Origin: Candidatus Pseudothioglobus singularis PS1
GTDB lineage: Bacteria; Pseudomonadota; Gammaproteobacteria; PS1; Pseudothioglobaceae
Assembly (NCBI RefSeq): GCF_001281385.1
Contig: NZ_CP006911.1
Coordinates: forward strand, 1,178,001-1,242,000
Reading direction: 5' to 3'
Length of the DNA stretch: 64,000 nt
The notes below the pieces were generated by a model. That model saw nothing but the letters and a program-made list of their open reading frames with translations, was not told the origin of the DNA and did not search any database. The stretch's first letter is position 1; each line of letters starts with the position of its first letter. Both the position numbers and the translations under genes were made by a program. Below are positions 1 through 64,000 of this stretch, in pieces.

Positions 1-435
1 CTATTATGGATACCTCTAAAACAAAAACCTGGAATGGGGACCATTTTAAATGCCTTTATTATTGCACTGACCATTGAATTTTCTGTTTTTTACCTGCCCT
101 ATCCTCAAACATATTTTTTACAGGTATTTCAGGTTGTAATAGGTGTTTTGATCATTGGCCTAGGTAGCGGATTTTATCTAATCTGTAACTTGGGAGCTGG
201 GCCAAGAGATGGCTTGATGATTGGACTTCAAAAAGCAACCAATATGCGAATATACTCAATTCGAACAATAATTGAGATTAGTGTAGTTGTTATTGGATCC
301 ATTTGTCTTCTCAATAATATTGATAAGCTTCTAGGGGAGGTCGTTGGCCTTGGAACCATGATATTTGCGTTAGGAATTGGACCCTCTGTTGCATTGGGCA
401 TATCTCTTGTTGGCAGGCTATCAAAAGAGACCTAG
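1..435 (+). CDS. YczE/YitT-like integral membrane protein, 5' truncated by window edge
   Basis: The reading frame is open from base 1, so the true start lies upstream; the first ATG at 34 is internal. The visible 144 codons encode about four hydrophobic segments. A loop reading NLGAGPRDGLM resembles the glycine-rich loop of the YczE/YyaS/YitT membrane family. The biochemical role of that family is not settled. The gene ends 3 bp from the convergent kynureninase gene. The family call rests on the loop motif and hydropathy only, and the specific function is unknown. Confidence 0.6.
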   Translation, partial: LLWIPLKQKPGMGTILNAFIIALTIEFSVFYLPYPQTYFLQVFQVVIGVLIIGLGSGFYLICNLGAGPRDGLMIGLQKATNMRIYSIRTIIEISVVVIGSICLLNNIDKLLGEVVGLGTMIFALGIGPSVALGISLVGRLSKET

Positions 436-438
436 TAT

Positions 439-1686
439 CTAAGTTACATAGCTTCTTTTTTTAAATTGACCTGAATCCCATTCTCTAGATTCCATTATAT
501 TTTTCAAACACATGATTGCCTCCCAAATATCCTCAAACCTCATATAAAGAGGTGAGATACCAAATCTTAAAATATTAGGTTCGCGATAATCGCCAATAAC
601 GCCAAGTGATATTAAGGCCTGCATAATTGGGTATGCGTCATCATGCTTAAATGAGATCTGACTACCCCTCTGATCTGGATTTTTTGGTGATAAAAGCTCA
701 AAACCAAACTCGGCGCATTCTTGCTCAATCAAAGCAATAAACGCTTCAGATAATTCAATACTTTTTTCACGAACCATTATCATTGATATTTCTTTAAAGA
801 TTTCAAGACCACTTTCTACTGCTTTATAGGAAAGGATAGGTGGAGTCCCACAAATATATTTTTTAATACCATTTGAAGCATTATATTTATCCTCGAAACC
901 AAAAGGGTTAGCATGGCCCAACCAGCCAGTTAGAGGCTGTGAAACATGTTCTACAAGATCATGGCTAACATACAAAAATCCAGGTGCACCTGGACCTCCA
1001 TTTAAATGCTTATAGGTGCAGCCAACTGCAAAGTCAACATTGTATTTATGTAAATCCATGGGCATTACGCCTACACTATGGCTTAAATCCCAAACAACCA
1101 AGGCACCTTTCTTGTGAGCATGCTCTGTAATTTTTTTCATATCACTGATTCGTCCAGTTTTATAATTGATATGTGAAAGCATCACTACAGCAGTAGAAGA
1201 GTCAATATATTTCTCAACATCAATTTCGCCCTCTTCGATTAAGCAGCTTTCAAAATTATTGCCAAACATTTCGTTTACACCTTCCAGGATATAAAGATCA
1301 GATGGAAAATTGGAAGCCTCACTCACGATTACTTTTCGGCTTTTGTTTAAAATTAACGCAGATGATAAAACCTTAAATAAGTTCACTGAGGTACTATCAA
1401 CAACAATAACTTCACCAGGGTTAGCGCCCAGTAGTGGAGCAATTTTATCTCCAAGAGTTAGAGGCATATTGATCCAATTTGCATTATTCCAACTTCTTAT
1501 TAACTCTTCACCCCACTCCTTATAAATTGTTTTTTCTAAGTTTTTAATGGTTCTTTTAGGCAATAACCCTAATGAGTTTCCATCAAAATAAATGATATTT
1601 TTTGGTAAATGAAACTCCTCTCTATATTTTGCTAATGGGTCAATATTATCAAGATTCTGAAAATAATCTAAGTTAAGTTTATTCAT
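439..1686 (-). CDS. kynU: Kynureninase
   Basis: PLP enzyme of aminotransferase fold type I that cleaves L-kynurenine to anthranilate and L-alanine (EC 3.7.1.3). The 415-residue length is typical. Family motifs are present: FDGNSLG near residue 35, the PLP-contacting VVWDLSHS (D200, H203), and the Schiff-base lysine K226 in GCTYKHLNGGPGAPG. A conserved GWLGH segment follows. No other kynurenine-pathway gene (tryptophan dioxygenase, formamidase) lies nearby, so the pathway context is unresolved. The gene stands alone, convergent with the membrane gene on its 3' side and divergent from moaE. The protein looks intact and the function call is firm. Confidence 0.93.
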   Translation of the reverse strand: MNKLNLDYFQNLDNIDPLAKYREEFHLPKNIIYFDGNSLGLLPKRTIKNLEKTIYKEWGEELIRSWNNANWINMPLTLGDKIAPLLGANPGEVIVVDSTSVNLFKVLSSALILNKSRKVIVSEASNFPSDLYILEGVNEMFGNNFESCLIEEGEIDVEKYIDSSTAVVMLSHINYKTGRISDMKKITEHAHKKGALVVWDLSHSVGVMPMDLHKYNVDFAVGCTYKHLNGGPGAPGFLYVSHDLVEHVSQPLTGWLGHANPFGFEDKYNASNGIKKYICGTPPILSYKAVESGLEIFKEISMIMVREKSIELSEAFIALIEQECAEFGFELLSPKNPDQRGSQISFKHDDAYPIMQALISLGVIGDYREPNILRFGISPLYMRFEDIWEAIMCLKNIMESREWDSGQFKKRSYVT

Positions 1687-1780
1687 CGATTCAAAAGTGT
1701 TAAAAACATCATAAAATTATAATCCAAATAAAAAAATCAAAGGGTCATTCACTTCTTTATAAAAACGATAAAATCAACTC

Positions 1781-2239
1781 ATGGATAAAATTATTGTTCA
1801 ATCTGAGGACTTTGATTTAACGACTGAAGTTGCTCTGGCTAAAGCGAGTAACTCTAACATTGGGGCAATTGTTAGCTTTGTAGGAACTGTCAGAGATCTT
1901 GAGTCAAAAAATCTAAACACAATGACTCTGGAGCATTATCCAGGGATGACTGAAAAATCACTCAAGTCAATCGCTGATAAAGCAAAGAATAAATGGGAGC
2001 TCCAAAGCGTAACCATTATTCATCGAATTGGAAAACTTGATGTAAATGATCAAATTGTACTTGTGATTACTGCCAGTCGGCATCGTCAAGAAGCCTTTGA
2101 CTCATGTAATTTTATTATGGACTTTTTAAAAACTGATGCCCCATTCTGGAAAAAAGAATCGACTTCAAAATCCGAGAACTGGGTGAAGTCAAGATTGCAG
2201 GATGAAGAGAAGAAAAAGCACTGGAAAAATGAAAATTAA
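1781..2239 (+). CDS. moaE: Molybdopterin synthase catalytic subunit MoaE
   Basis: Large subunit of molybdopterin synthase; it transfers sulfur from thiocarboxylated MoaD to cyclic pyranopterin monophosphate. The 152 residues carry the family signatures: FVGTVRD near residue 36, LEHYPGM, SRHRQEAF, and the active-site lysine segment APFWKKE near residue 124. It overlaps the tail of convergent mobA by 4 bp. It is separated from the rest of the moa operon, which starts at 2903, by mobA on the other strand. Confidence 0.95.
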   Translation: MDKIIVQSEDFDLTTEVALAKASNSNIGAIVSFVGTVRDLESKNLNTMTLEHYPGMTEKSLKSIADKAKNKWELQSVTIIHRIGKLDVNDQIVLVITASRHRQEAFDSCNFIMDFLKTDAPFWKKESTSKSENWVKSRLQDEEKKKHWKNEN

Positions 2240-2808
2240 AAATCTTCAGGACTATTGAGATTAGTCAAGACTTCTAAATGATTTGAAACATCTACTCTGT
2301 TAGTGTTTTGCTGTCGATACCACAATGCCATTTTACGACCACCACTGTCTAAAAATTTATCCAAACTGGTGCTAAGGTTCGATTTCATCAAAGCAAATGT
2401 TGCGTGCATTATCGACCCATCGTGTGCCACGCAAATATCTGAGTCACTCAAAGACATTGCAGCAATCATATCATCAATTAGCTTTGAATCAATATAAGGA
2501 CTATCACAAGGAAGGACTAGTAAATATTTAGTTTCACAGGACTTTAGCGCCTTAGAAATGCCAGCCAAAGGCCCTTGAAAATCTTTCAAATCATCAATAA
2601 TAACCTCTCCATAAAGAGAATATTGCTCAGTATTCCTATTAGCACTTATAAAGATACGACTAGCTTTATTTTTAACTACTTCATGAACATATGCAATTAA
2701 AGGGGCGCCATCAAGCTCAATAAGGCCTTTATCCTTTCCGCCCATCCTAGATGCTCTTCCGCCAGCTAAGATTACAACTGAAATTTCATTTTTTAATATT
2801 TTTTTCAC
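2236..2808 (-). CDS. mobA: Molybdenum cofactor guanylyltransferase MobA
   Basis: Adds GMP to Mo-molybdopterin to form the guanine dinucleotide cofactor used by DMSO-reductase-family enzymes. The N-terminal nucleotidyltransferase signature is clear: VVILAGGRASRMGGKDKG, followed by LPCDSPYID, the metal-binding region. Length (190 aa) matches the family. Its presence implies that the cell uses MGD-type molybdoenzymes, although none is encoded in this window. It is convergent with moaE and divergent from moeA. Confidence 0.93.
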   Translation of the reverse strand: MKKILKNEISVVILAGGRASRMGGKDKGLIELDGAPLIAYVHEVVKNKASRIFISANRNTEQYSLYGEVIIDDLKDFQGPLAGISKALKSCETKYLLVLPCDSPYIDSKLIDDMIAAMSLSDSDICVAHDGSIMHATFALMKSNLSTSLDKFLDSGGRKMALWYRQQNTNRVDVSNHLEVLTNLNSPEDF

Positions 2809-2902
2809 TTATTAACTGTTCTTTTTTCAAGTTATTTGTAATTAGAAAAATGACTTGCAATTGTATAATACACTCAATAAATAATTATAACGATTCAACG
2901 GT

Positions 2903-4165
2903 ATGAAGAATAAGGCGATCCCACCTGGCTCTGTAATGTTTAGTGATTCACTGATGAGTGCTGATGATGCTTTATCATTTCTGATTGACTCATCTATTCC
3001 TTCAAGCCAAACTGAAGCGGTTTCATTGGATGATTCTGTTGGAAGGATTTTAGCCAAAGATATTCACTCAACAATCAATGTGCCAGGCTTTGATAATAGT
3101 GCGATGGATGGTTATACGATTGCGCTAGATGACGATCATGTATCCAAAAAAAACCTTACTTTTAATGTAGTAGACAGGATAACTGCTGGATCAACTGGTA
3201 ACAAACTTGAAACAGGCTACGCTGCCAGAATATTTACAGGTGCCCCTATTCCTGAGGGTGCGAATACTGTTATTATGCAGGAGGAATGTCAGCCTTCAGA
3301 TGATGGGTCTCAAATTCTTGTAAAGAGATCAATTCAATTGGATGAAAATATTCGTCCAACTGGTAATGATATTCGTCAAGATGATGTGATTTTAATCTCC
3401 GGAAAAAAGATAGAACCCCAAGATGTTTCTCTTGCTGCATCTGTTGGTGTTGCTGAGATAATCGTTTTTAAAAAAATTAAAGTGGGTGTTTTCTTTACAG
3501 GAGATGAACTAGTTGAGCCTGGAAAACCCTTGTTACCAGGAAAAATTTACAACTCAAACCGCTATGCGCTTGTTGCATTACTTAATAGAATAGGTTGTGA
3601 TGTTTTGAATCTAGGTAATATAGAAGACAAACTAGATTCGACTTGTGATGCCCTTGAATCACTTTCGAGTCAGTGTGATTTAATTATGACTACTGGCGGG
3701 GTTTCAGTAGGAGAGGAGGACCATGTTAAACCAGCTGTTGAAAAACTTGGTGAGCTTAACCTATGGAAAATTAGAATGAAGCCTGGCAAACCACTTGCAT
3801 ATGGCAAAGTAAAGCAAATACCATTTATTGGCCTTCCAGGTAACCCTGTATCAAGTTTTGTCACATTTTGTATTTTTGCGTTACCGTTTATAAAGAAAAT
3901 GCAGGGAAACAATCAATTCGCATCTAAAAAATATAAAGTCAAGACAAATTTTAATTGCAATCGAGCTAAACCAAGGCGCGAATATGCTCGAGTTCGTATT
4001 GACTATTCTCATGAAACGCCTTCAGCAAATCTATATCCTAAACAAGGCTCAGATGTAATGAGTTCAGTGGTCTGGGCTGATGGAATTATTGAGATACCTG
4101 AAAATACTACTTTTGATAGTGGTACCATTCTCGATTATTATCCATTAAGTGAATTAATTCAATGA
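2903..4165 (+). CDS. moeA: Molybdopterin molybdenumtransferase MoeA
   Basis: Inserts molybdate into adenylated molybdopterin (EC 2.10.1.1). The 420-residue protein has the MoeA order: N-terminal domain with [11 protein letters not shown] near residue 68, central MoCF-fold domain with [12 protein letters not shown] near 265, and [10 protein letters not shown] plus the GLPGNPVS loop near 310. The start at 2903 gives a 12-residue leader before an alternative ATG at 2936; neither has a strong Shine-Dalgarno. It is the first gene of the operon moeA-moaC-moaA-moaD-mog and overlaps moaC by 4 bp. Confidence 0.94.
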
Positions 4166-4635
4166 GTAAGCTAACCCACATTAATGAAAATGGTGATGCA
4201 GAAATGGTTGATGTTTCAGAAAAAGATATTACTGCGCGCGAAGCGAAAGCAAGCTCTAGAATTTTGATGAAGCCCGAAACACTTGAATTGATTATTTCAG
4301 GTTCTCATAAAAAAGGAGATGTTTTATCTGTTGCTAAAATAGCTGGAATTCAAGCCGCAAAAAAATGTTCCGAACTGATCCCGCTTTGCCATCCATTAAT
4401 GCTCTCTAAAGTGAGTGTTGAACTCAAACCAAATATTGAAGATAGTTCTGTTGATATTATTGCTATAGCAAAACTTAATGGCAAAACAGGTGTTGAAATG
4501 GAAGCCTTGACTGCAGCAAGTATAGCCGCTCTGACGGTCTATGACATGTGTAAAGCAGTTGATCGGTTTATGACAATTGATCATGTCCAACTTCTTGAAA
4601 AGAAGGGTGGAAAATCAGGTCATTGGACTCTTTAG
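4162..4635 (+). CDS. moaC: Cyclic pyranopterin monophosphate synthase MoaC
   Basis: Acts with MoaA to convert GTP-derived 3',8-cyclo-GTP to cyclic pyranopterin monophosphate. The 157-residue protein shows family hallmarks: [12 protein letters not shown], the [13 protein letters not shown] segment with the conserved cysteine and histidine, [13 protein letters not shown], and VYDMCKAVD. Start and stop overlap (ATGA) with moeA, consistent with translational coupling. Confidence 0.96.
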
Positions 4636-4637
4636 TT

Positions 4638-5633
4638 ATGAATCAGATTATTGATCCATTTAATAGGCGTATTACTTATCTAAGGGTCTCTGTAACAGAT
4701 CACTGTAATTATCGATGTCACTATTGTAGAGACGAAGATCATCAAACGCATACAAAAAAATCTCAGGTTCTTACTTTCGAAGAGATAGCAAAAATTGTTC
4801 GCTTGTTTGCTGAATTAGGCGTAACCAAAGTTAGGCTGACTGGTGGAGAGCCACTTCTTCGAAAAGACATTCTTGATTTAACAAAGATGCTGGGAGAAAT
4901 ACCTGGCCTCACTGACATTCCGTTATCAACTAATGCTCACCTCTTGCCTGGATTGGCATCAAAACTTAAAAATAATGGCATCAATAGGGCTAATATTTCA
5001 ATTGACTCTCTTGATCCAGTTCGTTTTAAAGAGATTACAAGAGATGGCGATTTAGACAGAGTGATCAAAGGTATAGATGCTGCAATTTCTGTTGGCATTA
5101 AACCCATAAAGTTAAACATGGTTGTGATGAAAGGTATCAATGATGATGAAATTGAATCAATGACTGAATTTGCAATTAATCGAGGCTTAGATCTAAGATT
5201 TATTGAAACAATGCCTATTGGACTTGCCGGTATTGAAGCTGTAGACAGACATTACAGCGAAAGAGATATACTTTCCAGAGTGAGGGCTAGTTATGGTGAT
5301 AAATTATTACCTATCCAGTCAAAACAAACTGATGGTCCTGCAAAGGCATTTAAGATTGAGGGAACACAGACCAGTATTGGAACTATTTCAGCTGTTTCTA
5401 ATAATTTTTGTAGTAGCTGCAACCGTGTAAGGTTAACTGCTAAAGGGGAATTGATTTTATGCCTTGGTCAAAAAGACTCGGTCTCTTTAAGAGATGCACT
5501 AAGATCGGGAATGAGTGACTCAAAAATGAAACAGTTAATTCTTGATGCTATTACCAAAAAACCAGAAAAACATTTTTTTGATTCTGTAATTGATAATATT
5601 AGTAGTCGACAAATGGTGGAGATGGGTGGATGA
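4638..5633 (+). CDS. moaA: GTP 3',8-cyclase MoaA (radical SAM)
   Basis: Radical SAM enzyme that starts molybdenum cofactor synthesis from GTP. The N-terminal cluster motif CNYRCHYC supplies C23, C27 and C30. The C-terminal cluster region FCSSCNRVRLTAKG plus a later cysteine (LILCLG) supplies the second 4Fe-4S site. I chose the ATG at 4638, 3 bp after moaC, because it gives the usual short leader before the ITYLRVSVTD strand. A TTG at 4623 would add five residues and overlap moaC. It overlaps moaD by 4 bp. Confidence 0.95.
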   Translation: MNQIIDPFNRRITYLRVSVTDHCNYRCHYCRDEDHQTHTKKSQVLTFEEIAKIVRLFAELGVTKVRLTGGEPLLRKDILDLTKMLGEIPGLTDIPLSTNAHLLPGLASKLKNNGINRANISIDSLDPVRFKEITRDGDLDRVIKGIDAAISVGIKPIKLNMVVMKGINDDEIESMTEFAINRGLDLRFIETMPIGLAGIEAVDRHYSERDILSRVRASYGDKLLPIQSKQTDGPAKAFKIEGTQTSIGTISAVSNNFCSSCNRVRLTAKGELILCLGQKDSVSLRDALRSGMSDSKMKQLILDAITKKPEKHFFDSVIDNISSRQMVEMGG

Positions 5634-5866
5634 AGATTCTTTACTTTGCCTCTCTTAAAGAAAATTTAAAAACATCTGAAGATGATATTCGTTTTGACTC
5701 TCCAGTAACTATCCTATTAATTAAAAAAGAATTAATAGATAGGTATGGAGATCAACACTTCCCTAAAAATATTTTATGTTCAGTGAATCATGAAATGGCC
5801 TCTGAAAACACTCTTGTTAAAGAGGAAGATGAAGTGGCTTTCTTTCCGCCTGTTACTGGAGGATAA
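5630..5866 (+). CDS. moaD: Molybdopterin synthase sulfur carrier MoaD
   Basis: Ubiquitin-like small subunit of molybdopterin synthase. The 78-residue protein ends in the required C-terminal Gly-Gly (PPVTGG), which is thiocarboxylated and inserts into MoaE. The EDEVAFFPPV strand before the tail is typical of MoaD. Its start overlaps the moaA stop (ATGA). The MoaE partner is encoded separately at 1781. Confidence 0.93.
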   Translation: MKILYFASLKENLKTSEDDIRFDSPVTILLIKKELIDRYGDQHFPKNILCSVNHEMASENTLVKEEDEVAFFPPVTGG

Positions 5867-5877
5867 ATAAAATAAGT

Positions 5878-6408
5878 ATGCCTACACCAAAAATAAAAAT
5901 TGGCTTTCTAACGATTTCAGATAGAGCTGCTAGAGGAATTTATGAAGACATTAGTGGCCCTTCAATGCAAGAATGGATTTTAAAAGCAGTTCAAAGCCCT
6001 TATGAAATTGTATCTAAAGTAATTGAAGATGAACAGCCTCAGATTGAAAGAACACTTATTGAAATGAGTGACGAACTAGGTTGCAATCTAATTCTAACTA
6101 CTGGTGGAACTGGTCCAACAACTCGTGATGTGACTCCAGAAGCTACCGAGGCTGTATGTGAGAGAATCTTTGATGGATTTGCAGAACAAATGAGAATTGT
6201 ATCACTTCGAACAGTCCCCACTGCAATTCTTTCACGTCAGATAGCTGGAACTAGAGGAAACAGTTTGATCATTAATCTTCCAGGAAAGCCAGTGGCTATC
6301 GCGGTATGTCTTGGTGCTGTTTTTTTGGCTGTTCCTAAATGCCTAGAACTTCTGGATGGCTCGATAATTGAAATCGATAAGTCTTTTGTTTCTCAAATAT
6401 TTGAGTAG
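5878..6408 (+). CDS. mog: Molybdopterin adenylyltransferase Mog (MogA)
   Basis: Adenylates molybdopterin before MoeA inserts molybdate (EC 2.7.7.75). Motifs are LTISDRAARG at the N terminus, the MoCF-fold loop LTTGGTGPTTRDVTPEA near residue 77, and NLPGKPVA near 137. The similarity is to Mog rather than MoaB because of the EQMR, PTAILSRQ and C-terminal LELLDG segments. At 176 residues it is slightly shorter than the E. coli protein. It lies 11 bp after moaD and closes the moco operon. Confidence 0.9.
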   Translation: MPTPKIKIGFLTISDRAARGIYEDISGPSMQEWILKAVQSPYEIVSKVIEDEQPQIERTLIEMSDELGCNLILTTGGTGPTTRDVTPEATEAVCERIFDGFAEQMRIVSLRTVPTAILSRQIAGTRGNSLIINLPGKPVAIAVCLGAVFLAVPKCLELLDGSIIEIDKSFVSQIFE

Positions 6409-6423
6409 TCATTCTAATATCTT

Positions 6424-7110
6424 ATGTCTAATGTAAGAGATTTATCACTTGACCTAATAAGAGGTTTAGCCATCATTATGATGATTGCTTTTCACTTTAT
6501 TTATGATCTAAACTCTTTTGGCTTTACCCAGATCCCCTTATTTACACATTGGCTTGGTATTGCTTGGCGCTGCTTAATTGTCTTTCTGTTCTTAAGTGCA
6601 GTAGGGATTAGTCTAGTTTTAGCGCATAAAGATCATCTAAAATTCAAAAAATTTTTGAAGCGTATATTTTATTTAGGATTGGCAGCCCTTCTAGTTTCTG
6701 CTGGAACTTTTGTAATATTTCCAGATGGATGGGTTTATTTTGGTATTCTTCATTTAATTTGGATTTCATCATTGATAGCAATATTATTTGTTAATCACCC
6801 GAAAACATCCCTATTAATTGCTGTAATAATTCTCATTGCTTCCATATTTGACCAGCCAGATTTAAGCTTTATTTCAAATATATTTGGGCCTTACCTGCCA
6901 ATAGGAAGTGTAGACTACTACCCCCTATTTCCATGGCTATCCTTTGTCTTTATAGGGATTTACCTTGGACATCACCCTTATTATAAGACAGTCTTTTCAA
7001 TGAGATCGCACTGGATTCAAATGATGGGAAGGCATGCTCTAGTAATCTATCTTTCCCATCAGATAATTTTATTTGGTTTAGTGGCTTCAGTGTTCTTCTT
7101 GTTAAACTGA
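6424..7110 (+). CDS. DUF1624-type multi-pass membrane protein
   Basis: A 228-residue protein with about six or seven hydrophobic helices. The N-terminal signature LSLDLIRGLAIIMMIAFHFIYDL is typical of the DUF1624 family, which is distantly related to membrane acyltransferases such as heparan-alpha-glucosaminide N-acetyltransferase. The HQIILFG near the C terminus is also a family feature. It lies 15 bp downstream of mog on the same strand and may be cotranscribed, but no link to molybdenum metabolism is evident. Substrate unknown. Confidence 0.75.
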   Translation: MSNVRDLSLDLIRGLAIIMMIAFHFIYDLNSFGFTQIPLFTHWLGIAWRCLIVFLFLSAVGISLVLAHKDHLKFKKFLKRIFYLGLAALLVSAGTFVIFPDGWVYFGILHLIWISSLIAILFVNHPKTSLLIAVIILIASIFDQPDLSFISNIFGPYLPIGSVDYYPLFPWLSFVFIGIYLGHHPYYKTVFSMRSHWIQMMGRHALVIYLSHQIILFGLVASVFFLLN

Positions 7111-8413
7111 TAAGCCAAGATTTTTTTTCTTTTTAATTTGAATAGACTTGGTCAGCTTTGAAGAGACTGATACTGGCTGTTGATTTGAATAATCTTCATG
7201 ATTTTTTGCTACTAAATCTAAATCATACAAGTAATTTACCATAACGCCCCAAGAATCATCCAAAGCATTCTGATTATCGTTTGCATGAGTATGAATATCA
7301 AAAAGATAAGCGCCATTCCCTAGATGAAAATGAGCAACAGGGTTTAAAGCAGCCCCTTTACTGTTCTTCTCTTGACTTAAGTAATGGTGTGTTAATCTGC
7401 GCAAAATTGCCATTCCTGGCGAAGAATTTCCAGCACATGACTGAATATCTTTGATTATCTGTTCAGGAATTTCATCAGCACCCGATAAGTTAACTTTTTC
7501 TACCCATTTTCTAAGTCCTGGAACAGGAGATAAAGTCACAAACTGATTAATTTGGTTAAACTCAAGCTGAATTTCGGAAACCACTTGCTTAATCAAGAAG
7601 CTGCCAAAAGAAACCCCTTTTAAGGCTATTTGGCAGTTTGAAATAGAATAAAAAACAGCAGTATTTGCATTTAATGGGTCGATAGGCTTTACAGAAGTAT
7701 CAAGAATTGGCATTATTGAATTAGGCACTTCGTTCATAAGTGCTACTTCAATAAAAATTAGTGGCTCATTCGGCAGGGCAGGATGAAAAAAGCATACAAT
7801 CTTCTATCTGAGGCGGCCACTCTATTTTGAAGATCTTCCCAATCAGAAATATCATGAACAGCCTCATACTCCATTATCTTTTCAAGAACCTGTGCACTTG
7901 TAGACCAATCAATTCGCTCTAATCTCAGAAAACCACGATTAAACCATGACTTGAATAAGTGAACAAAATCAAAGTCAAGAGACCTTAACTCAGGCAACTC
8001 CTTAATGAATGTTAATAGGGAACCCCTCATCTTTAATAAAGCTGGAGTTCCGTTTGGTATCTGGTTAAGCCTTCTAAGAAGATTTGACTCTTTGGCTCTA
8101 TTATCCTATGTAAGTCTCTCAGTTGACGGTCATCATCAATATCAAGATCACTAATTGCTGATTTAAGTTGGTCACGATCAACACTAAACTCTTTTAATAG
8201 TTTAAGAAAAAAAACTTTCTTTTGTTCATCTGAAAGTTTTTCAAAATCCTCCAATACTAATTTTGCTAAGGAAAATAGAGTTGACTCGCCTCTCCTACTT
8301 ATCAGTTGATGACAAAGATCAATAATGCCCTCAGGACTTGGTTGATTTTGGCTTACTCGACCTATTCCAATTCGCTGAATAATTGAATTTAAAAAATTCT
8401 GATGTTGTTTCAT
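7102..8413 (-). pseudogene. Malonyl-CoA decarboxylase, disrupted by two single-base frameshifts
   Basis: Three consecutive frames together encode one malonyl-CoA decarboxylase (malonyl-CoA to acetyl-CoA plus CO2). The N-terminal helical part (8413-8033) contains DLHRIIEPK. The middle part (8030-7758) contains HLFKSWFNRGFL and EAVHDISDW. The catalytic part (7737-7102) contains KGVSFGSFLIKQVV, LSPVPGL and NPVAHFHLGNGA with the conserved histidine. Frame is lost near 8064-8068, where one more A would restore GLNQIPNGT. It is lost again in a six-T run (plus-strand A run 7786-7791), where one more T would restore FFHPALPNEPL. Repaired length is about 437 aa, normal for the family. The start at 8413 is chosen for its AGGAG. 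It is the last gene of the cbb operon. Either true decay, slippage, or sequencing error. Confidence 0.85.
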
Positions 8414-8457
8414 CTTGCTCCTGAAATTGAGCAACTATTGTAGATTAATTATTGTAA

Positions 8458-8991
8458 TTATTCAATAGCACTAAAACGAAAGACATTGACTGCAATATAA
8501 TCATTATAAGCAGCCCCTGACTGAAGCCAATTCCTAGCCTTGACTGAAGATATTTTTGAGTTCAGCTTATCTTCAAGTTGAAGGAATAAGCCATATTTAA
8601 AAATATAATCTTCATCTGTTAACATGCACAATTCGCCATCAGAAACAATAAGGCTTTTCTCTGGCATATCTCCTGGCTGAGCAGTAAATGAAGTCTCACC
8701 ATTTTCATTCATCAAGTCTGATAATTTTGTTTCAAAATATTCTTTACTGAGTGGGCTATGTGTATAGTAATTTGTAAACAAATCTTCAGACTCAATCTCT
8801 AAGTAACCTCTCAAATCCTCAATAGAGGAAAACCTTTCATCTTCTATCCAAAAGATCACAAAGGCACCATTTGAGACCCCAAGACCTAACTCTTTATCCT
8901 GAATCATTACAAGGGCGGAGCCATTAAGGATCGACTTCAAGAGATTTTGATCTAACGTTTTTATTTTGTTTTTAAAGTCACTTAGGTTCAT
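8458..8991 (-). CDS. Unrecognised protein in the cbb operon (177 aa)
   Basis: I do not recognise this family. The protein is soluble and acidic, with no signal peptide, no membrane helix and no nucleotide-binding motif. It alternates predicted helix and strand; a strand-rich stretch GLGVSNGAFVIFWIEDERF sits near residue 55, and the C-terminal half has LEDKLNSKISSVKARNWL. It begins 5 bp after the preceding 85-aa gene and is followed 44 bp later by malonyl-CoA decarboxylase, so it is very probably cotranscribed with cbbLSQO. Position suggests a role tied to CO2 fixation, which is inference only. Confidence 0.7.
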   Translation of the reverse strand: MNLSDFKNKIKTLDQNLLKSILNGSALVMIQDKELGLGVSNGAFVIFWIEDERFSSIEDLRGYLEIESEDLFTNYYTHSPLSKEYFETKLSDLMNENGETSFTAQPGDMPEKSLIVSDGELCMLTDEDYIFKYGLFLQLEDKLNSKISSVKARNWLQSGAAYNDYIAVNVFRFSAIE

Positions 8992-8996
8992 ATTAT

Positions 8997-9254
8997 TTAA
9001 CGTGATTGATATAACATAGACTTAAGGGTTTGAAAGTTAGTAGCAATTTTTCTTAGCGAATCTTCACCATCATCATTACTAACACTCCCCTCTTCAATTT
9101 CCTTGACTTTATCAACATACATTTTCTTCAGTGTATTTGTTGTTGCCAAAATTTCGTATACAGTTGGGGCTGCCTTATCCTTCCAATTTTCAGGCAAAAG
9201 AAAAGGATAACTTGGATCAAAATCTATTAATTTATCATCTTTTTGAATTACCAT
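8997..9254 (-). CDS. Unrecognised small protein immediately after cbbO (85 aa)
   Basis: Short acidic protein with no recognised domain. The N-terminal half is proline- and aromatic-rich (IDFDPSYPFLLPENWKD), followed by a helical, charged segment likely to form a coiled coil or helical hairpin. The ATG at 9254 overlaps the cbbO stop (TGATG), a typical coupling arrangement; a GTG one codon earlier is possible. The tight overlap suggests the product is needed together with CbbO, but this is inference from position. Confidence 0.65.
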   Translation of the reverse strand: MVIQKDDKLIDFDPSYPFLLPENWKDKAAPTVYEILATTNTLKKMYVDKVKEIEEGSVSNDDGEDSLRKIATNFQTLKSMLYQSR

Positions 9255-11617
9255 CACTTTGTTAGCGATATAAATAGTTGAGGCAATCTTTCTGGTAATT
9301 TTTCAAGGTTATCAATCACCATAAAACGATTTTTTCCAAAAATCCTAGCCACATACTGGTCAGCATATGGATCTAAACTGATGCAAAATGTTACAATGCC
9401 ATGACCTCTAAGCTCTTCAACTGCTTTTTTTGCGTCCATACGAAGATGTTGTGGGTCATCTACATCGATATCTGCGGGCTCACCATCTGTCAAAACTAAT
9501 AAAATTTTCTTTGCAGAAGACTGCGTTAATAAATCGATACCAGCATGTCTGATCGCCGCCCCCATCCTTGTCGAAAGACCCCCTTTAATTCCAGCCAATC
9601 TGCCTTTTACTTCATCATTAAAACTAAAATGAAATGGCTTGAATCGATAATACTGGACATCATGCCTTGAGTCTGAGGCAAAACCTGAAATCGTTAAATT
9701 GTCTCCAATTTTATCGATTGCCCATGAAAGCAGCGAGGTGGCTTCTCTCATTAGCTCCAGGATTGTCTTTTCACTCCCAACAACCATGTCATTTGTCGAC
9801 TCAGACAAATCCATAAGAAGGTTAACTGATACATCTCTAATGTGCTGAACCTTCTTAACATATATTCGATCTGAGGGTGTTGTTCCTACCCTGATATCCG
9901 ACAGCGCTGTGACGCATGCGTCAATATCAAGCTCACTACCCTCTTGTTGCTTTTTTAACTTAACGAGTCCTTGGGGCTGCATCTGGTCAATCGCATTTTT
10001 GAGATTATTTGCAATCGGCTTATGCTCTTTAAGAATATTATTGATAACCTCAGAGTTACCCTTTCGTAATCTTCTTTCATAAAGCGTTGCCCAATTCGGA
10101 CGATACAACTGTAATTGATAATCCCATTCATTGTAATGAAACGGCTCACTAACAGGCTCTTTACCCTCGATTTCATTAATGCTTACACCATCCAGCTCAT
10201 CAGGAAAGTACTCTGTCTCAAGTGTCCAAATTTCCTGTGCATCATCGCCTGCAGTCTCTACATCAAGCTCATTATACATCTCCATGATGTTTGCTTTTCT
10301 TCTCACCTGTCGCTGACTTGCAGGAACATAATCATTCCCTTCTGAAACCCAGTCCAAGTCCTCATATTCCCATATATAGCGATTATCGTCTCTGTATGAA
10401 ATGGGAGCAGCAACTAGTGCTGAGGCACTTATTTTGACATCAGTCTCTGATTTGATAATTTCATAATACTCCAAACCTAACTCAAAGCTTATGTCTGAAG
10501 AGTTAACGGATACTTTCATTTCTGTATTGAATAATTTTAAAAAATCTTTATTAAATGACTGCTTTGCTTTGTATTTCGAGTCAAGTGCCAACCTTGATAA
10601 ATCTACTAAGTCAATAATAAATGGATTGAGATCTTTCAAATCCTCATCCTCAGGGTGCAATGCAATCCATAGCTTTTTCATCCCTGGGAACTTCTTAATA
10701 GTATTTAATTCAACTCTTAAGTCCTCTATCAAAGAGACACAAGCAACCTGCAATGGATTTAATTGGTCACCTTTAAAGGCTGAAGTTGTTTCCATGATAT
10801 GCGCTGCTGCATGAGCACAGACTGCTCGATAACAATTTATACCTGGAACAATCCTACCTGAAGCGTGCTTATAATCATCATAAGCGTCTGGAATATGCAT
10901 TACTCCATATTCAATGTATGGCTTCAAGCCTTTCTTTGTCTCATAGTCTCCAGAGGTTGGGCGCAGAAAAAAATCACGGTTGTAAAATGCTCTCAAATAA
11001 AACTGAAGCTTTCTCTGATTATCTATAAAAAGAGTGCCTCGCCTCTCCTGTTCAAGAATTTGCAGTGACTCGGCACTACTAAGCTCAAAATAAGCAATCT
11101 GAGCCTTAAAATCTCTATTGAAAGTTTCTGCTCCATACAGAACCCATCGCCTGAGCCCTCCCAAAGTCAGTTTACTTGTTAATAGATCAATGTTATTAAG
11201 CATTGGCCTCATTCCTCGAGGGGCAAGTGCAATCATCCTTTCTAATAATCGAAGGTACCCCTTCAACAGATCAAAATCACTCATTCGTCTTGCAACATTT
11301 GGGAGGCTTGAAATCATTAAAACAATTACGGCAGCTGAAGTTTGTGAGGACAATTTCATTATCGAAAAGACAATTTCACCAATGATAGACTCACCAACTT
11401 CTCTAACAACCATGGGGGTTTCTTCTAGGAATGAAATAACCATGTCCTCACCCTTTCCCATTGCATGAAGGGCGCCAGCACCATCTAGGTACACTTTAAG
11501 GCCATTAGGCGTCATCACTTTCGAGGCCTCTACAAAACTTCCAGTTAAAGCATCATGAAGGACGCTAGAGGGGTTTTGAAACTTATCCTCAAAATCCGAT
11601 AGTTGAACCGAACTCAT
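9254..11617 (-). CDS. cbbO: RuBisCO activase adaptor CbbO (von Willebrand A domain)
   Basis: Partner of the AAA+ protein CbbQ in the CbbQO RuBisCO activase, which removes inhibitory sugar phosphates from RuBisCO. The 787-residue length fits the family. The C-terminal vWA domain carries the metal-ion-dependent adhesion site DLSES at residues 603-607 and a TDGEPAD motif near 710. The N-terminal two thirds is helical and resembles the CbbO/NorD family. The NorD alternative is excluded by the neighbours: cbbQ lies 9 bp upstream and cbbLS upstream of that. The 3' end overlaps the next small gene. Confidence 0.93.
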   Translation of the reverse strand: MSSVQLSDFEDKFQNPSSVLHDALTGSFVEASKVMTPNGLKVYLDGAGALHAMGKGEDMVISFLEETPMVVREVGESIIGEIVFSIMKLSSQTSAAVIVLMISSLPNVARRMSDFDLLKGYLRLLERMIALAPRGMRPMLNNIDLLTSKLTLGGLRRWVLYGAETFNRDFKAQIAYFELSSAESLQILEQERRGTLFIDNQRKLQFYLRAFYNRDFFLRPTSGDYETKKGLKPYIEYGVMHIPDAYDDYKHASGRIVPGINCYRAVCAHAAAHIMETTSAFKGDQLNPLQVACVSLIEDLRVELNTIKKFPGMKKLWIALHPEDEDLKDLNPFIIDLVDLSRLALDSKYKAKQSFNKDFLKLFNTEMKVSVNSSDISFELGLEYYEIIKSETDVKISASALVAAPISYRDDNRYIWEYEDLDWVSEGNDYVPASQRQVRRKANIMEMYNELDVETAGDDAQEIWTLETEYFPDELDGVSINEIEGKEPVSEPFHYNEWDYQLQLYRPNWATLYERRLRKGNSEVINNILKEHKPIANNLKNAIDQMQPQGLVKLKKQQEGSELDIDACVTALSDIRVGTTPSDRIYVKKVQHIRDVSVNLLMDLSESTNDMVVGSEKTILELMREATSLLSWAIDKIGDNLTISGFASDSRHDVQYYRFKPFHFSFNDEVKGRLAGIKGGLSTRMGAAIRHAGIDLLTQSSAKKILLVLTDGEPADIDVDDPQHLRMDAKKAVEELRGHGIVTFCISLDPYADQYVARIFGKNRFMVIDNLEKLPERLPQLFISLTK

Positions 11618-11626
11618 ATCAGTTTT

Positions 11627-12430
11627 TTATTCAAAAAAAGTATCAATAGCGGCGTTCAAGGTGTCCACGATGTCCAAGTCATCGGTTATGGGATTAACCA
11701 TAGCAATTTTGCAGGCTGATTTTTGATTCACCTTGTCTGCAATTAGTTGTCCTGCATATACGCACAATCGAGTTGAGATTCCTTCATCTAAACCATGGCC
11801 AACTAAGTTTCTTGCTCTTTGGGCCACTTGAACTAACTTGATAGCAGTTTCTTTATTGACACCAGACTCTTTTGCAATAATATGAGCCTCAGTTTTTTCA
11901 TCAGGATAATGAAAATTAAAGCCGCAGAATCTTTGCTTTGTTGACTGTTTAAGGTCTTTCATTAAGTTTTGATAGCCTGGATTATATGAAATCACTAACT
12001 GAAAATCTGGATGTGCCTCAATCAACTCTCCCTTCTTATCAAGCGGCAAGGTTCTTCTATAGTCAGTAAGTGGATGAATTACAACAGTTGTATCTTGTCT
12101 TGCCTCTACCACTTCATCTAAATAACATATACCACCATAGCGAGCCGCCATTGCTAATGGACCATCTTGCCAAATAGTACCCTCTTTATCAAGCAAAAAC
12201 CGCCCCACGAGATCACTCGCAGACATATCTTCATTGCAAGCAACAGTGATTAATGGTTTATCTAATTTATAAGCCATATATTCTACAAAGCGAGACTTGC
12301 CACAACCAGTTGGCCCTTTTAGCATTACTGGCATACGGTTCATGTAGGCAGCTGTATACATTTCAATTTCATCTTCTTGGGGCTGATAGAAGGGCTCTTC
12401 AGCAATTTTATATTGGTCTAATTCATTCAT
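11627..12430 (-). CDS. cbbQ: RuBisCO activase AAA+ ATPase CbbQ
   Basis: MoxR-type AAA+ ATPase that works with CbbO to reactivate inhibited RuBisCO. Walker A GPTGCGKS is at residues 39-46, Walker B is in ICYLDEVVEAR near 115, and a sensor 1 region is VISYNPGYQ near 160. The 267-residue length is typical. A good AGGA ribosome site precedes the start. An intrinsic terminator sits between cbbS and this gene, so expression probably depends on partial readthrough. NorQ is the closest alternative; context decides for CbbQ. Confidence 0.95.
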   Translation of the reverse strand: MNELDQYKIAEEPFYQPQEDEIEMYTAAYMNRMPVMLKGPTGCGKSRFVEYMAYKLDKPLITVACNEDMSASDLVGRFLLDKEGTIWQDGPLAMAARYGGICYLDEVVEARQDTTVVIHPLTDYRRTLPLDKKGELIEAHPDFQLVISYNPGYQNLMKDLKQSTKQRFCGFNFHYPDEKTEAHIIAKESGVNKETAIKLVQVAQRARNLVGHGLDEGISTRLCVYAGQLIADKVNQKSACKIAMVNPITDDLDIVDTLNAAIDTFFE

Positions 12431-12445
12431 AATTTAATCCTTTCG

Positions 12446-12477
12446 AAAAAAAAACCCCTGCTGTTAGACAGGGGTTT
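12446..12477 (-). terminator. Intrinsic terminator/attenuator between cbbS and cbbQ
   Basis: Read on the minus strand, a 9-bp stem AAACCCCTG / CAGGGGTTT with an 8-base loop is followed directly by a run of T residues. It lies after the cbbS stop and before the cbbQ start. A classic rho-independent signal here should lower activase expression relative to RuBisCO subunits. Confidence 0.85.
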
Positions 12478-12507
12478 ATCCAATCAAGCTATCATGATTT
12501 TACTTGA

Positions 12508-12867
12508 TTATTTAAAACCTTTGCCTCTGTAAATAACCATAGATGCACCTTGTGACTGAGCATAGTTATCATAACCAATTAAACGCACATGATTGTCAGG
12601 GTTAGCCTCATGACATGCTTTGCATTCATCAAGAATAGTATCAATATCTGTTTCTCCAAAAAGAGGTAATTTCCACATATACCAATAGTTTCCAGTTGCA
12701 TTTTCTACCTCAGTATGCTCTACTCCTGGATTGTATCCCTGATCAACAATATATTGAACTTGCTCTCGGATTTGCTTGTCTGTCATTGCTGGTAAGTATG
12801 AAAATGTCTCAAATTTTCTACTCGAATTATCACTTAAGCGTGAAGGATAGTCTTGAACTTTACTCAT
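12508..12867 (-). CDS. cbbS: RuBisCO small subunit, form I
   Basis: Small subunit of hexadecameric form I RuBisCO. The 119-residue protein has the expected [16 protein letters not shown] start region, an [13 protein letters not shown] strand and the C-terminal VRLIGYDN segment. It begins 40 bp downstream of cbbL with an AAGGAA ribosome site. Its presence shows the enzyme is form I, not the form II known from several SUP05 relatives. No carboxysome shell genes are nearby. Confidence 0.96.
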
Positions 12868-12907
12868 AATAGTTTCCTTATATTTAATTTATTCTATACA
12901 GTCAATT

Positions 12908-14329
12908 TTATTTATGCTGTATATCTAATTTATCAACAGTATCAAACTCAAATTTAATTTCTTTCCATGTTTCCATCGCCACTTTAAGCTCTGGTGAATG
13001 TTTTGCAGCATTGGTGAGAATATCTTTAGATTCCTTCTCTAGCTCTCTTCCTGCATTTCGAGCTTCAACACATGCTTCAACAGCAACTCGGTTTGCAGCA
13101 GCGCCAGCAGCATTACCCCAGGGATGTCCTAGCGTACCACCTCCAAACTGAAGTACTGAATCATCACCAAAGATATTAACTAAAGCAGGCATATGCCATA
13201 CGTGGATGCCACCAGATGCTACAGGTAACATCCCAGGCATTGAACCAAAATCTTGATCAAAGAAAATACCTCTTGAACGGTCCTCTTTAATAAAACTATC
13301 ACGCATACAATCGATCCAACCTAATGTAGAATCGCGATCACCTTCAAGTTTACCTACAACAGTTCCTGAGTGCATATGATCACCGCCAGAAAGCCTTAGG
13401 CATTTTGCAAGAACCCTAAAGTGAATACCATGGTTAGGGTTCCTATCAACAACAGCATGCATAGCTCTGTGAATGTGAAGCAATAGTCCATTATCACGAC
13501 ACCAGTTTGCGAGGCCAGTATTTGCTGTAAAGCCAGCCGTAAAAAAGTCATGCATAATTATTGGTGTACCTAACTCTTTTGCATACTCAGCACGCTTATA
13601 CATCTCTTCAGGAGTTGGCGCTGTCACGTTTAAATAGTGCCCTTTACGTTCACCTGTTTCTTTTTCAGCTCTCTCAATGGCATCTTGAACGAATCCAAAA
13701 CGATCTCTCCAACGCATAAATGGTTGTGAATTTACGTTTTCATCATCTTTTGTAAAATCTAGACCGCCTCTAAGTCCTTCATAGCATGCACGACCATAAT
13801 TCTTAGCCGAAAGACCTAATTTAGGCTTAATGGTGCAACCCAACATGGGGCGTCCATACTTATTCATTTTGTCTCTCTCAACTTGAATTCCGTTAGGTGG
13901 ACCTCCACAAGTCATAACATAGGCAATTGGGAATCGAATATCTTCAAGTCTAAGGGCTCGCAGCGCTTTAAAACCAAATACATTTCCAACAAGGGATGTT
14001 AAGACATTAACAATAGACCCTTCCTCAAATAAATCAATTGGATAGGCAATAAATGCATAAATAGCATCATCCGAACCTGGAACGTCTTCAATTCTGTAGG
14101 CTCTACCCTTATAGTGATCAAGGTCTGTCAACAAATCTGTCCATACTGTTGTCCAAGTTCCAGTTGAAGATTCCGCAGCAACAGCTGCAGCAACTTCTTC
14201 TCTTGGCACACCCGGCTGAGGCGTTATTTTAAAACATGCAAGAATATCAGTATCTTTTGGCTCGTATTCGGGCATCCAATAGGTATCTCTATATTCTTTT
14301 ACTCCAGCATCGTATCCTTTTTTTGCCAT
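12908..14329 (-). CDS. cbbL: RuBisCO large subunit, form IA
   Basis: Catalytic subunit of ribulose-1,5-bisphosphate carboxylase/oxygenase. The 473 residues are full length. The catalytic lysine K168 lies in [11 protein letters not shown]. The carbamylated lysine K194 with metal ligands D196 and E197 is in DFTKDDE. Loop 6 is [12 protein letters not shown], and the phosphate-binding [10 protein letters not shown] is near the C terminus. Pairing with cbbS and the CbbQO activase, without carboxysome genes, indicates a cytosolic form IA enzyme of the Q type. A strong GAGGGGA ribosome site precedes the ATG. It is the first gene of the operon, divergent from the LysR regulator. Confidence 0.98.
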
Positions 14330-14371
14330 TCTATGTTCCCCTCTATGGTATTTGTATTAAAAATGAAAGTC

Positions 14372-14400
14372 ATTATAAATGTCAATATAAATAATGTAAA
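14372..14400 (-). promoter_or_regulatory. Putative sigma70 promoter of the cbb operon
   Basis: On the minus strand, a TTTACA -35 hexamer (14395-14400) is separated by 17 bp from a perfect TATAAT -10 (14372-14377), about 40 bp upstream of cbbL. The rest of the 105-bp cbbL-cbbR interval is almost pure A/T with T-N11-A-like half sites around 14400-14425, where a LysR regulator would be expected to bind. The hexamers are seen; CbbR binding is inferred. Confidence 0.65.
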
Positions 14401-14434
14401 ATAATATTTATTTATATAATCATTAGTTTTACTT

Positions 14435-15331
14435 ATGATTAATTATACTCTCAAACAACTCTATAGCTTTGAATCTGTAATCAGACTTGGAGGCTTTACA
14501 AGTGCCAGTAAAGAGCTACATATCACTCAGCCTGCTGTTTACATGCAGATTCAACAATTACAAGAAAATATTGGTACTAAATTGTTCGATATCAATGGAA
14601 AAAAAATTAGCCCAACCTTTGTAGGCAAAAAAATTTATAAAACTGCTCTTGACACCATTAGCTCTCTTGAAAGCTCTAAACTTGAAATTGATGAAATTTT
14701 AAAACCTGACTCTGGACACCTTCAAATAGCAGTTGCGACGACAGCAAATTCCTTTATTAGCGCCTTACTTGCAAAATTTAAAAAAGATTTTCCAAAAATG
14801 ACCTTTTATATTGATGTAACCAATAGACAATCACTCCTTGATAATCTTAAAAATAATAATGCGGATCTTGTGATTATGGGCGAGCCACCAAAAAATATTC
14901 CCTTAACTTCTCAAGCTTTTATGCAAAACCCCTTGATTGCTATTGCTCATCCTGAGAATGAATTACTCAGTAAAAAAGATATATCAATTAAAGATTTGTC
15001 TCAGGAAACTCTTCTTACTAGAGAAATTGGATCAGGCACAAGAATTACAATTGAAAGATTTACAGGTCTAAATTTTAATTCTGATATTCAGATTAATTCT
15101 AATGAAGCAATTGTTGAAGCTGTTCAAGCTGGCTTAGGAATTGGGTTTGTGTCGATGCATTCTGTCAATCTGCAACTTAAAAATAAAATCATTAGACAGC
15201 TTGATGTAGAGCCATTCCCTATCATAAGACAATGGCACATTGTTCATAATGCCAAAGCTGAATTATCTCCAATTGCTAGAAGGTTTAAACAGTATATTAT
15301 TGATAACACAAAGAATGAAAAATATCTTTAA
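14435..15331 (+). CDS. cbbR: LysR-family regulator, probable CbbR
   Basis: LysR-type transcription factor of 298 residues: N-terminal winged helix-turn-helix (TLKQLYSFESVIRLGGFTSA onward, residues 5-65, with TQPAVYMQIQQL as recognition region) and a C-terminal periplasmic-binding-like effector domain. It is divergent from cbbL with a 105-bp shared intergenic region, the usual arrangement of CbbR, which activates cbb operons in response to metabolites. Identity as CbbR is inferred from position. It is convergent with argJ (3 bp gap). Confidence 0.88.
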   Translation: MINYTLKQLYSFESVIRLGGFTSASKELHITQPAVYMQIQQLQENIGTKLFDINGKKISPTFVGKKIYKTALDTISSLESSKLEIDEILKPDSGHLQIAVATTANSFISALLAKFKKDFPKMTFYIDVTNRQSLLDNLKNNNADLVIMGEPPKNIPLTSQAFMQNPLIAIAHPENELLSKKDISIKDLSQETLLTREIGSGTRITIERFTGLNFNSDIQINSNEAIVEAVQAGLGIGFVSMHSVNLQLKNKIIRQLDVEPFPIIRQWHIVHNAKAELSPIARRFKQYIIDNTKNEKYL

Positions 15332-15334
15332 GAA

Positions 15335-16519
15335 TTAACTACGGTACTCTGCATTAATTTTTACATAGTCGTATGAAAGATCCGTTGTCCAAACACTTTC
15401 AGAAGTCTTTGCATCACCTAAAGCAACACTAATAGTAATCTCAGGTTTTTGCATTTCACTAGTGCCAGATGCCTCTGAATAGTCATTGCTAACCTCTCCA
15501 GAAGAAATAACTTGAAGATCATTTAAAAATATATCAATATTATTAATACTCAAGCCATCAATTTTTGATCGCCCTACTGCAGCCAGAATTCGGCCCCAAT
15601 TTGCGTCACTTGCAAATAGTGCTGTCTTAACTAATGGTGAATGAGCAACCGTATATGCGACTTCTAAACAATCTTTATTAGAATCTAATCCACCCACTTT
15701 TACTTCTACAAACTTAGTTGCACCCTCTCCATCCCTAACAATCATTAAAGCTAACTCTTTTGTTAATTCATTAAGTGCCAATTGAAATTCATTTTTACAA
15801 TCTTTGAGCTGGACATCAGATTTATTGGTAGCGCTCAGAGTACAGGCATCATTTGTTGACGTGTCGCCGTCTACTGTAATGCGATTAAATGATTGATTTA
15901 CTGCAATTGTTAAACAATCTTGTAGTTCTTCTGAGGATGCATTAATATCACTCACTATAAAACTAAGCATTGTTGCCATGTCTGGCCTAATCATTCCAGA
16001 ACCTTTTGCAATCCCAGAAAGAGTGACAGTATTCTCACCAACTCTAAAAGAAGTAGAATATGACTTTTCAACTAGGTCAGTTGTCAAAATTCCTTTGGCG
16101 ACACTCCTAAGGCCGCCTTTAGAAAGAGAACTTACAAGAAGATTTGCATTATTTTTAAATGCATCTATAGGTAACAATTCACCAATTACGCCTGTTGAGA
16201 AAGGCAGTACCTGTTCAGGCTTAATAAGAAGTTCTCGGGCTAAAATTTCACATGATTCAAATGTGTGCTCCAGTCCTTTTTTACCGGTGCCAGCATTAGC
16301 ATTTCCACTGTTAATTAAAAGCGCCTCTACATCAGAGTGTAAGTGGTTTTTTGCAACTATGACTGGTGCAGCACAAAAGATATTTTGCGTAAAAACAGCA
16401 GCAGTTTTACTTCCCTTTACAAGTGAGATTAAGGAAAGATCTAGTGCATTATTTTTCTTTATCCCTGAGTAAACGGAGGAGCATTTAACACCTTGAACTT
16501 CAAGTAAATCAATACTCAT
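15335..16519 (-). CDS. argJ: Bifunctional glutamate N-acetyltransferase / ornithine acetyltransferase ArgJ
   Basis: Catalyses acetyl transfer from N-acetylornithine to glutamate in the cyclic arginine pathway. The precursor self-cleaves before the nucleophilic threonine, here T183 in MATMLSF, preceded by the conserved KGSGMI loop. TVDGDTSTND in the beta half is also a signature. Length 394 aa is normal. It is not clearly in an operon; the Fe(III) permease gene ends 83 bp upstream on the same strand. Confidence 0.95.
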   Translation of the reverse strand: MSIDLLEVQGVKCSSVYSGIKKNNALDLSLISLVKGSKTAAVFTQNIFCAAPVIVAKNHLHSDVEALLINSGNANAGTGKKGLEHTFESCEILARELLIKPEQVLPFSTGVIGELLPIDAFKNNANLLVSSLSKGGLRSVAKGILTTDLVEKSYSTSFRVGENTVTLSGIAKGSGMIRPDMATMLSFIVSDINASSEELQDCLTIAVNQSFNRITVDGDTSTNDACTLSATNKSDVQLKDCKNEFQLALNELTKELALMIVRDGEGATKFVEVKVGGLDSNKDCLEVAYTVAHSPLVKTALFASDANWGRILAAVGRSKIDGLSINNIDIFLNDLQVISSGEVSNDYSEASGTSEMQKPEITISVALGDAKTSESVWTTDLSYDYVKINAEYRS

Positions 16520-16602
16520 AAAAAGAATTTTAAAATGTAATTAAGATTATTTTACCTAATTCAATTAAAGCCTTCTCTTAATTAAATTTTCAGGTTACTG
16601 AC

Positions 16603-18201
16603 TTAATATTTCTTGTTATCAAGTTTATTAAAAAGGAGCATAATAATTGCACCAAAAAATACCATCATTAGAGCTGGAATAGCAGCTCTCTCATATAGCC
16701 CTTCAGAGCTCAATTCAAAAACCCTTATGGCAAGCGTATCCCAACCAAAAGGCCTTAAAAGATAGGTAGCTGGAAGTTCTTTCATAACATCAACCGCGAC
16801 TAACAAGCCTCCAGCTAAAATACCTGGCATCATCATAGGTAGATAAACATCTCTGATTAAACGAAGCCTAGAAGCGCCTAATAATCGAGCACTTTGTCCA
16901 TATATGGGCTTGATTTGCTCACTGGAGGCACTAGTAGAATTAAAAGCAATTGCCATAAATCTTGATACATAAGCAAATAGCAGCAAAGAAACAGAGCCAA
17001 AAAGAATATGGTTTATTGATGAACCGCCAAGATAGATACTAATTAATGAGATGTTTTGAACACCATACAGCAAGCCAACTGCCATCACTGAACCTGGTAA
17101 TGCATATCCAAGAGTTGAAAATCGAATCAGCAACTGCAAGCCTTTACTCTCTGACTTTCGTCGACTAGGAAGTGCCAATACTGTTGCAACAAAAACCGTT
17201 AAAACGGTTGCACTGAGTGTCAAAATTCCACTGGATACAAAATAGTCAAAATAGCGATGAGTCCATTCAATAGAGAATAATTCAGCACTCCAAATTAATA
17301 TCTGAAGTAATGGCATTGCAAATGACAACATAAATACACCAAACACAAAAAAGAAGATTAGCCAACCAATAGCTCCTTTTGCATAATAAGCTTTAACATT
17401 AGATACATCAGAAGAATAATACTTAGCACTTCCTCTTGCTTTTCTTTCAAAATAGATAAGAAAAAAAGATACAAGAACCAACAATGAGGCTAATTGAGCG
17501 GCTACCTCAATTGAACGAAAATCCCCCCATGCTGAATATATTGCAGTTGTAAATGTTGAATAGTTAAATAATGAAACAACTCCAAAATCTGCTAATGTTT
17601 CCATCAAAGTTACCAATACGCCGGCAGCAATTGCAGGCCTTGCAAGTGGAACAGAAATTCGCCAAAAGACTCTTAAAGGTTTTGCTCCTAACATTTTACC
17701 AGCTTCGATCATTTGCATCTTTTGACGCTTAAATGAGGCTCTTGCCATCATATAAACATATGGATAAAAAACCAAGACAAAAGTCAAAATTATTGCCCAG
17801 TATCCTGAACGAATATCAAAACCTGGAATCCCTAAATACTCTCTCAACCATACCTGAGCGTAACCCGAATAGTCAAACACACCAAGATAAACGAAAGCTA
17901 AAACATATGCAGGGATTGCAAAAGGAAGAAATAGAGCCCACTCTAGCCAAGCCCGGCCAGGAAACTCCACCATAACAACAAGATATGCCAATATAGTTCC
18001 TAAAATACTCACCCCAATTCCAACACCAATCAACAGAATCAAAGTTGAAGTAACAAGGTCAGGTAGTAATGTCTGAGCAAAATGTGACCATAAATCTGTG
18101 CCAGGCAAAAGCCATGCTGAAGAAACTACAAATATGGGAAGAGCAACCGTTAAAGCAAGCAGACCTATTAAAAAATTTGATTTGATAAAAACCTTTTTCA
18201 T
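16603..18201 (-). CDS. fbpB: Fe(III) ABC transporter permease (FbpB/HitB type)
   Basis: A 532-residue permease with about twelve membrane helices in two homologous halves, each carrying an EAA-type coupling loop (EAGKMLGAKPLRVFWRISVP near residue 165 and a similar loop near 435). This fused arrangement is typical of FbpB/SfuB/HitB ferric-iron permeases and is also seen in ThiP. The adjacent substrate-binding protein with tandem tyrosines and the Fur boxes favour iron. It is the third gene of the ATPase-binding protein-permease set. Confidence 0.87.
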   Translation of the reverse strand: MKKVFIKSNFLIGLLALTVALPIFVVSSAWLLPGTDLWSHFAQTLLPDLVTSTLILLIGVGIGVSILGTILAYLVVMVEFPGRAWLEWALFLPFAIPAYVLAFVYLGVFDYSGYAQVWLREYLGIPGFDIRSGYWAIILTFVLVFYPYVYMMARASFKRQKMQMIEAGKMLGAKPLRVFWRISVPLARPAIAAGVLVTLMETLADFGVVSLFNYSTFTTAIYSAWGDFRSIEVAAQLASLLVLVSFFLIYFERKARGSAKYYSSDVSNVKAYYAKGAIGWLIFFFVFGVFMLSFAMPLLQILIWSAELFSIEWTHRYFDYFVSSGILTLSATVLTVFVATVLALPSRRKSESKGLQLLIRFSTLGYALPGSVMAVGLLYGVQNISLISIYLGGSSINHILFGSVSLLLFAYVSRFMAIAFNSTSASSEQIKPIYGQSARLLGASRLRLIRDVYLPMMMPGILAGGLLVAVDVMKELPATYLLRPFGWDTLAIRVFELSSEGLYERAAIPALMMVFFGAIIMLLFNKLDNKKY

Positions 18202-18241
18202 TAAGACAAGGATCGAAAAAAGTATTCTATTTTAATAGAAA

Positions 18242-18272
18242 TTATCCAGAGCTTAGATAAAGCCCTGGATAA
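18242..18272 (-). terminator. Hairpin between iron-binding protein and permease genes
   Basis: An imperfect stem TTATCCAG...CTGGATAA, extended by two pairs across a mismatch, lies between the two genes. On the minus strand it is followed by a short T-rich stretch. It probably attenuates transcription into the permease gene. The T tract is interrupted, so efficiency is uncertain. Confidence 0.5.
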
Positions 18273-18294
18273 AGTTAAAGTTCTTCTAGAGTTT

Positions 18295-19311
18295 TTATTT
18301 ATATCCCAACCTTTGCATTAATTTAACTGCATCAGCTTGCAATATACCAGCTATGGAAAGATTCATCTTGTCCTGCTTAAAATCACCCCATGAAGAAACA
18401 ATTTCATCAGAATCAATATTTTGATTTGCAGGATATTCTTTATTGAGAGAGCCATAAATTGCCTGAGCTTCAGCTGAAGACAACCATTCCAGTAATTGAG
18501 TTGCACCAGAAGGATTTGAGGCATGCTTAGTTATACCAGCGCCAGAGACATTAACATGAACGCCTGTAGTTTCTTGGTTTGCCCAAAAAAGCCTCACAGG
18601 AGCATCTGGAGTTTTCTCAATTAATCGCCCAAAGTAATAAGTATTGACTAATCCAACATCACACTGGCCTGCAATTATTGCATCCATAACATGAGAGTCT
18701 TTTGCATTTGGCACTGCTGCTAAATTATTTACCCAGCCACTAATTATTTCAGAAGCCTTATCCTCACCTTGATTATGAATAATTGAGGCAACCAAAGACT
18801 TTGTATAAATCTTTTTACTGGTTCTCAAACATAGCCTTTGATTCCAAATACTTGAAGCCAAGTCTCCATAAGTAGATAAATCAGCAGGCTTAACGCGATC
18901 AGTACTATAAACAATTGTTCTCGCTCTAACTGACAGTCCTGTCCATAGTCCATTTGGATCTCTTAAGTAAGATGGGATGTTGCTTTTAATAGTTTCAGTA
19001 CTAACACTTTGAAAAATATCCTGAGTACCAGCATACCAAAGATCTCCAGCATCAACTGTCATAAACATATCTGCTGGCGTGTTATGCCCTTCCAACTTAA
19101 GTCTTTCTATTAGGTCACCCCCACTTCCAGTTAGATAATTTACTTCTATGCCTGTTTTTTTTGTGAATTGTTCAAAAAGAGGCTTTATCAAATGCTCTTT
19201 TCTTGAACTATAAACTGTGACCTCATCCGATGCAGCCTGAATCTGAGTGACAGTGCCCATTAAGATTGTTGAAAGAGTTAAAGAGAGAACGATGGAGCGC
19301 TTTATATTCAT
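18295..19311 (-). CDS. fbpA: Fe(III) ABC transporter periplasmic binding protein (FbpA type)
   Basis: Extracytoplasmic solute-binding protein of 338 residues. It has a Sec signal peptide of about 27 residues ending QIQAAS and a mature start DEVTVYSSRKEH typical of the FbpA/FutA family. The iron-coordinating tandem tyrosines are Y225-Y226 in LVNTYYFGR. A Fur box lies just upstream. It delivers ferric iron to the adjacent permease and ATPase. Confidence 0.92.
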   Translation of the reverse strand: MNIKRSIVLSLTLSTILMGTVTQIQAASDEVTVYSSRKEHLIKPLFEQFTKKTGIEVNYLTGSGGDLIERLKLEGHNTPADMFMTVDAGDLWYAGTQDIFQSVSTETIKSNIPSYLRDPNGLWTGLSVRARTIVYSTDRVKPADLSTYGDLASSIWNQRLCLRTSKKIYTKSLVASIIHNQGEDKASEIISGWVNNLAAVPNAKDSHVMDAIIAGQCDVGLVNTYYFGRLIEKTPDAPVRLFWANQETTGVHVNVSGAGITKHASNPSGATQLLEWLSSAEAQAIYGSLNKEYPANQNIDSDEIVSSWGDFKQDKMNLSIAGILQADAVKLMQRLGYK

Positions 19312-19356
19312 TGCTTTTTTTCCTTGGTTAATTAAAAGTAGTTGTTGTTTTTATTT

Positions 19357-19380
19357 CAAATGATAATCATTTATCATTTG
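19357..19380 (-). promoter_or_regulatory. Fur box upstream of fbpA
   Basis: Inverted repeat CAAATGATAA - TCAT - TTATCATTTG with perfect 10-bp arms, in the 85-bp gap between the ATPase and binding-protein genes. It closely matches the Fur consensus GATAATGATAATCATTATC. This indicates iron-repressed transcription of fbpA from its own promoter. Confidence 0.88.
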
Positions 19381-19396
19381 CGAATGATACACAATA

Positions 19397-20047
19397 TCAA
19401 ACAACAAGCAACTGTTTTTTTTCAATTTTTCCAATTTTATCTGCAAATACTTCCGCTTCCTTTTCATCATGAGTTACAAGTATTGATGTGACTGACTTCT
19501 TCTTTAGTATATTTCTAACATCCCTAATAAGTTCATCACGATGAGATTTGTCAAGGCTAGAAAAAGGCTCATCAAGTAGTAAAAGTTTGGGTGAGTTAGC
19601 CAATGCCCTTGCTAGAGAAACACGCTGCTGCTCTCCACCAGACAGCTGATGGGGGTACTTCTTTTCTATTCCACTAAGACTTATTAGTTCTAAAAGTGAG
19701 GTAACTTTAAGACTTTTTTCATCTTTAGCAAGGTGATCTATTCCAAAACTAATATTTTGAAAAACATTCATGTGTGGAAATAGTGCGTAATCTTGAAATA
19801 CCATTCCAATTTCCCTTTGTTCAGGCCTTACTGAATGAACGCCGCTCATACTAAGATCCTTCCCATCTAGAACTACAGAACCATCCTTAGCTTTCTCAAG
19901 GCCAGCAATAAATCTCAGCGCAGAGCTTTTTCCACTGCCGCTATCGCCTAATAGAGCAAAAATATCGCCACTTTCTAGATTAAGATTGAATCCATCTAGG
20001 ACATGATTTACGTCAAATGTGATTGACAAATTACTTACACTTAGCAT
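19397..20047 (-). CDS. fbpC: Fe(III) ABC transporter ATPase (FbpC type, short)
   Basis: ABC ATPase of 216 residues from the ATG at 20047. Walker A is GDSGSGKS (34-41), signature LSGGEQQ (135-141), Walker B LLLLDEP (155-161) and the switch histidine is in VTHDEKEA. A TTG at 20059 would add four residues but abuts the Fur box. FbpC proteins are usually near 350 residues with a C-terminal regulatory domain; this one ends after the nucleotide-binding domain, with no remnant downstream. It is the first gene of the iron transporter cluster. Confidence 0.88.
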   Translation of the reverse strand: MLSVSNLSITFDVNHVLDGFNLNLESGDIFALLGDSGSGKSSALRFIAGLEKAKDGSVVLDGKDLSMSGVHSVRPEQREIGMVFQDYALFPHMNVFQNISFGIDHLAKDEKSLKVTSLLELISLSGIEKKYPHQLSGGEQQRVSLARALANSPKLLLLDEPFSSLDKSHRDELIRDVRNILKKKSVTSILVTHDEKEAEVFADKIGKIEKKQLLVV

Positions 20048-20059
20048 TTTTAAATACAA

Positions 20060-20082
20060 ATAATAATGATTCTCATTATTAT
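20060..20082 (-). promoter_or_regulatory. Fur box upstream of fbpC
   Basis: Inverted repeat ATAATAATGA - TTC - TCATTATTAT with perfect 10-bp arms, 13 bp before the chosen ATG of the ATPase gene. The core AATGATTCTCATT matches high-affinity Fur sites. Together with the site at 19357 it gives two iron-responsive control points in one cluster. Confidence 0.88.
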
Positions 20083-20128
20083 ATAAGAGTAATTCTATAA
20101 ATGTAGATAATATATCTAGACTTAAAGC

Positions 20129-21295
20129 CTACTGAATAATTGGTAATTCAGCCGCAGCTCGAATACTGAGCCACTCAGGTCCATCCTCAGTGATAACGAT
20201 GTTTTCCTCATGAACCATCTCTTTTCCTGGAAGGAATGCCATACCTGGCTCGAGTGTTAGTACAACTCCAGGCTCAAGAATAGTATTATCAGTCTGCGTA
20301 TTGGAGGGCCATTCTGTTAGCTGCATGCCTAATCCGTGACCTAACCTTCCAACAGTGTTTCCTAGTGCGCCGCCTTTTTGAAGAACATCATTCATTGCAT
20401 TGAATATATCTGAGGTAGTATTACCTACTTGAGCAGCATTAAAGCCAGCCTCAGTCGCCTCATAGGTTACCCTGTATGCTTTTTTGGCTTCATCACTTAT
20501 TGACCCAAAGGCATAATTTCTGTCAAAGTCACAATAATAACTATCAAATACTGAACCAGTATCAATGATAAATAAATCGCCCTCTTCTATGATCTTGTCC
20601 GTTGGACCCATAATGATTGAGCCATACCCTTCTTGTCCTGAACCAGAAACGATATAGGGCGAGTCATCGACCCCTAATGACAAAAGATGCTGTTTAAAGC
20701 GCCTACAATTTTCTTGCTCACTTTCACCAGCACGAAGAAAGCCCTCTAAATCAATAAAGCCTTGAGAAGTAATCTGACATATGTGTCTAATTTTAGCTAT
20801 TTCTGCCTCTGACTTGACAAAACGAACTTTTCGCATGATTGTGTTAGCATCCTTGATTTCAATTCCTCTAAGATTGCTAATTAAAAACTCATAGTCTTCT
20901 AAAGGCATTCGTAAAGTACTTTCCAGAGTTTTTGGGACACCCAACGACTTATGATTCACCATTAATGATTTAATCGATGCCAGAAGAAGGCTAATGCCGT
21001 CATCATCAGGATTGGGAGACATCCAAGTCTGGATATCATCGATCCAAGTTCCCTTCATTCCAGACTCACCAATTGTTGGAATAATTGCTTTTGGCTTGCC
21101 AGTGCTTGGTATTAAAACGAACCAGGGCCTCGTTGGACTTTGAAAAAATTGAGATTTAAAGCCAGTGTAGTACTCTATATCGACCTGCGTAGTCAATAAA
21201 ATTGCATCCATCTTTGCTTCAAACATTAACTTTTGAATCTTGCCAAGTCTATTCTCATATTCAGCAATTTCAAATCCTCTTTTAGGAATATTCAT
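20129..21295 (-). CDS. M24-family metallopeptidase (creatinase / Xaa-Pro / ectoine-hydrolase-like)
   Basis: A 388-residue pita-bread-fold hydrolase with an N-terminal creatinase-like domain and C-terminal M24 domain. The five metal ligands are all recognisable: Asp in IIDTGS, Asp in CDFDRNY, His in GHGLGMQ, Glu in LTLEPGM and Glu in VHEENIV. The N-terminal half resembles the ectoine hydrolase (DoeA) branch more than classical PepP. It lies 17 bp downstream of diaminopropionate ammonia-lyase, suggesting it releases an amino acid from an amide or dipeptide. Substrate is not determinable from sequence. Confidence 0.85.
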   Translation of the reverse strand: MNIPKRGFEIAEYENRLGKIQKLMFEAKMDAILLTTQVDIEYYTGFKSQFFQSPTRPWFVLIPSTGKPKAIIPTIGESGMKGTWIDDIQTWMSPNPDDDGISLLLASIKSLMVNHKSLGVPKTLESTLRMPLEDYEFLISNLRGIEIKDANTIMRKVRFVKSEAEIAKIRHICQITSQGFIDLEGFLRAGESEQENCRRFKQHLLSLGVDDSPYIVSGSGQEGYGSIIMGPTDKIIEEGDLFIIDTGSVFDSYYCDFDRNYAFGSISDEAKKAYRVTYEATEAGFNAAQVGNTTSDIFNAMNDVLQKGGALGNTVGRLGHGLGMQLTEWPSNTQTDNTILEPGVVLTLEPGMAFLPGKEMVHEENIVITEDGPEWLSIRAAAELPIIQ

Positions 21296-21312
21296 TTTTT
21301 CTCCATTTGAAA

Positions 21313-22518
21313 CTAGGGGGCACTTAATACTTGTTCGGATGATCTTCCAACTAATTGTTCGTACATTTCCTCATCAGTATCACCCTCTGTTCCAAAAAAA
21401 AGAATTTTTGAATTTTCATTAATCATTAACTTTGATTTAAGGTCACTATCATTGCAAGCAATAAGAAAACCAGCTAAACCAGTTACAGCAGACTCACCTG
21501 CCACAATAGGCGTTTCTCTGTTAGCTAAAAGTTGCATTGTTTTAGGAATAGACTCATCTGTAATAGTCATAAAATGTGAGGTATAGCTTTCCAGTATAGA
21601 CCAAGCCAAAACTGAAACTTCTCCGCAAGCAAGCCCTGCCATAATAGTATCTAATTCACCATGCACTGCAGTTGGCTCTCCATTAACAGCACTTTGAAAC
21701 AAACAGTCCGCATTAACGGGCTCAACGACTATAAATATTGGGGGACACTCGAGACTTTCTACCAAAAAAGAGACTACGGCTGATGGAAAACCTCCAACGC
21801 CTCCCTGAAGAAACACATGGGTTGGAGTTTCACCCATTTGTTTGAGAGCCTCATCAACCATTACAGTGTAACCTTGCATCACATCCTTTGGGATGTCTGT
21901 GTAACCTTCATAAGAAGTATCAGAAACAACAGTATAGTTATTAGATTCAGCAACTTCAGCAGCAATTCGAACTGAGTCATCATAGTTTCCTTTAATTCGA
22001 TTCACTAGGGCGCCATATTTGGCAATCGCTTTTTCTCTTCCTATACTCACATTTCTATGAATGTAAATCTCACAATTACAACCAAACTGTTGTGCTCCCC
22101 ATGCAACTGATCTTCCATGATTTCCATCTGTTGCACAACAAACTGTAAATTTTGATGTTTCTTTTTTATAGACTCCAGAAATTAGGTCTGATGAATTCGC
22201 ATCAATGCCAAGCTCTTTTAATTTTTTTATCAAAAGGTTTGCAACGGCATAGGCACCGCCTAAAGCCTTAAAACTTTTAAGAGAAAAGCGTGGATTCTCA
22301 TCTTTATATAGAATCGATGTCACACCAGTGTCTTTTGCCATATCAGAAAAAGAATGCAATGGAGTCGGTTTGTAATTATCCCAAGATGTGATTTCCTTAT
22401 TTGCAATCTCGAAGCCCTTTAAGCTAAGAATGTGTTGATGCTTATAATCAAAATTCTTCGCACTTGGATTTTTAAAATGCGAGAACGATAATGAAAAGTC
22501 ACTGTAGCTTTTTGTCAT
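21313..22518 (-). CDS. dpaL: Diaminopropionate ammonia-lyase-like PLP enzyme
   Basis: Fold type II PLP enzyme of 401 residues. Family features: RFSLKSFKALGGAYA with the Schiff-base lysine at K84, CCATDGNHGRSVAWGA with the conserved aspartate that acts as general acid in the E. coli enzyme, and the phosphate loop QGGVGGFP. The reaction is 2,3-diaminopropionate to pyruvate plus two ammonia (EC 4.3.1.15). Threonine dehydratase-like activity is the main alternative. It sits between an EamA permease gene and an M24 peptidase gene, all on one strand, forming a plausible uptake and degradation unit. Confidence 0.87.
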   Translation of the reverse strand: MTKSYSDFSLSFSHFKNPSAKNFDYKHQHILSLKGFEIANKEITSWDNYKPTPLHSFSDMAKDTGVTSILYKDENPRFSLKSFKALGGAYAVANLLIKKLKELGIDANSSDLISGVYKKETSKFTVCCATDGNHGRSVAWGAQQFGCNCEIYIHRNVSIGREKAIAKYGALVNRIKGNYDDSVRIAAEVAESNNYTVVSDTSYEGYTDIPKDVMQGYTVMVDEALKQMGETPTHVFLQGGVGGFPSAVVSFLVESLECPPIFIVVEPVNADCLFQSAVNGEPTAVHGELDTIMAGLACGEVSVLAWSILESYTSHFMTITDESIPKTMQLLANRETPIVAGESAVTGLAGFLIACNDSDLKSKLMINENSKILFFGTEGDTDEEMYEQLVGRSSEQVLSAP

Positions 22519-22554
22519 AATATTTTTTAGTCCTTTGGAGGCTCAAATTGTACC

Positions 22555-23427
22555 TTATACCTCAGAATTGTTGTTTTGTTTTAATTGTCTTTTTTCGATT
22601 GTAATTGAAGCAATTGCCACCAATATTACCCCGATGCCTTGTATGAAAGTGATAGCTTCAAGGTAAGCAATAAAACCAAAGATTAAAACAAGTAGTGGCT
22701 CAGTGTAACCAATGTTTGCTGTTCTGACTGGACCGTACTTTTTTACAGAGATGTGATAGAAAAGCATGCCAGTTGCAAAAAAAACGCCTGAAACAAGAGA
22801 AAGGATTAAAGCTTGATTACTTGGCCAGTAGAAACTTGTTTCATTTAAAAATAGGTATAGAAATCCAAGCGCAGGAATGAGCGTAGTATATTTGACAATC
22901 TCCCAATTCTTTAAGGCACTCATTTTTGGAGTAATAATCAAAATTAAAGAATATGAAATCGCTGAAAGTATCGCCAAAACTATACCAATAGCCATTGTGT
23001 AAAAGCCATCTTCACTCTGAGATATTGCAGCAATTCCAATTATTGCCAGCAAAAACATAAGTATCGTTGAAACATCTAGCTTCCTTCGGCTATTAAGTGA
23101 AACAATTAAATACGTAATTAAAGGATAGGTAAAAAGCACAACACTTGCTAAACCCACTGACATATATTTTACTGCTTCAACATAAAGCCAGGATTGAATA
23201 CCAAACAAGAAAGAGAGGATTAATAACCAGAGACCTAATTTTTGCTGCTTGATTTTACTAATTGAAAATAAACTTTTAGTTATAACTAATGACGTAAAAA
23301 AAGTTGTACCAAAACGAATAAATAAAAACAGAAATACACTTACCTCTAAAGTATAAATGAGAGGAATCATGCTAACATTAAGCGCATAAAACAAGGAGGA
23401 TAAAAGTGCAAAACGAATTACAAACAT
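22555..23427 (-). CDS. EamA/DMT-superfamily permease
   Basis: A 290-residue membrane protein with ten predicted helices in two EamA repeats. No soluble domain is present. The start is placed at the ATG at 23427, which has AAGG five bases upstream, rather than a TTG 18 bp earlier. Such transporters export or import amino acids and metabolites; specificity cannot be read from sequence. It precedes dpaL by 36 bp and is likely cotranscribed with it. Confidence 0.85.
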   Translation of the reverse strand: MFVIRFALLSSLFYALNVSMIPLIYTLEVSVFLFLFIRFGTTFFTSLVITKSLFSISKIKQQKLGLWLLILSFLFGIQSWLYVEAVKYMSVGLASVVLFTYPLITYLIVSLNSRRKLDVSTILMFLLAIIGIAAISQSEDGFYTMAIGIVLAILSAISYSLILIITPKMSALKNWEIVKYTTLIPALGFLYLFLNETSFYWPSNQALILSLVSGVFFATGMLFYHISVKKYGPVRTANIGYTEPLLVLIFGFIAYLEAITFIQGIGVILVAIASITIEKRQLKQNNNSEV

Positions 23428-23628
23428 TTGGACCTTATACAACAATAAATTAGAAATTTAATTTTATAAGATATATTTAATGCAAATTTAGTTCATTTCA
23501 CTTCAAATTAAGGTTTTTTTTTCCACTTTTTAAGCACTTTAGGATATCATTGCCGCTTCATTTTATTTAAAGGAGAAGAAAAGAATTTTGATCAAAATTT
23601 AATAGCGCCTGGACTCGGTGTTTTAGGC

Positions 23629-25575
23629 TTGATTATCGTAGTTATTATCTATCAGTGGATAACAAAACAAGATGGTGGCAGCGGCGCCGTTAAAAAAATT
23701 GGTGAACAAATTCATATTGGTGCGATTGTATTTATGAAGCGCGAATATAAAATGCTTAGTATCTTTGCATTAGTTCTTTTAGTCCTTCTCTATATCTTTC
23801 TTGGTGCAGCTAGTGCATTATGTTTCCTTGTTGGAGCTGTAACATCTGCAACTGCAGGGTATATTGGTATGAATACAGCCACTATTGCTAACGTTAGAAC
23901 AGCCCAAGCAGCTCATGACAAAGGAAGTGCCTCTGCTTTGACCGTAGCCTTCTTTGGTGGCTCAGTGATGGGTTTATCTGTTGCTGCTTTAGGTCTTTTA
24001 GGGTTAGGCGGATTATATTACTTCTTTGGCGCAGAGCACTCTGAAGCACTTCATGGTTTTGCGATGGGTGGCTCAGTAGTAGCATTATTCTCTCGTGTTG
24101 GTGGTGGAATATTTACTAAGAGTGCTGATGTTGGCGCCGACCTTGTTGGAAAATTAGAAGCAGGAATCCCCGAGGATGATCCTCGCAATCCTGCGGTTAT
24201 CGCTGATAACGTTGGTGATAACGTTGGTGATATTGCTGGTATGGGCTCAGATATCTTTGAGTCTTACTGTGGATCCATGATTGCTACAATTGCAATTGCA
24301 GCAACAATAGCTGTAGACTCACTTGGCGGTAATAGAAGTGAGCTTATGTTCTTGCCTCTTGCCTTAGCATCACTTGGACTGGTTTGCTCAGTGATTGGAA
24401 TCATATTTGTTAAGCTTTCTTCGAATAAATCCCCTGAATCTGCTCTAAGAAATGGAACTATAGGTTCAGCTTTATTATTCATCGTTACTTCATTCTTTTT
24501 AATTGACTATTTAGATGTCTCAAATAATATTTGGGCAGCTGTGCTAATGGGAAGTATTGGTGGAATTATTATTGGCCTTGTAACCGAATACTACACTGCT
24601 GGAAAACCAATCAGAGACATTGCTGAATCAGGAAAGACTGGTGCAGCTACCGTTATGATTAAAGGATTAGCAGTTGGAATGCAATCTGTAGTCATTCCAG
24701 TTTTAATGATTTGTGTCATTATTTACGTCTCTAATCTTTTTGTTGGTTTGTATGGTGTAGGTATTGCAGCTATTGGAATGCTTGCGACTGTTGGCATGAC
24801 TATGGCAATTGATGCTTACGGGCCAATTGCAGATAATGCGGGCGGCATTGCAGAAATGGCTGGCCTTGGTGAAGATACTCGTAAAATTACAGATTCACTT
24901 GATGAGCTTGGTAATACGACTGCAGCAATTGGAAAAGGTTTTGCAATTGGAGCGGCTGCACTTGCAGCCCTTGCAATTATCACAGCATATACAGAAACTG
25001 TTAGCGCGAACAAAGTAGACTTTTTACTTCAGCTCAACAGTGCTGAAGTATTAATTGGTTTATTTATTGGTGGAACCATTCCATTTTTAATTGCTTCTCT
25101 TACAATGACTGCTGTTGGTGATGCCGCTTTTGAAATGATTGAAGAGGTAAGAAGACAGTTCAAAGAAATCAAAGGTCTGCTTGAAGGTAAAGCTGAGCCT
25201 GATACAGCTAAATGCGTCGATATTGCTACGACAGCTGCACTTAAAAAAATGATTCTTCCAGGTGTAATAGCTGTTGCTGCTCCCGTTTTAGTTGGCTTCC
25301 TAATTAGTCCTGAAGCGCTCGGCGGAATGCTTGGTGGCGCCCTTCTAGGTTGCGTCCTAATGGCCCTCATGATGGCTAATGCTGGTGGTGCTTGGGATAA
25401 TGCTAAAAAGCATGTTGAAAAGGGTAACTTTGGCGGTAAAGGTACAGACGTTCACACTGCAACTGTTGTTGGTGATACAGTTGGTGACCCGTTCAAGGAC
25501 ACCTCTGGCCCATCAATGAACATTCTTATCAATGTGATGGCAATTGTTAGTTTAGTTATTGCACCGCTACTTTAA
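23629..25575 (+). CDS. hppA: Membrane-integral pyrophosphatase, K+-dependent type
   Basis: Ion-pumping pyrophosphatase with about 16 helices. The catalytic loop [25 protein letters not shown] and the following [13 protein letters not shown] are intact. The [10 protein letters not shown] motif near residue 430 carries alanine where K+-independent enzymes have lysine, so K+ stimulation is expected. Whether it pumps H+ or Na+ cannot be decided. The first in-frame start is a TTG at 23629, but the frame is open upstream and the predicted first helix begins earlier (PGLGVLGL precedes the TTG). A strong AGGAG at 23571 points to a start at 23584, where the codon is AAT, not ATG. Confidence 0.9.
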
Positions 25576-25588
25576 GAAATTAATAATT

Positions 25589-25625
25589 TCAGCCTCACTC
25601 AATGTGGGGCTGATCATTATTTTTA
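25589..25625 (+). terminator. Intrinsic terminator after hppA
   Basis: Stem TCAGCCTCAC / GTGGGGCTGA (10 pairs with one wobble), loop TCAAT, followed by a T-rich tail. It lies 14 bp after the hppA stop and separates it from the convergent methyltransferase gene. Confidence 0.78.
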
Positions 25626-25642
25626 TATCAAAAAACTTTCAT

Positions 25643-26272
25643 TTATTTTTTTCTAAATACCGTGATAATTACTTTGTCACTGCCATGATCTTTATCTAGA
25701 TTATTACCATAAACGCTTACTTCATGAAAGTTAGGCTTAGTTATACTTTTTTCAATCTCTAGAATTTTTTTATCAAATCCAGCTTGTTTATATAACTGAT
25801 AATGAATTGTAAAAATAAAAAGACCACCAGACCTCGTGACTCTTAATAGTTCATCTAGCACATCTGGCCCGACATGACCATGGGTAAAGGTGCCAGCGCT
25901 TACAATTGCACCATAATGATTATCATTGATTAATAATCTTTTGGTAAGGTCTGCCTCAATTATTTTTGAATAGCAATTTTTTAATCTAGCAATATTTAGC
26001 ATTTCAGGAGAAATATCAATAGCATCTATTTCTCTTGAGCTTTCATCTAAGCACTCTCCAACAAGACCTGTTCCTGCTCCAACATCTAGAATTGGAGTGT
26101 CTTTATGATTGGAGTATTTATCAAAATATTTACCTATCTCTATAGGAGAGCGGTAGTCATTTTGTTTAGCAAAATCACTATCGTATGTCGACGCCCAACT
26201 TCTATAAAGGTTAATAGAGTCTTCAGGAGTCTTGATTGAATATGCATCTTTTACACCTTTTTTTTCTGACAT
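25643..26272 (-). CDS. Class I SAM-dependent methyltransferase
   Basis: A 209-residue protein with the Rossmann methyltransferase motif I ILDVGAGTGLVGE near residue 60, motif II-like EIDAIDISPEML, and a later LLRVTRSGGLFIFTIH strand. The N-terminal YRSWASTYDSDF region occurs in small-molecule and quinone methyltransferases of the UbiE type, but no substrate can be assigned. It is the last gene of the ntrY-ntrX-trkA-trkH strand run, 31 bp after trkH, and convergent with hppA. Confidence 0.8.
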   Translation of the reverse strand: MSEKKGVKDAYSIKTPEDSINLYRSWASTYDSDFAKQNDYRSPIEIGKYFDKYSNHKDTPILDVGAGTGLVGECLDESSREIDAIDISPEMLNIARLKNCYSKIIEADLTKRLLINDNHYGAIVSAGTFTHGHVGPDVLDELLRVTRSGGLFIFTIHYQLYKQAGFDKKILEIEKSITKPNFHEVSVYGNNLDKDHGSDKVIITVFRKK

Positions 26273-26303
26273 ATAATTCTAATAATTTCAATATTGATCT
26301 AAG

Positions 26304-27755
26304 CTATTGCCTCCAGAATGCTCTATGGAAAATGGCAATAATTGTTAATACTTCAAGTCTTCCAACAAGCATTGAAAAACTTAAAATCCACTTAGCGGTA
26401 TCGCCAAGTGAGCCATAGTTTTGTGCAACCTCCCCTAGCCCTGGACCAAGGTTATTCATTGTCGCTGCGGTTGCAGAATACGCTGTAACCTGATCTAAGC
26501 CAGCAAACATGAGTAGCATCAAAATAAGGAAAAAAGTAATCGCATAAAGTGAAAAGAAGCCAAGCACAGAAACTAAAGACTTTTCATTAATACTTCCACC
26601 ATTTAATTTAACACTTACCTGAGCATTAGGACGAATGAACTTATGTATCTCTTTCATTCCCAACCTAAACATTACTAGGATTCGAATAACTTTAATTCCT
26701 CCTCCTGTAGAACCAACACAAGCCCCAATAAAGCTCATCATTATTAGAAAAACAGGGATGGCTGCTGGCCAACTACTAAAACTCTGAGAGGTGTATCCAG
26801 TTGTTGTAGCTATCGAAATTGTTTGAAAAAGACTATGCCTAATAGTTTCAATTGAAGAGCCATACTCTGAGTTTAAACCAAGGGCAATAATGACAATAAC
26901 TGATGAAGCAAAAAGTACCATCACATATGTCTTAAATTCGGAGTCTTTAATATAATCTATTAAAGACTTATTATTCCAAGCAAGAAAGTGTAATGAGAAG
27001 TTTATGCCCGCTAAAAACATAAAAAACATAGCGACCATCTCTATTGAAATCGAATTGAAGTAACCAATTGAGGCATCATGAGTTGAAAATCCACCAATTG
27101 CAACAGTACTAAAACTATGACTAACAGCATCAAAAATAGTCATTCCTGATAAAAAATATCCTAATGCACACAAAACTGTCAAAGACAGATAAATTTTCCA
27201 AAGTGCAATTGCTGTATTTCTAAGTTTGGGAGTAAGTCTATCTTTTGCAATACCACTTGACTCTGCATGATAAAGCTCCATGCCGCCAACCCCTAGTAAA
27301 GGCAATACTGCAACTGCTAAAACAATAATTCCCATACCTCCTAGCCATTGAAGCTGTTGCCTATAGAACAAAATGCTTTTAGGCAAATCATCCAGTTGAC
27401 TCATTACAGTTGCTCCTGTTGTAGTCAGACCAGACATAGATTCAAAGAATGCATCAGAAAAGGAAAGATTACTAATAGAGTCAGTAATTAAGAATGGGAG
27501 AGTTCCAAAAAGAGATAAAACAATCCAAAAGCACACTACAATTAAAACGCCCTCTCTCAGCCGGAAATCTTTTTTAGTATCCTTAAAGGGCCACCAGAGA
27601 ATCAAGCCACCCAATAAGGTTAAAGCAAATGATAATAGGAAAGAGAAATACTCACCTTCAGAATAAATTAAATCGATAATGATTGGTGGCACTTGGGCAA
27701 AACTAAAGACCATGAGGAGGAGGCCAATAGTTTTAGCAACGATACTTAACTGCAT
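26304..27755 (-). CDS. trkH: Trk potassium uptake permease TrkH
   Basis: Membrane subunit of the Trk K+ uptake system, 483 residues. The four pore repeats are recognisable by their TTG/STVAIGGFS/TTTGYTS/GSTGGGIKV selectivity-filter-like segments. Length matches TrkH. It follows trkA by 34 bp on the same strand, so channel and regulatory subunit should be coexpressed. Confidence 0.94.
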   Translation of the reverse strand: MQLSIVAKTIGLLLMVFSFAQVPPIIIDLIYSEGEYFSFLLSFALTLLGGLILWWPFKDTKKDFRLREGVLIVVCFWIVLSLFGTLPFLITDSISNLSFSDAFFESMSGLTTTGATVMSQLDDLPKSILFYRQQLQWLGGMGIIVLAVAVLPLLGVGGMELYHAESSGIAKDRLTPKLRNTAIALWKIYLSLTVLCALGYFLSGMTIFDAVSHSFSTVAIGGFSTHDASIGYFNSISIEMVAMFFMFLAGINFSLHFLAWNNKSLIDYIKDSEFKTYVMVLFASSVIVIIALGLNSEYGSSIETIRHSLFQTISIATTTGYTSQSFSSWPAAIPVFLIMMSFIGACVGSTGGGIKVIRILVMFRLGMKEIHKFIRPNAQVSVKLNGGSINEKSLVSVLGFFSLYAITFFLILMLLMFAGLDQVTAYSATAATMNNLGPGLGEVAQNYGSLGDTAKWILSFSMLVGRLEVLTIIAIFHRAFWRQ

Positions 27756-27789
27756 TTAGTTTTCACCTTTAAAGTATGCTTTCTAGAAA

Positions 27790-29163
27790 TTATTGCTCAT
27801 TCTCTAAGAAAAGAGCCTCAACTTCATGAATCTTTCGAACGTCCATTAACACCATTAAAATATGGTCTCCTGATTCAATCACCAATTTTTTAGAGCCCAT
27901 TAAAAGCTCATCATCTCTTACTACAGCACCTACAACAACGCCTTCAGGTAACGGCAAATCTTTTATTTGAACTCCAACCACCGCTGAAGTTTTTTTATCA
28001 CCATGAACTACAATTTCAATTGCCTCAGATTTTCCGTGCTGAAGCGAATGAACCTTCATGCAGTCTCCCTTTCTTAGGTGAGATAAGATACCACTAACTG
28101 TAATTTGATCTGGCGAAACAATAATGTCAACATCTCCACTTTGCTCAGCAAGGGAAGCATAAACATCCCTCTTAACTAGAGCAATTGTCTTATGGGCACC
28201 AAGTCGCTTTGCAAGAATGGAAACAATTACATTTACCTCGTCTGAATCAGTCAGAGCAAGAAATAAATCAGTATTTTCAATACCTTCATCTTTAAGCAAA
28301 TCTTCATCTGAGGCATTTCCTTGAAGAACAAGCGTGTTATTTAATTTTTCACTTAAATATTTAGCTCTCTCCTCAGATAGCTCTATGATTCTGATATTGT
28401 GCGTATCTTCAAGTAGTTTAGCTACGTTGAGACCAATACTTCCACCGCCAGCAATAAAGATTTTTTGATAATTATTTTCAGCCCTTCTAAACTCTTTGAG
28501 GGCCCTTGAAATATGATTTTTTTTCGCAAGAAAATAAACTTGATCACCCTCTCTTATGACTGTATCACTTTTAGCAGGAATTGCCCTTTCATTCCTGTAA
28601 AGACTAACGATGCGTATTTTGACATCAGGCATGTGTTCATGAAGCTCTTTAATAGGCCTATTAACGATTGGTGTTCCAATAAAGGCTCTTGTCTCTACCA
28701 ATTGAACTAAGCCATTCTCAAAGTCAAAAACCTGAGAGGCTCCAGGCTCTTCAACAATTCCCTGAATGTACTCTGTAATTAAATTCTCAGGAGTAATTAA
28801 GAAATCAATAGGTAATGCTTCATTACTAAATATTTCTGGTCTAAGAAGATATTCAGTGGTTCTTATCCTAGCAATTTTTTTCTTAACATTGTAGAGGGTA
28901 TGCGCCATTCTGCAGGCAACCATGTTTCTCTCATCTGAATTCATTACAGCAATGACCACATCCATCGACTTGATACCCGCTTTCTCAAGAATACTCGGGT
29001 ATGCTCCGTAACCAATAACGGTTTTAATATCTAAGTGTCTTTGAAGAGGGGTCAGCATTTCCTCCTTTTGATCAACGATCGTAATATCGTTATCATCGTC
29101 TAGGCAAAGATATCTTGCTAGAGTTGAACCGACTTGGCCAGCACCAAGAATTAATATTTTCAT
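27790..29163 (-). CDS. trkA: Trk potassium uptake regulatory subunit TrkA
   Basis: Cytoplasmic NAD(H)-binding regulator of Trk. The 457 residues contain two RCK units, each with a Rossmann glycine motif (GAGQVGSTLARYL at the N terminus and GGGSIGLNVAKLL near residue 238) and a TrkA_C domain. Its ATG overlaps the stop of the response regulator gene by 4 bp, giving direct translational coupling to the two-component pair. Confidence 0.95.
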   Translation of the reverse strand: MKILILGAGQVGSTLARYLCLDDDNDITIVDQKEEMLTPLQRHLDIKTVIGYGAYPSILEKAGIKSMDVVIAVMNSDERNMVACRMAHTLYNVKKKIARIRTTEYLLRPEIFSNEALPIDFLITPENLITEYIQGIVEEPGASQVFDFENGLVQLVETRAFIGTPIVNRPIKELHEHMPDVKIRIVSLYRNERAIPAKSDTVIREGDQVYFLAKKNHISRALKEFRRAENNYQKIFIAGGGSIGLNVAKLLEDTHNIRIIELSEERAKYLSEKLNNTLVLQGNASDEDLLKDEGIENTDLFLALTDSDEVNVIVSILAKRLGAHKTIALVKRDVYASLAEQSGDVDIIVSPDQITVSGILSHLRKGDCMKVHSLQHGKSEAIEIVVHGDKKTSAVVGVQIKDLPLPEGVVVGAVVRDDELLMGSKKLVIESGDHILMVLMDVRKIHEVEALFLENEQ

Positions 29164-29735
29164 TTTTTATCGATTCCTAAATCTTTAAGTTTTCTGTAAA
29201 GCGTTGTTCGCTCTAACCCAGCAATTTCTGCAACTACAGCAATATTGTTATCGTTAGACGATAGATGATGAAGTAGGTACTGACTTTCAAAGATATTTCT
29301 CGCCTCTTTAAGTTTTAAAGAGAAGTCAATTCCGCTAACATGTTGGGCTTCTTGTTCAGGCTCTTCACGCGTCATGATATTTCTTAATATTGGTAAGAAG
29401 TCGTGAAGCGGCTTTTTTAGAAAATCAACCGCACCTAACTTCATTGCTTTAACTATGTCACTTGGCTCCGCGTGACCAGACATCATAACAACAGGGGTAT
29501 TAAAACCCTCAGAATGCCACTCAGATAGTAAGGAAATTCCATCTTGACCAGGCATCCAAACATCCATTAGAATTAAATCAAAATCATTTGCTGCAAGTAC
29601 TGCTTTGGCTTCAGTAGCACTTCTAGCAAGCATTGTTGTATAACTAACATCCTCAAGAATATCTTTTATTATTTCGGTATTATCTTTTTCGTCATCGATG
29701 ATTAAAATTTTTCCGAATGTAGCATCATTTTTCAT
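29160..29735 (-). CDS. NtrX-like response regulator lacking the AAA+ domain
   Basis: Protein of 191 residues: N-terminal receiver domain (acidic pair D14-D15, phospho-acceptor D58 in LMDVWMPG, K108 in FLKKP) and a C-terminal Fis-type helix-turn-helix (AEIAGLERTTLYRKLKDLGI). NtrX proteins are about 450 residues with a sigma54-interacting AAA+ domain between these parts; that domain is entirely absent here without any sign of frameshift. It could not contact sigma54 in the usual ATP-driven way. It overlaps both ntrY (4 bp) and trkA (4 bp). Confidence 0.88.
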   Translation of the reverse strand: MKNDATFGKILIIDDEKDNTEIIKDILEDVSYTTMLARSATEAKAVLAANDFDLILMDVWMPGQDGISLLSEWHSEGFNTPVVMMSGHAEPSDIVKAMKLGAVDFLKKPLHDFLPILRNIMTREEPEQEAQHVSGIDFSLKLKEARNIFESQYLLHHLSSNDNNIAVVAEIAGLERTTLYRKLKDLGIDKK

Positions 29736-31810
29736 TTCGTCCCCTTTGAATTCTCAATTATACTTAATTCAATAGTTACTCTAGCACCATGAGGTTTTAT
29801 ATTACTGGCAAATATTTGGCCATCATGTTGTTCGATAATATTTTGAACGATTGCAAGACCTAAACCACCACTCTTCTCTTTTGTAGTTATATAAGGTTCA
29901 AAAACCTGATCAATAATACTACTTGGAAAGCCTTTACCGTCATCTATAATTGTTAATTGAACCAAGCCCTCTTTTTCTTTGAGAGTTGATTTAATATTTA
30001 TATTTAATTGTATTTTTTCTTGCTTAGCTTCTATAGCATTTTTAATAAGATTTATTAGAACTCTTGAGATAGCATCTTGATCAAGTTGAAGCTTCGGCAA
30101 GTCACCACACAGATCAAGATCTACTCTAACTCCATCATGATTATCAAAAAGAGAAGCTGACTTGTTAATCAGCATATTTAATGATGATAAAGTCTTTTGT
30201 ATTTCTGGCGTATTAGCGTAATTAGCAAAAGCACTAACCATTGAATCCATTGATGCAACTTGATCCATAATGGTTTGAGTTGTTTTATCGATAATAGCTG
30301 CATCATTCTTTTCAAGTTTTTCTAAAAATAAATTTCTAAGTCTTTGAGCTGATAAAAGAATGGGGGTTAATGGATTTTTAATTTCATGAGCCATGCGAAC
30401 TGCTACTTCACCCCAAGCAGCCTTCCTTTGTGCTCTATTAAGTTTTGAAATATCATTAATGATAATGACATAACCCAATGATTTATTTTCTACATCAAGA
30501 ACTGAGCCTTGGCAATATAGAAGCCGAACTCTATCGTTAAGAGTTAACTCAATCTCATGACTCCACTCCATGGAGTCTTTCTCAATCTTATCTTGAATAA
30601 AAGAAAAAAGTGGATTTAGATTAGGGTGAGCATCTACTATTGAGTCATAAGAATGACCATTAAAAATGGTCTCATCCTCAATCTGAAACATTTTTCCTAT
30701 TACTGGATTAATAATTTGTATTTTCTTATCTTTATCTAGAGCAATAACACCAAAAGAATATTTGAGAATTGTTTCAAGATAAAGGTTGTGAGTATCAAGC
30801 CCCTCCCTTGAGAGCTTTATTCGCTGACTCATTTCATTAAAATGACCAATTAGATCATGCATATCTTTATGCTTAGGATCTTGCTCAATCTCAACATCAT
30901 AGTTACCTGAAGAAATCTCTCTTGTGGCTATCGATAAATTATGCATTGGCTTCATAAGTTGATCAATCATTCTTAGTACAATTAATAGTGCGCTTAGAAC
31001 TGATAATAGAATTGTTGAGCTAAAGTCAATCATAAACCTCGTTTTAATTATGGAGGAGTTTAATGTTAACTCAGCATCTTTTGCTGCATCACGAAAACGC
31101 GTCATTCTTGAAGTCAAGCTATCAATGTTGATATCTGAAGCAAAATGAGCAATCAATGTAAACTCATCCGTTGAGGCTGTATAACCATCATTCATACAGT
31201 TCGTGTCTGCTCTTTTACTAGAGGCAGCAAGATTCATTTGACTATCGTAAAGTTTTAATTCACACGCCCAAAAATCACTTGTTAAAAGACCTAAAACGGC
31301 CTGCATTCTTTCATTTGAGGCTCTTGGCGCATCAAAATAGTTAACTAGTTTCCCAATATTTCGCGTTCGATCTTCGTAGTACTTAATTGCGACATTATTG
31401 GTGTTACGATACAGCTCATCAACTTCACCACCAACTTTCAAATTGAACTCATCAAACTGATTTTCTGCAATTTGAAGATTATCTCTAATTGATCCAAAAG
31501 AAAAAAGATAAAAAGAGAGAACTGGCAGTAAAACGAGAACTGGAACAATTTTAATAAAAGACCAGGTGAACCTGGAACCTATAACGCCCTCTTGCGTATT
31601 TTGTTTTAACTTTTTCATTGATAGAGAAATATAATAAATCGCCACCAAACTCATCACAACGTTAAATCCAACTAAAAGTAAGTACCACTTCTCTATAAGC
31701 TCAGCATTAAGCCCAAGATAAAACATTCCAAAGAATGAAATCAAGAAAACACCAATCCAAAATAAAGCGCGGGGAGCTTCTTTTAAAGAAAAAGCCTGAT
31801 TAAGCAACAT
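29732..31810 (-). CDS. NtrY-like sensor histidine kinase
   Basis: A 692-residue membrane kinase. Two N-terminal helices and a third near residue 95 precede an extracytoplasmic region (about 110-260). Then come a helix (265-282), a HAMP domain (285-335), a PAS domain (340-455) and a HisKA domain with phospho-accepting H475 in MAHEIKNPLTP. The C-terminal ATPase domain has DDGKGFP and GGLGLAIV. The layout matches NtrY. It pairs with the overlapping receiver protein and heads the run that includes trkA and trkH, so control of K+ uptake is possible but inferred. Confidence 0.9.
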   Translation of the reverse strand: MLLNQAFSLKEAPRALFWIGVFLISFFGMFYLGLNAELIEKWYLLLVGFNVVMSLVAIYYISLSMKKLKQNTQEGVIGSRFTWSFIKIVPVLVLLPVLSFYLFSFGSIRDNLQIAENQFDEFNLKVGGEVDELYRNTNNVAIKYYEDRTRNIGKLVNYFDAPRASNERMQAVLGLLTSDFWACELKLYDSQMNLAASSKRADTNCMNDGYTASTDEFTLIAHFASDINIDSLTSRMTRFRDAAKDAELTLNSSIIKTRFMIDFSSTILLSVLSALLIVLRMIDQLMKPMHNLSIATREISSGNYDVEIEQDPKHKDMHDLIGHFNEMSQRIKLSREGLDTHNLYLETILKYSFGVIALDKDKKIQIINPVIGKMFQIEDETIFNGHSYDSIVDAHPNLNPLFSFIQDKIEKDSMEWSHEIELTLNDRVRLLYCQGSVLDVENKSLGYVIIINDISKLNRAQRKAAWGEVAVRMAHEIKNPLTPILLSAQRLRNLFLEKLEKNDAAIIDKTTQTIMDQVASMDSMVSAFANYANTPEIQKTLSSLNMLINKSASLFDNHDGVRVDLDLCGDLPKLQLDQDAISRVLINLIKNAIEAKQEKIQLNINIKSTLKEKEGLVQLTIIDDGKGFPSSIIDQVFEPYITTKEKSGGLGLAIVQNIIEQHDGQIFASNIKPHGARVTIELSIIENSKGTK

Positions 31811-31914
31811 AAATTTTGTTAACCAAATAATAAAGTCATTTGATTATCTCATAAATGAAATATTACTATCACAAGTTGTTGATAAAATACAACAACTCAA
31901 TTAAGGTAATTATT

Positions 31915-32934
31915 TTGATAAAAAACAACGAACAACTAGAAAAATATTTAAATGGTATCAATGAGGAATCTATTCTTGGTATAGACACTGAGTTTAGGAG
32001 GATTGACTCCTATTCGCCTGAATTGTGTTTAGTTCAGATTGCATCAAAGAGTCATCTAGAGTGCATAGATATTCTTTCAATAAGTAATCTAGAACCTTTA
32101 TTTAATAAGCTATATGATGGCAAAACACTATGGGTCATTCATTCTGCAAGGCAAGATATTGAAGCGCTCTACTATTTATCAGGTCGTACTCCAAGCCATC
32201 TCTTCGATACACAAATTGGCGCATCATTTTTAAATTACCCCATACAAGTCTCATACCAGGCAATAACAGAAAAACTTCAAAATATTTTCTTAGAAAAAAA
32301 ATTTACTCGTTTTGATTGGAGAAAACGTCCACTTCCCAATGATGTTTTAAAATATGCACTAGACGATGTTAAGTACTTATTGCCAAACTATAGAATTCTT
32401 AAAAAAGAGCTAGTTAATCAAGGAAAGCTGAGTTGGGCCGAGGAAGAAGTCCAATTTTTATTGAATAAAGATACTTACGAGCCTAACTATAGACAAATTT
32501 TAAAAAAAACAAAGGGCATTAATAAAATTTCGCATAAAAATCAAGAAAATGCCTTTAAGTTAATCCACTGGCGTGAATCAATTGCCCAGCAAAAAAATAA
32601 ACCTCGTAAATGGATTATGTCAGATGAATCATTAATTGATTATGCTAATGGTCAAAGGAAACTTTCAGACAGCAAAAATAAACTTTTTGAAAATTTTATA
32701 AGAAAAAGTAAATTAATAGCTGGGCCAGAAGATTCATTAGTAGCCAAAAAACCTCTTTCAGAGAGTGAGACATTGTTGAAAAATCAGCTTAAGGATAAAA
32801 TCAATCTCTTGTCTACTAAATATGCCATTCCTTCTGAGCTTATATGTTCTTCAAAAAATCTTGTGAAGCTAATAAAAGGAGATAATACTTTATCGATTCA
32901 GAGTGGATGGCGCTCAGAATTATTTAAACTTTAA
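31915..32934 (+). CDS. rnd: Ribonuclease D
   Basis: 3'-5' exoribonuclease involved in tRNA 3' processing. DEDD motifs are GIDTEFRR, HSARQDIEAL and a later YALDDVKYLLPNY; an HRDC-like region follows (HWRESIAQQ, PRKWIMSDESL). I prefer the TTG at 31915, which has AAGG eight bases upstream and gives the usual short leader before the first strand. An ATG at 31855 would add 20 residues and has no visible ribosome site. RNase D genes often use non-ATG starts. Confidence 0.88.
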   Translation: MIKNNEQLEKYLNGINEESILGIDTEFRRIDSYSPELCLVQIASKSHLECIDILSISNLEPLFNKLYDGKTLWVIHSARQDIEALYYLSGRTPSHLFDTQIGASFLNYPIQVSYQAITEKLQNIFLEKKFTRFDWRKRPLPNDVLKYALDDVKYLLPNYRILKKELVNQGKLSWAEEEVQFLLNKDTYEPNYRQILKKTKGINKISHKNQENAFKLIHWRESIAQQKNKPRKWIMSDESLIDYANGQRKLSDSKNKLFENFIRKSKLIAGPEDSLVAKKPLSESETLLKNQLKDKINLLSTKYAIPSELICSSKNLVKLIKGDNTLSIQSGWRSELFKL

Positions 32935-33539
32935 TTTTATTTTATTTCAATCTCAAAAATACTATCAAAACAAATACCTTTAAAATTATCTCAGGAAACC
33001 TAAAGGGAAGAAAATTCCATTTTCCAGATTCAGATGGTTTAAGACCTACCTCAGGAAAAACAAGAGAAACACTCTTTAATTGGCTTCAGTTTGATATTGC
33101 TGGAAAAACTGTTCTTGACCCCTTTTCTGGCAGTGGAGCTTTGGGTATTGAGGCAATTTCTAGAGGTGCAAAAAAAACATTTTTAATAGAGAAAAATACT
33201 AAAGTATTTAAAACCCTTAAATCAAACCTTGAATTCATAGGCTCAACTAGATTTGAACTAGTTAATGAAGATTCAATTAATTACCTTAAAAAACTGGAAC
33301 ATGATGCATTCGATTATATCTTTCTAGATCCTCCATTCAGCCAGCAAATACTTCCCTTGATACTCAATTTACTTTATGAGGGAAAGCTTATTCATTCAGA
33401 TAGTCACATTTATATTGAATCTGAGTTTCAGATAACAGAAGAATTTTTAGATAATAATTGTGACTATGAATGTAAAATTAACAAAGAAAAAAAATCAGGC
33501 AGCGTTTATTTTTGTTTGATAAGTTTAGGAGCTATATGA
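32934..33539 (+). CDS. rsmD: 16S rRNA (guanine966-N2)-methyltransferase RsmD, start codon not evident
   Basis: The open frame encodes an RsmD-type methyltransferase: KIISGNLKGRKFHFP, LRPTSGKTRETLFNWL, SAM motif LDPFSGSGALGIEA and catalytic LDPPF. These conserved parts begin at 32982, upstream of the first ATG at 33137-33141, so that ATG is not the start. The frame runs back to a stop at 32925 without any ATG, GTG or TTG. The coordinate given uses an ATT codon at 32934 and is provisional; adding one G after 32960 would create an ATG that fits well. The gene overlaps coaD by 4 bp, the common rsmD-coaD pairing. Confidence 0.8.
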   Translation: MLFYFNLKNTIKTNTFKIISGNLKGRKFHFPDSDGLRPTSGKTRETLFNWLQFDIAGKTVLDPFSGSGALGIEAISRGAKKTFLIEKNTKVFKTLKSNLEFIGSTRFELVNEDSINYLKKLEHDAFDYIFLDPPFSQQILPLILNLLYEGKLIHSDSHIYIESEFQITEEFLDNNCDYECKINKEKKSGSVYFCLISLGAI

Positions 33540-34018
33540 AAAAAATTGCTATTTATCCTGGATCCTTTGATCCTATTACTAATGGCCACATTGATCTTAT
33601 AAAAAGAGCATCTAAACTATTTGATGAGGTTATTATTGCAATAACCCAAAATGCTAACAAATCAAGTTTTTTATCAATAGAACAAAGAGTGAGTGCTGCT
33701 GAATCCTCTATTAGCTCCCTTGGTAATACTAAAGTACTCAGTTTTAACTCTCTCCTTGTTGACTTTGCTTCTGAGCACAACGCTCAAATCATAATTAGAG
33801 GATTAAGAGCAGTATCAGATTTTGAATATGAATTTCAGTTGAGTGGAATGAACAAGAGACTTAACCCTGAAATTGAAACCCTCTTTATGACACCTTCTGA
33901 AGAATTTGCTAATATTTCCTCATCGTTAGTTCGTGAAATCCTCTCTCTGGGTGGAGACATCAGTCTATTTGTACCTAATCAAGTCAAAGAAATACTCCTA
34001 GATACAGTTCAAAAATAA
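33536..34018 (+). CDS. coaD: Phosphopantetheine adenylyltransferase CoaD
   Basis: Penultimate step of coenzyme A synthesis (EC 2.7.7.3). The 160-residue protein has the nucleotidyltransferase motif GSFDPITNGH, the phosphopantetheine-binding RGLRAVSDFEYE and the C-terminal SSSLVRE motif. The ATG at 33536 has AGGAG five bases upstream and overlaps the rsmD stop; an upstream TTG (33512) adds residues not found in the family. Confidence 0.96.
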   Translation: MKKIAIYPGSFDPITNGHIDLIKRASKLFDEVIIAITQNANKSSFLSIEQRVSAAESSISSLGNTKVLSFNSLLVDFASEHNAQIIIRGLRAVSDFEYEFQLSGMNKRLNPEIETLFMTPSEEFANISSSLVREILSLGGDISLFVPNQVKEILLDTVQK

Positions 34019-34030
34019 TTTTAAATACAC

Positions 34031-34058
34031 CTTGAAATTAGATTTTGTACCCCTAAAT
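34031..34058 (+). promoter_or_regulatory. Heat-shock (sigma32) promoter of dnaK
   Basis: CTTGAAA at 34031-34037 and a C-rich -10 CCCCTAAAT at 34050-34058 are separated by 12 bp. This matches the RpoH consensus in both boxes. It lies 38 bp upstream of the dnaK start, which has its own AAGGAG ribosome site. Confidence 0.85.
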
Positions 34059-34095
34059 AGGGATTATATAAAAAAAATACAAAGGAGTATACAAA

Positions 34096-36003
34096 ATGGC
34101 AAAAATTATAGGAATTGATCTAGGAACAACCAATTCATGCGTTTCAGTTATGGATGGAGGTGTTGCTAAGATTATTGAAAATTCTGAAGGAAACCGCACA
34201 ACCCCTTCAATTATTGCATATCCAAAAGATTCTGATGAAATATTGGTGGGTCAGCCTGCAAAGAGACAAGCTGTCACGAACCCTGAAAATACACTTTATG
34301 CTATCAAAAGATTGATTGGCCGACGCTTTGATGAAGAGGCAGTCCAAAAAGATATCGATTTGGTTCCATACAAGATTATTAAAGCGAAGAATGGAGATGC
34401 TTGGGTTGAAGTCAAAGGTAAAAAAATGGCTGCACCTGAAATTTCTGCGCGTGTTATTCAAAAAATGAAGCAGACAGCCGAAGATTATTTAGGTTCTGAG
34501 GTTACTGAAGCTGTAATTACAGTCCCAGCTTATTTCAATGATTCTCAGCGTCAAGCGACTAAAGATGCCGGGAAGATTGCTGGCTTAACGGTAAAAAGAA
34601 TTATCAATGAGCCGACTGCAGCTGCTTTGGCATATGGAGTTGATAAAACAATAGGTGATAAGAAAGTTGCTGTCTACGATTTAGGTGGTGGAACATTTGA
34701 CGTTTCAATCATCGAAATGGAAGATATTGATGGAGAAAAACACTTTGAGGTTTTGTCTACAAATGGAGATACATTCTTAGGTGGTGAGGATTTTGATCAA
34801 AGAATTATTAGTTTTCTTGTTGCAGAGTTTAAGAAAGAACAAGGGCTTGACTTAGCAAAAGATGCCATGGCTCTCCAAAGATTAAAGGAAGCTGCTGAAA
34901 AAGCAAAAATAGAACTCTCGTCTTCTGAACAAACAGAGGTTAGCCTTCCATATATTACTGCAGATGCGTCTGGTCCTAAACACCTCAACATCAAAATGAC
35001 AAGGTCAAAACTTGAGTCACTTGTGGTAGACCTACTCAAGCGCTCAATTGATCCTTGTAAAACAGCATTAAAAGATGCAGGCCTATCAAGCGGCGATGTT
35101 GACGAAATCATACTTGTGGGTGGACAAACTAGAATGCCTAAAGTTCAGCAGATGGTTAAAGATTTCTTTGGTAAAGAGCCTAAGAAGGATTTAAATCCAG
35201 ATGAAGCTGTTGCTATGGGTGCTGCTATTCAAGCTGGTGTTCTAGGTGGTGATGTTAAGGATGTGTTACTTCTTGATGTAACACCGCTTTCACTTGGAAT
35301 TGAAACAATGGGCGGAGTTATGACAAAGTTGATTGAAAAAAATACAACAATTCCAACTAATCAATCACAAGTATTCTCAACTGCTGCGGATAATCAATCT
35401 GCTGTTACGGTTCATGTTCTTCAAGGTGAGCGAGACGTTGCCAGTGCAAATAAGTCACTTGGGCAGTTTAATCTTGAAGGTATTGCTCCAGCTCCTAAGG
35501 GACAACCTCAAATCGAGGTAACTCTTGACCTGGACTCAGATGGTATCTTGAATGTATCTGCTAAAGATAAGAATACTGGTAAAGAGCAATCAATCACAAT
35601 CAAATCTTCAAGTGGTCTTTCTGATGAGGAAGTTGACAAAATGATTAAAGATGCTGAAGCCCATGCTGATGAAGATAAAAAGTTTCAAGAGCTTGTTTCT
35701 TCCAGAAATATGGCTGACTCTCTTGTTCATTCAACTAAACAATCTCTCGAAGAGCTAAAAGATGAAGTATCTGATGATGAAAAAAGTGCAATCGAGGCCG
35801 CTTTAAGTGAATTAGAGGAAAGCATTAAAGGTGATGACAAAGAAGTTATCGATGCGAAAGTTCAAAATCTAAGTGAAAAAGCCCAAGTATTAGCTCAAAA
35901 AGCACAAGAGAAGGCTGGAGCTGATGGAAGTGCTGAGGCAAGTTCAGATACTAGTGATGATGTAGTAGACGCTGATTTTGAAGAAGTTAACGAAGAAAAG
36001 TAA
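34096..36003 (+). CDS. dnaK: Molecular chaperone DnaK (Hsp70)
   Basis: ATP-dependent chaperone of 635 residues. N-terminal ATPase signatures: [23 protein letters not shown] and the later [13 protein letters not shown]. The substrate-binding domain follows, with [14 protein letters not shown] at the linker, and a helical lid ends in an acidic EEVNEEK tail. A heat-shock promoter precedes it and dnaJ follows, the standard arrangement. grpE is not in the window. Confidence 0.98.
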
Positions 36004-36027
36004 GTAGTTTTATTTGCTGATTTAAAA

Positions 36028-36056
36028 AAACCTCCCATGCTCAGCATGGGAGGTTT
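36028..36056 (+). terminator. Strong hairpin between dnaK and dnaJ
   Basis: Perfect 13-bp stem AAACCTCCCATGC / GCATGGGAGGTTT with a TCA loop, followed by AATATTTT. The tail is not a continuous T run on the plus strand, so it may act as an attenuator or mRNA-stabilising hairpin that keeps dnaJ below dnaK. Confidence 0.72.
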
Positions 36057-36073
36057 AATATTTTAAGGGAAAT

Positions 36074-37177
36074 ATGTCAGATAGAGATTTTTACGAAGTT
36101 TTAGGTGTTGATAAAGGGGCTGATGAAGCCAAAATAAAAAAAGCCTATAAGCGCCTTGCTATGAAATATCATCCAGATCGTAATGCGGATGACAAGGTTG
36201 GTGCAGAAAAAAAATTTAAGGAAGTCCGTAAAGCTTATGACGTTATCTCAAATCCGCAAAAAAGATCAGCCTATGATCAATTTGGGCATGCAGGTGTAGA
36301 ACAAGGTGGACAAGGCTTTGGTGGTGGTAACCCATTCGGTGGTGCTGGAGGTTTTGGTGACATTTTTGGAGATATTTTTGGTGGTGGCAATTCAAAACCA
36401 GACAACAGAGGCTCAGACCTTCGATATGATTTAGAAATTGATTTAAAACAAGCTGCTGATGGCGATACAGTCAAAATAAGAGTCCCAAAAAATGATACCT
36501 GTGATACATGCTCTGGAAGCGGCGCAAAACCTGGAACTTCTGTTAAAACTTGTGGAAATTGTCGTGGAACAGGTCAAACGACTATGCAACAAGGTTTTTT
36601 CGCTGTCCAGCGTCCTTGCAATCAATGTAATGGGTCTGGTGAAAAAATTGAATCTCCTTGTGGAACCTGTCGTGGTCAGGGCGTTGTTAGGAATCAAAAA
36701 ACTCTGTCTGTAAAAATTCCAGCAGGTGTAGACACTGGTAATCGAATAAGACTCAGTGGTGAGGGTGAGGCTGGCTTGCGTGGTGGCCCTCATGGAGATC
36801 TATATGTTCAAATTCATATCAAAGAGCATGCTATATTTGAGCGTGATGGGAATGATTTGTATTGCGAAGTTCCAATTGATTTTGCAACCTCAGCACTTGG
36901 TGGGTCAATTGAAGTGCCTACACTCAAAGGCAAGCTAAAAATTAACGTTCCAGCAGGCACACAAACCTCTAAACTTTTTAGGTTGAGAGGTAAAGGCATG
37001 CCAGCAATGAGGCATAGTGGTTCTGGTGATTTACTGTGCCAAGTCAAAGTTGAAACTCCTGTCAATTTAAACTCCAAACAAAAGAAGTTATTAAAAGACT
37101 TTTCAAACTCTTGTGAGGCCAAGCATCACCCTGAGTCTGACTCATTTTTTGGTAAAATGAAATCATTCTTTGATTAA
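36074..37177 (+). CDS. dnaJ: Co-chaperone DnaJ (Hsp40)
   Basis: Stimulates DnaK ATPase and delivers substrates. The 367-residue protein has a J domain with HPD (YHPDRNAD), a Gly/Phe-rich linker around residues 75-105, four CxxCxGxG zinc repeats ([32 protein letters not shown]) and the C-terminal substrate-binding domain. It is preceded by an AAGGGA ribosome site and by a hairpin that separates it from dnaK. Confidence 0.97.
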
Positions 37178-37250
37178 CTCTGAAACAATTTGTAACAAAG
37201 AATCAATTGTCCAACTATAAAATTTCTTTTTTTAACTTACAAATCTCAAG

Positions 37251-38531
37251 ATGAAGATTCAAAAAATTAATGCGCGTGAAGTATTAGATTCAAGAGGAAA
37301 TCCTACTGTTGAAGCTGATGTAACCTTAACTAATGGCATTGTTGGTCGAGCCATCGTCCCTTCAGGAGCTTCAACAGGCCAAAGAGAGGCTTTAGAGCTT
37401 AGAGATGGTGACAAAAATCGCTACCTTGGTAAAGGCGTTCTTAAAGCAGTTAAATTTATAAATACCGAGATAAATTCTGCTCTTCAAGATTTAGAAGTAT
37501 CAAACCAAAAAATGATTGATCAGACAATGATTGATTTAGATGGCACAGAAACAAAATCCAGACTTGGTGCAAACTCAATACTAGCAGTATCTCTTGCGTG
37601 CGCCAAGGCAAATGCTAAATCCCAAAACCAATCTTTATTTCGTTCATTTAATTTTTCAAATTCTTTTCAATTACCTGTTCCAATGATGAACATTATTAAT
37701 GGAGGTGAACATGCCAATAATAGTGTTGATATTCAAGAATTTATGATTATTCCGGCAGGTGCTCCCAGCTTCAAAGAGGCGCTTCGGTATGGCACTGAAA
37801 TTTTTCATCATTTAAAAGCTGTCCTTGATAAAAAAGGGCTTAATACTGCTGTGGGTGATGAAGGCGGCTTTGCACCTGATTTGAAATCTAATGAAGAAGC
37901 GCTAGAGGTCATTATTAAGGCAATTAAAAGTGCTGGATATACTCCTGGAAAAGATATTTTTATTGGCATTGATGCAGCAAGCTCTGAGTTTTATAAAGAT
38001 GGAACTTACAATTTAAAATCAGAAGGTTTAAAGTTAACAAATAGTGAGTTTGTTGATTATCTTGTATCATGGGTCAAAAAATACCCAATTATCTCAATTG
38101 AAGACGGTATGGATGAAAATGACTGGGAGGGCTGGGAAATGCTTACTCATAGATTGGCAAATTCTGTTCAACTGGTTGGTGATGATCTTTTTGTAACTAA
38201 TAGTGAGATTCTTGCAAAAGGAATTGATAATAATATCGCAAACTCAATACTTATTAAAGTAAATCAAATTGGTACGCTTACTGAAACGTTTGACGCGATG
38301 AAGATGGCGCTTGAGGCAAATTACACGTGTGTGATGTCGCACAGAAGTGGTGAAACTGAAGATACAACAATCGCTGATCTGGCAGTTGCGACAAGTTGTG
38401 GTCAGATTAAAACAGGATCCTTGTCTCGCTCTGACAGATTAGCGAAATATAATCGCCTTCTCAGGATTGAAGAGGAATTAGGAAGCATGGCGGTCTATCC
38501 TGGCCTTAATGCTTTTGATAATTTACGATAG
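37251..38531 (+). CDS. eno: Enolase
   Basis: Interconverts 2-phosphoglycerate and phosphoenolpyruvate. The 426-residue protein shows [46 protein letters not shown], the Mg2+-binding [10 protein letters not shown], the catalytic lysine in [13 protein letters not shown] and the signature [16 protein letters not shown]. Intact and unremarkable. It stands alone downstream of dnaJ. Confidence 0.98.
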
Positions 38532-38551
38532 TAGGCATACCTGCTTGTTTT
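38530..38551 (+). terminator. Possible weak terminator after eno
   Basis: A 6-pair stem AGTAGG / CCTGCT with loop CATA and a short T-rich tail overlaps the end of eno. Weak, with one wobble pair. Confidence 0.4.
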
Positions 38552-38610
38552 AGTCCATTAAGTTGATTTAAGGTTAAAATATAACCTCATTGACTATTTT
38601 GGGTGACTGA

Positions 38611-39858
38611 TTGGAATCACTGTCGACTTTTTGGCTAAGTTTTATACTTTTTATTCTTATTATTGCTTCGGCATTCTTTTCCGCATCAGAAACTTCGATG
38701 ATGGCGCTCAATCGCTATCGACTCAAAGCTCTAAGTGCAAAGAATAATGCTCAAGCCAAAAGAGTAGAGAAACTTCTAAACAAAATTGATTACTTGATTG
38801 GAGGTATTTTACTTGGCAATAACTTTGTCAACATACTTGCAGCAAGTATTGCAACTCTTCTCTCTTTAAAATTATTTGGAGAGGGCTCAGTCATCGTTGC
38901 CTCATTAGTTCTGACTTTGGTCATTCTAGTATTTGCAGAAAATACGCCAAAGACTTTTGCAGCCAAAAATCCTGAAAAAATTGCATTACCTGCGTCTTGG
39001 ATATTAGAGATACTGATAAAAATTTTCAAGCCTCTAATCTATCTAATATCGATCATCTCTAAATTTATTTTAAAGCTACTTGGACTTAAAAATGTTAGTA
39101 AAGATATTTTAAATTCTGAAGAGCTCAGAATGGCTGTCAAAGATTCAAAATCGCAAATGTCAAAGAATTATCAGAGCATGTTGCTCAATATTATTGATCT
39201 TGAAAAAGTTAAAGTTGAGGATATTATGATTCCGCACCATGAGTTAGTTAGTGCCGATGCCAATGATGATGAAGAATTATTTGAGCAATTTAAACGAATT
39301 CAACACAACCGTCTACTTCTTTTTGAAGGATCAGAAAACAATATTATTGGAACAATACATATGAGAGATATACTCAATATCTATGCCAAAGAAGAAATTA
39401 ATCTTAGTAAAATTAAAGAATGTATTAGAGAACCTTATTTTATTCCTGAAGGCACCTCTTTATCCCAACAACTAGAACACTTTAAAAAACAAAAAAGAAG
39501 GCTAGGAATAGTTGTTGATGAATATGGAGAGGTTAAAGGAATGGTTGTTTTGGATGACATTCTTGAAGAAATAGTTGGACAATTTACATCGTCTCAGGGG
39601 GAAACTATTGAGGAAATTCAGATTCAGAGTGACGGAAGCTATTTAGTTGACCCGAGAGTGAGCATTAGAGAGATAAACACAGAGCTCAATGTCAAATTAC
39701 CTTTTGATAGTGCAAAAACGCTTAATGGGTTAATCTTAGAGCAGCTTCAAAGCTTTCCTCAGCACAATTTATCTCTAAAAATTGACTCACTAATCATTGA
39801 AATTATTCAGGTTAGTAAACAGGGCATCAAACTAGTTAAAATCACAAAAATAAATTAG
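38611..39858 (+). CDS. CNNM/CorC-family transporter with CBS domains (YfjD-like)
   Basis: A 415-residue protein: N-terminal DUF21/CNNM membrane domain (about four helices, with SAFFSASETSMMALNR near residue 22), a CBS pair (about 200-320, including VVDEYGEVKGMVVLDDILEE) and a C-terminal CorC/HlyC domain. Family members act in Mg2+ or Co2+ transport or efflux. The start is TTG at 38611 with GGGTGA upstream; no ATG fits the N-terminal helix. Confidence 0.88.
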   Translation: MESLSTFWLSFILFILIIASAFFSASETSMMALNRYRLKALSAKNNAQAKRVEKLLNKIDYLIGGILLGNNFVNILAASIATLLSLKLFGEGSVIVASLVLTLVILVFAENTPKTFAAKNPEKIALPASWILEILIKIFKPLIYLISIISKFILKLLGLKNVSKDILNSEELRMAVKDSKSQMSKNYQSMLLNIIDLEKVKVEDIMIPHHELVSADANDDEELFEQFKRIQHNRLLLFEGSENNIIGTIHMRDILNIYAKEEINLSKIKECIREPYFIPEGTSLSQQLEHFKKQKRRLGIVVDEYGEVKGMVVLDDILEEIVGQFTSSQGETIEEIQIQSDGSYLVDPRVSIREINTELNVKLPFDSAKTLNGLILEQLQSFPQHNLSLKIDSLIIEIIQVSKQGIKLVKITKIN

Positions 39859-39905
39859 GTATTATCTAAATTTTAAATCAGCAATATCAAATAAAAGGAC
39901 ATTAA

Positions 39906-40895
39906 ATGTTTAAATTCTTTACGCAAAAAAAATGGTTTCTTTGGGCTTATCTTGGTTCAGCAGTCATCCTAACTTCATTGTGGCTTTCTGTACAAATTGA
40001 TGTTCAGATCAATGAGTGGTTTGGTGGATTTTATGACATGATTCAAAAAGCTCTTGCTGAGCCTAACGCAATAACAATGGACGAGTATATGGGTGGTCTC
40101 TGGAGTTTTGCAAAACTTGCGGCTATGTGGATTGTTCTAGGCCTTGCAACTTCATTTCTAACCTCGCACTTCCTTTTTAGATGGCGAGCGTCGATGGTTG
40201 AGTTTTATCATAGCGTCTATGATAAAGCACGAACCATTGAAGGAGCATCACAGCGTGTTCAAGAGGATACCATCAGATTCTCTAGAATTATGGAAGGCTT
40301 GGGAACCAGTCTTATTGAATCTATCATGGTACTCATTGAGTATTTCCCATTATTAATGGGATTGTCAGTTGGTATTCCTATTTTATGGTTCGGTGACTGG
40401 GAGTATGGCCTAGTGACTGGTGCATTAATCTGGGCAGTTGGTGGAACACTCCTGATGATCGGATTAGCATGGGTATTAAGACTTGTTGGTATTGAGTATG
40501 ACCTTCAAAAAAGAGAGGCTGCCTATCGAAAAGTTCTCGTAATCGCGGAAGATGATGGAACCGTTAGGCCAAAGACACTTAATGAACTTTTTGAGGGTGT
40601 AAGGCTCATTCACTATAAGAGCTATTTGTATTATTTGTATTTTAATATTGGTAGATTAGCTTATCTTCAAGTTAATGTTTTAGTTGCATACATTGTTCTT
40701 GCACCTGCAATAGTTGCGGGAGTAATGACTTTAGGAGTTATGCAGCAAATAATAAGGGCTTTTGGAAGAGTAGAGGGCTCTCTTCAATATTTATTTAATT
40801 CATGGCCTACTATTATTGAACTTGCCAGTGTCTACAAACGCTTGAGAGAGTTTGAGGGTCAGATTGAATCAATGACCGAACTTGAAGCAAAATAG
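39906..40895 (+). CDS. SbmA/BacA-like peptide transporter
   Basis: A 329-residue membrane protein with about seven or eight helices and no ATPase domain. Conserved SbmA/BacA features include NEWFGGFYDMIQKAL near the N terminus, the LFRWRASMVEFYH loop, RVQEDTIRFSRIMEGLG and the C-terminal IIELASVYKRLREFE. SbmA and BacA import antimicrobial peptides and other substrates by proton-driven transport. It is shorter than E. coli SbmA (406 aa) but begins and ends with family motifs. Physiological substrate unknown. Confidence 0.85.
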   Translation: MFKFFTQKKWFLWAYLGSAVILTSLWLSVQIDVQINEWFGGFYDMIQKALAEPNAITMDEYMGGLWSFAKLAAMWIVLGLATSFLTSHFLFRWRASMVEFYHSVYDKARTIEGASQRVQEDTIRFSRIMEGLGTSLIESIMVLIEYFPLLMGLSVGIPILWFGDWEYGLVTGALIWAVGGTLLMIGLAWVLRLVGIEYDLQKREAAYRKVLVIAEDDGTVRPKTLNELFEGVRLIHYKSYLYYLYFNIGRLAYLQVNVLVAYIVLAPAIVAGVMTLGVMQQIIRAFGRVEGSLQYLFNSWPTIIELASVYKRLREFEGQIESMTELEAK

Positions 40896-40898
40896 TTT

Positions 40899-41708
40899 TT
40901 AAGTAATAGATTGCCCCATCTTAAGCGCTTGGCCTTCCTCAAGGTTTAAGTTGGGAAAGTCATTTGGCATAAGAATAATTACAGTTGAACCCATATTGAA
41001 GCGACCCAACTCATCCCCTTTTTCTAGTCGAATTTTCTGATCCATATAATTATAGTATTTAACTGATTTAGAGTATGGAGGCGTTATTTGTCCCTCCCAC
41101 GAAGTCTGCATTGACCCAACAAAAATTGCACCGACCAATATAAAAGCCATCTCACCAAATTCAGTATTAAAAAAACAGACTAACCTTTCATTACGGGCAA
41201 AAACTTGATCTATAACATTAACAGTTCTCTGGTTCACTGAAAAAAGGTAACCTGGAATATACTTCATCGAAACTAAGTCACCATCGCAGGGCATATGAAT
41301 ACGGTGGTAATCCTTTGGTGATAAATAAATTGTCGTAAAGCTATTAAAGTAAGCAGTATCGATAGATTTATCATCAAGTAAAGCGGATACTGAGTATTTT
41401 TTACCTTTAGCTTGGACTATCTCAGACTTGTTAATTTTTCCAGCCTGTGAAACAACACCATCTACTGGTGAAATAACTGGCAAGCTTGAGATTGGTCTTG
41501 AGGTTTTTTTAAGGGATCTTGTAAAAAAATCATTAAAGTGTTCATAATCTTTAACATTTTCTCTCTCAGCTTCACTCAAATTAACTTTATAGGTAGCAAC
41601 AAACCAACTAGTAAAACTATTTTTTAACCATGGGGTCTTGATTCTTGCAAATCGAAACATCAACCTCGATAAGAGGTGCTGCGGCAAGAGGTATTGTAGA
41701 AAAATCAC
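40899..41708 (-). CDS. psd: Phosphatidylserine decarboxylase
   Basis: Makes phosphatidylethanolamine. The proenzyme self-cleaves at the conserved Gly-Ser-Thr, here residues 240-242 within RFNMGSTVI, to form the pyruvoyl prosthetic group. ISPVDGVVSQAG and KDYHRIHMP are further signatures. Its start shares one base with the proS stop, so the two are coupled. It is convergent with the SbmA-like gene (3 bp gap). Confidence 0.95.
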   Translation of the reverse strand: MIFLQYLLPQHLLSRLMFRFARIKTPWLKNSFTSWFVATYKVNLSEAERENVKDYEHFNDFFTRSLKKTSRPISSLPVISPVDGVVSQAGKINKSEIVQAKGKKYSVSALLDDKSIDTAYFNSFTTIYLSPKDYHRIHMPCDGDLVSMKYIPGYLFSVNQRTVNVIDQVFARNERLVCFFNTEFGEMAFILVGAIFVGSMQTSWEGQITPPYSKSVKYYNYMDQKIRLEKGDELGRFNMGSTVIILMPNDFPNLNLEEGQALKMGQSIT

Positions 41709-43411
41709 TAATCAAGCTTGTTAATAATAAAACTAACTGCCTCGTTAAAGTCAATTTCTACTTTATCAGGATGCACTCTAGATTTATATTCTATTTTCCC
41801 ATTATCAGCATGAGTATCACTGATTACGAGGCGATGAGGAATGCCAAGAAGTTCAGAGTCCGCAAACATAATGCCAGGTCTCTCTTTACGATCATCAATT
41901 AAAACATCAATATTTTGATCTACACAGTCCATATAAAGCTGGTCTGCTAACTCTTTAACGCGAGATGATTTATTGTAATTTATTGGGACTATAATTAGCT
42001 CAAATGGAGCGATTGCTTGCGGAAAAATAATACCTCTATCATCATTATTTTGTTCAATACTCGCTGCGATAATTCGAGTTACACCAATTCCATAACAACC
42101 CATATTCATATTGACTGCCTTTCCATCTTCACCAATTACATTAGCTTTCATAGAATCTGAATACTTAGTTCCAAGCTGAAAAATATGGCCAACCTCGACA
42201 CCTCTTTTAATTTCTATCTTGCCGTTTCCATCAGGCGATGGATCTCCAGGAACAACATTACGTAAATCGGAAGCAATAATCTTTTTCGAGTCTCTTCCCC
42301 AGTTGACTCCGATGTAATGATCATCATCTCTATTAGCGCCACATACAAAGTCTGATAAATGGGCCGCTGCGTAATCGACAAAGATTGGAATATCCAGATT
42401 TACAACTCCAATAGATCCAAAAGAGCAGCCTAACTGCTTAAGAACTTTACCCTCTTCGGCCATTTGCAGTGGATTTTTAACACCTTCCAACTTAGCTGCT
42501 TTCACTTCATTAAGCTCATGATCGCCTCGCAAAACAAGCGCAATAAGATTATCATTAGTTCCATCAACAATCAGCGTTTTTATTGTTTTTTGTGGACTAA
42601 TTTTTAACAAATTGCAGACATCATCAATTGTTTTGACTCCGGGTGTATGAGCAATTTCTAATTCTTGTTGGGGGGCATGAGGTTTGCCTAAAGGAAGCGT
42701 TTCAGCCCTTTCAATATTGGCAGCATAACTTGAGCCATCAGAAAAACAAATGGCATCCTCACCTGACTCAGCAAGCACATGAAACTCATGAGAGCTGTCA
42801 CCGCCAATAGCTCCAGAGTCAGCTAAAACAGGTCTATAATCCAAACCCAATCTGTCAAAAATATTACAATAAGTCTGATGCATAACTTGGTATGTCTCAC
42901 CTAGTGATTTTTCATCTATATGAAAGGAGTAAGCATCTTTCATAATAAACTCTCTGGAGCGCATAACACCAAAACGAGGCCTTATTTCGTCTCTAAATTT
43001 TGTTTGGATTTGATAAAAGTTGATAGGAAGCTGCTTATAGCTTCTTAAATACTGCTTAGCTATATTGGTAATTACTTCCTCATGTGTTGGGCCCATGCAA
43101 AAATCTCTTTCATGCCTATCCTTAAAACGAAGCAACTCAGGTCCATACTCCTCCCACCTCTTTGATTCCTGCCATAGCTCAGCGGGCTGTGCAACTGGCA
43201 TCAATAACTCTAATGCCTTTGATTTGTTCATCTCCTCTCTTATGATTTTTTCAACTTTATGAATAATTTTCAAACCAATAGGTAGATAAGAATAAAGACC
43301 AGACGCTAATTTAGATATGAGGCCAGCTCTTATCATTAATTGGTGAGATATGATTTGGGCATCGTTAGGCGCCTCTTTCACTGTAGAGATTAAAAAATCA
43401 CTGCTTTTCAT
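41708..43411 (-). CDS. proS: Prolyl-tRNA synthetase
   Basis: Class II aminoacyl-tRNA synthetase of bacterial type (567 aa) with the editing insertion between motifs 2 and 3 (about residues 225-390). Motif 2 is [21 protein letters not shown]; motif 3 is [13 protein letters not shown]; the anticodon-binding domain is C-terminal. Intact. Divergent from the site-2 protease gene. Confidence 0.97.
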
Positions 43412-43452
43412 ATAAAATGAGTTTATATCAATAAATAATTCGATTTTACCTA

Positions 43453-44088
43453 ATGCCTGATTTTCAAACTTTATTAATTTATATTATTCCATTGGTTTTT
43501 GCAATCACACTTCATGAGGCAGCTCATGGCTGGGTCGCAAGTAAATTAGGTGATCATACTGCAAGAATGATGGGGCGAGTTACCCTAGATCCAACTAAAC
43601 ACATCGACCCTATAGGCACCATTGCTATTCCACTCGTTCTATTACTTTCATCTTCTGGTTTTATCTTTGGATGGGCTAAACCAGTCCCCATTAATTTTAA
43701 TGCGCTAAGATCTGGAAAATCTGGAATGATTTGGGTTGCATTGGCTGGGCCAGGTGCTAATTTATTGATGGCTATTGGCTGGCTAATAATAATGATTATT
43801 GCAATCAATATGAATATACCAGTATTAATTGAAATGGGCCGTGTAGGAATACTTGTGAATTGTGTTCTTGCTGTATTCAATCTCTTACCTATTCCCCCAT
43901 TGGATGGCTCTAGAGTTATTAGCGCCTTATTGCCTAATCGACTATCATATCAATACAATCAATTAGAGCAGTATGGTCTTTATATTCTCCTGGGCCTAAT
44001 GTTTTTAGGGGGCTTTAACTATTTAGTAAGGCCTGTGGTTGAATTTCTTTTAAGCTGGTTTCAGTTCGCCCTAGTCATCTTAAGATGA
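43453..44088 (+). CDS. Site-2 protease family (M50) membrane metalloprotease
   Basis: A 211-residue multi-helix protein with the zinc motif HEAAH (residues 21-25) in the first region and the second motif [13 protein letters not shown] near residue 140. This is the short SpoIVFB-type M50 subgroup without a PDZ domain, common in proteobacteria and distinct from RseP. Substrate unknown. Its 3' end overlaps the end of convergent selO by 9 bp. Confidence 0.9.
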
Positions 44089-45465
44089 ACAACTTAACTC
44101 AAGATTTTGAGCCCATTCTGGTGTCTCACTATCGTATGACTCATAGCCTTCATACTCTGCAAAGGGCGCTCTAAGAAGCTTAAAAAGAGAATCAATCTCA
44201 GCATATTCATTTTGATCTTCTGCACTTCTTATCGCCACTTCAGCTAAATAATTTCTTAGAATATATTTTGGGTTTACCTTATTCATCAAGGCACGTCTTT
44301 GGCTTGGATCTTCTGTTTCAATCTTTAGGCGCTTACGATAGTCTTTAAACCAGGGATCAAATGCCTTACCTAAAGAGCTTTGATCATCATTTGAAAGTAG
44401 TCGGATTGACTGATGATAATCTTTTTTATTCGTATAAAGGAGTTCTAAAAAATTATTGATTATGGCATTATCACTTTCATCCTGGACAGCAAAGCCAAAT
44501 TTATTTCTCATTAGTAAAGAATATTCTTTGACTAGGATTTTCTCATACATTGATAGCGCTTCTTTTAACTGCTCTTCCTCTATAAGTGTTTTTAGGGTAT
44601 CTGCAAGTCGATGCAAGTTCCATAATGCAACAGATGGCTGCCTCTCAAAGGAATATCGACCCTGCGTATCTGAATGATTACAAATAAAGCCTGGATCATA
44701 GGCCTCCATAAAACTGAATGGCCCATAGTCAATAGTCAAACCCAAAATAGACATGTTATCTGTATTCATAACGCCGTGAGAAAAGCCCTGAGCTTGCCAC
44801 CTTGCAATCATTATTGCGGTAGACTGAATAACCTCACGAAGCATACCCAAGTAATCACCTTGCTTAACATCTGGCATGTAGTACTTTATTACAAAATTAG
44901 CTAATTTTTTAACATTTTCATTTTGTCCTAGGGACGAAAAATATTCAAAGTGTCCAAATCGAATATGGCTTTCAGCCACCCGCGTTACAATAGCAGCAGA
45001 TTCAACATGCTCTCTATAGACTTCTGAGCTACTAGTAACAATTGCTAGAGCCTTTGTTGTAGGGATATTTAGACCCTGCATCGCAATAGAACATAGATAT
45101 TCACGGATGCTTGACCGAAGAACTGCACGACCATCAGCACCCCGAGAAAATGGAGAAGTTCCAGCGCCTTTTAATGATAATTCATTACCCTCTAATTCTC
45201 CAATCAGGCACGAGCGGCCATCGCCAAGTTGAGGTACAAAGTAGCCAAACTGGTGGCCAGCATAAACAGTGGATATTGGACGTTCTTGACCTAACTGCTT
45301 ATCTCCAGAGCAAATCTCTAAAAACTCTTGGTCCGTTATACTCAAGTTTAATTCTTGCTTTAAATTTTGATTGACATGGATTAAAGAGGGATTTTCAAGT
45401 CTTTGAGTTTGGATATGTGCAAAGAAATCAGCACCTAAATCCTTAAATTTAAGAGAGTTTTTCAT
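44080..45465 (-). CDS. selO: Protein adenylyltransferase SelO (YdiU)
   Basis: Pseudokinase-fold enzyme that AMPylates proteins in redox stress. The 461-residue protein has the family start [41 protein letters not shown] and the nucleotide region [20 protein letters not shown]. The conserved C-terminal cysteine motif is SCSS. It overlaps the end of gatB by 17 bp and is last in the ileS-aroB-gatCAB-selO run. Confidence 0.94.
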
Positions 45466-46876
45466 TTAATATTTGGTTGACCTGTTTAGGGTTTGCCTTT
45501 CCTTGTGTAGCCTTCATGACTTGGCCAACAAAAAAACCTAGAAGCTTGGAATTTCCATCTTTAAACTGCTTAACTTGACTGAGATTGTTAGAAATTATAT
45601 CGTCAATGATCGACTCTAGAGCACTGGAGTCAGTCATTTGCTTAAGACCTTGCTTCTCAATAATTTCATCAACACTTCCATTACCTTCCCACATCAGCTT
45701 AAAGACATCTTTAGCAATTTTCCCAGAGATTGTATTGTCAGTAATTCTTGAGATTAACACAAATAATTCATTTGAAGATATTGGAGAATTATTAATTTCG
45801 ACTTGGTTTTTATTTAGAGCTGCAGAGAGCTCACCCATGACCCAGTTAGCAGAGAGCTTAGCATCTGCGCCTTTATTGATTATTGTTTCAAAATAGTCTG
45901 CGACCTCTTTTTGAGAGGTCAAGATTTCGGCATCATATGCGCTCAAACCCAATTTATCAACAAACCTTAATTTCTTTTCAGTAGGCAATTCGGGAAGTGA
46001 TTTTTTAATGTCTAAGAGGAGTTCATCACTAACATCTACTGGAAGAAGATCGGGGTCTGGGAAATACCTGTAGTCATTCGCTTCTTCTTTAGAGCGCATG
46101 GATCTGGTTTCATTTTTAATTGAATCATAAAGCCTTGTCTCTTGAACTACTGAACCCCCCTCCTCCAAGATGTCAATCTGTCTTTCTACTTCAAGATTGA
46201 TTGCTTTTTCTAAAAATTTAAATGAATTTATATTTTTAAGTTCTGCTCGAGTCCCAAGCTTATCACCGTGCTTTCGAACTGAGACATTTGCATCACATCG
46301 AAAAGATCCTTCCTGCATATTACCATCACAAATATCGATGTATTGAACCAAAGCATGTATTTTCTTAGCATAAGCAACTGCTTCCTTTGCACTACTCATA
46401 TCAGGCTCTGATACAATCTCTAGTAAAGGAGTGCCGGCCCGAATTAAATCGATTGCTGTATATTCATCATACATATCATGAATTGATTTTCCTGCATCCT
46501 CCTCAAGGTGAGCGCGAGTAATTCCGACTATTTTGTTTTCACCATTCTCTAAAGAGATATCTATGACTCCATTTCCAACGATTGGAATTTCAAATTGTGA
46601 AATTTGATAACCCTTTGGAAGATCTGGATAAAAATAATTCTTACGAGCAAAAATAGAGTGCTTGTTTATCGTTGCATTGACAGATAAACCAAACCTGAGA
46701 GCCATTTTAACGGCCTCCTGATTAAGAACCGGAAGAACCCCAGGGTAACCAAGATCAACGGCACATGCTTGCGTGTTTGCTTTTGCGCCAAAGGCGGTAG
46801 ATGCACCAGAAAAAATTTTTGATTTAGTTTTTAACTGTGAATGTATTTCAAGCCCAATTACCGTTTCCCATGTCAT
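45449..46876 (-). CDS. gatB: Aspartyl/glutamyl-tRNA amidotransferase subunit B
   Basis: tRNA-binding and kinase-like subunit of GatCAB, which amidates misacylated Asp-tRNA(Asn) or Glu-tRNA(Gln). Signatures: [36 protein letters not shown] and [12 protein letters not shown]; the C-terminal YqeY-like tail ends the protein. The start at 46876 (MTWETVIG) is preceded by GAGGAG; an ATG 33 bp upstream lies inside gatA and has no support. Length 475 aa. Confidence 0.96.
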
Positions 46877-46889
46877 AAATAGCTCCTCA

Positions 46890-48332
46890 TTACTCAACTG
46901 GAGATGCATTATGCCAATCAGTTACCATTTGAAACTGATGTGCAGTATTAAGTAATAATTCTTCAGACCAATGGTTTCCAATTAATTGAAGACCAACAGG
47001 TAAATTATCTGAAAATCCAGCAGGAATACTCATGCCTGGAAGTCCTGCTAAATTAACTGAGAGCGTATAGATGTCTGCCAAATACATAGATACGGGATCT
47101 TTAACAGAGCCTAAATCGAAGGCTGCTGTAGGAGAAACGGGACCCATAACAACATCAACTTCTTTGAATGCTACTTTAAAATCTTCACTTATGAGCTTAC
47201 GGACTTTTTGAGCTTTAAGATAATAAGCATCATAATATCCAGCAGATAGTGCATAAGCGCCAATCATAATTCTTCTTTTGACCTCATCACCAAAGCCTTC
47301 AGAACGAGATCTCAAATAGAGATCATTTAAATCTTTCGGATCGTCACATCGGTATCCATACCTAACGCCGTCGAACCTTGATAGATTTGAAGAGCACTCA
47401 CATGGGGCAACAATATAGTAAGCAGGAATGGCATGAATTGAATTCGGCAATGACACTTCAATAATCTCAGCTCCCATAGCCTCATAATCATTAATAGCAT
47501 TCATCACTACTTTTTCAACACCCTTGTCTAAACCCTTTGAAAAATATTCTTTTGGCAGTCCAATCTTAAGTCCTTTTAATGACTTTGATAAATTTTGAGT
47601 GTAATCAGGTACTGATATATTAGCACTAGTCGAATCTTTTGAGTCAAAACCAGCCATTGCATTTAGAATAATTGCAGAATCCTCAGCTGTTCTCGTCATT
47701 GGACCTGCTTGATCCAAGCTCGAAGCATAAGCTATCATTCCATAACGAGAAATCCTACCATAGGTTGGCTTGAGTCCTGTTATGCCACATAAACTAGCCG
47801 GTTGACGAATACTCCCACCTGTATCTGTTCCAGTAGCAAAGGGAGAAATACGAGATGCAACAGCAGCAGCAGAGCCTCCTGAAGAGCCGCCAGGCACTTT
47901 TTTTGGATCCCATGGGTTTTTTACAGGTCCATAATATGAATTTTCATTGGATGAGCCCATCGCAAACTCGTCCATATTAGTTTTACCAAGCATAACCATA
48001 TTTTTAGAGTTTAGCTTATCACTTAGGGTTGCATCATATGGCGAAATAAAAGAGTCTAGCATCTTAGACCCTGCACTGGTTTTTATGCCCTTTGTACAAA
48101 AAATATCTTTATGCGCATAAGGTATTCCAGTAAGACTTGCAGCATTTCCTTTAGCTAATATTGAATCTGCCATTTTTGCTTGATTGATAGCCTGATCACT
48201 GGTGACCGATATAAAAGCATTTAAATTTGAATTATCAATTCGATTTAGATAGTGCTGAGTGAGCTCTAAAGAAGAGAAATCTCTATTTTTTAGCCCTTTA
48301 ATTTGCTCAGCAATAGTTAGATTATGCATCAT
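46890..48332 (-). CDS. gatA: Aspartyl/glutamyl-tRNA amidotransferase subunit A
   Basis: Amidase subunit of GatCAB that releases ammonia from glutamine. The amidase signature [12 protein letters not shown] carries the catalytic serine pair, followed by [13 protein letters not shown]; the catalytic lysine is in [10 protein letters not shown]. 480 residues, intact. Its start overlaps the gatC stop (TAATG) and gatB begins 13 bp after its stop. Confidence 0.96.
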
Positions 48333-48619
48333 TATTCAATTACAGTTGGAACCAAAAAATGATTATTTCCAGTCTTAGGAGCAATCTCATGAAATTCTTC
48401 AGATAAATCATCTTCTATCACCTGATCCTCCCTAAGGCGTTGAGACATATCTAATGGATGTGCCATGGGTTCTGCGTCTCCAGTATCTATCTCACCAAGT
48501 TGATCCATTAGACCAAGAATATTATTAAGCTCTTGAGTGCTTTGCTCTAGCTCTGAGTCCTGAATACTTAATCTTGCTAAAAAAGCGATTTCTTTAACTT
48601 TGTTTTTATCTAGTGACAT
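48332..48619 (-). CDS. gatC: Aspartyl/glutamyl-tRNA amidotransferase subunit C
   Basis: Small scaffold subunit of GatCAB (95 aa). Typical N terminus [12 protein letters not shown] and middle [12 protein letters not shown] with the MAHPLDM segment that wraps around GatA. It follows aroB by 12 bp and overlaps gatA by one base, so the three gat genes form a translationally coupled set within the ileS operon. Confidence 0.95.
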
Positions 48620-48631
48620 ATTTAAATTACT

Positions 48632-49723
48632 TTAGTGACAAAAATTTGAAACAACTGTATTAAAATTTTCTTTTGAGTAAGAACCCGTAATTAACGAATC
48701 GCCAATACTCTTAAGAAGAACTAATCGTATATTGCCATCAATGGATTTCTTATCCAATGACATTGCCTTAATTAAGGATTCACTATCCATAGATTTTTTG
48801 ATTGTTGTGGGCAGATTAGCTTTTGATAGTAAGTTTTGAATTCGATTGATATCTTCTTTAGATAAATCTCCCTCAAGCATTGACAGCATTGCAGCCATAT
48901 GCATACCAATAGAGACTGCTTCACCATGCAAATATACTCCATACCCAAAAGTATTCTCAATACCGTGTCCAAAAGTATGGCCTAAATTCAATAACGCCCT
49001 CTTTCCATTTTCAAATTCATCTAAGGCTACAATTTGAGCTTTATCCTCACATGAGCGAAAGATTACATCTGTTATTAAGTCTTTGTCCCTATTCATAATC
49101 AATTCAATATTCTCTTCAATCATTGAGAGAAAATCAGCATTGCCAAGAAGCCCATACTTGATGACTTCAGCCATTCCTGCAGAAAATTCTCGATCATTCA
49201 AGGTGTCTAAGGTATTCACATCAATAATGACTGCTTTTGGTTGAAAAAAAGCACCTATCATATTTTTACCTAGATCATGGTTTACGCCAGTTTTTCCTCC
49301 AACACTAGAGTCTACCTGAGACAATAATGTCGTAGGGATTTGAATAAAGTTAATCCCTCTTTGATATGAAGCTGCCGCAAAGCCAGTAATATCACCAACC
49401 ACTCCTCCACCAAGCGCAATAAGAGTTGAAGTTCTATCAAACTTTGACTTTAAAAGAGCATCAAAAATGGTATTAACAGTTTCTAGGGTTTTGTATTGCT
49501 CCCCATCTGGCAATATGATGAATTCAACATTGTATTCATCTAACTGCCTAGCAACTTGATCTAAATATAAAGGCGCCACGGTAGTATTGGACACAATCAT
49601 GACCTGCTGACCATGAATATGATCAGTAATAAAAGATTTTTGAGTCAATAGTTCGCTGCCAATAAATATGGGGTATGATTTTGAGCCAAGCTCAACATTG
49701 AGAATTTTTGGATGACCTGTCAT
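48632..49723 (-). CDS. aroB: 3-dehydroquinate synthase AroB
   Basis: Second step of the shikimate pathway (EC 4.2.3.4). The 363-residue protein has the NAD-binding LIALGGGVVGDITGFAAASYQRG, the PTTLLSQVDSSVGGKTGVN loop and zinc-ligand histidines in GHTFGHGIE and HGEAVSIGM. Start and ileS stop overlap (TAATG). Intact. Located outside any aroK/damX context, unlike in enterobacteria. Confidence 0.96.
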   Translation of the reverse strand: MTGHPKILNVELGSKSYPIFIGSELLTQKSFITDHIHGQQVMIVSNTTVAPLYLDQVARQLDEYNVEFIILPDGEQYKTLETVNTIFDALLKSKFDRTSTLIALGGGVVGDITGFAAASYQRGINFIQIPTTLLSQVDSSVGGKTGVNHDLGKNMIGAFFQPKAVIIDVNTLDTLNDREFSAGMAEVIKYGLLGNADFLSMIEENIELIMNRDKDLITDVIFRSCEDKAQIVALDEFENGKRALLNLGHTFGHGIENTFGYGVYLHGEAVSIGMHMAAMLSMLEGDLSKEDINRIQNLLSKANLPTTIKKSMDSESLIKAMSLDKKSIDGNIRLVLLKSIGDSLITGSYSKENFNTVVSNFCH

Positions 49724-52491
49724 TAAGCAAACACCCTTTTTTCGCCCTTACCTGAGACATTCTCAACGCATCTGTCACATAAATCATTATGCATTTTGTT
49801 TTGACCAATTTCTGGGCGATGATGCCAACAACGAACACACTTTTGATGTTGACTTTTGTAAACTTTAATTGCGATTGAGCTATTAATCTCTTTTGCATCT
49901 GATGGTTTGCTTGATAATTCATTAACCCTTGCTTCAGAAGTGATAAAGATAAATCTTAACTCATCCTTAAGACCTAACAAGTTTTGATAATCTTCATCTT
50001 TACAATAAATATCTACTTCGGCATCAAGAGAGGATCCTATAACTTTATTTCGCCTCATCTCTTCAAGCTCCTTTCTTAAATGCGTATTAATATCTCTTGA
50101 AGATTCAATCACAGGATTATCAAAATTCCCCTCTAGACCCTCATACCAGGTTTGAAGGAAAACACTTTCATTGCTAGCTCCAGGCAAAAATTGCCATATT
50201 TCCTCTGAAGTAAATGAGAGGATGGGTGATAACCATCGAACCATTGCATGAGAGATATGAAAAAGTGCACTTTGAGCAGATCGTCTCGCCAGAGAGTCAG
50301 TTTGAGTCGTATATTGTCTATCTTTAATGACATCCAAATAAAAACCACCTAAATCATTAGTGCAAAAATTAAGGATAGCTTTCATAACAAAGTGAAAATT
50401 ATAATTATCGTACTCGTTTATAACTTGTTGCTGTAAATCATGCGTTTTTGCCACAATCCACCGATCAAGAACGAGCATGTTATTCATATCAACTAAATCA
50501 TGCTTTGGATCAAAGCCTTGCATATTTGCAAGCATAAAGCGCATAGTATTCCTAATTCTTCTATAGCTATCTGCACTTCGATTTAGAATTTCATCAGAAA
50601 CCGTCATCTCTCCAGAGTAATCAGTACTTCCAATCCATAGTCTTAATATATCTGCGCCTAAAGAGTTGACTACCTTTTGTGGAGGAATCACATTGCCAAG
50701 AGACTTGCTCATCTTGTGTCCATTTTGATCCACGGTAAAGCCATGAGTTAAAACCTGCTTGTATGGCGCTCTTTCATTAATCGCACAAGAGGTTAAAAGA
50801 GAAGATTGGAACCATCCACGATGCTGATCCGATCCCTCAAGGTACATATCAGCCACATCGCTTAAATAACTGCTTGCCTTTAAAACGGCATAATGACTCA
50901 CACCGGAATCAAACCAAACGTCTAAAGTATCAGTCGTTTTCTCGTAATCTTTGGCTTCAGAGCCTAATACATCCTCTACCTGAAGTTTAAACCAAGCCTC
51001 AATTCCATCAAGCTCAATTTTTTTAGCAACAACTTCAAACAATTTGTCAGTTTCAGGATGCAACTCTCCAGTATTTTTATTTATAAATAAGGTAATTGGA
51101 GAGCCCCAATATCTTTGACGCGATATACACCAATCTGGCCGATTGCCAACCATTAATTCAATACGTTTCTGCCCCCAATTTGGAATCCACTTAACATTCA
51201 GTATTTCATCGTTAACCTTATCTCTTAGGTTTTTTTGCGTCATTGAGACAAACCATTGAGGTGTTGCGCGAAAAATAACTGGTGTTTTATGTCTCCAGCA
51301 ATGCGGATATGAGTGGGTAATAGGTTCATGTTTGACCAACGTACCATGGCTTTCAAGTAGTCCTATAATCGTTGCATTAGCCTTAAAAATAAATTCTCCT
51401 GCAACGCCCTCAGTAGAATCTATGAATACACCTCTTCCATCTACTGGACACTCTACAGGAAGGTTGTATTGCAAGCCAACCACATAGTCATCCTGACCAT
51501 GAGCTGGCGCAGTGTGAACAGCTCCAGTTCCTGTTTCAGTGGTTACATGCTCTCCAAGAATAACTGGGACTTGTTTGTCATAAAATGGATGCTGAAGCAT
51601 AAGCCCCTCAAGTTCAGAGCCCTTATATTTTTTACTTAATTTTTTGAAGTCTTTGACTCCATATCTTTCAAGAGAAGATTCAAGTAAATCATCAGACAAA
51701 ATATAGAGGGACTTACCGACATCAACTAGAGCATAATCAAGATCAGGATGAAGTGAAACAGCTTCATTGGCTGGAAGTGTCCAAGGCGTTGTGGTCCAAA
51801 TAATAAGAGCGACAGGCTTATCATTTCCAAAAAAATCACCAATGACATTGAAGGCAACATCAACCGTATCAGAGCCTTTATCTTTGTACTCAACTTCAGC
51901 TTCAGCGAGTGCAGATGAGCACTCTGTACACCAATGAACTGGCTTAAAGCCTTTAGCAAGATGGCCATTTTTTACAATTTTTCCAAGTGCACGAACAATA
52001 TCAGCTTCATATTTAAAATTTTTGGTTAAGTAGGGATTATCCCAATCTCCAAAAATTCCTAAACGCTTAAAATCAACTTTTTGTTTTTCAATTTGCTTAT
52101 CTGCATATTCTCTGCAAGCAGCTCGAAACTCGTCAGCTGAAATTTTATGGCCAACCTTTCCTTTCTTTTTTTCAACCATATGCTCAATTGGCAAACCATG
52201 ACAATCCCAGCCAGGGACATAAGGGGCATCAAAACCCGACAGGGTTTTGCTTTTTACAATAACATCTTTAAGGACTTTATTAACAGCATGACCAATGTGA
52301 ATGTCGCCATTTGCATAAGGGGGGCCATCATGCAAAACAAATAGTGGCTTACCTTTAAATTTTTGACGAATTTGTTGATGAATATCTTTGTCTTGCCAAT
52401 CTTTAAGGAAAGACCCTTCTCGATTTGCCAAGTTAGCCTTCATTGGAAAATCAGTAGCAGGCAAGTTTAAGGTGTTTTTGTAGTCAGACAT
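49723..52491 (-). CDS. ileS: Isoleucyl-tRNA synthetase
   Basis: Class I synthetase of 922 residues. HIGH motif DIHIGHAVN near residue 68, KMSKSLGN near 605, the CP1 editing domain between, and a C-terminal zinc finger CVRCWHH...CDRC. Preceded by a clear sigma70-like promoter. First gene of the run ileS-aroB-gatC-gatA-gatB-selO. lspA, the usual downstream partner in many proteobacteria, is absent. Confidence 0.97.
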
Positions 52492-52522
52492 TCCAGGATA
52501 TATTATTTCTATCTAAAACGCC

Positions 52523-52550
52523 ATTATACTTGACACATAAGGATTATCAA
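52523..52550 (-). promoter_or_regulatory. Putative sigma70 promoter of the ileS run
   Basis: On the minus strand, TTGATA (52545-52550) and a perfect TATAAT (52523-52528) are separated by 16 bp, 31 bp upstream of the ileS ATG. The -35 lies within an inverted repeat, 52541-52562 (GGATTATCA - AGAA - TGATAATCC), which could be an operator or the end of the rluB transcript. Confidence 0.7.
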
Positions 52551-52602
52551 GAATGATAATCCATTGTAAATGTAAATTAAACGCTCCTAAAAAGGCACTG
52601 AT

Positions 52603-53337
52603 TTAACTCTGTAAATTCACTGACTTGAGCAGTGCTTGTACTTGTTTTGGTTTAAGATATTCTGATTGATTTGCACGCAAATTTTCTGGCAAACGTATAT
52701 CACTAAATCTTGTTCTAATAAGTCGAGAAACTTTAAAATCTAACGCCTCCCAAAGCCGTCTTACTTCTCTTTTTCTGCCCTCTCTAACAACCACATGGTA
52801 CCAACGGTTAGCGCCCTCTCCCCCTCCAAGAGTGACTCTATGAAATTTTGCAAAACCGTCATCTAACTCTAAACCAGATGTGAGCTGTTTGATATGCTCA
52901 TTCTCTACCTTACCCAAAACTCGAACCGCATACTCTCTATCTATTTCTGAGCTGGGATGCATTAATTTATTCGCTAAATCTCCATTATTAGTGAAAAGAA
53001 GTAGCCCTGAAGTGTTGAGATCCAAACGGCCTACCATAACCCATCGCGTATTCTCAGGAAGAAAATTAAAAACACTTTTTCGGCCTTCTTCATCTTTATT
53101 TGAGCATATAACGCCGGCTTGTTTATTTAGGATTAGCACTTTTGTTTCTTCCTCTGCATAACGTTGAAGATCTATTAACCTACCATCAATGGTAACTTTA
53201 TCAGTTAAAACGGCTTTATCTCCAAGCTTGGCTTCTTGGTTATTGATTGAAATTCTACCTTGTTCAATTAATCTTTCCGCCCAACGCCTTGAGCCATACC
53301 CTGCATTTGCAATGAGTTTTTGTAATCTTTCAGCCAT
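52603..53337 (-). CDS. rluB: 23S rRNA pseudouridine synthase RluB
   Basis: RsuA-family enzyme of 244 residues: N-terminal S4 domain (ERLQKLIANAGYGSRRWAE) and the catalytic motif GRLDLNTSGLLLFTNNGDLA with the active aspartate. The long C-terminal EGRKREVRRLWEALDF region is also typical. RluB modifies 23S rRNA near position 2605. RluE/RsuA are the alternatives; the S4 variant and basic tail favour RluB. It follows trpS by 16 bp. Confidence 0.88.
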   Translation of the reverse strand: MAERLQKLIANAGYGSRRWAERLIEQGRISINNQEAKLGDKAVLTDKVTIDGRLIDLQRYAEEETKVLILNKQAGVICSNKDEEGRKSVFNFLPENTRWVMVGRLDLNTSGLLLFTNNGDLANKLMHPSSEIDREYAVRVLGKVENEHIKQLTSGLELDDGFAKFHRVTLGGGEGANRWYHVVVREGRKREVRRLWEALDFKVSRLIRTRFSDIRLPENLRANQSEYLKPKQVQALLKSVNLQS

Positions 53338-53353
53338 GAATTTATAACTTAAT

Positions 53354-54553
53354 TTAGTAGGTTATGCCCATAGCATCTCGAACTTCTTCCATAGAAGTTT
53401 TTGCCACTATTCGGGCCCTTTCAGAGCCCTCAAAGATTATTTCTTGAATAAGGTTAGGGTTGGCCTCATACTTAGTCATTTCTTGTTGAATGGGATCTAA
53501 TTCTGAATTGATAGAGTCTACAATGGGCTTTTTACACTCAATACAACCTATTTTAGCTTTAGTGCATCCTTCCTTTACCCAGCCCAGCGTCTCATCAGGA
53601 GAATAAATTTGATGCATCTGCCAAACAGGGCATTTATTTGGATCACCAGCGTCAGTTAACTTAATTCGGGCAGGATCAGTTGGCATTTTATTAACCTTTT
53701 GCTTAACTATTTCAGGTTTCTCTCTTAATGAGATCGTATTATTATAGGACTTAGACATTTTTTGACCATCCAGACCAGGCATTTTTGACGCTTTCGTGAG
53801 GAGCGCCTCCGGCTCAGTAAGTATAATTTTCCCCAAGCCTTCTATAAAGCCTAGCAGTCTTTCTCTGTCACCAAGGGTAATGTTTTGCTGCTCTCCGAGA
53901 AGCGCTTTTGCCTTTACCAGTGATTCATCATCTCCCGTCTCTTGATAGGCTTTCCTAAGATCTCTATACAGTTTAGCTTGCTTCTTACCCATTTTGCCTA
54001 TAGCTAATTCAGCTTTCTCTTCAAAATCAGATTCTCTGCCATAGATATAATTAAAACGCCTAGCAACTTCTCTAGTGAACTCAACATGCGCAACTTGATC
54101 CTCACCCACAGGAACAAGGCCAGCCTTATAAATCAATATGTCAGCACTTTGAAGGAGTGGGTATCCTAAAAAACCGTAAGTAGATAAGTCCTTAGATTTT
54201 AATTTTTCTTGTTGATCTTTAAACGATGGAACTCTCTCTAACCAGCTCAGGGGAGTTGTCATAGATAGAAGTAAATGAAGTTCTGCATGCTCAGGGACTT
54301 TAGACTGAACAAAAAGGGTCGCAGTGTTTGGATTAAGACCAGTTGCCAACCAGTCAACAACCATATCTGAGACATTTTTTTCTAAATCAATCCTATCAGA
54401 ATAGTGAGTTGTGAATGCATGCCAATCAGCCACAAAATAATAAGAATCATACTCATTTTGAAGCCTGGCCCAGTTTTTAAGAACACCATGGTAATGCCCA
54501 AGATGAAGTTGGCCAGTAGGACGCATTCCGGATAGTACACGATGATCTTTCAT
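53354..54553 (-). CDS. trpS: Tryptophanyl-tRNA synthetase
   Basis: Class I synthetase. HIGH-like motif PTGQLHLGHYHG near residue 12, KMSKS in DGQKMSKSYNN near 265. At 399 residues it belongs to the longer bacterial form: about 60 extra residues (roughly 175-245, charged and helical) lie before the KMSKS motif compared with the 330-residue E. coli type. Intact. Part of the run ygfZ-nhaD-coaX-trpS-rluB. Confidence 0.95.
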   Translation of the reverse strand: MKDHRVLSGMRPTGQLHLGHYHGVLKNWARLQNEYDSYYFVADWHAFTTHYSDRIDLEKNVSDMVVDWLATGLNPNTATLFVQSKVPEHAELHLLLSMTTPLSWLERVPSFKDQQEKLKSKDLSTYGFLGYPLLQSADILIYKAGLVPVGEDQVAHVEFTREVARRFNYIYGRESDFEEKAELAIGKMGKKQAKLYRDLRKAYQETGDDESLVKAKALLGEQQNITLGDRERLLGFIEGLGKIILTEPEALLTKASKMPGLDGQKMSKSYNNTISLREKPEIVKQKVNKMPTDPARIKLTDAGDPNKCPVWQMHQIYSPDETLGWVKEGCTKAKIGCIECKKPIVDSINSELDPIQQEMTKYEANPNLIQEIIFEGSERARIVAKTSMEEVRDAMGITY

Positions 54554-54586
54554 TATATTTATTTAAGGATTAAATGTTTAATTGGA

Positions 54587-55279
54587 TTATCCCATAGAAT
54601 GGCTATAGCTTTCTAAACCATCTAAAACCAAATTATCAAAGAGTTCTATAGATTTGGGAAGCTCTTTTTTAATTTCTTTTACTTTTCCTCCACAAATAGT
54701 AACAACACCATCAGAGAAGTTAGATTGAAAACTTTCAATTTGATGATTGATAGCACTAATCATCATTGAATAGGTTCCCTGCTTCCAAGCATCATCAGTA
54801 TTATTTGCATAACCTTTTAAACTAACACTTAAATCACTCGTTTTAAACTTCTCAAAACTCCCCCTAAGGGCTTTGATACCTGGCATTATGAGGCCTCCAT
54901 GATGAAGCCCATTTTTATCAATCACGTCAAAGGTAATAGCACTCCCAATATCGATTACTAAAAGCGGATTATTAGGAAAATGATTTATTGCACCTAACAT
55001 GGCTAAAAAACGATCTGCGCCTAACATAGAAGGGTCATCATACGAGAGTGTAAGATTTCCAAATATCTTTTGAGTTTTTATTATATTGATTGTCTCAAAA
55101 TGAGTGGTAATATCCTGAACAATATCTGAATGAGCAACAGCACTCAACCAGGCAGTGCTGGACTGGTTAAGAGCTGTTATTGAAAAATTTTCTATATCCT
55201 CTAAAAAAACTTTTGAATCACTCGTACGCCATTTAATCGCAGAGTTTCCAATATCTATATAGAGGTTAGATTGGGACAT
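54587..55279 (-). CDS. coaX: Type III pantothenate kinase CoaX
   Basis: First step of coenzyme A synthesis. The 230-residue protein has YIDIGNSAIKWR, the pantothenate-binding GADRFLAMLGA and VIDIGSAITFDVID, with the later GGLIMPGI. The ATG at 55279 overlaps the end of nhaD by 14 bp; longer forms starting upstream add unrelated residues. With coaD at 33536, two CoA-pathway enzymes are present. Confidence 0.92.
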   Translation of the reverse strand: MSQSNLYIDIGNSAIKWRTSDSKVFLEDIENFSITALNQSSTAWLSAVAHSDIVQDITTHFETINIIKTQKIFGNLTLSYDDPSMLGADRFLAMLGAINHFPNNPLLVIDIGSAITFDVIDKNGLHHGGLIMPGIKALRGSFEKFKTSDLSVSLKGYANNTDDAWKQGTYSMMISAINHQIESFQSNFSDGVVTICGGKVKEIKKELPKSIELFDNLVLDGLESYSHSMG

Positions 55280-56646
55280 CGAAAAGTGCTGAATTAATCC
55301 ATAAATGGACCAAAATACTGGCAGCATATCCTAGGGCAATTGCCCAAATCCATTTTAAGTGAGACACAAAAGTATAATAACCTCTTGATTGGCCCATTAA
55401 GGCCACACCGGCAGCAGATCCAATTGATAAAAGACTTCCACCCACTCCTGCTGTCAATGTAACCAATAACCATTGACCCAGTGACATATCTGGCGTCATT
55501 GTTAAGACCGCAAACATAACCGGAATATTGTCCACAATCGCAGATAAGATACCAACTAAGACGTTAGCATAAGTTGCGCCCAGCTGAACGTACATCGCTT
55601 CAGAAACTAAAGCTAAATAACCCATAAAGCCAAGTCCACCAACACTTACTATGACACCAAAGAAAAATAGAAGCGTGTCCCATTCTGCTCTTGATACCAT
55701 TGTAAAAATATCAAACTTTTCAGATTTATTTTCACTTGGATTTTGGCGTTTGATAAAGTAACTCACAACCATTAGATAGCCAAGTCCAGTCATCATACCC
55801 ATAGCTGGCGGCAAATGAAGAAAATTATGAAAGCTGACTGCAGTAGCAATTGTCAATAGAAATAAGAAAGTAATTACAATACCACCTGTTTTGATATCAA
55901 CCGTCTCATCAATTGCCTTAGGCTTTTCATTTTTAATTGCAAAATGCATAATACCCTGCAGGTATGAGGTAGTTAACCGCTGATGGTAAAAATAAGACAA
56001 AAAACTGCTGAAAATCAACAAGCCCCTTCTGCCAAACCATAAGTGTTGTAATATCTCCAAATGGGCTAAAAGCACCGCCCGCATTGGCTGCTACAACAAT
56101 ATTTACAAATCCAATTGAAATAAATCGGGCATTCCCAGCCCCAACAGCAAGTACAACTGCACCCATAACAAGTGCAGTAGTCAAATTATCAGCAATTGGT
56201 GACATAAAGAATGCAATTACACCCGTGAGCCAGAAAAGCTGTCTGTAACTAAAGTTTTTAGAAATAAGCCAAACTTTTAATTTATCGAATACAAGGCGCT
56301 CTCTCATTGACTCGATATAAGTCATTGCTACTAGAAGGAAAAGGAATAGCTCAGCAAACTCTAAAAAGTTGTGCCTTACTGCAACCTCTGCAGCATGTGG
56401 AATACCATTTACGGCATAAACCCAACCTATAATTGCCCATATAACACCAGCGGCCAAGATTACAGGCTTCGACTTTCGCAAGTGTGTAAATTCCTCTAGC
56501 ATTACAAATATGTATGCCAGTACAAAGAGTGTTAGAGCAATGTAACCAGCCATATGCTTAGTTAAATCAAGATTTTCAGCAGTAGAAGCTGCGACACTTA
56601 AGCTTGGAATAAAGCTTATAAGGATTAGTAATATTTTATTCATCAT
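55266..56646 (-). pseudogene. nhaD: NhaD-type Na+/H+ antiporter with a +1 frameshift
   Basis: Two overlapping frames together encode one NhaD antiporter of about 458 residues. The first (to 55933) has a signal-like N terminus and PIADNLTTALVMGA and NAGGAFSPFGDITT; the second (from about 55950) continues IMHFAIKNEKP through IVDNIPVMFAVLTM and the final helices. Frame changes at the plus-strand CCC at 55954-55956: removing one base joins NYLIPA directly to GIMHFA, matching the family. All motifs on both sides are intact, so a sequence error or a very recent mutation is likely. Confidence 0.87.
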
Positions 56647-57463
56647 TTATTCTTTCTAGTTTAGGCCCATGTTCATTATTAAGAGTTATCTCCTCATCTA
56701 TTAAGTCCACATCGAGTGTAGCTAAGCAATAAAATAACGAATTATATTTTACCCTAGATACAACAATTCCACTACCTTTATATCTATCACCTCTTGCCAA
56801 AGCAGTCTTTGACGAAGAACAATAGAGTGAGTCACCAACCTGCATTTCATGATCAGTTTTAAAAGAAAACAGGCGGCGTTTTGCAGATCCTAAATAATGG
56901 AGTCTTGCAACAACTTCTTGACCTGGATAGCATCCTTTAGAAAAATTCACACCCATTTCATTAATATCAAGATTGAGCATTTGAGGAACCAGTTTTTCAC
57001 TAGTGTTAATATAAATCTCAGGAAGGCAAGAATCAAAACAAGCCTTATTCCAAGCGATTTCATTTTCAGGTAATTCAGCAGTATGATTAATAGAGTCTTC
57101 AATCAACAAAGCCAAATTATCATTAATCCTAAATTCATTTTGGCTTGATTCATTGATTAAACCTATTTGACTGAATAAACTTGAAACATTTTCAATAACA
57201 ACATCTGACATAATCACAAACATTTTTAAACGACTTTCAATTTTTTCAAGCAAATCATTTGGAAAAGATAGAAGAAAATTTTCATCCATCCGAATCACCC
57301 AAATAAGTGCAATAACTTTACCTTGGTGTTGACAATAAGCATTAATTTGCACTTTTGTATAATCTAATTTATTAATATCATTGGTAAATTGATTTTGAAT
57401 AAATACTTCAGCATCTTTGCCTGAAATCTTTAAAAGTGATCTATTTTTTAGGAGTATTTTCAT
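56636..57463 (-). CDS. ygfZ: YgfZ-type folate-binding iron-sulfur cluster assembly/repair protein
   Basis: GcvT-related protein of 275 residues with the YgfZ signature KGCYPGQE at 176-183, including the functional cysteine C178. The N-terminal region (SLLKISGKDAEVFIQNQFTND) is typical. YgfZ supports maintenance of Fe-S enzymes such as MiaB, with tetrahydrofolate. Its end overlaps the nhaD start by 11 bp. Confidence 0.92.
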   Translation of the reverse strand: MKILLKNRSLLKISGKDAEVFIQNQFTNDINKLDYTKVQINAYCQHQGKVIALIWVIRMDENFLLSFPNDLLEKIESRLKMFVIMSDVVIENVSSLFSQIGLINESSQNEFRINDNLALLIEDSINHTAELPENEIAWNKACFDSCLPEIYINTSEKLVPQMLNLDINEMGVNFSKGCYPGQEVVARLHYLGSAKRRLFSFKTDHEMQVGDSLYCSSSKTALARGDRYKGSGIVVSRVKYNSLFYCLATLDVDLIDEEITLNNEHGPKLERINDE

Positions 57464-57528
57464 TAATTATATTCGGTATTTATTTTTTTATATTTTAAAC
57501 TTTTTTGTTGATATTTTTTTAAATAGAC

Positions 57529-57560
57529 AAAAAAAACCCAGAGCTAGCTCTGGGTTTTAA
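57529..57560 (-). terminator. Strong intrinsic terminator of the porin-like gene
   Basis: Perfect 10-bp palindrome ACCCAGAGCT / AGCTCTGGGT extended by A/T pairs, followed on the minus strand by eight T residues. It ends the porin-like transcript and isolates it from ygfZ. Confidence 0.9.
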
Positions 57561-57600
57561 CACTAACTTAAATTAAGTTAACTGTTTGTTCTAAACGAAT

Positions 57601-58425
57601 TTAGAATGCAACAGAAGCCTTAAGAGTAAGTGAACTGTCGAAAGTGTTATACGTTGCAGATAGAGCAGCACCTGAAGTCAGGTCACGCGATACAGCAATA
57701 GTTGTATAAGCATCTTTCTGTGATGTTGCATACTTAGTAGAAGTAGTTGAACTTGCAGAAGCACGCTCAGCAGTATGAGAAACAACAACAGTGTTTCCAG
57801 TAACACCAAATGTAGCAGATACAGACTTATCACTACCAACAGTTACAGCAGTTCCTGCTACAGTTGTACCGATAGTCCACTCAGTTGCACCAGCGTCATT
57901 AGACAATGTGATATCCATACCAGCAATTGAAGCTGAACCAGTTGTAGTGTCAGCACCATCTTGTACCGTATGAGAAACAGTAACACCTGAGAAAGTACCA
58001 GAAACAGTTACGTCACCAGAGTCATCTAAACCAATAGTAGCGTCACCAATAGGTGCGTCTAAGCTCACAGTTACACTTCTGTTGTCACCACTGTCAGCAA
58101 TAAGACCACCAGTAGTTGATACAGTAGCTGCATCATCTTCATCATACATATCAGCAGTAACAGTAATTGGACCAATAGTAGTAGAAAGTGAAGAACCAGT
58201 TACACCAACAGTTCTTGTAGTTCCACCATCAATATCCATAGATTGTGTATAAGTAGTTGCACCAGCAGTACCAGTCATAACTAAATCAGCGTCATATGTA
58301 GTTGCTGAAGCAGCTGAACCATTATCATCATACGATACTGAAGCCGTTCCACTTAAAGCGATAGCACCCATAGCAGAACCTGACGCTACAGCTGTTGTCG
58401 CAAATAGTGCGATTAATTTTTTCAT
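57601..58425 (-). CDS. Low-complexity outer-membrane porin-like protein
   Basis: A 274-residue secreted protein: Sec signal peptide (KKLIALFATTAVASGSAMG) and a mature part dominated by Thr, Ser, Ala, Gly, Val and Asp. It has alternating short strands, and pairs of similar repeats such as SGVTVSHT and GNTVVVSHT. The terminal LTLKASVAF ends in Phe, as in outer-membrane beta-barrels recognised by the BAM complex. Few aromatic residues occur, unusual for a classical porin. The start at 58425 has GGAG upstream. Own promoter and strong terminator suggest an abundant surface protein. Confidence 0.68.
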   Translation of the reverse strand: MKKLIALFATTAVASGSAMGAIALSGTASVSYDDNGSAASATTYDADLVMTGTAGATTYTQSMDIDGGTTRTVGVTGSSLSTTIGPITVTADMYDEDDAATVSTTGGLIADSGDNRSVTVSLDAPIGDATIGLDDSGDVTVSGTFSGVTVSHTVQDGADTTTGSASIAGMDITLSNDAGATEWTIGTTVAGTAVTVGSDKSVSATFGVTGNTVVVSHTAERASASSTTSTKYATSQKDAYTTIAVSRDLTSGAALSATYNTFDSSLTLKASVAF

Positions 58426-58437
58426 TTTATTCTCCAT

Positions 58438-58739
58438 TTAGAATATTTAATTGTTGGTTACCCAACACCCTTTTGTTACTTTTACAAATAACAATGTACA
58501 CATAATAACGCCCTTTTTAGGCAATGTCAACAATTTATTGTAAAAATAATACAATTAGTTGTTTTTTTTCAACAGTCTTACTTTTATTTCATCTAAATCT
58601 TTATCTTTATTGAGTTTAAATGGAATATTGTAAATCTCAATTCTAGTTATTTATATTAAATATTAGTATCCATTGGGACGTTATTGTTAAGTTATTAACT
58701 TATTTGTTGAAAATTCGCAAAATTTTATAAACTTACAAT
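58438..58739. other. Long intergenic region upstream of the porin-like gene
   Basis: About 300 bases of A/T-rich DNA without a credible gene on either strand. It holds the porin promoter and a 5' leader of about 70 bases containing a small GTTGG/CCAAC hairpin (58453-58466). I see nothing else that I can name between 58535 and 58739. Confidence 0.6.
58502..58530 (-). promoter_or_regulatory. Putative sigma70 promoter of the porin-like gene
   Basis: Consensus TTGACA (58525-58530), 17-bp spacer and TATTAT (58502-58507) on the minus strand. The near-consensus sequence predicts strong transcription. Confidence 0.72.
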
Positions 58740-58768
58740 AAAAAACCGGAACTAGTCCGGTTTATTTA
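58740..58768 (-). terminator. Intrinsic terminator of the PuuD-like gene
   Basis: 8-bp stem AAACCGGA / TCCGGTTT with loop of five bases; on the minus strand it runs into a T tract. It lies about 20 bp after the stop of the gene at 58784. Confidence 0.85.
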
Positions 58769-58783
58769 ATACTAGCATCAAAA

Positions 58784-59383
58784 TTAGAACAAGTAACCAC
58801 CGTGACCTGCCCCAACCATACAAAGAAGCATAGGAACTGATAAAACCACATTAGTTCGAGAAGCCATAGCGGCAGTAAACTTTGCTTTTACAATTTCGTC
58901 AGCACTCGCTTCTACAATACCGAGTACTTTTTTCTGATTAGGCCAAATAAGAACCCAAACATTGAAAAGCATAATTGTACCCATCCAAGCTCCGAGACTC
59001 ATCATAGGCCCAGCTGGCGCCTGAAAAATAAAAGTTTGTACAAAGCCATACTGGGGAGAGATAGATAATGCCCACGCACCTGTTAGCCATGTTGCTGCTG
59101 CTGCCATACGGAACCAAAGAAGAGCCCTTGGAGCGACATATTTTCCAATAGCTGCTGGACCTGGACCACCTTCATCAGCAAGTGCATCAGCCATCGCAGG
59201 TACTTGTACAAAATTGAAATAATACAAAAGTCCAACCCATGTCACTCCAAAAAGAGCGTGTAGCCAAATACTAAAATTACGTGTTTGAAAAACTGAACTT
59301 TCAGGTGACACATAGAAAGCAACTAGAATAGCAAGAACAAAGCCACTAATAATAGTGCCTTTGACAGAAGTTAATGGATTCAT
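58784..59383 (-). CDS. PuuD-like (urate hydroxylase N-terminal domain) membrane protein
   Basis: A 199-residue protein with about five membrane helices. It resembles the membrane domain of PuuD-type urate hydroxylases: IWLHALFGVTWVGLLYYFNFVQVPAM, RALLWFRMAAAATWLTGA, FNVWVLIWPNQKKVLG and ASRTNVVLSVPML. PuuD proteins usually carry a C-terminal cytochrome c domain; none is present, and no CxxCH occurs. No purine-degradation genes are nearby. Function therefore uncertain; it may be a heme-binding redox membrane protein. Single-gene unit with its own terminator. Confidence 0.7.
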   Translation of the reverse strand: MNPLTSVKGTIISGFVLAILVAFYVSPESSVFQTRNFSIWLHALFGVTWVGLLYYFNFVQVPAMADALADEGGPGPAAIGKYVAPRALLWFRMAAAATWLTGAWALSISPQYGFVQTFIFQAPAGPMMSLGAWMGTIMLFNVWVLIWPNQKKVLGIVEASADEIVKAKFTAAMASRTNVVLSVPMLLCMVGAGHGGYLF

Positions 59384-59506
59384 AATATTATTGTTTAATT
59401 AAAAGCTTATATTATAGATAAATCATAATTACAGTAATTGCATTTTTGTATTTATATTTTAGTTTTTATATCTATAATCAAACCTCTTCATCAAAAAAAT
59501 AAAAAA

Positions 59507-60067
59507 ATGAACTCAATTGTCACAAAAATATTTACTGCATTCTTTATTTTTGGCATATTTTTATCTTCACCTTCGATCGGAGCAGTTGCTCCTGATCAAA
59601 TAGATTATAAGGGAAATACAATAACTAAAAATGGTCAAGGAACTCGAATTATTTTCTTTATGAAAGTTTATGAAGGAAGCTTATATCTTGAAACTAAAAA
59701 TTCAAATGCCAAAGAGATAATTAATATGGATGCTCCAATGGCTATTCGGATTGATGTACTTTCATCCATTGTAACTGCTGATGCAATGAAACGTGCTTTG
59801 AGTGAAGGACTTGAAAAATCAACGGGGAATAATACTGATCCAATTAGAAATGAAATGGAACAGTTATCATCTGTATTTAATACAGATGTTTCTACTGGAG
59901 ACTTCTATGAATTTATTTATCTCCCTAAGACGGGAATAAATGTTCTAAAAAACTCTGAACTTGAAGAATTAATTAAAGGGATGGATTTTAAAAAAGCATT
60001 CTTTGGAATCTTTCTTTCAGATAATCCAATACAAAAAAACCTAAAAAAAGCGATGCTTGGAGGCTAA
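59507..60067 (+). CDS. Secreted chalcone-isomerase-like protein
   Basis: A 186-residue protein with a signal peptide (TAFFIFGIFLSSPSIGA) and a CHI-like fold region: GTRIIFFMKVYEGSLYLE, DAPMAIRIDVLSSIV and the later GDFYEFIYLP. Bacterial members of this family lack flavonoid substrates and are thought to bind fatty acids or have unknown roles. The start at 59507 is chosen because it leads straight into the signal peptide. It lies 6 bp before an acyl-activating enzyme gene, consistent with a lipid connection. Confidence 0.75.
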   Translation: MNSIVTKIFTAFFIFGIFLSSPSIGAVAPDQIDYKGNTITKNGQGTRIIFFMKVYEGSLYLETKNSNAKEIINMDAPMAIRIDVLSSIVTADAMKRALSEGLEKSTGNNTDPIRNEMEQLSSVFNTDVSTGDFYEFIYLPKTGINVLKNSELEELIKGMDFKKAFFGIFLSDNPIQKNLKKAMLGG

Positions 60068-60073
60068 TTAATT

Positions 60074-61717
60074 ATGTCAAATCACCCTTCTTCTTTTGCT
60101 GAATGGCAAGACTATCCATCTACATTAGATCCTATTCATGTTGCGTGGCTTAAAAGCGCAAAGAAATCTAAAACTGCCTTTGCTGTTGCAGATATAGAGG
60201 GAGTAGAGATATCTCACAAAAAGTTTTTAACTGGCGTTCTCTTGTTTTCAAAGAAGATAGAAGTTTATAGTCCAGAACAGAACGTTGGGCTTCTTTTGCC
60301 AAGTAGCGGAGGCGGCGCGATTGCATCGATTGCTATTCTTTCTCTAGGAAAGACGCTTGTCAATTTAAATTTTACTGCCGGGAAAAAAGCTTTGAATTCT
60401 GCTGCAAAGCAAGCAGAAGTTAAGCATATCTATACCTCTAGAAAGTTTTTAGATAAGATGCTAGAGAGAGGGATGAATCTAGAGTCATATTTTCCTGAGT
60501 CAAAACTTCTCATGCTAGAAGATATTAAAGAAGAAATTTCAACTCTTTCTCGCCTTGGAACTCTTTTAAAAGCCATCCTATTTCCAGCTAGCTTTATTCA
60601 AAAAAGCTACTTTAAAAAAGTTTCAATGAATGATACTGCAGCTATTTTATTCTCAAGTGGAAGTGAAGGCTCACCTAAAGGAGTTGAACTTTCACACGCC
60701 AATATAGCTGCTAATGCAAAACAAGCAGCAATAGAACTAGGTGCAGTCGATAGTGATGTCATTATGTCAACACTTCCAACCTTTCATGCCTTTGGTTTTG
60801 CTATAACCACCCTTATGCCTCTTTCAGAAGGTATTCCCATTGTTTGTCATGCGGATCCAAAAGATGTATCGACAATAGCATCTGGAATTCAAAAATACTC
60901 TGGGACAATTCTAGTTGGCACCCCAACTTTTCTGCGCATGTACACTATCAGTAAAAAAGTTACTTCTGAATCAATTCAATCACTCAGGTTAGTTGTCGCT
61001 GGAGCTGAAAAGTTAAGATCAGAAGTTAGAGATGGCTTTGAAACAAAGTTTAAGATGCCTGTTTATGAAGGTTATGGAACTACAGAAACCTCACCTGGAG
61101 CATCTGTCAATTTGCCAAATATTGAATCGCCTCATAAATTAAGAAACCGTCCAGGAACTGTCGGAAAAGCTTTTAGTGGAACAGAATTCAGAATTGTGGA
61201 TCCTGACTCCCTAGAACCTTTGCCAACCGGAGAAGATGGATTAATTTTAATCGGTGGACCACAAATTATGAAAGGCTACCTTAAAATGCCAGAAAAGACA
61301 GCTGAAGTGATTGAGCTAATTGATGGTTACAGGTGGTACCGAACTGGGGATAAAGGTCATCTAGATGAAGATGGGTTTTTAACTATTGTAGATCGATACT
61401 CAAGGTTTGCCAAGATTGGAGGCGAAATGATAAGCCTTACAACCGTTGAAGAGGAGATACTTGATGCATGCAATGATAAAGACCTTGAGATTGCAGCAAC
61501 TTGCCTTCCAGATCAGCGTAAAGGTGAAAAAATTGTACTGCTTGCCACAAATAATTTAGATAAAAATCAGCTCAAAAAACTTCTTTCTGATGCTAAAGTT
61601 AATCCACTTTATCACCCTGCTCAAGTTTTAATGGTTGATGAAATTCCCAAATTAGGAAGTGGTAAAACAGACTTTGGTGCAACTAAAAAAATTGCACTTG
61701 TTAATGAACAAAAATAG
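60074..61717 (+). CDS. AMP-forming acyl ligase, Aas acyl-ACP-synthetase-like
   Basis: Adenylate-forming enzyme of 547 residues. P-loop-like motif SSGSEGSPKGVELSH near residue 195, YEGYGTTETSPG near 335 and YRTGDKGHLDEDGFL near 418. The closest pattern I recognise is the synthetase half of E. coli Aas (VVAGAEKL, GTVGKAF, KGYLKMP), which activates fatty acids for ACP. The acyltransferase half is missing. The final catalytic lysine region LGSGKTDF is present. The neighbouring chalcone-isomerase-like gene supports fatty-acid handling. Confidence 0.82.
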   Translation: MSNHPSSFAEWQDYPSTLDPIHVAWLKSAKKSKTAFAVADIEGVEISHKKFLTGVLLFSKKIEVYSPEQNVGLLLPSSGGGAIASIAILSLGKTLVNLNFTAGKKALNSAAKQAEVKHIYTSRKFLDKMLERGMNLESYFPESKLLMLEDIKEEISTLSRLGTLLKAILFPASFIQKSYFKKVSMNDTAAILFSSGSEGSPKGVELSHANIAANAKQAAIELGAVDSDVIMSTLPTFHAFGFAITTLMPLSEGIPIVCHADPKDVSTIASGIQKYSGTILVGTPTFLRMYTISKKVTSESIQSLRLVVAGAEKLRSEVRDGFETKFKMPVYEGYGTTETSPGASVNLPNIESPHKLRNRPGTVGKAFSGTEFRIVDPDSLEPLPTGEDGLILIGGPQIMKGYLKMPEKTAEVIELIDGYRWYRTGDKGHLDEDGFLTIVDRYSRFAKIGGEMISLTTVEEEILDACNDKDLEIAATCLPDQRKGEKIVLLATNNLDKNQLKKLLSDAKVNPLYHPAQVLMVDEIPKLGSGKTDFGATKKIALVNEQK

Positions 61718-61721
61718 ATAA

Positions 61722-62534
61722 GTGCCTGAACTTCCAGAGGTTGAAACAACCAAGCGAGGACTTAAACCTTTAATAGTTAATAGGAAGGTCTTGACAGCTC
61801 ATATATACAAAAAAAAACTTCGCTGGGAAATTCCTTCTCATCTTATTAAAACATTAAAACAAAAAACTATTATTAATATTTCAAGGCGTGCCAAGTATCT
61901 TCTAATTGGATTTAGTGATGGTCAGCTTGTTATTCATTTAGGCATGTCAGGTTCAATGAGTGTTGTTCCTTCAAAAGAGCCATTAAAGAAGCATCACCAC
62001 TTTGAGTTAAAGTTGGATAACTTAACTAGCATTCGTTTTCATGATCCACGCCGATTTGGCTCGATTCTATGGCAAGATAACGACAGTCAATTAAAACTTT
62101 TGAGTGAACTTGGTCCAGAGCCATTAAGTTATGATTTTAACAATGAAGTGCTTTATAAGGCCTCTCTTGGAAAATCAAAAAATATTAAAACATTTATTAT
62201 GGATAGCAAAGTTCTAGTTGGAGTTGGTAATATTTATGCCTCTGAAAGCTTGTTTCTAGCTGGTATTTCACCCAAAAGGGTATCTGGAAAAACATCAAAA
62301 GGTCGTTATCTAACTTTAACTTACTCTATAAAAAAAATCTTAACTGACGCGATTAATAATGGTGGGACTACGCTCAATGATTTTTCAAATGTTGACGGGA
62401 GTCCTGGTTATTTTTCACAAGTCTTGTCTGTATATGATCGTGAAGATATGCCATGCATTAGATGTAATGGTAAAATTAAGCGAATTGTTCAAAACCAGCG
62501 TGCCACCTATTACTGTCCCAAATGTCAGAACTAG
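61722..62534 (+). CDS. mutM: Formamidopyrimidine-DNA glycosylase MutM (Fpg)
   Basis: Removes 8-oxoguanine from DNA. The start is GTG at 61722 giving the obligatory PELPEVE N terminus (catalytic Pro2 and Glu3). The beta-clamp lysine is in RAKYLLIGF, the helix-two-turn-helix segment VGVGNIYASESLF is intact, and the C-terminal zinc finger is CIRC...CPKC. 270 residues, full length. It overlaps the following gene by 13 bp. Confidence 0.96.
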   Translation: MPELPEVETTKRGLKPLIVNRKVLTAHIYKKKLRWEIPSHLIKTLKQKTIINISRRAKYLLIGFSDGQLVIHLGMSGSMSVVPSKEPLKKHHHFELKLDNLTSIRFHDPRRFGSILWQDNDSQLKLLSELGPEPLSYDFNNEVLYKASLGKSKNIKTFIMDSKVLVGVGNIYASESLFLAGISPKRVSGKTSKGRYLTLTYSIKKILTDAINNGGTTLNDFSNVDGSPGYFSQVLSVYDREDMPCIRCNGKIKRIVQNQRATYYCPKCQN

Positions 62535-62929
62535 TAGACTCTAAAACACTCTATCAAGCCACATGTGCTTCAAATTCTGAGCCATACGCACTTCAAAATA
62601 TTGGTGATATGATGTCACCCGAGTTTAGTGAGAGTTGTATTATCATTATTGATCCTTCCATGTCAATTCATCATGAGGCTTATGTAATAGTTGACTTTGA
62701 AGATGAACTTTATTTTCGTCAATATATTGAGGAGGGTCATAAAAGAATACTGAGGTGCCTTAACTCAGGATATGAAGATATTGAGCTGGGTGATATATTT
62801 GAAGTTCGTGGCTGCATTGTCCAACAAAAGCAAAGAAAACAAAAATCACTTCATTATTACCTTCCAAATAAAATTACTGGTGAATTAGAATTTAATATGA
62901 ACGGCAAAGTGAATTTAATTGATAGCTAA
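62522..62929 (+). CDS. S24/LexA-like domain protein without helix-turn-helix or catalytic serine
   Basis: A 135-residue protein whose strand order resembles the C-terminal peptidase S24 domain of LexA and phage repressors: GDMMSPEFSESCIIIIDP, then YFRQYIEEG and LNSGYEDIEL, then FEVRGCIVQ. In active members the first motif is GDSM with catalytic serine; here position 30 is Met. The catalytic lysine position appears to be Arg66 or Gln67. No DNA-binding domain precedes it. It probably cannot self-cleave or bind DNA as LexA does. Function unknown; overlap with mutM hints at a DNA-repair link, which is inference. Confidence 0.65.
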   Translation: MSELVDSKTLYQATCASNSEPYALQNIGDMMSPEFSESCIIIIDPSMSIHHEAYVIVDFEDELYFRQYIEEGHKRILRCLNSGYEDIELGDIFEVRGCIVQQKQRKQKSLHYYLPNKITGELEFNMNGKVNLIDS

Positions 62930-62931
62930 CT

Positions 62932-63648
62932 TTATTTTATCCAAATGAGATGCGCCATCCTGCCAGAGTTTATCCCGTCCCTTCTGTAAGAAAAAAATAC
63001 ATCCAACTCTTTAAAGGTGCATCTATCACCTCCAGTGATGAACTTTATATTGAAAGATTCAAGTATAACTTTTGCGGCATCATATAAATCAAGATAATAT
63101 TTATCCCTGTAAAAACTAAATGAACGAGCAAAATTACTATTTTTTGATAAATACAAGTCCTTAATCTCGACTCCCACCTCAAAATAGTTCTTAGAAATTG
63201 CTGGACCTAGATGAACAATTAAATCATCTCCATTACAGTGAAAAGATTCAATTAGGTTTTCAATTACGCCAGAAATTAACCCTTTCCATCCTGCATGAGC
63301 AATGCCTACCATTGAGCCATCTTTTTTACTAACAAACACTGGTAGACAGTCAGCAGTCAGAATTGCACAAACAACTCCAGGATTAATAGTAAAACTCGCA
63401 TCAGCTTCAACTATTTTTTTACTTGAATTAGCATCTATACAAATGGAGGAATGTGTTTGATTTATCCATACTGGATCTGATGGCAATCCATAACAATCTC
63501 TAAGAATCGAGCGGTTTTCTAGTACGCTCTTTTTTCTATCATTGACGTGAAGAGCTAGATTAAAGTTTTCAAAATTTTCTAAGCTTTCACCACCATCTTG
63601 ATATCTCTTAGTTGATAGGAAATTAACATTGTTAGGAAATAAGTTCAT
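62932..63648 (-). CDS. pgeF: PgeF/YfiH purine nucleoside phosphorylase, laccase-domain family
   Basis: A 238-residue protein with the family triad: histidine in NQTHSS, cysteine in LTADCLPVF and histidine in GIAHAGWKG. Family members phosphorolyse purine nucleosides, or edit peptidoglycan precursors by removing misincorporated L-serine; old annotations call them polyphenol oxidase. It follows rluD by 17 bp, the conserved rluD-pgeF order. Convergent with the S24-like gene (2 bp gap). Confidence 0.93.
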   Translation of the reverse strand: MNLFPNNVNFLSTKRYQDGGESLENFENFNLALHVNDRKKSVLENRSILRDCYGLPSDPVWINQTHSSICIDANSSKKIVEADASFTINPGVVCAILTADCLPVFVSKKDGSMVGIAHAGWKGLISGVIENLIESFHCNGDDLIVHLGPAISKNYFEVGVEIKDLYLSKNSNFARSFSFYRDKYYLDLYDAAKVILESFNIKFITGGDRCTFKELDVFFSYRRDGINSGRMAHLIWIK

Positions 63649-63665
63649 ATCTTATTATTTGACAA

Positions 63666-64000
63666 TTAAGAGTCGTATTTTTTAAGGATATTTAAAAGCT
63701 CTTGCATGTCATCTGGAAGATCTGCCTTCCACGTCATAGTTTCACCAGTCACTGGATGCTTAAGAGTTAATTTTTTTGAATGAAGTGCTTGTCTTTGAAA
63801 ATTAATTAATTCATCTTTAAGCTCCTGACTAGCTTTTTTTGGAAAACGAACTCGCCCACCATACATTGGATCTCCAATCAATGGGTATCCAACATGAGAT
63901 AGGTGAACACGGATTTGATGAGTTCTTCCAGTTTCTAGAATGGCTTTGACATGCGTATGACTTTTAAATCTATCAATAACCCTGTAGTGAGTTTTTGCTT
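63666..64000 (-). CDS. rluD: 23S rRNA pseudouridine synthase RluD, N terminus beyond window
   Basis: The frame is open to the window edge, so only the C-terminal 111 residues are seen. HYRVIDRFKSHTHVKAILETG is followed by RTHQIRVHLSHVGYPLIGDPMYGG, the conserved C-terminal half of RluA/RluD-type enzymes; the catalytic aspartate lies outside the window. RluD rather than RluA or RluC is favoured by the downstream pgeF gene. Confidence 0.85.
   Translation of the reverse strand, partial: AKTHYRVIDRFKSHTHVKAILETGRTHQIRVHLSHVGYPLIGDPMYGGRVRFPKKASQELKDELINFQRQALHSKKLTLKHPVTGETMTWKADLPDDMQELLNILKKYDS

Follow-up and report, generated by a model that had tools for sequence, protein, structure and literature searches.

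CbbQO serves as the RuBisCO activase of many chemoautotrophs, and small RuBisCO-linked proteins such as Raf1, RbcX, and acRAF act as RuBisCO assembly factors. For the CbbQ1-CbbO1 (Q1O1) activase of A. ferrooxidans, published work describes specificity for form I RuBisCO and an ATPase response to inhibited RuBisCO of only 2-fold, against 20-fold for Q2O2 (PMC4660213), a weak response that leaves room for a further factor.

In the window analyzed here (the whole stretch of 64,000 nucleotides), the minus strand carried cbbL, cbbS, cbbQ, and cbbO, followed by genes for an 85-aa protein (p85) and a 177-aa protein (p177) and by a malonyl-CoA decarboxylase (MCD) gene. The lineage is a marine sulfur-oxidizer. 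The cbbL gene (12908..14329), encoding the form I RuBisCO large subunit, matched NCBIfam NF003252 with 799 bits, and cbbS (12508..12867), encoding the small subunit, matched PF00101. The activase genes showed the domains of a CbbQO-type activase, with AAA_5 (PF07728, 109.5 bits) and CbbQ_C (PF08406, 99.5 bits) in the MoxR-type AAA+ subunit encoded by cbbQ (11627..12430), and a C-terminal VWA domain (PF00092, 34.8 bits) together with the DxSxS motif (DLSES in the translation) in the subunit encoded by cbbO (9254..11617). The ATG of the p85 gene (8997..9254) overlapped the TGA of cbbO by 1 base (TGATG), 5 bp separated p85 from p177 (8458..8991), and 44 bp lay between p177 and the ATG of the MCD gene (7102..8413). 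Coordinates and domain scans thus confirmed the order, the common strand, and the overlap and spacing (5-44 bp) that the first-pass annotation had given for cbbLSQO-p85-p177-MCD.

The genes p85 and p177, which belong to no Pfam or NCBIfam family, were recognized by their adjacency and distribution. Compared with a relative (L003), differences at codon positions 1/2/3 numbered 37/19/67 in p177 and 18/11/40 in p85, indicating purifying selection and hence that both are real genes, and both diverge faster than cbbO. The encoded proteins are acidic (pI 4.9 for p85 and 4.5 for p177). The earlier reader had been unable to recognize either protein, and they indeed gave no credible match: Pfam, NCBIfam, and PHROGs yielded no usable family, and a PDB profile search yielded no meaningful hit. 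Likewise, no family match in Pfam or NCBIfam tied either protein to the known RuBisCO assembly factors, and the literature searched, by title, abstract, or passage, contained no report of either gene or of an MCD gene beside RuBisCO. The AlphaFold models, built from shallow alignments, were weak, with p85 resembling a helical hairpin and p177 having no clear fold.

A p85 profile was searched against 83 genomes from eleven genera of a Thioglobaceae-type family (putative assignment), and p85 was detected in 32 of them, covering seven of the eleven genera; two of the 32 (G033 and G468) held broken remnants only. All 32 were among the 41 family genomes with a form-I-type CbbO, as against 0/42 without one (p=3.6e-15, shared ancestry ignored), and the same held outside the window's genus (18/23 against 0/31; p=3.5e-10, shared ancestry ignored), whereas nine family genomes with a form-I-type CbbO had no p85. 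Of the 29 fetched loci, 26 had the gene on the cbbO strand and at most 1.5 kb downstream, and in G031 and G477 the distance was about 2.4-2.7 kb. One of the remnants (G468, C1:788411-788636) sits directly behind an intact form-I-type cbbO; the other is at C51:7234-7474 of G033.

For p177, the profile matched 8 of 369 gammaproteobacterial genomes, two of the matches spanning only the C-terminal half, and a wider profile (A5) revealed no genomes beyond these 8 of 369. Full-length CbbO matches were present in 104 of the 369 genomes and in all eight with p177; leaving out the window's genome, the contrast was 7/103 against 0/265 (p=1.2e-4, shared ancestry ignored). Within the genus, p177 was found in 13 of 18 genomes with a form-I-type CbbO (five lacking it) and in 0/11 without. 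In a second gammaproteobacterial family, represented by G227 (L094), where p177 directly follows cbbLSQO, the gene occurred in 24 of 59 genomes, and 23 of these 24 matches lay after cbbO on the same strand, with one cation-efflux-type gene between in two. Homologs beside cbbQO in other genomes, whose absence the first-pass annotation had named as refuting its proposal, therefore exist, p85 in other genera and p177 in a second family. The association tests take no account of shared ancestry; more weight falls on this adjacency, which recurs across separate genera and again in a second family.

Several observations taken together lead to the view that p85 and p177 are probably real helper genes: the gene order, a p85 start coupled to the cbbO stop, sequences under purifying selection, repeated occurrence after cbbO, and absence from genomes that have no form-I-type CbbO. 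More specifically, and tentatively, they may encode small cytosolic proteins that serve form IA RuBisCO and its CbbQ-CbbO (Q1O1-type) activase in an accessory role. Both genes are linked to form-I-type CbbO and occur only with it, as a third component would, with exceptions in linkage and none in co-occurrence. The proteins would be made together with CbbQ-CbbO and would most likely act on that activase. Of the earlier proposal of accessory factors for the RuBisCO activase, the association was borne out (behind form-I-type cbbO, absent without it), whereas action on the activase is what we infer: p85 and p177 would bind the activase or RuBisCO as adaptors or modulators, aiding CbbO in docking on inhibited RuBisCO or in releasing it, or they might instead stabilize the CbbQ6-CbbO1 complex. 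Counting against the accessory role, purified Q1O1 from A. ferrooxidans is able to activate form I RuBisCO with no such proteins present (PMC4660213). Moreover, most CbbO-bearing gammaproteobacteria in the 369-genome sample carried neither gene, indicating that neither p85 nor p177 is essential in general.

The layout between the RuBisCO and activase genes bears on a first alternative, namely that p85 and p177 aid the folding or assembly of RuBisCO (its biogenesis) rather than its reactivation, as Raf1, RbcX, and acRAF do, while being unrelated to these in sequence. A strong terminator-like hairpin with a T run (12452..12477, read from 12477 to 12452 on the minus strand), with a second hairpin before it, occupies the cbbS/cbbQ gap and was present in all six relatives folded; no other terminator was called on the minus strand from cbbQ to the MCD gene except a weak one inside cbbQ. 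Given this hairpin after cbbS, cbbQ-cbbO-p85-p177 are likely expressed through limited read-through or from a promoter of their own, and the hairpin likely lowers the output of the activase genes compared with that of RuBisCO. An assembly role is weakened by this arrangement, since p85 and p177 stand behind cbbO rather than beside cbbS, with the conserved hairpin separating them from cbbLS, and by the lack of sequence relation to any Pfam or NCBIfam family. It gains, nevertheless, from an equally strict association with form I and from a YbbN-like gene (thioredoxin plus TPR), of the family of the chaperedoxin CnoX, which follows p85 in 14 SUP05-type loci (L191-L197, L199-L204, and L206) and, in the second family, lies convergently beside p177 at four loci (L156 and L159-L161); in some loci the TPR part alone was matched. 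On balance, a role in biogenesis appears rather unlikely.

Twelve public loci of the same genus (SUP05 cluster, Candidatus Pseudothioglobus among them) were compared, all of which contain p177 because it served as the query. In these loci, cbbLSQO lay beside lysR and argJ, and also DUF1624 and mog where the contig was long enough; p85 was present in ten (absent from L005 and L012) and the MCD gene in eleven (absent from L006). Elsewhere in the genus, L091 and L092 had cbbLSQO-p85 only, and in G013 and G028 the MCD gene followed cbbO without p85 or p177. The surveyed order cbbO-p85-p177-MCD therefore recurs among genus loci, but p85, p177, or MCD is each missing from some. Depending on the genus member, the same chromosomal site carries either form I cbbLSQO or a form II cbbM-cbbQ2-cbbO2 set, the latter followed by the MCD gene in L086 and without it there in L087 and L088. 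This pattern suggests that RuBisCO forms have been exchanged at one locus. From these layouts, the MCD gene can apparently persist through an exchange of RuBisCO form, and p85 and p177 appear to travel with the form I cassette. In L090 (G013; 7169-11724), cbbQ and cbbO are present, and cbbL, cbbS, and lysR are absent between cbbQ and argJ, representing either an activase without its RuBisCO at the site or an assembly gap.

This modularity, with form I or form II sets depending on the genus member, would also fit a second alternative, in which p85 and p177, with roles unrelated to RuBisCO, ride as passengers on the 3' end of a cassette moving as one block, as would the position of p177 away from cbb genes on the contigs examined of four distant genomes (G045, G189, G198, and G325). 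Yet the genomes with p177 carry CbbO even where the two are unlinked, p85 never occurred without form-I-type CbbO in the 83 genomes, where two held its broken remnants, and the adjacency is repeated in two families, so that passengers seem an unlikely explanation.

The MCD gene showed a different picture. The first-pass annotation was right in placing it closely behind p177 (44 bp away), and both MCD_N (PF17408) and MCD (PF05292) scored far above cut-off, but instead of a single intact reading frame the gene falls into three frame-broken pieces on the minus strand (8434-8033, 8105-7758, and 7803-7102), the domain matches being spread over separate frames. At the same place, the gene of relatives is a single open frame of some 435 aa, and the pieces are 63-82% identical to an intact relative; compared with typical PF05292 malonyl-CoA decarboxylases, the difference thus lies in the broken frame. 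DNA alignment with four relatives located two 1-bp deletions specific to the window, near 8083/8084 and in an A/T run (7786-7791), as well as, toward the 3' end, an insertion of 1 bp that apparently occurs in the close relative L086 too. Codon-position differences from L003 (77/44/196) indicate long-term purifying selection over the rest of the gene, implying that the breaks are either very recent mutations or sequencing errors. Elsewhere in the window, a probable NhaD-type antiporter gene (55266-56646) is split into two overlapping frames (56646-55933 and 56084-55266), likely a second frameshift.

The earlier suggestion that malonyl-CoA breakdown, releasing CO2 and acetyl-CoA, is coupled to carbon fixation through an MCD gene belonging to the operon was not supported. 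Most genus members do have a same-strand MCD gene behind cbbO or p177, with form I and form II alike, and the gene has been under the long-term purifying selection noted above. Its presence in the genus was, however, not significantly associated with form I CbbO (10/13 with against 5/10 without; p=0.22); it can stand behind a form II set or away from cbb altogether, beside secG and tpiA in G005 and as a 38-40% identical version in G019 and G001; it is absent behind p177 or p85 in L006, L091, and L092; and it is broken in the present genome. The CO2 so released would also be trivial relative to ambient inorganic carbon. Such a coupling is therefore very improbable, and the MCD gene is best read as an ordinary enzyme gene of its own, a loosely linked neighbor that closes the locus at its 3' end in many members of the genus, whichever RuBisCO form precedes it.

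Other small genes were detected behind cbbO as well. A family of 110-140 aa, with a YNLWRRA motif and then LPILAW, followed cbbO in 17 of the 44 gammaproteobacterial loci examined (L048, L127, L130, L139, L147, L150, L151, and others), and the two members scanned had no Pfam match above threshold. A rarer family of 102-107 aa (GKIIRDAWVFG motif; L093 2820-3134, L140, L148, and L151) occupied the cbbS/cbbQ gap or a position behind cbbO, likewise with no Pfam match above cut-off. Remote homology among p85, p177, and these two families was rejected by hhalign. It may be a general trait that cbbO is followed by small helper-like genes, and within this wider set of unrelated proteins p85 and p177 could be undescribed, lineage-specific subunits or regulators of CbbQO (or form IA RuBisCO assembly factors), a reading to be held with caution. 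A third CbbQO component, if real, would bear on the weakness of Q1O1 in vitro and on the transfer of form IA RuBisCO into other hosts. Both families are unnamed in the libraries searched, and, given how tightly they associate with form I, they can be tested directly in cultured strains where the order cbbLSQO-p177 is intact.

Compared with known systems, p85 and p177 resemble Raf1, RbcX, and acRAF in being small and RuBisCO-linked, but differ in sharing no sequence similarity with them and in lying outside all Pfam and NCBIfam families. The Thiomicrospira crunogena-like cluster cbbM-lysR-lysR-cbbLS-cbbQ1-cbbO1 has the same order as the G227 locus, where p177 comes directly after cbbO, whereas the cluster as published, 13 kb long, is said to end with cbbO-1, with no gene behind it mentioned in the available part of the source (PMC5506194). 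The closest likeness is to the CbbQ1-CbbO1 activase of A. ferrooxidans, with cbbQ and cbbO directly behind cbbLS and domains identical in kind; the published in vitro system consists of CbbQ and CbbO only (PMC4660213), and to this plan the window adds two genes after cbbO, the first of them start-coupled.
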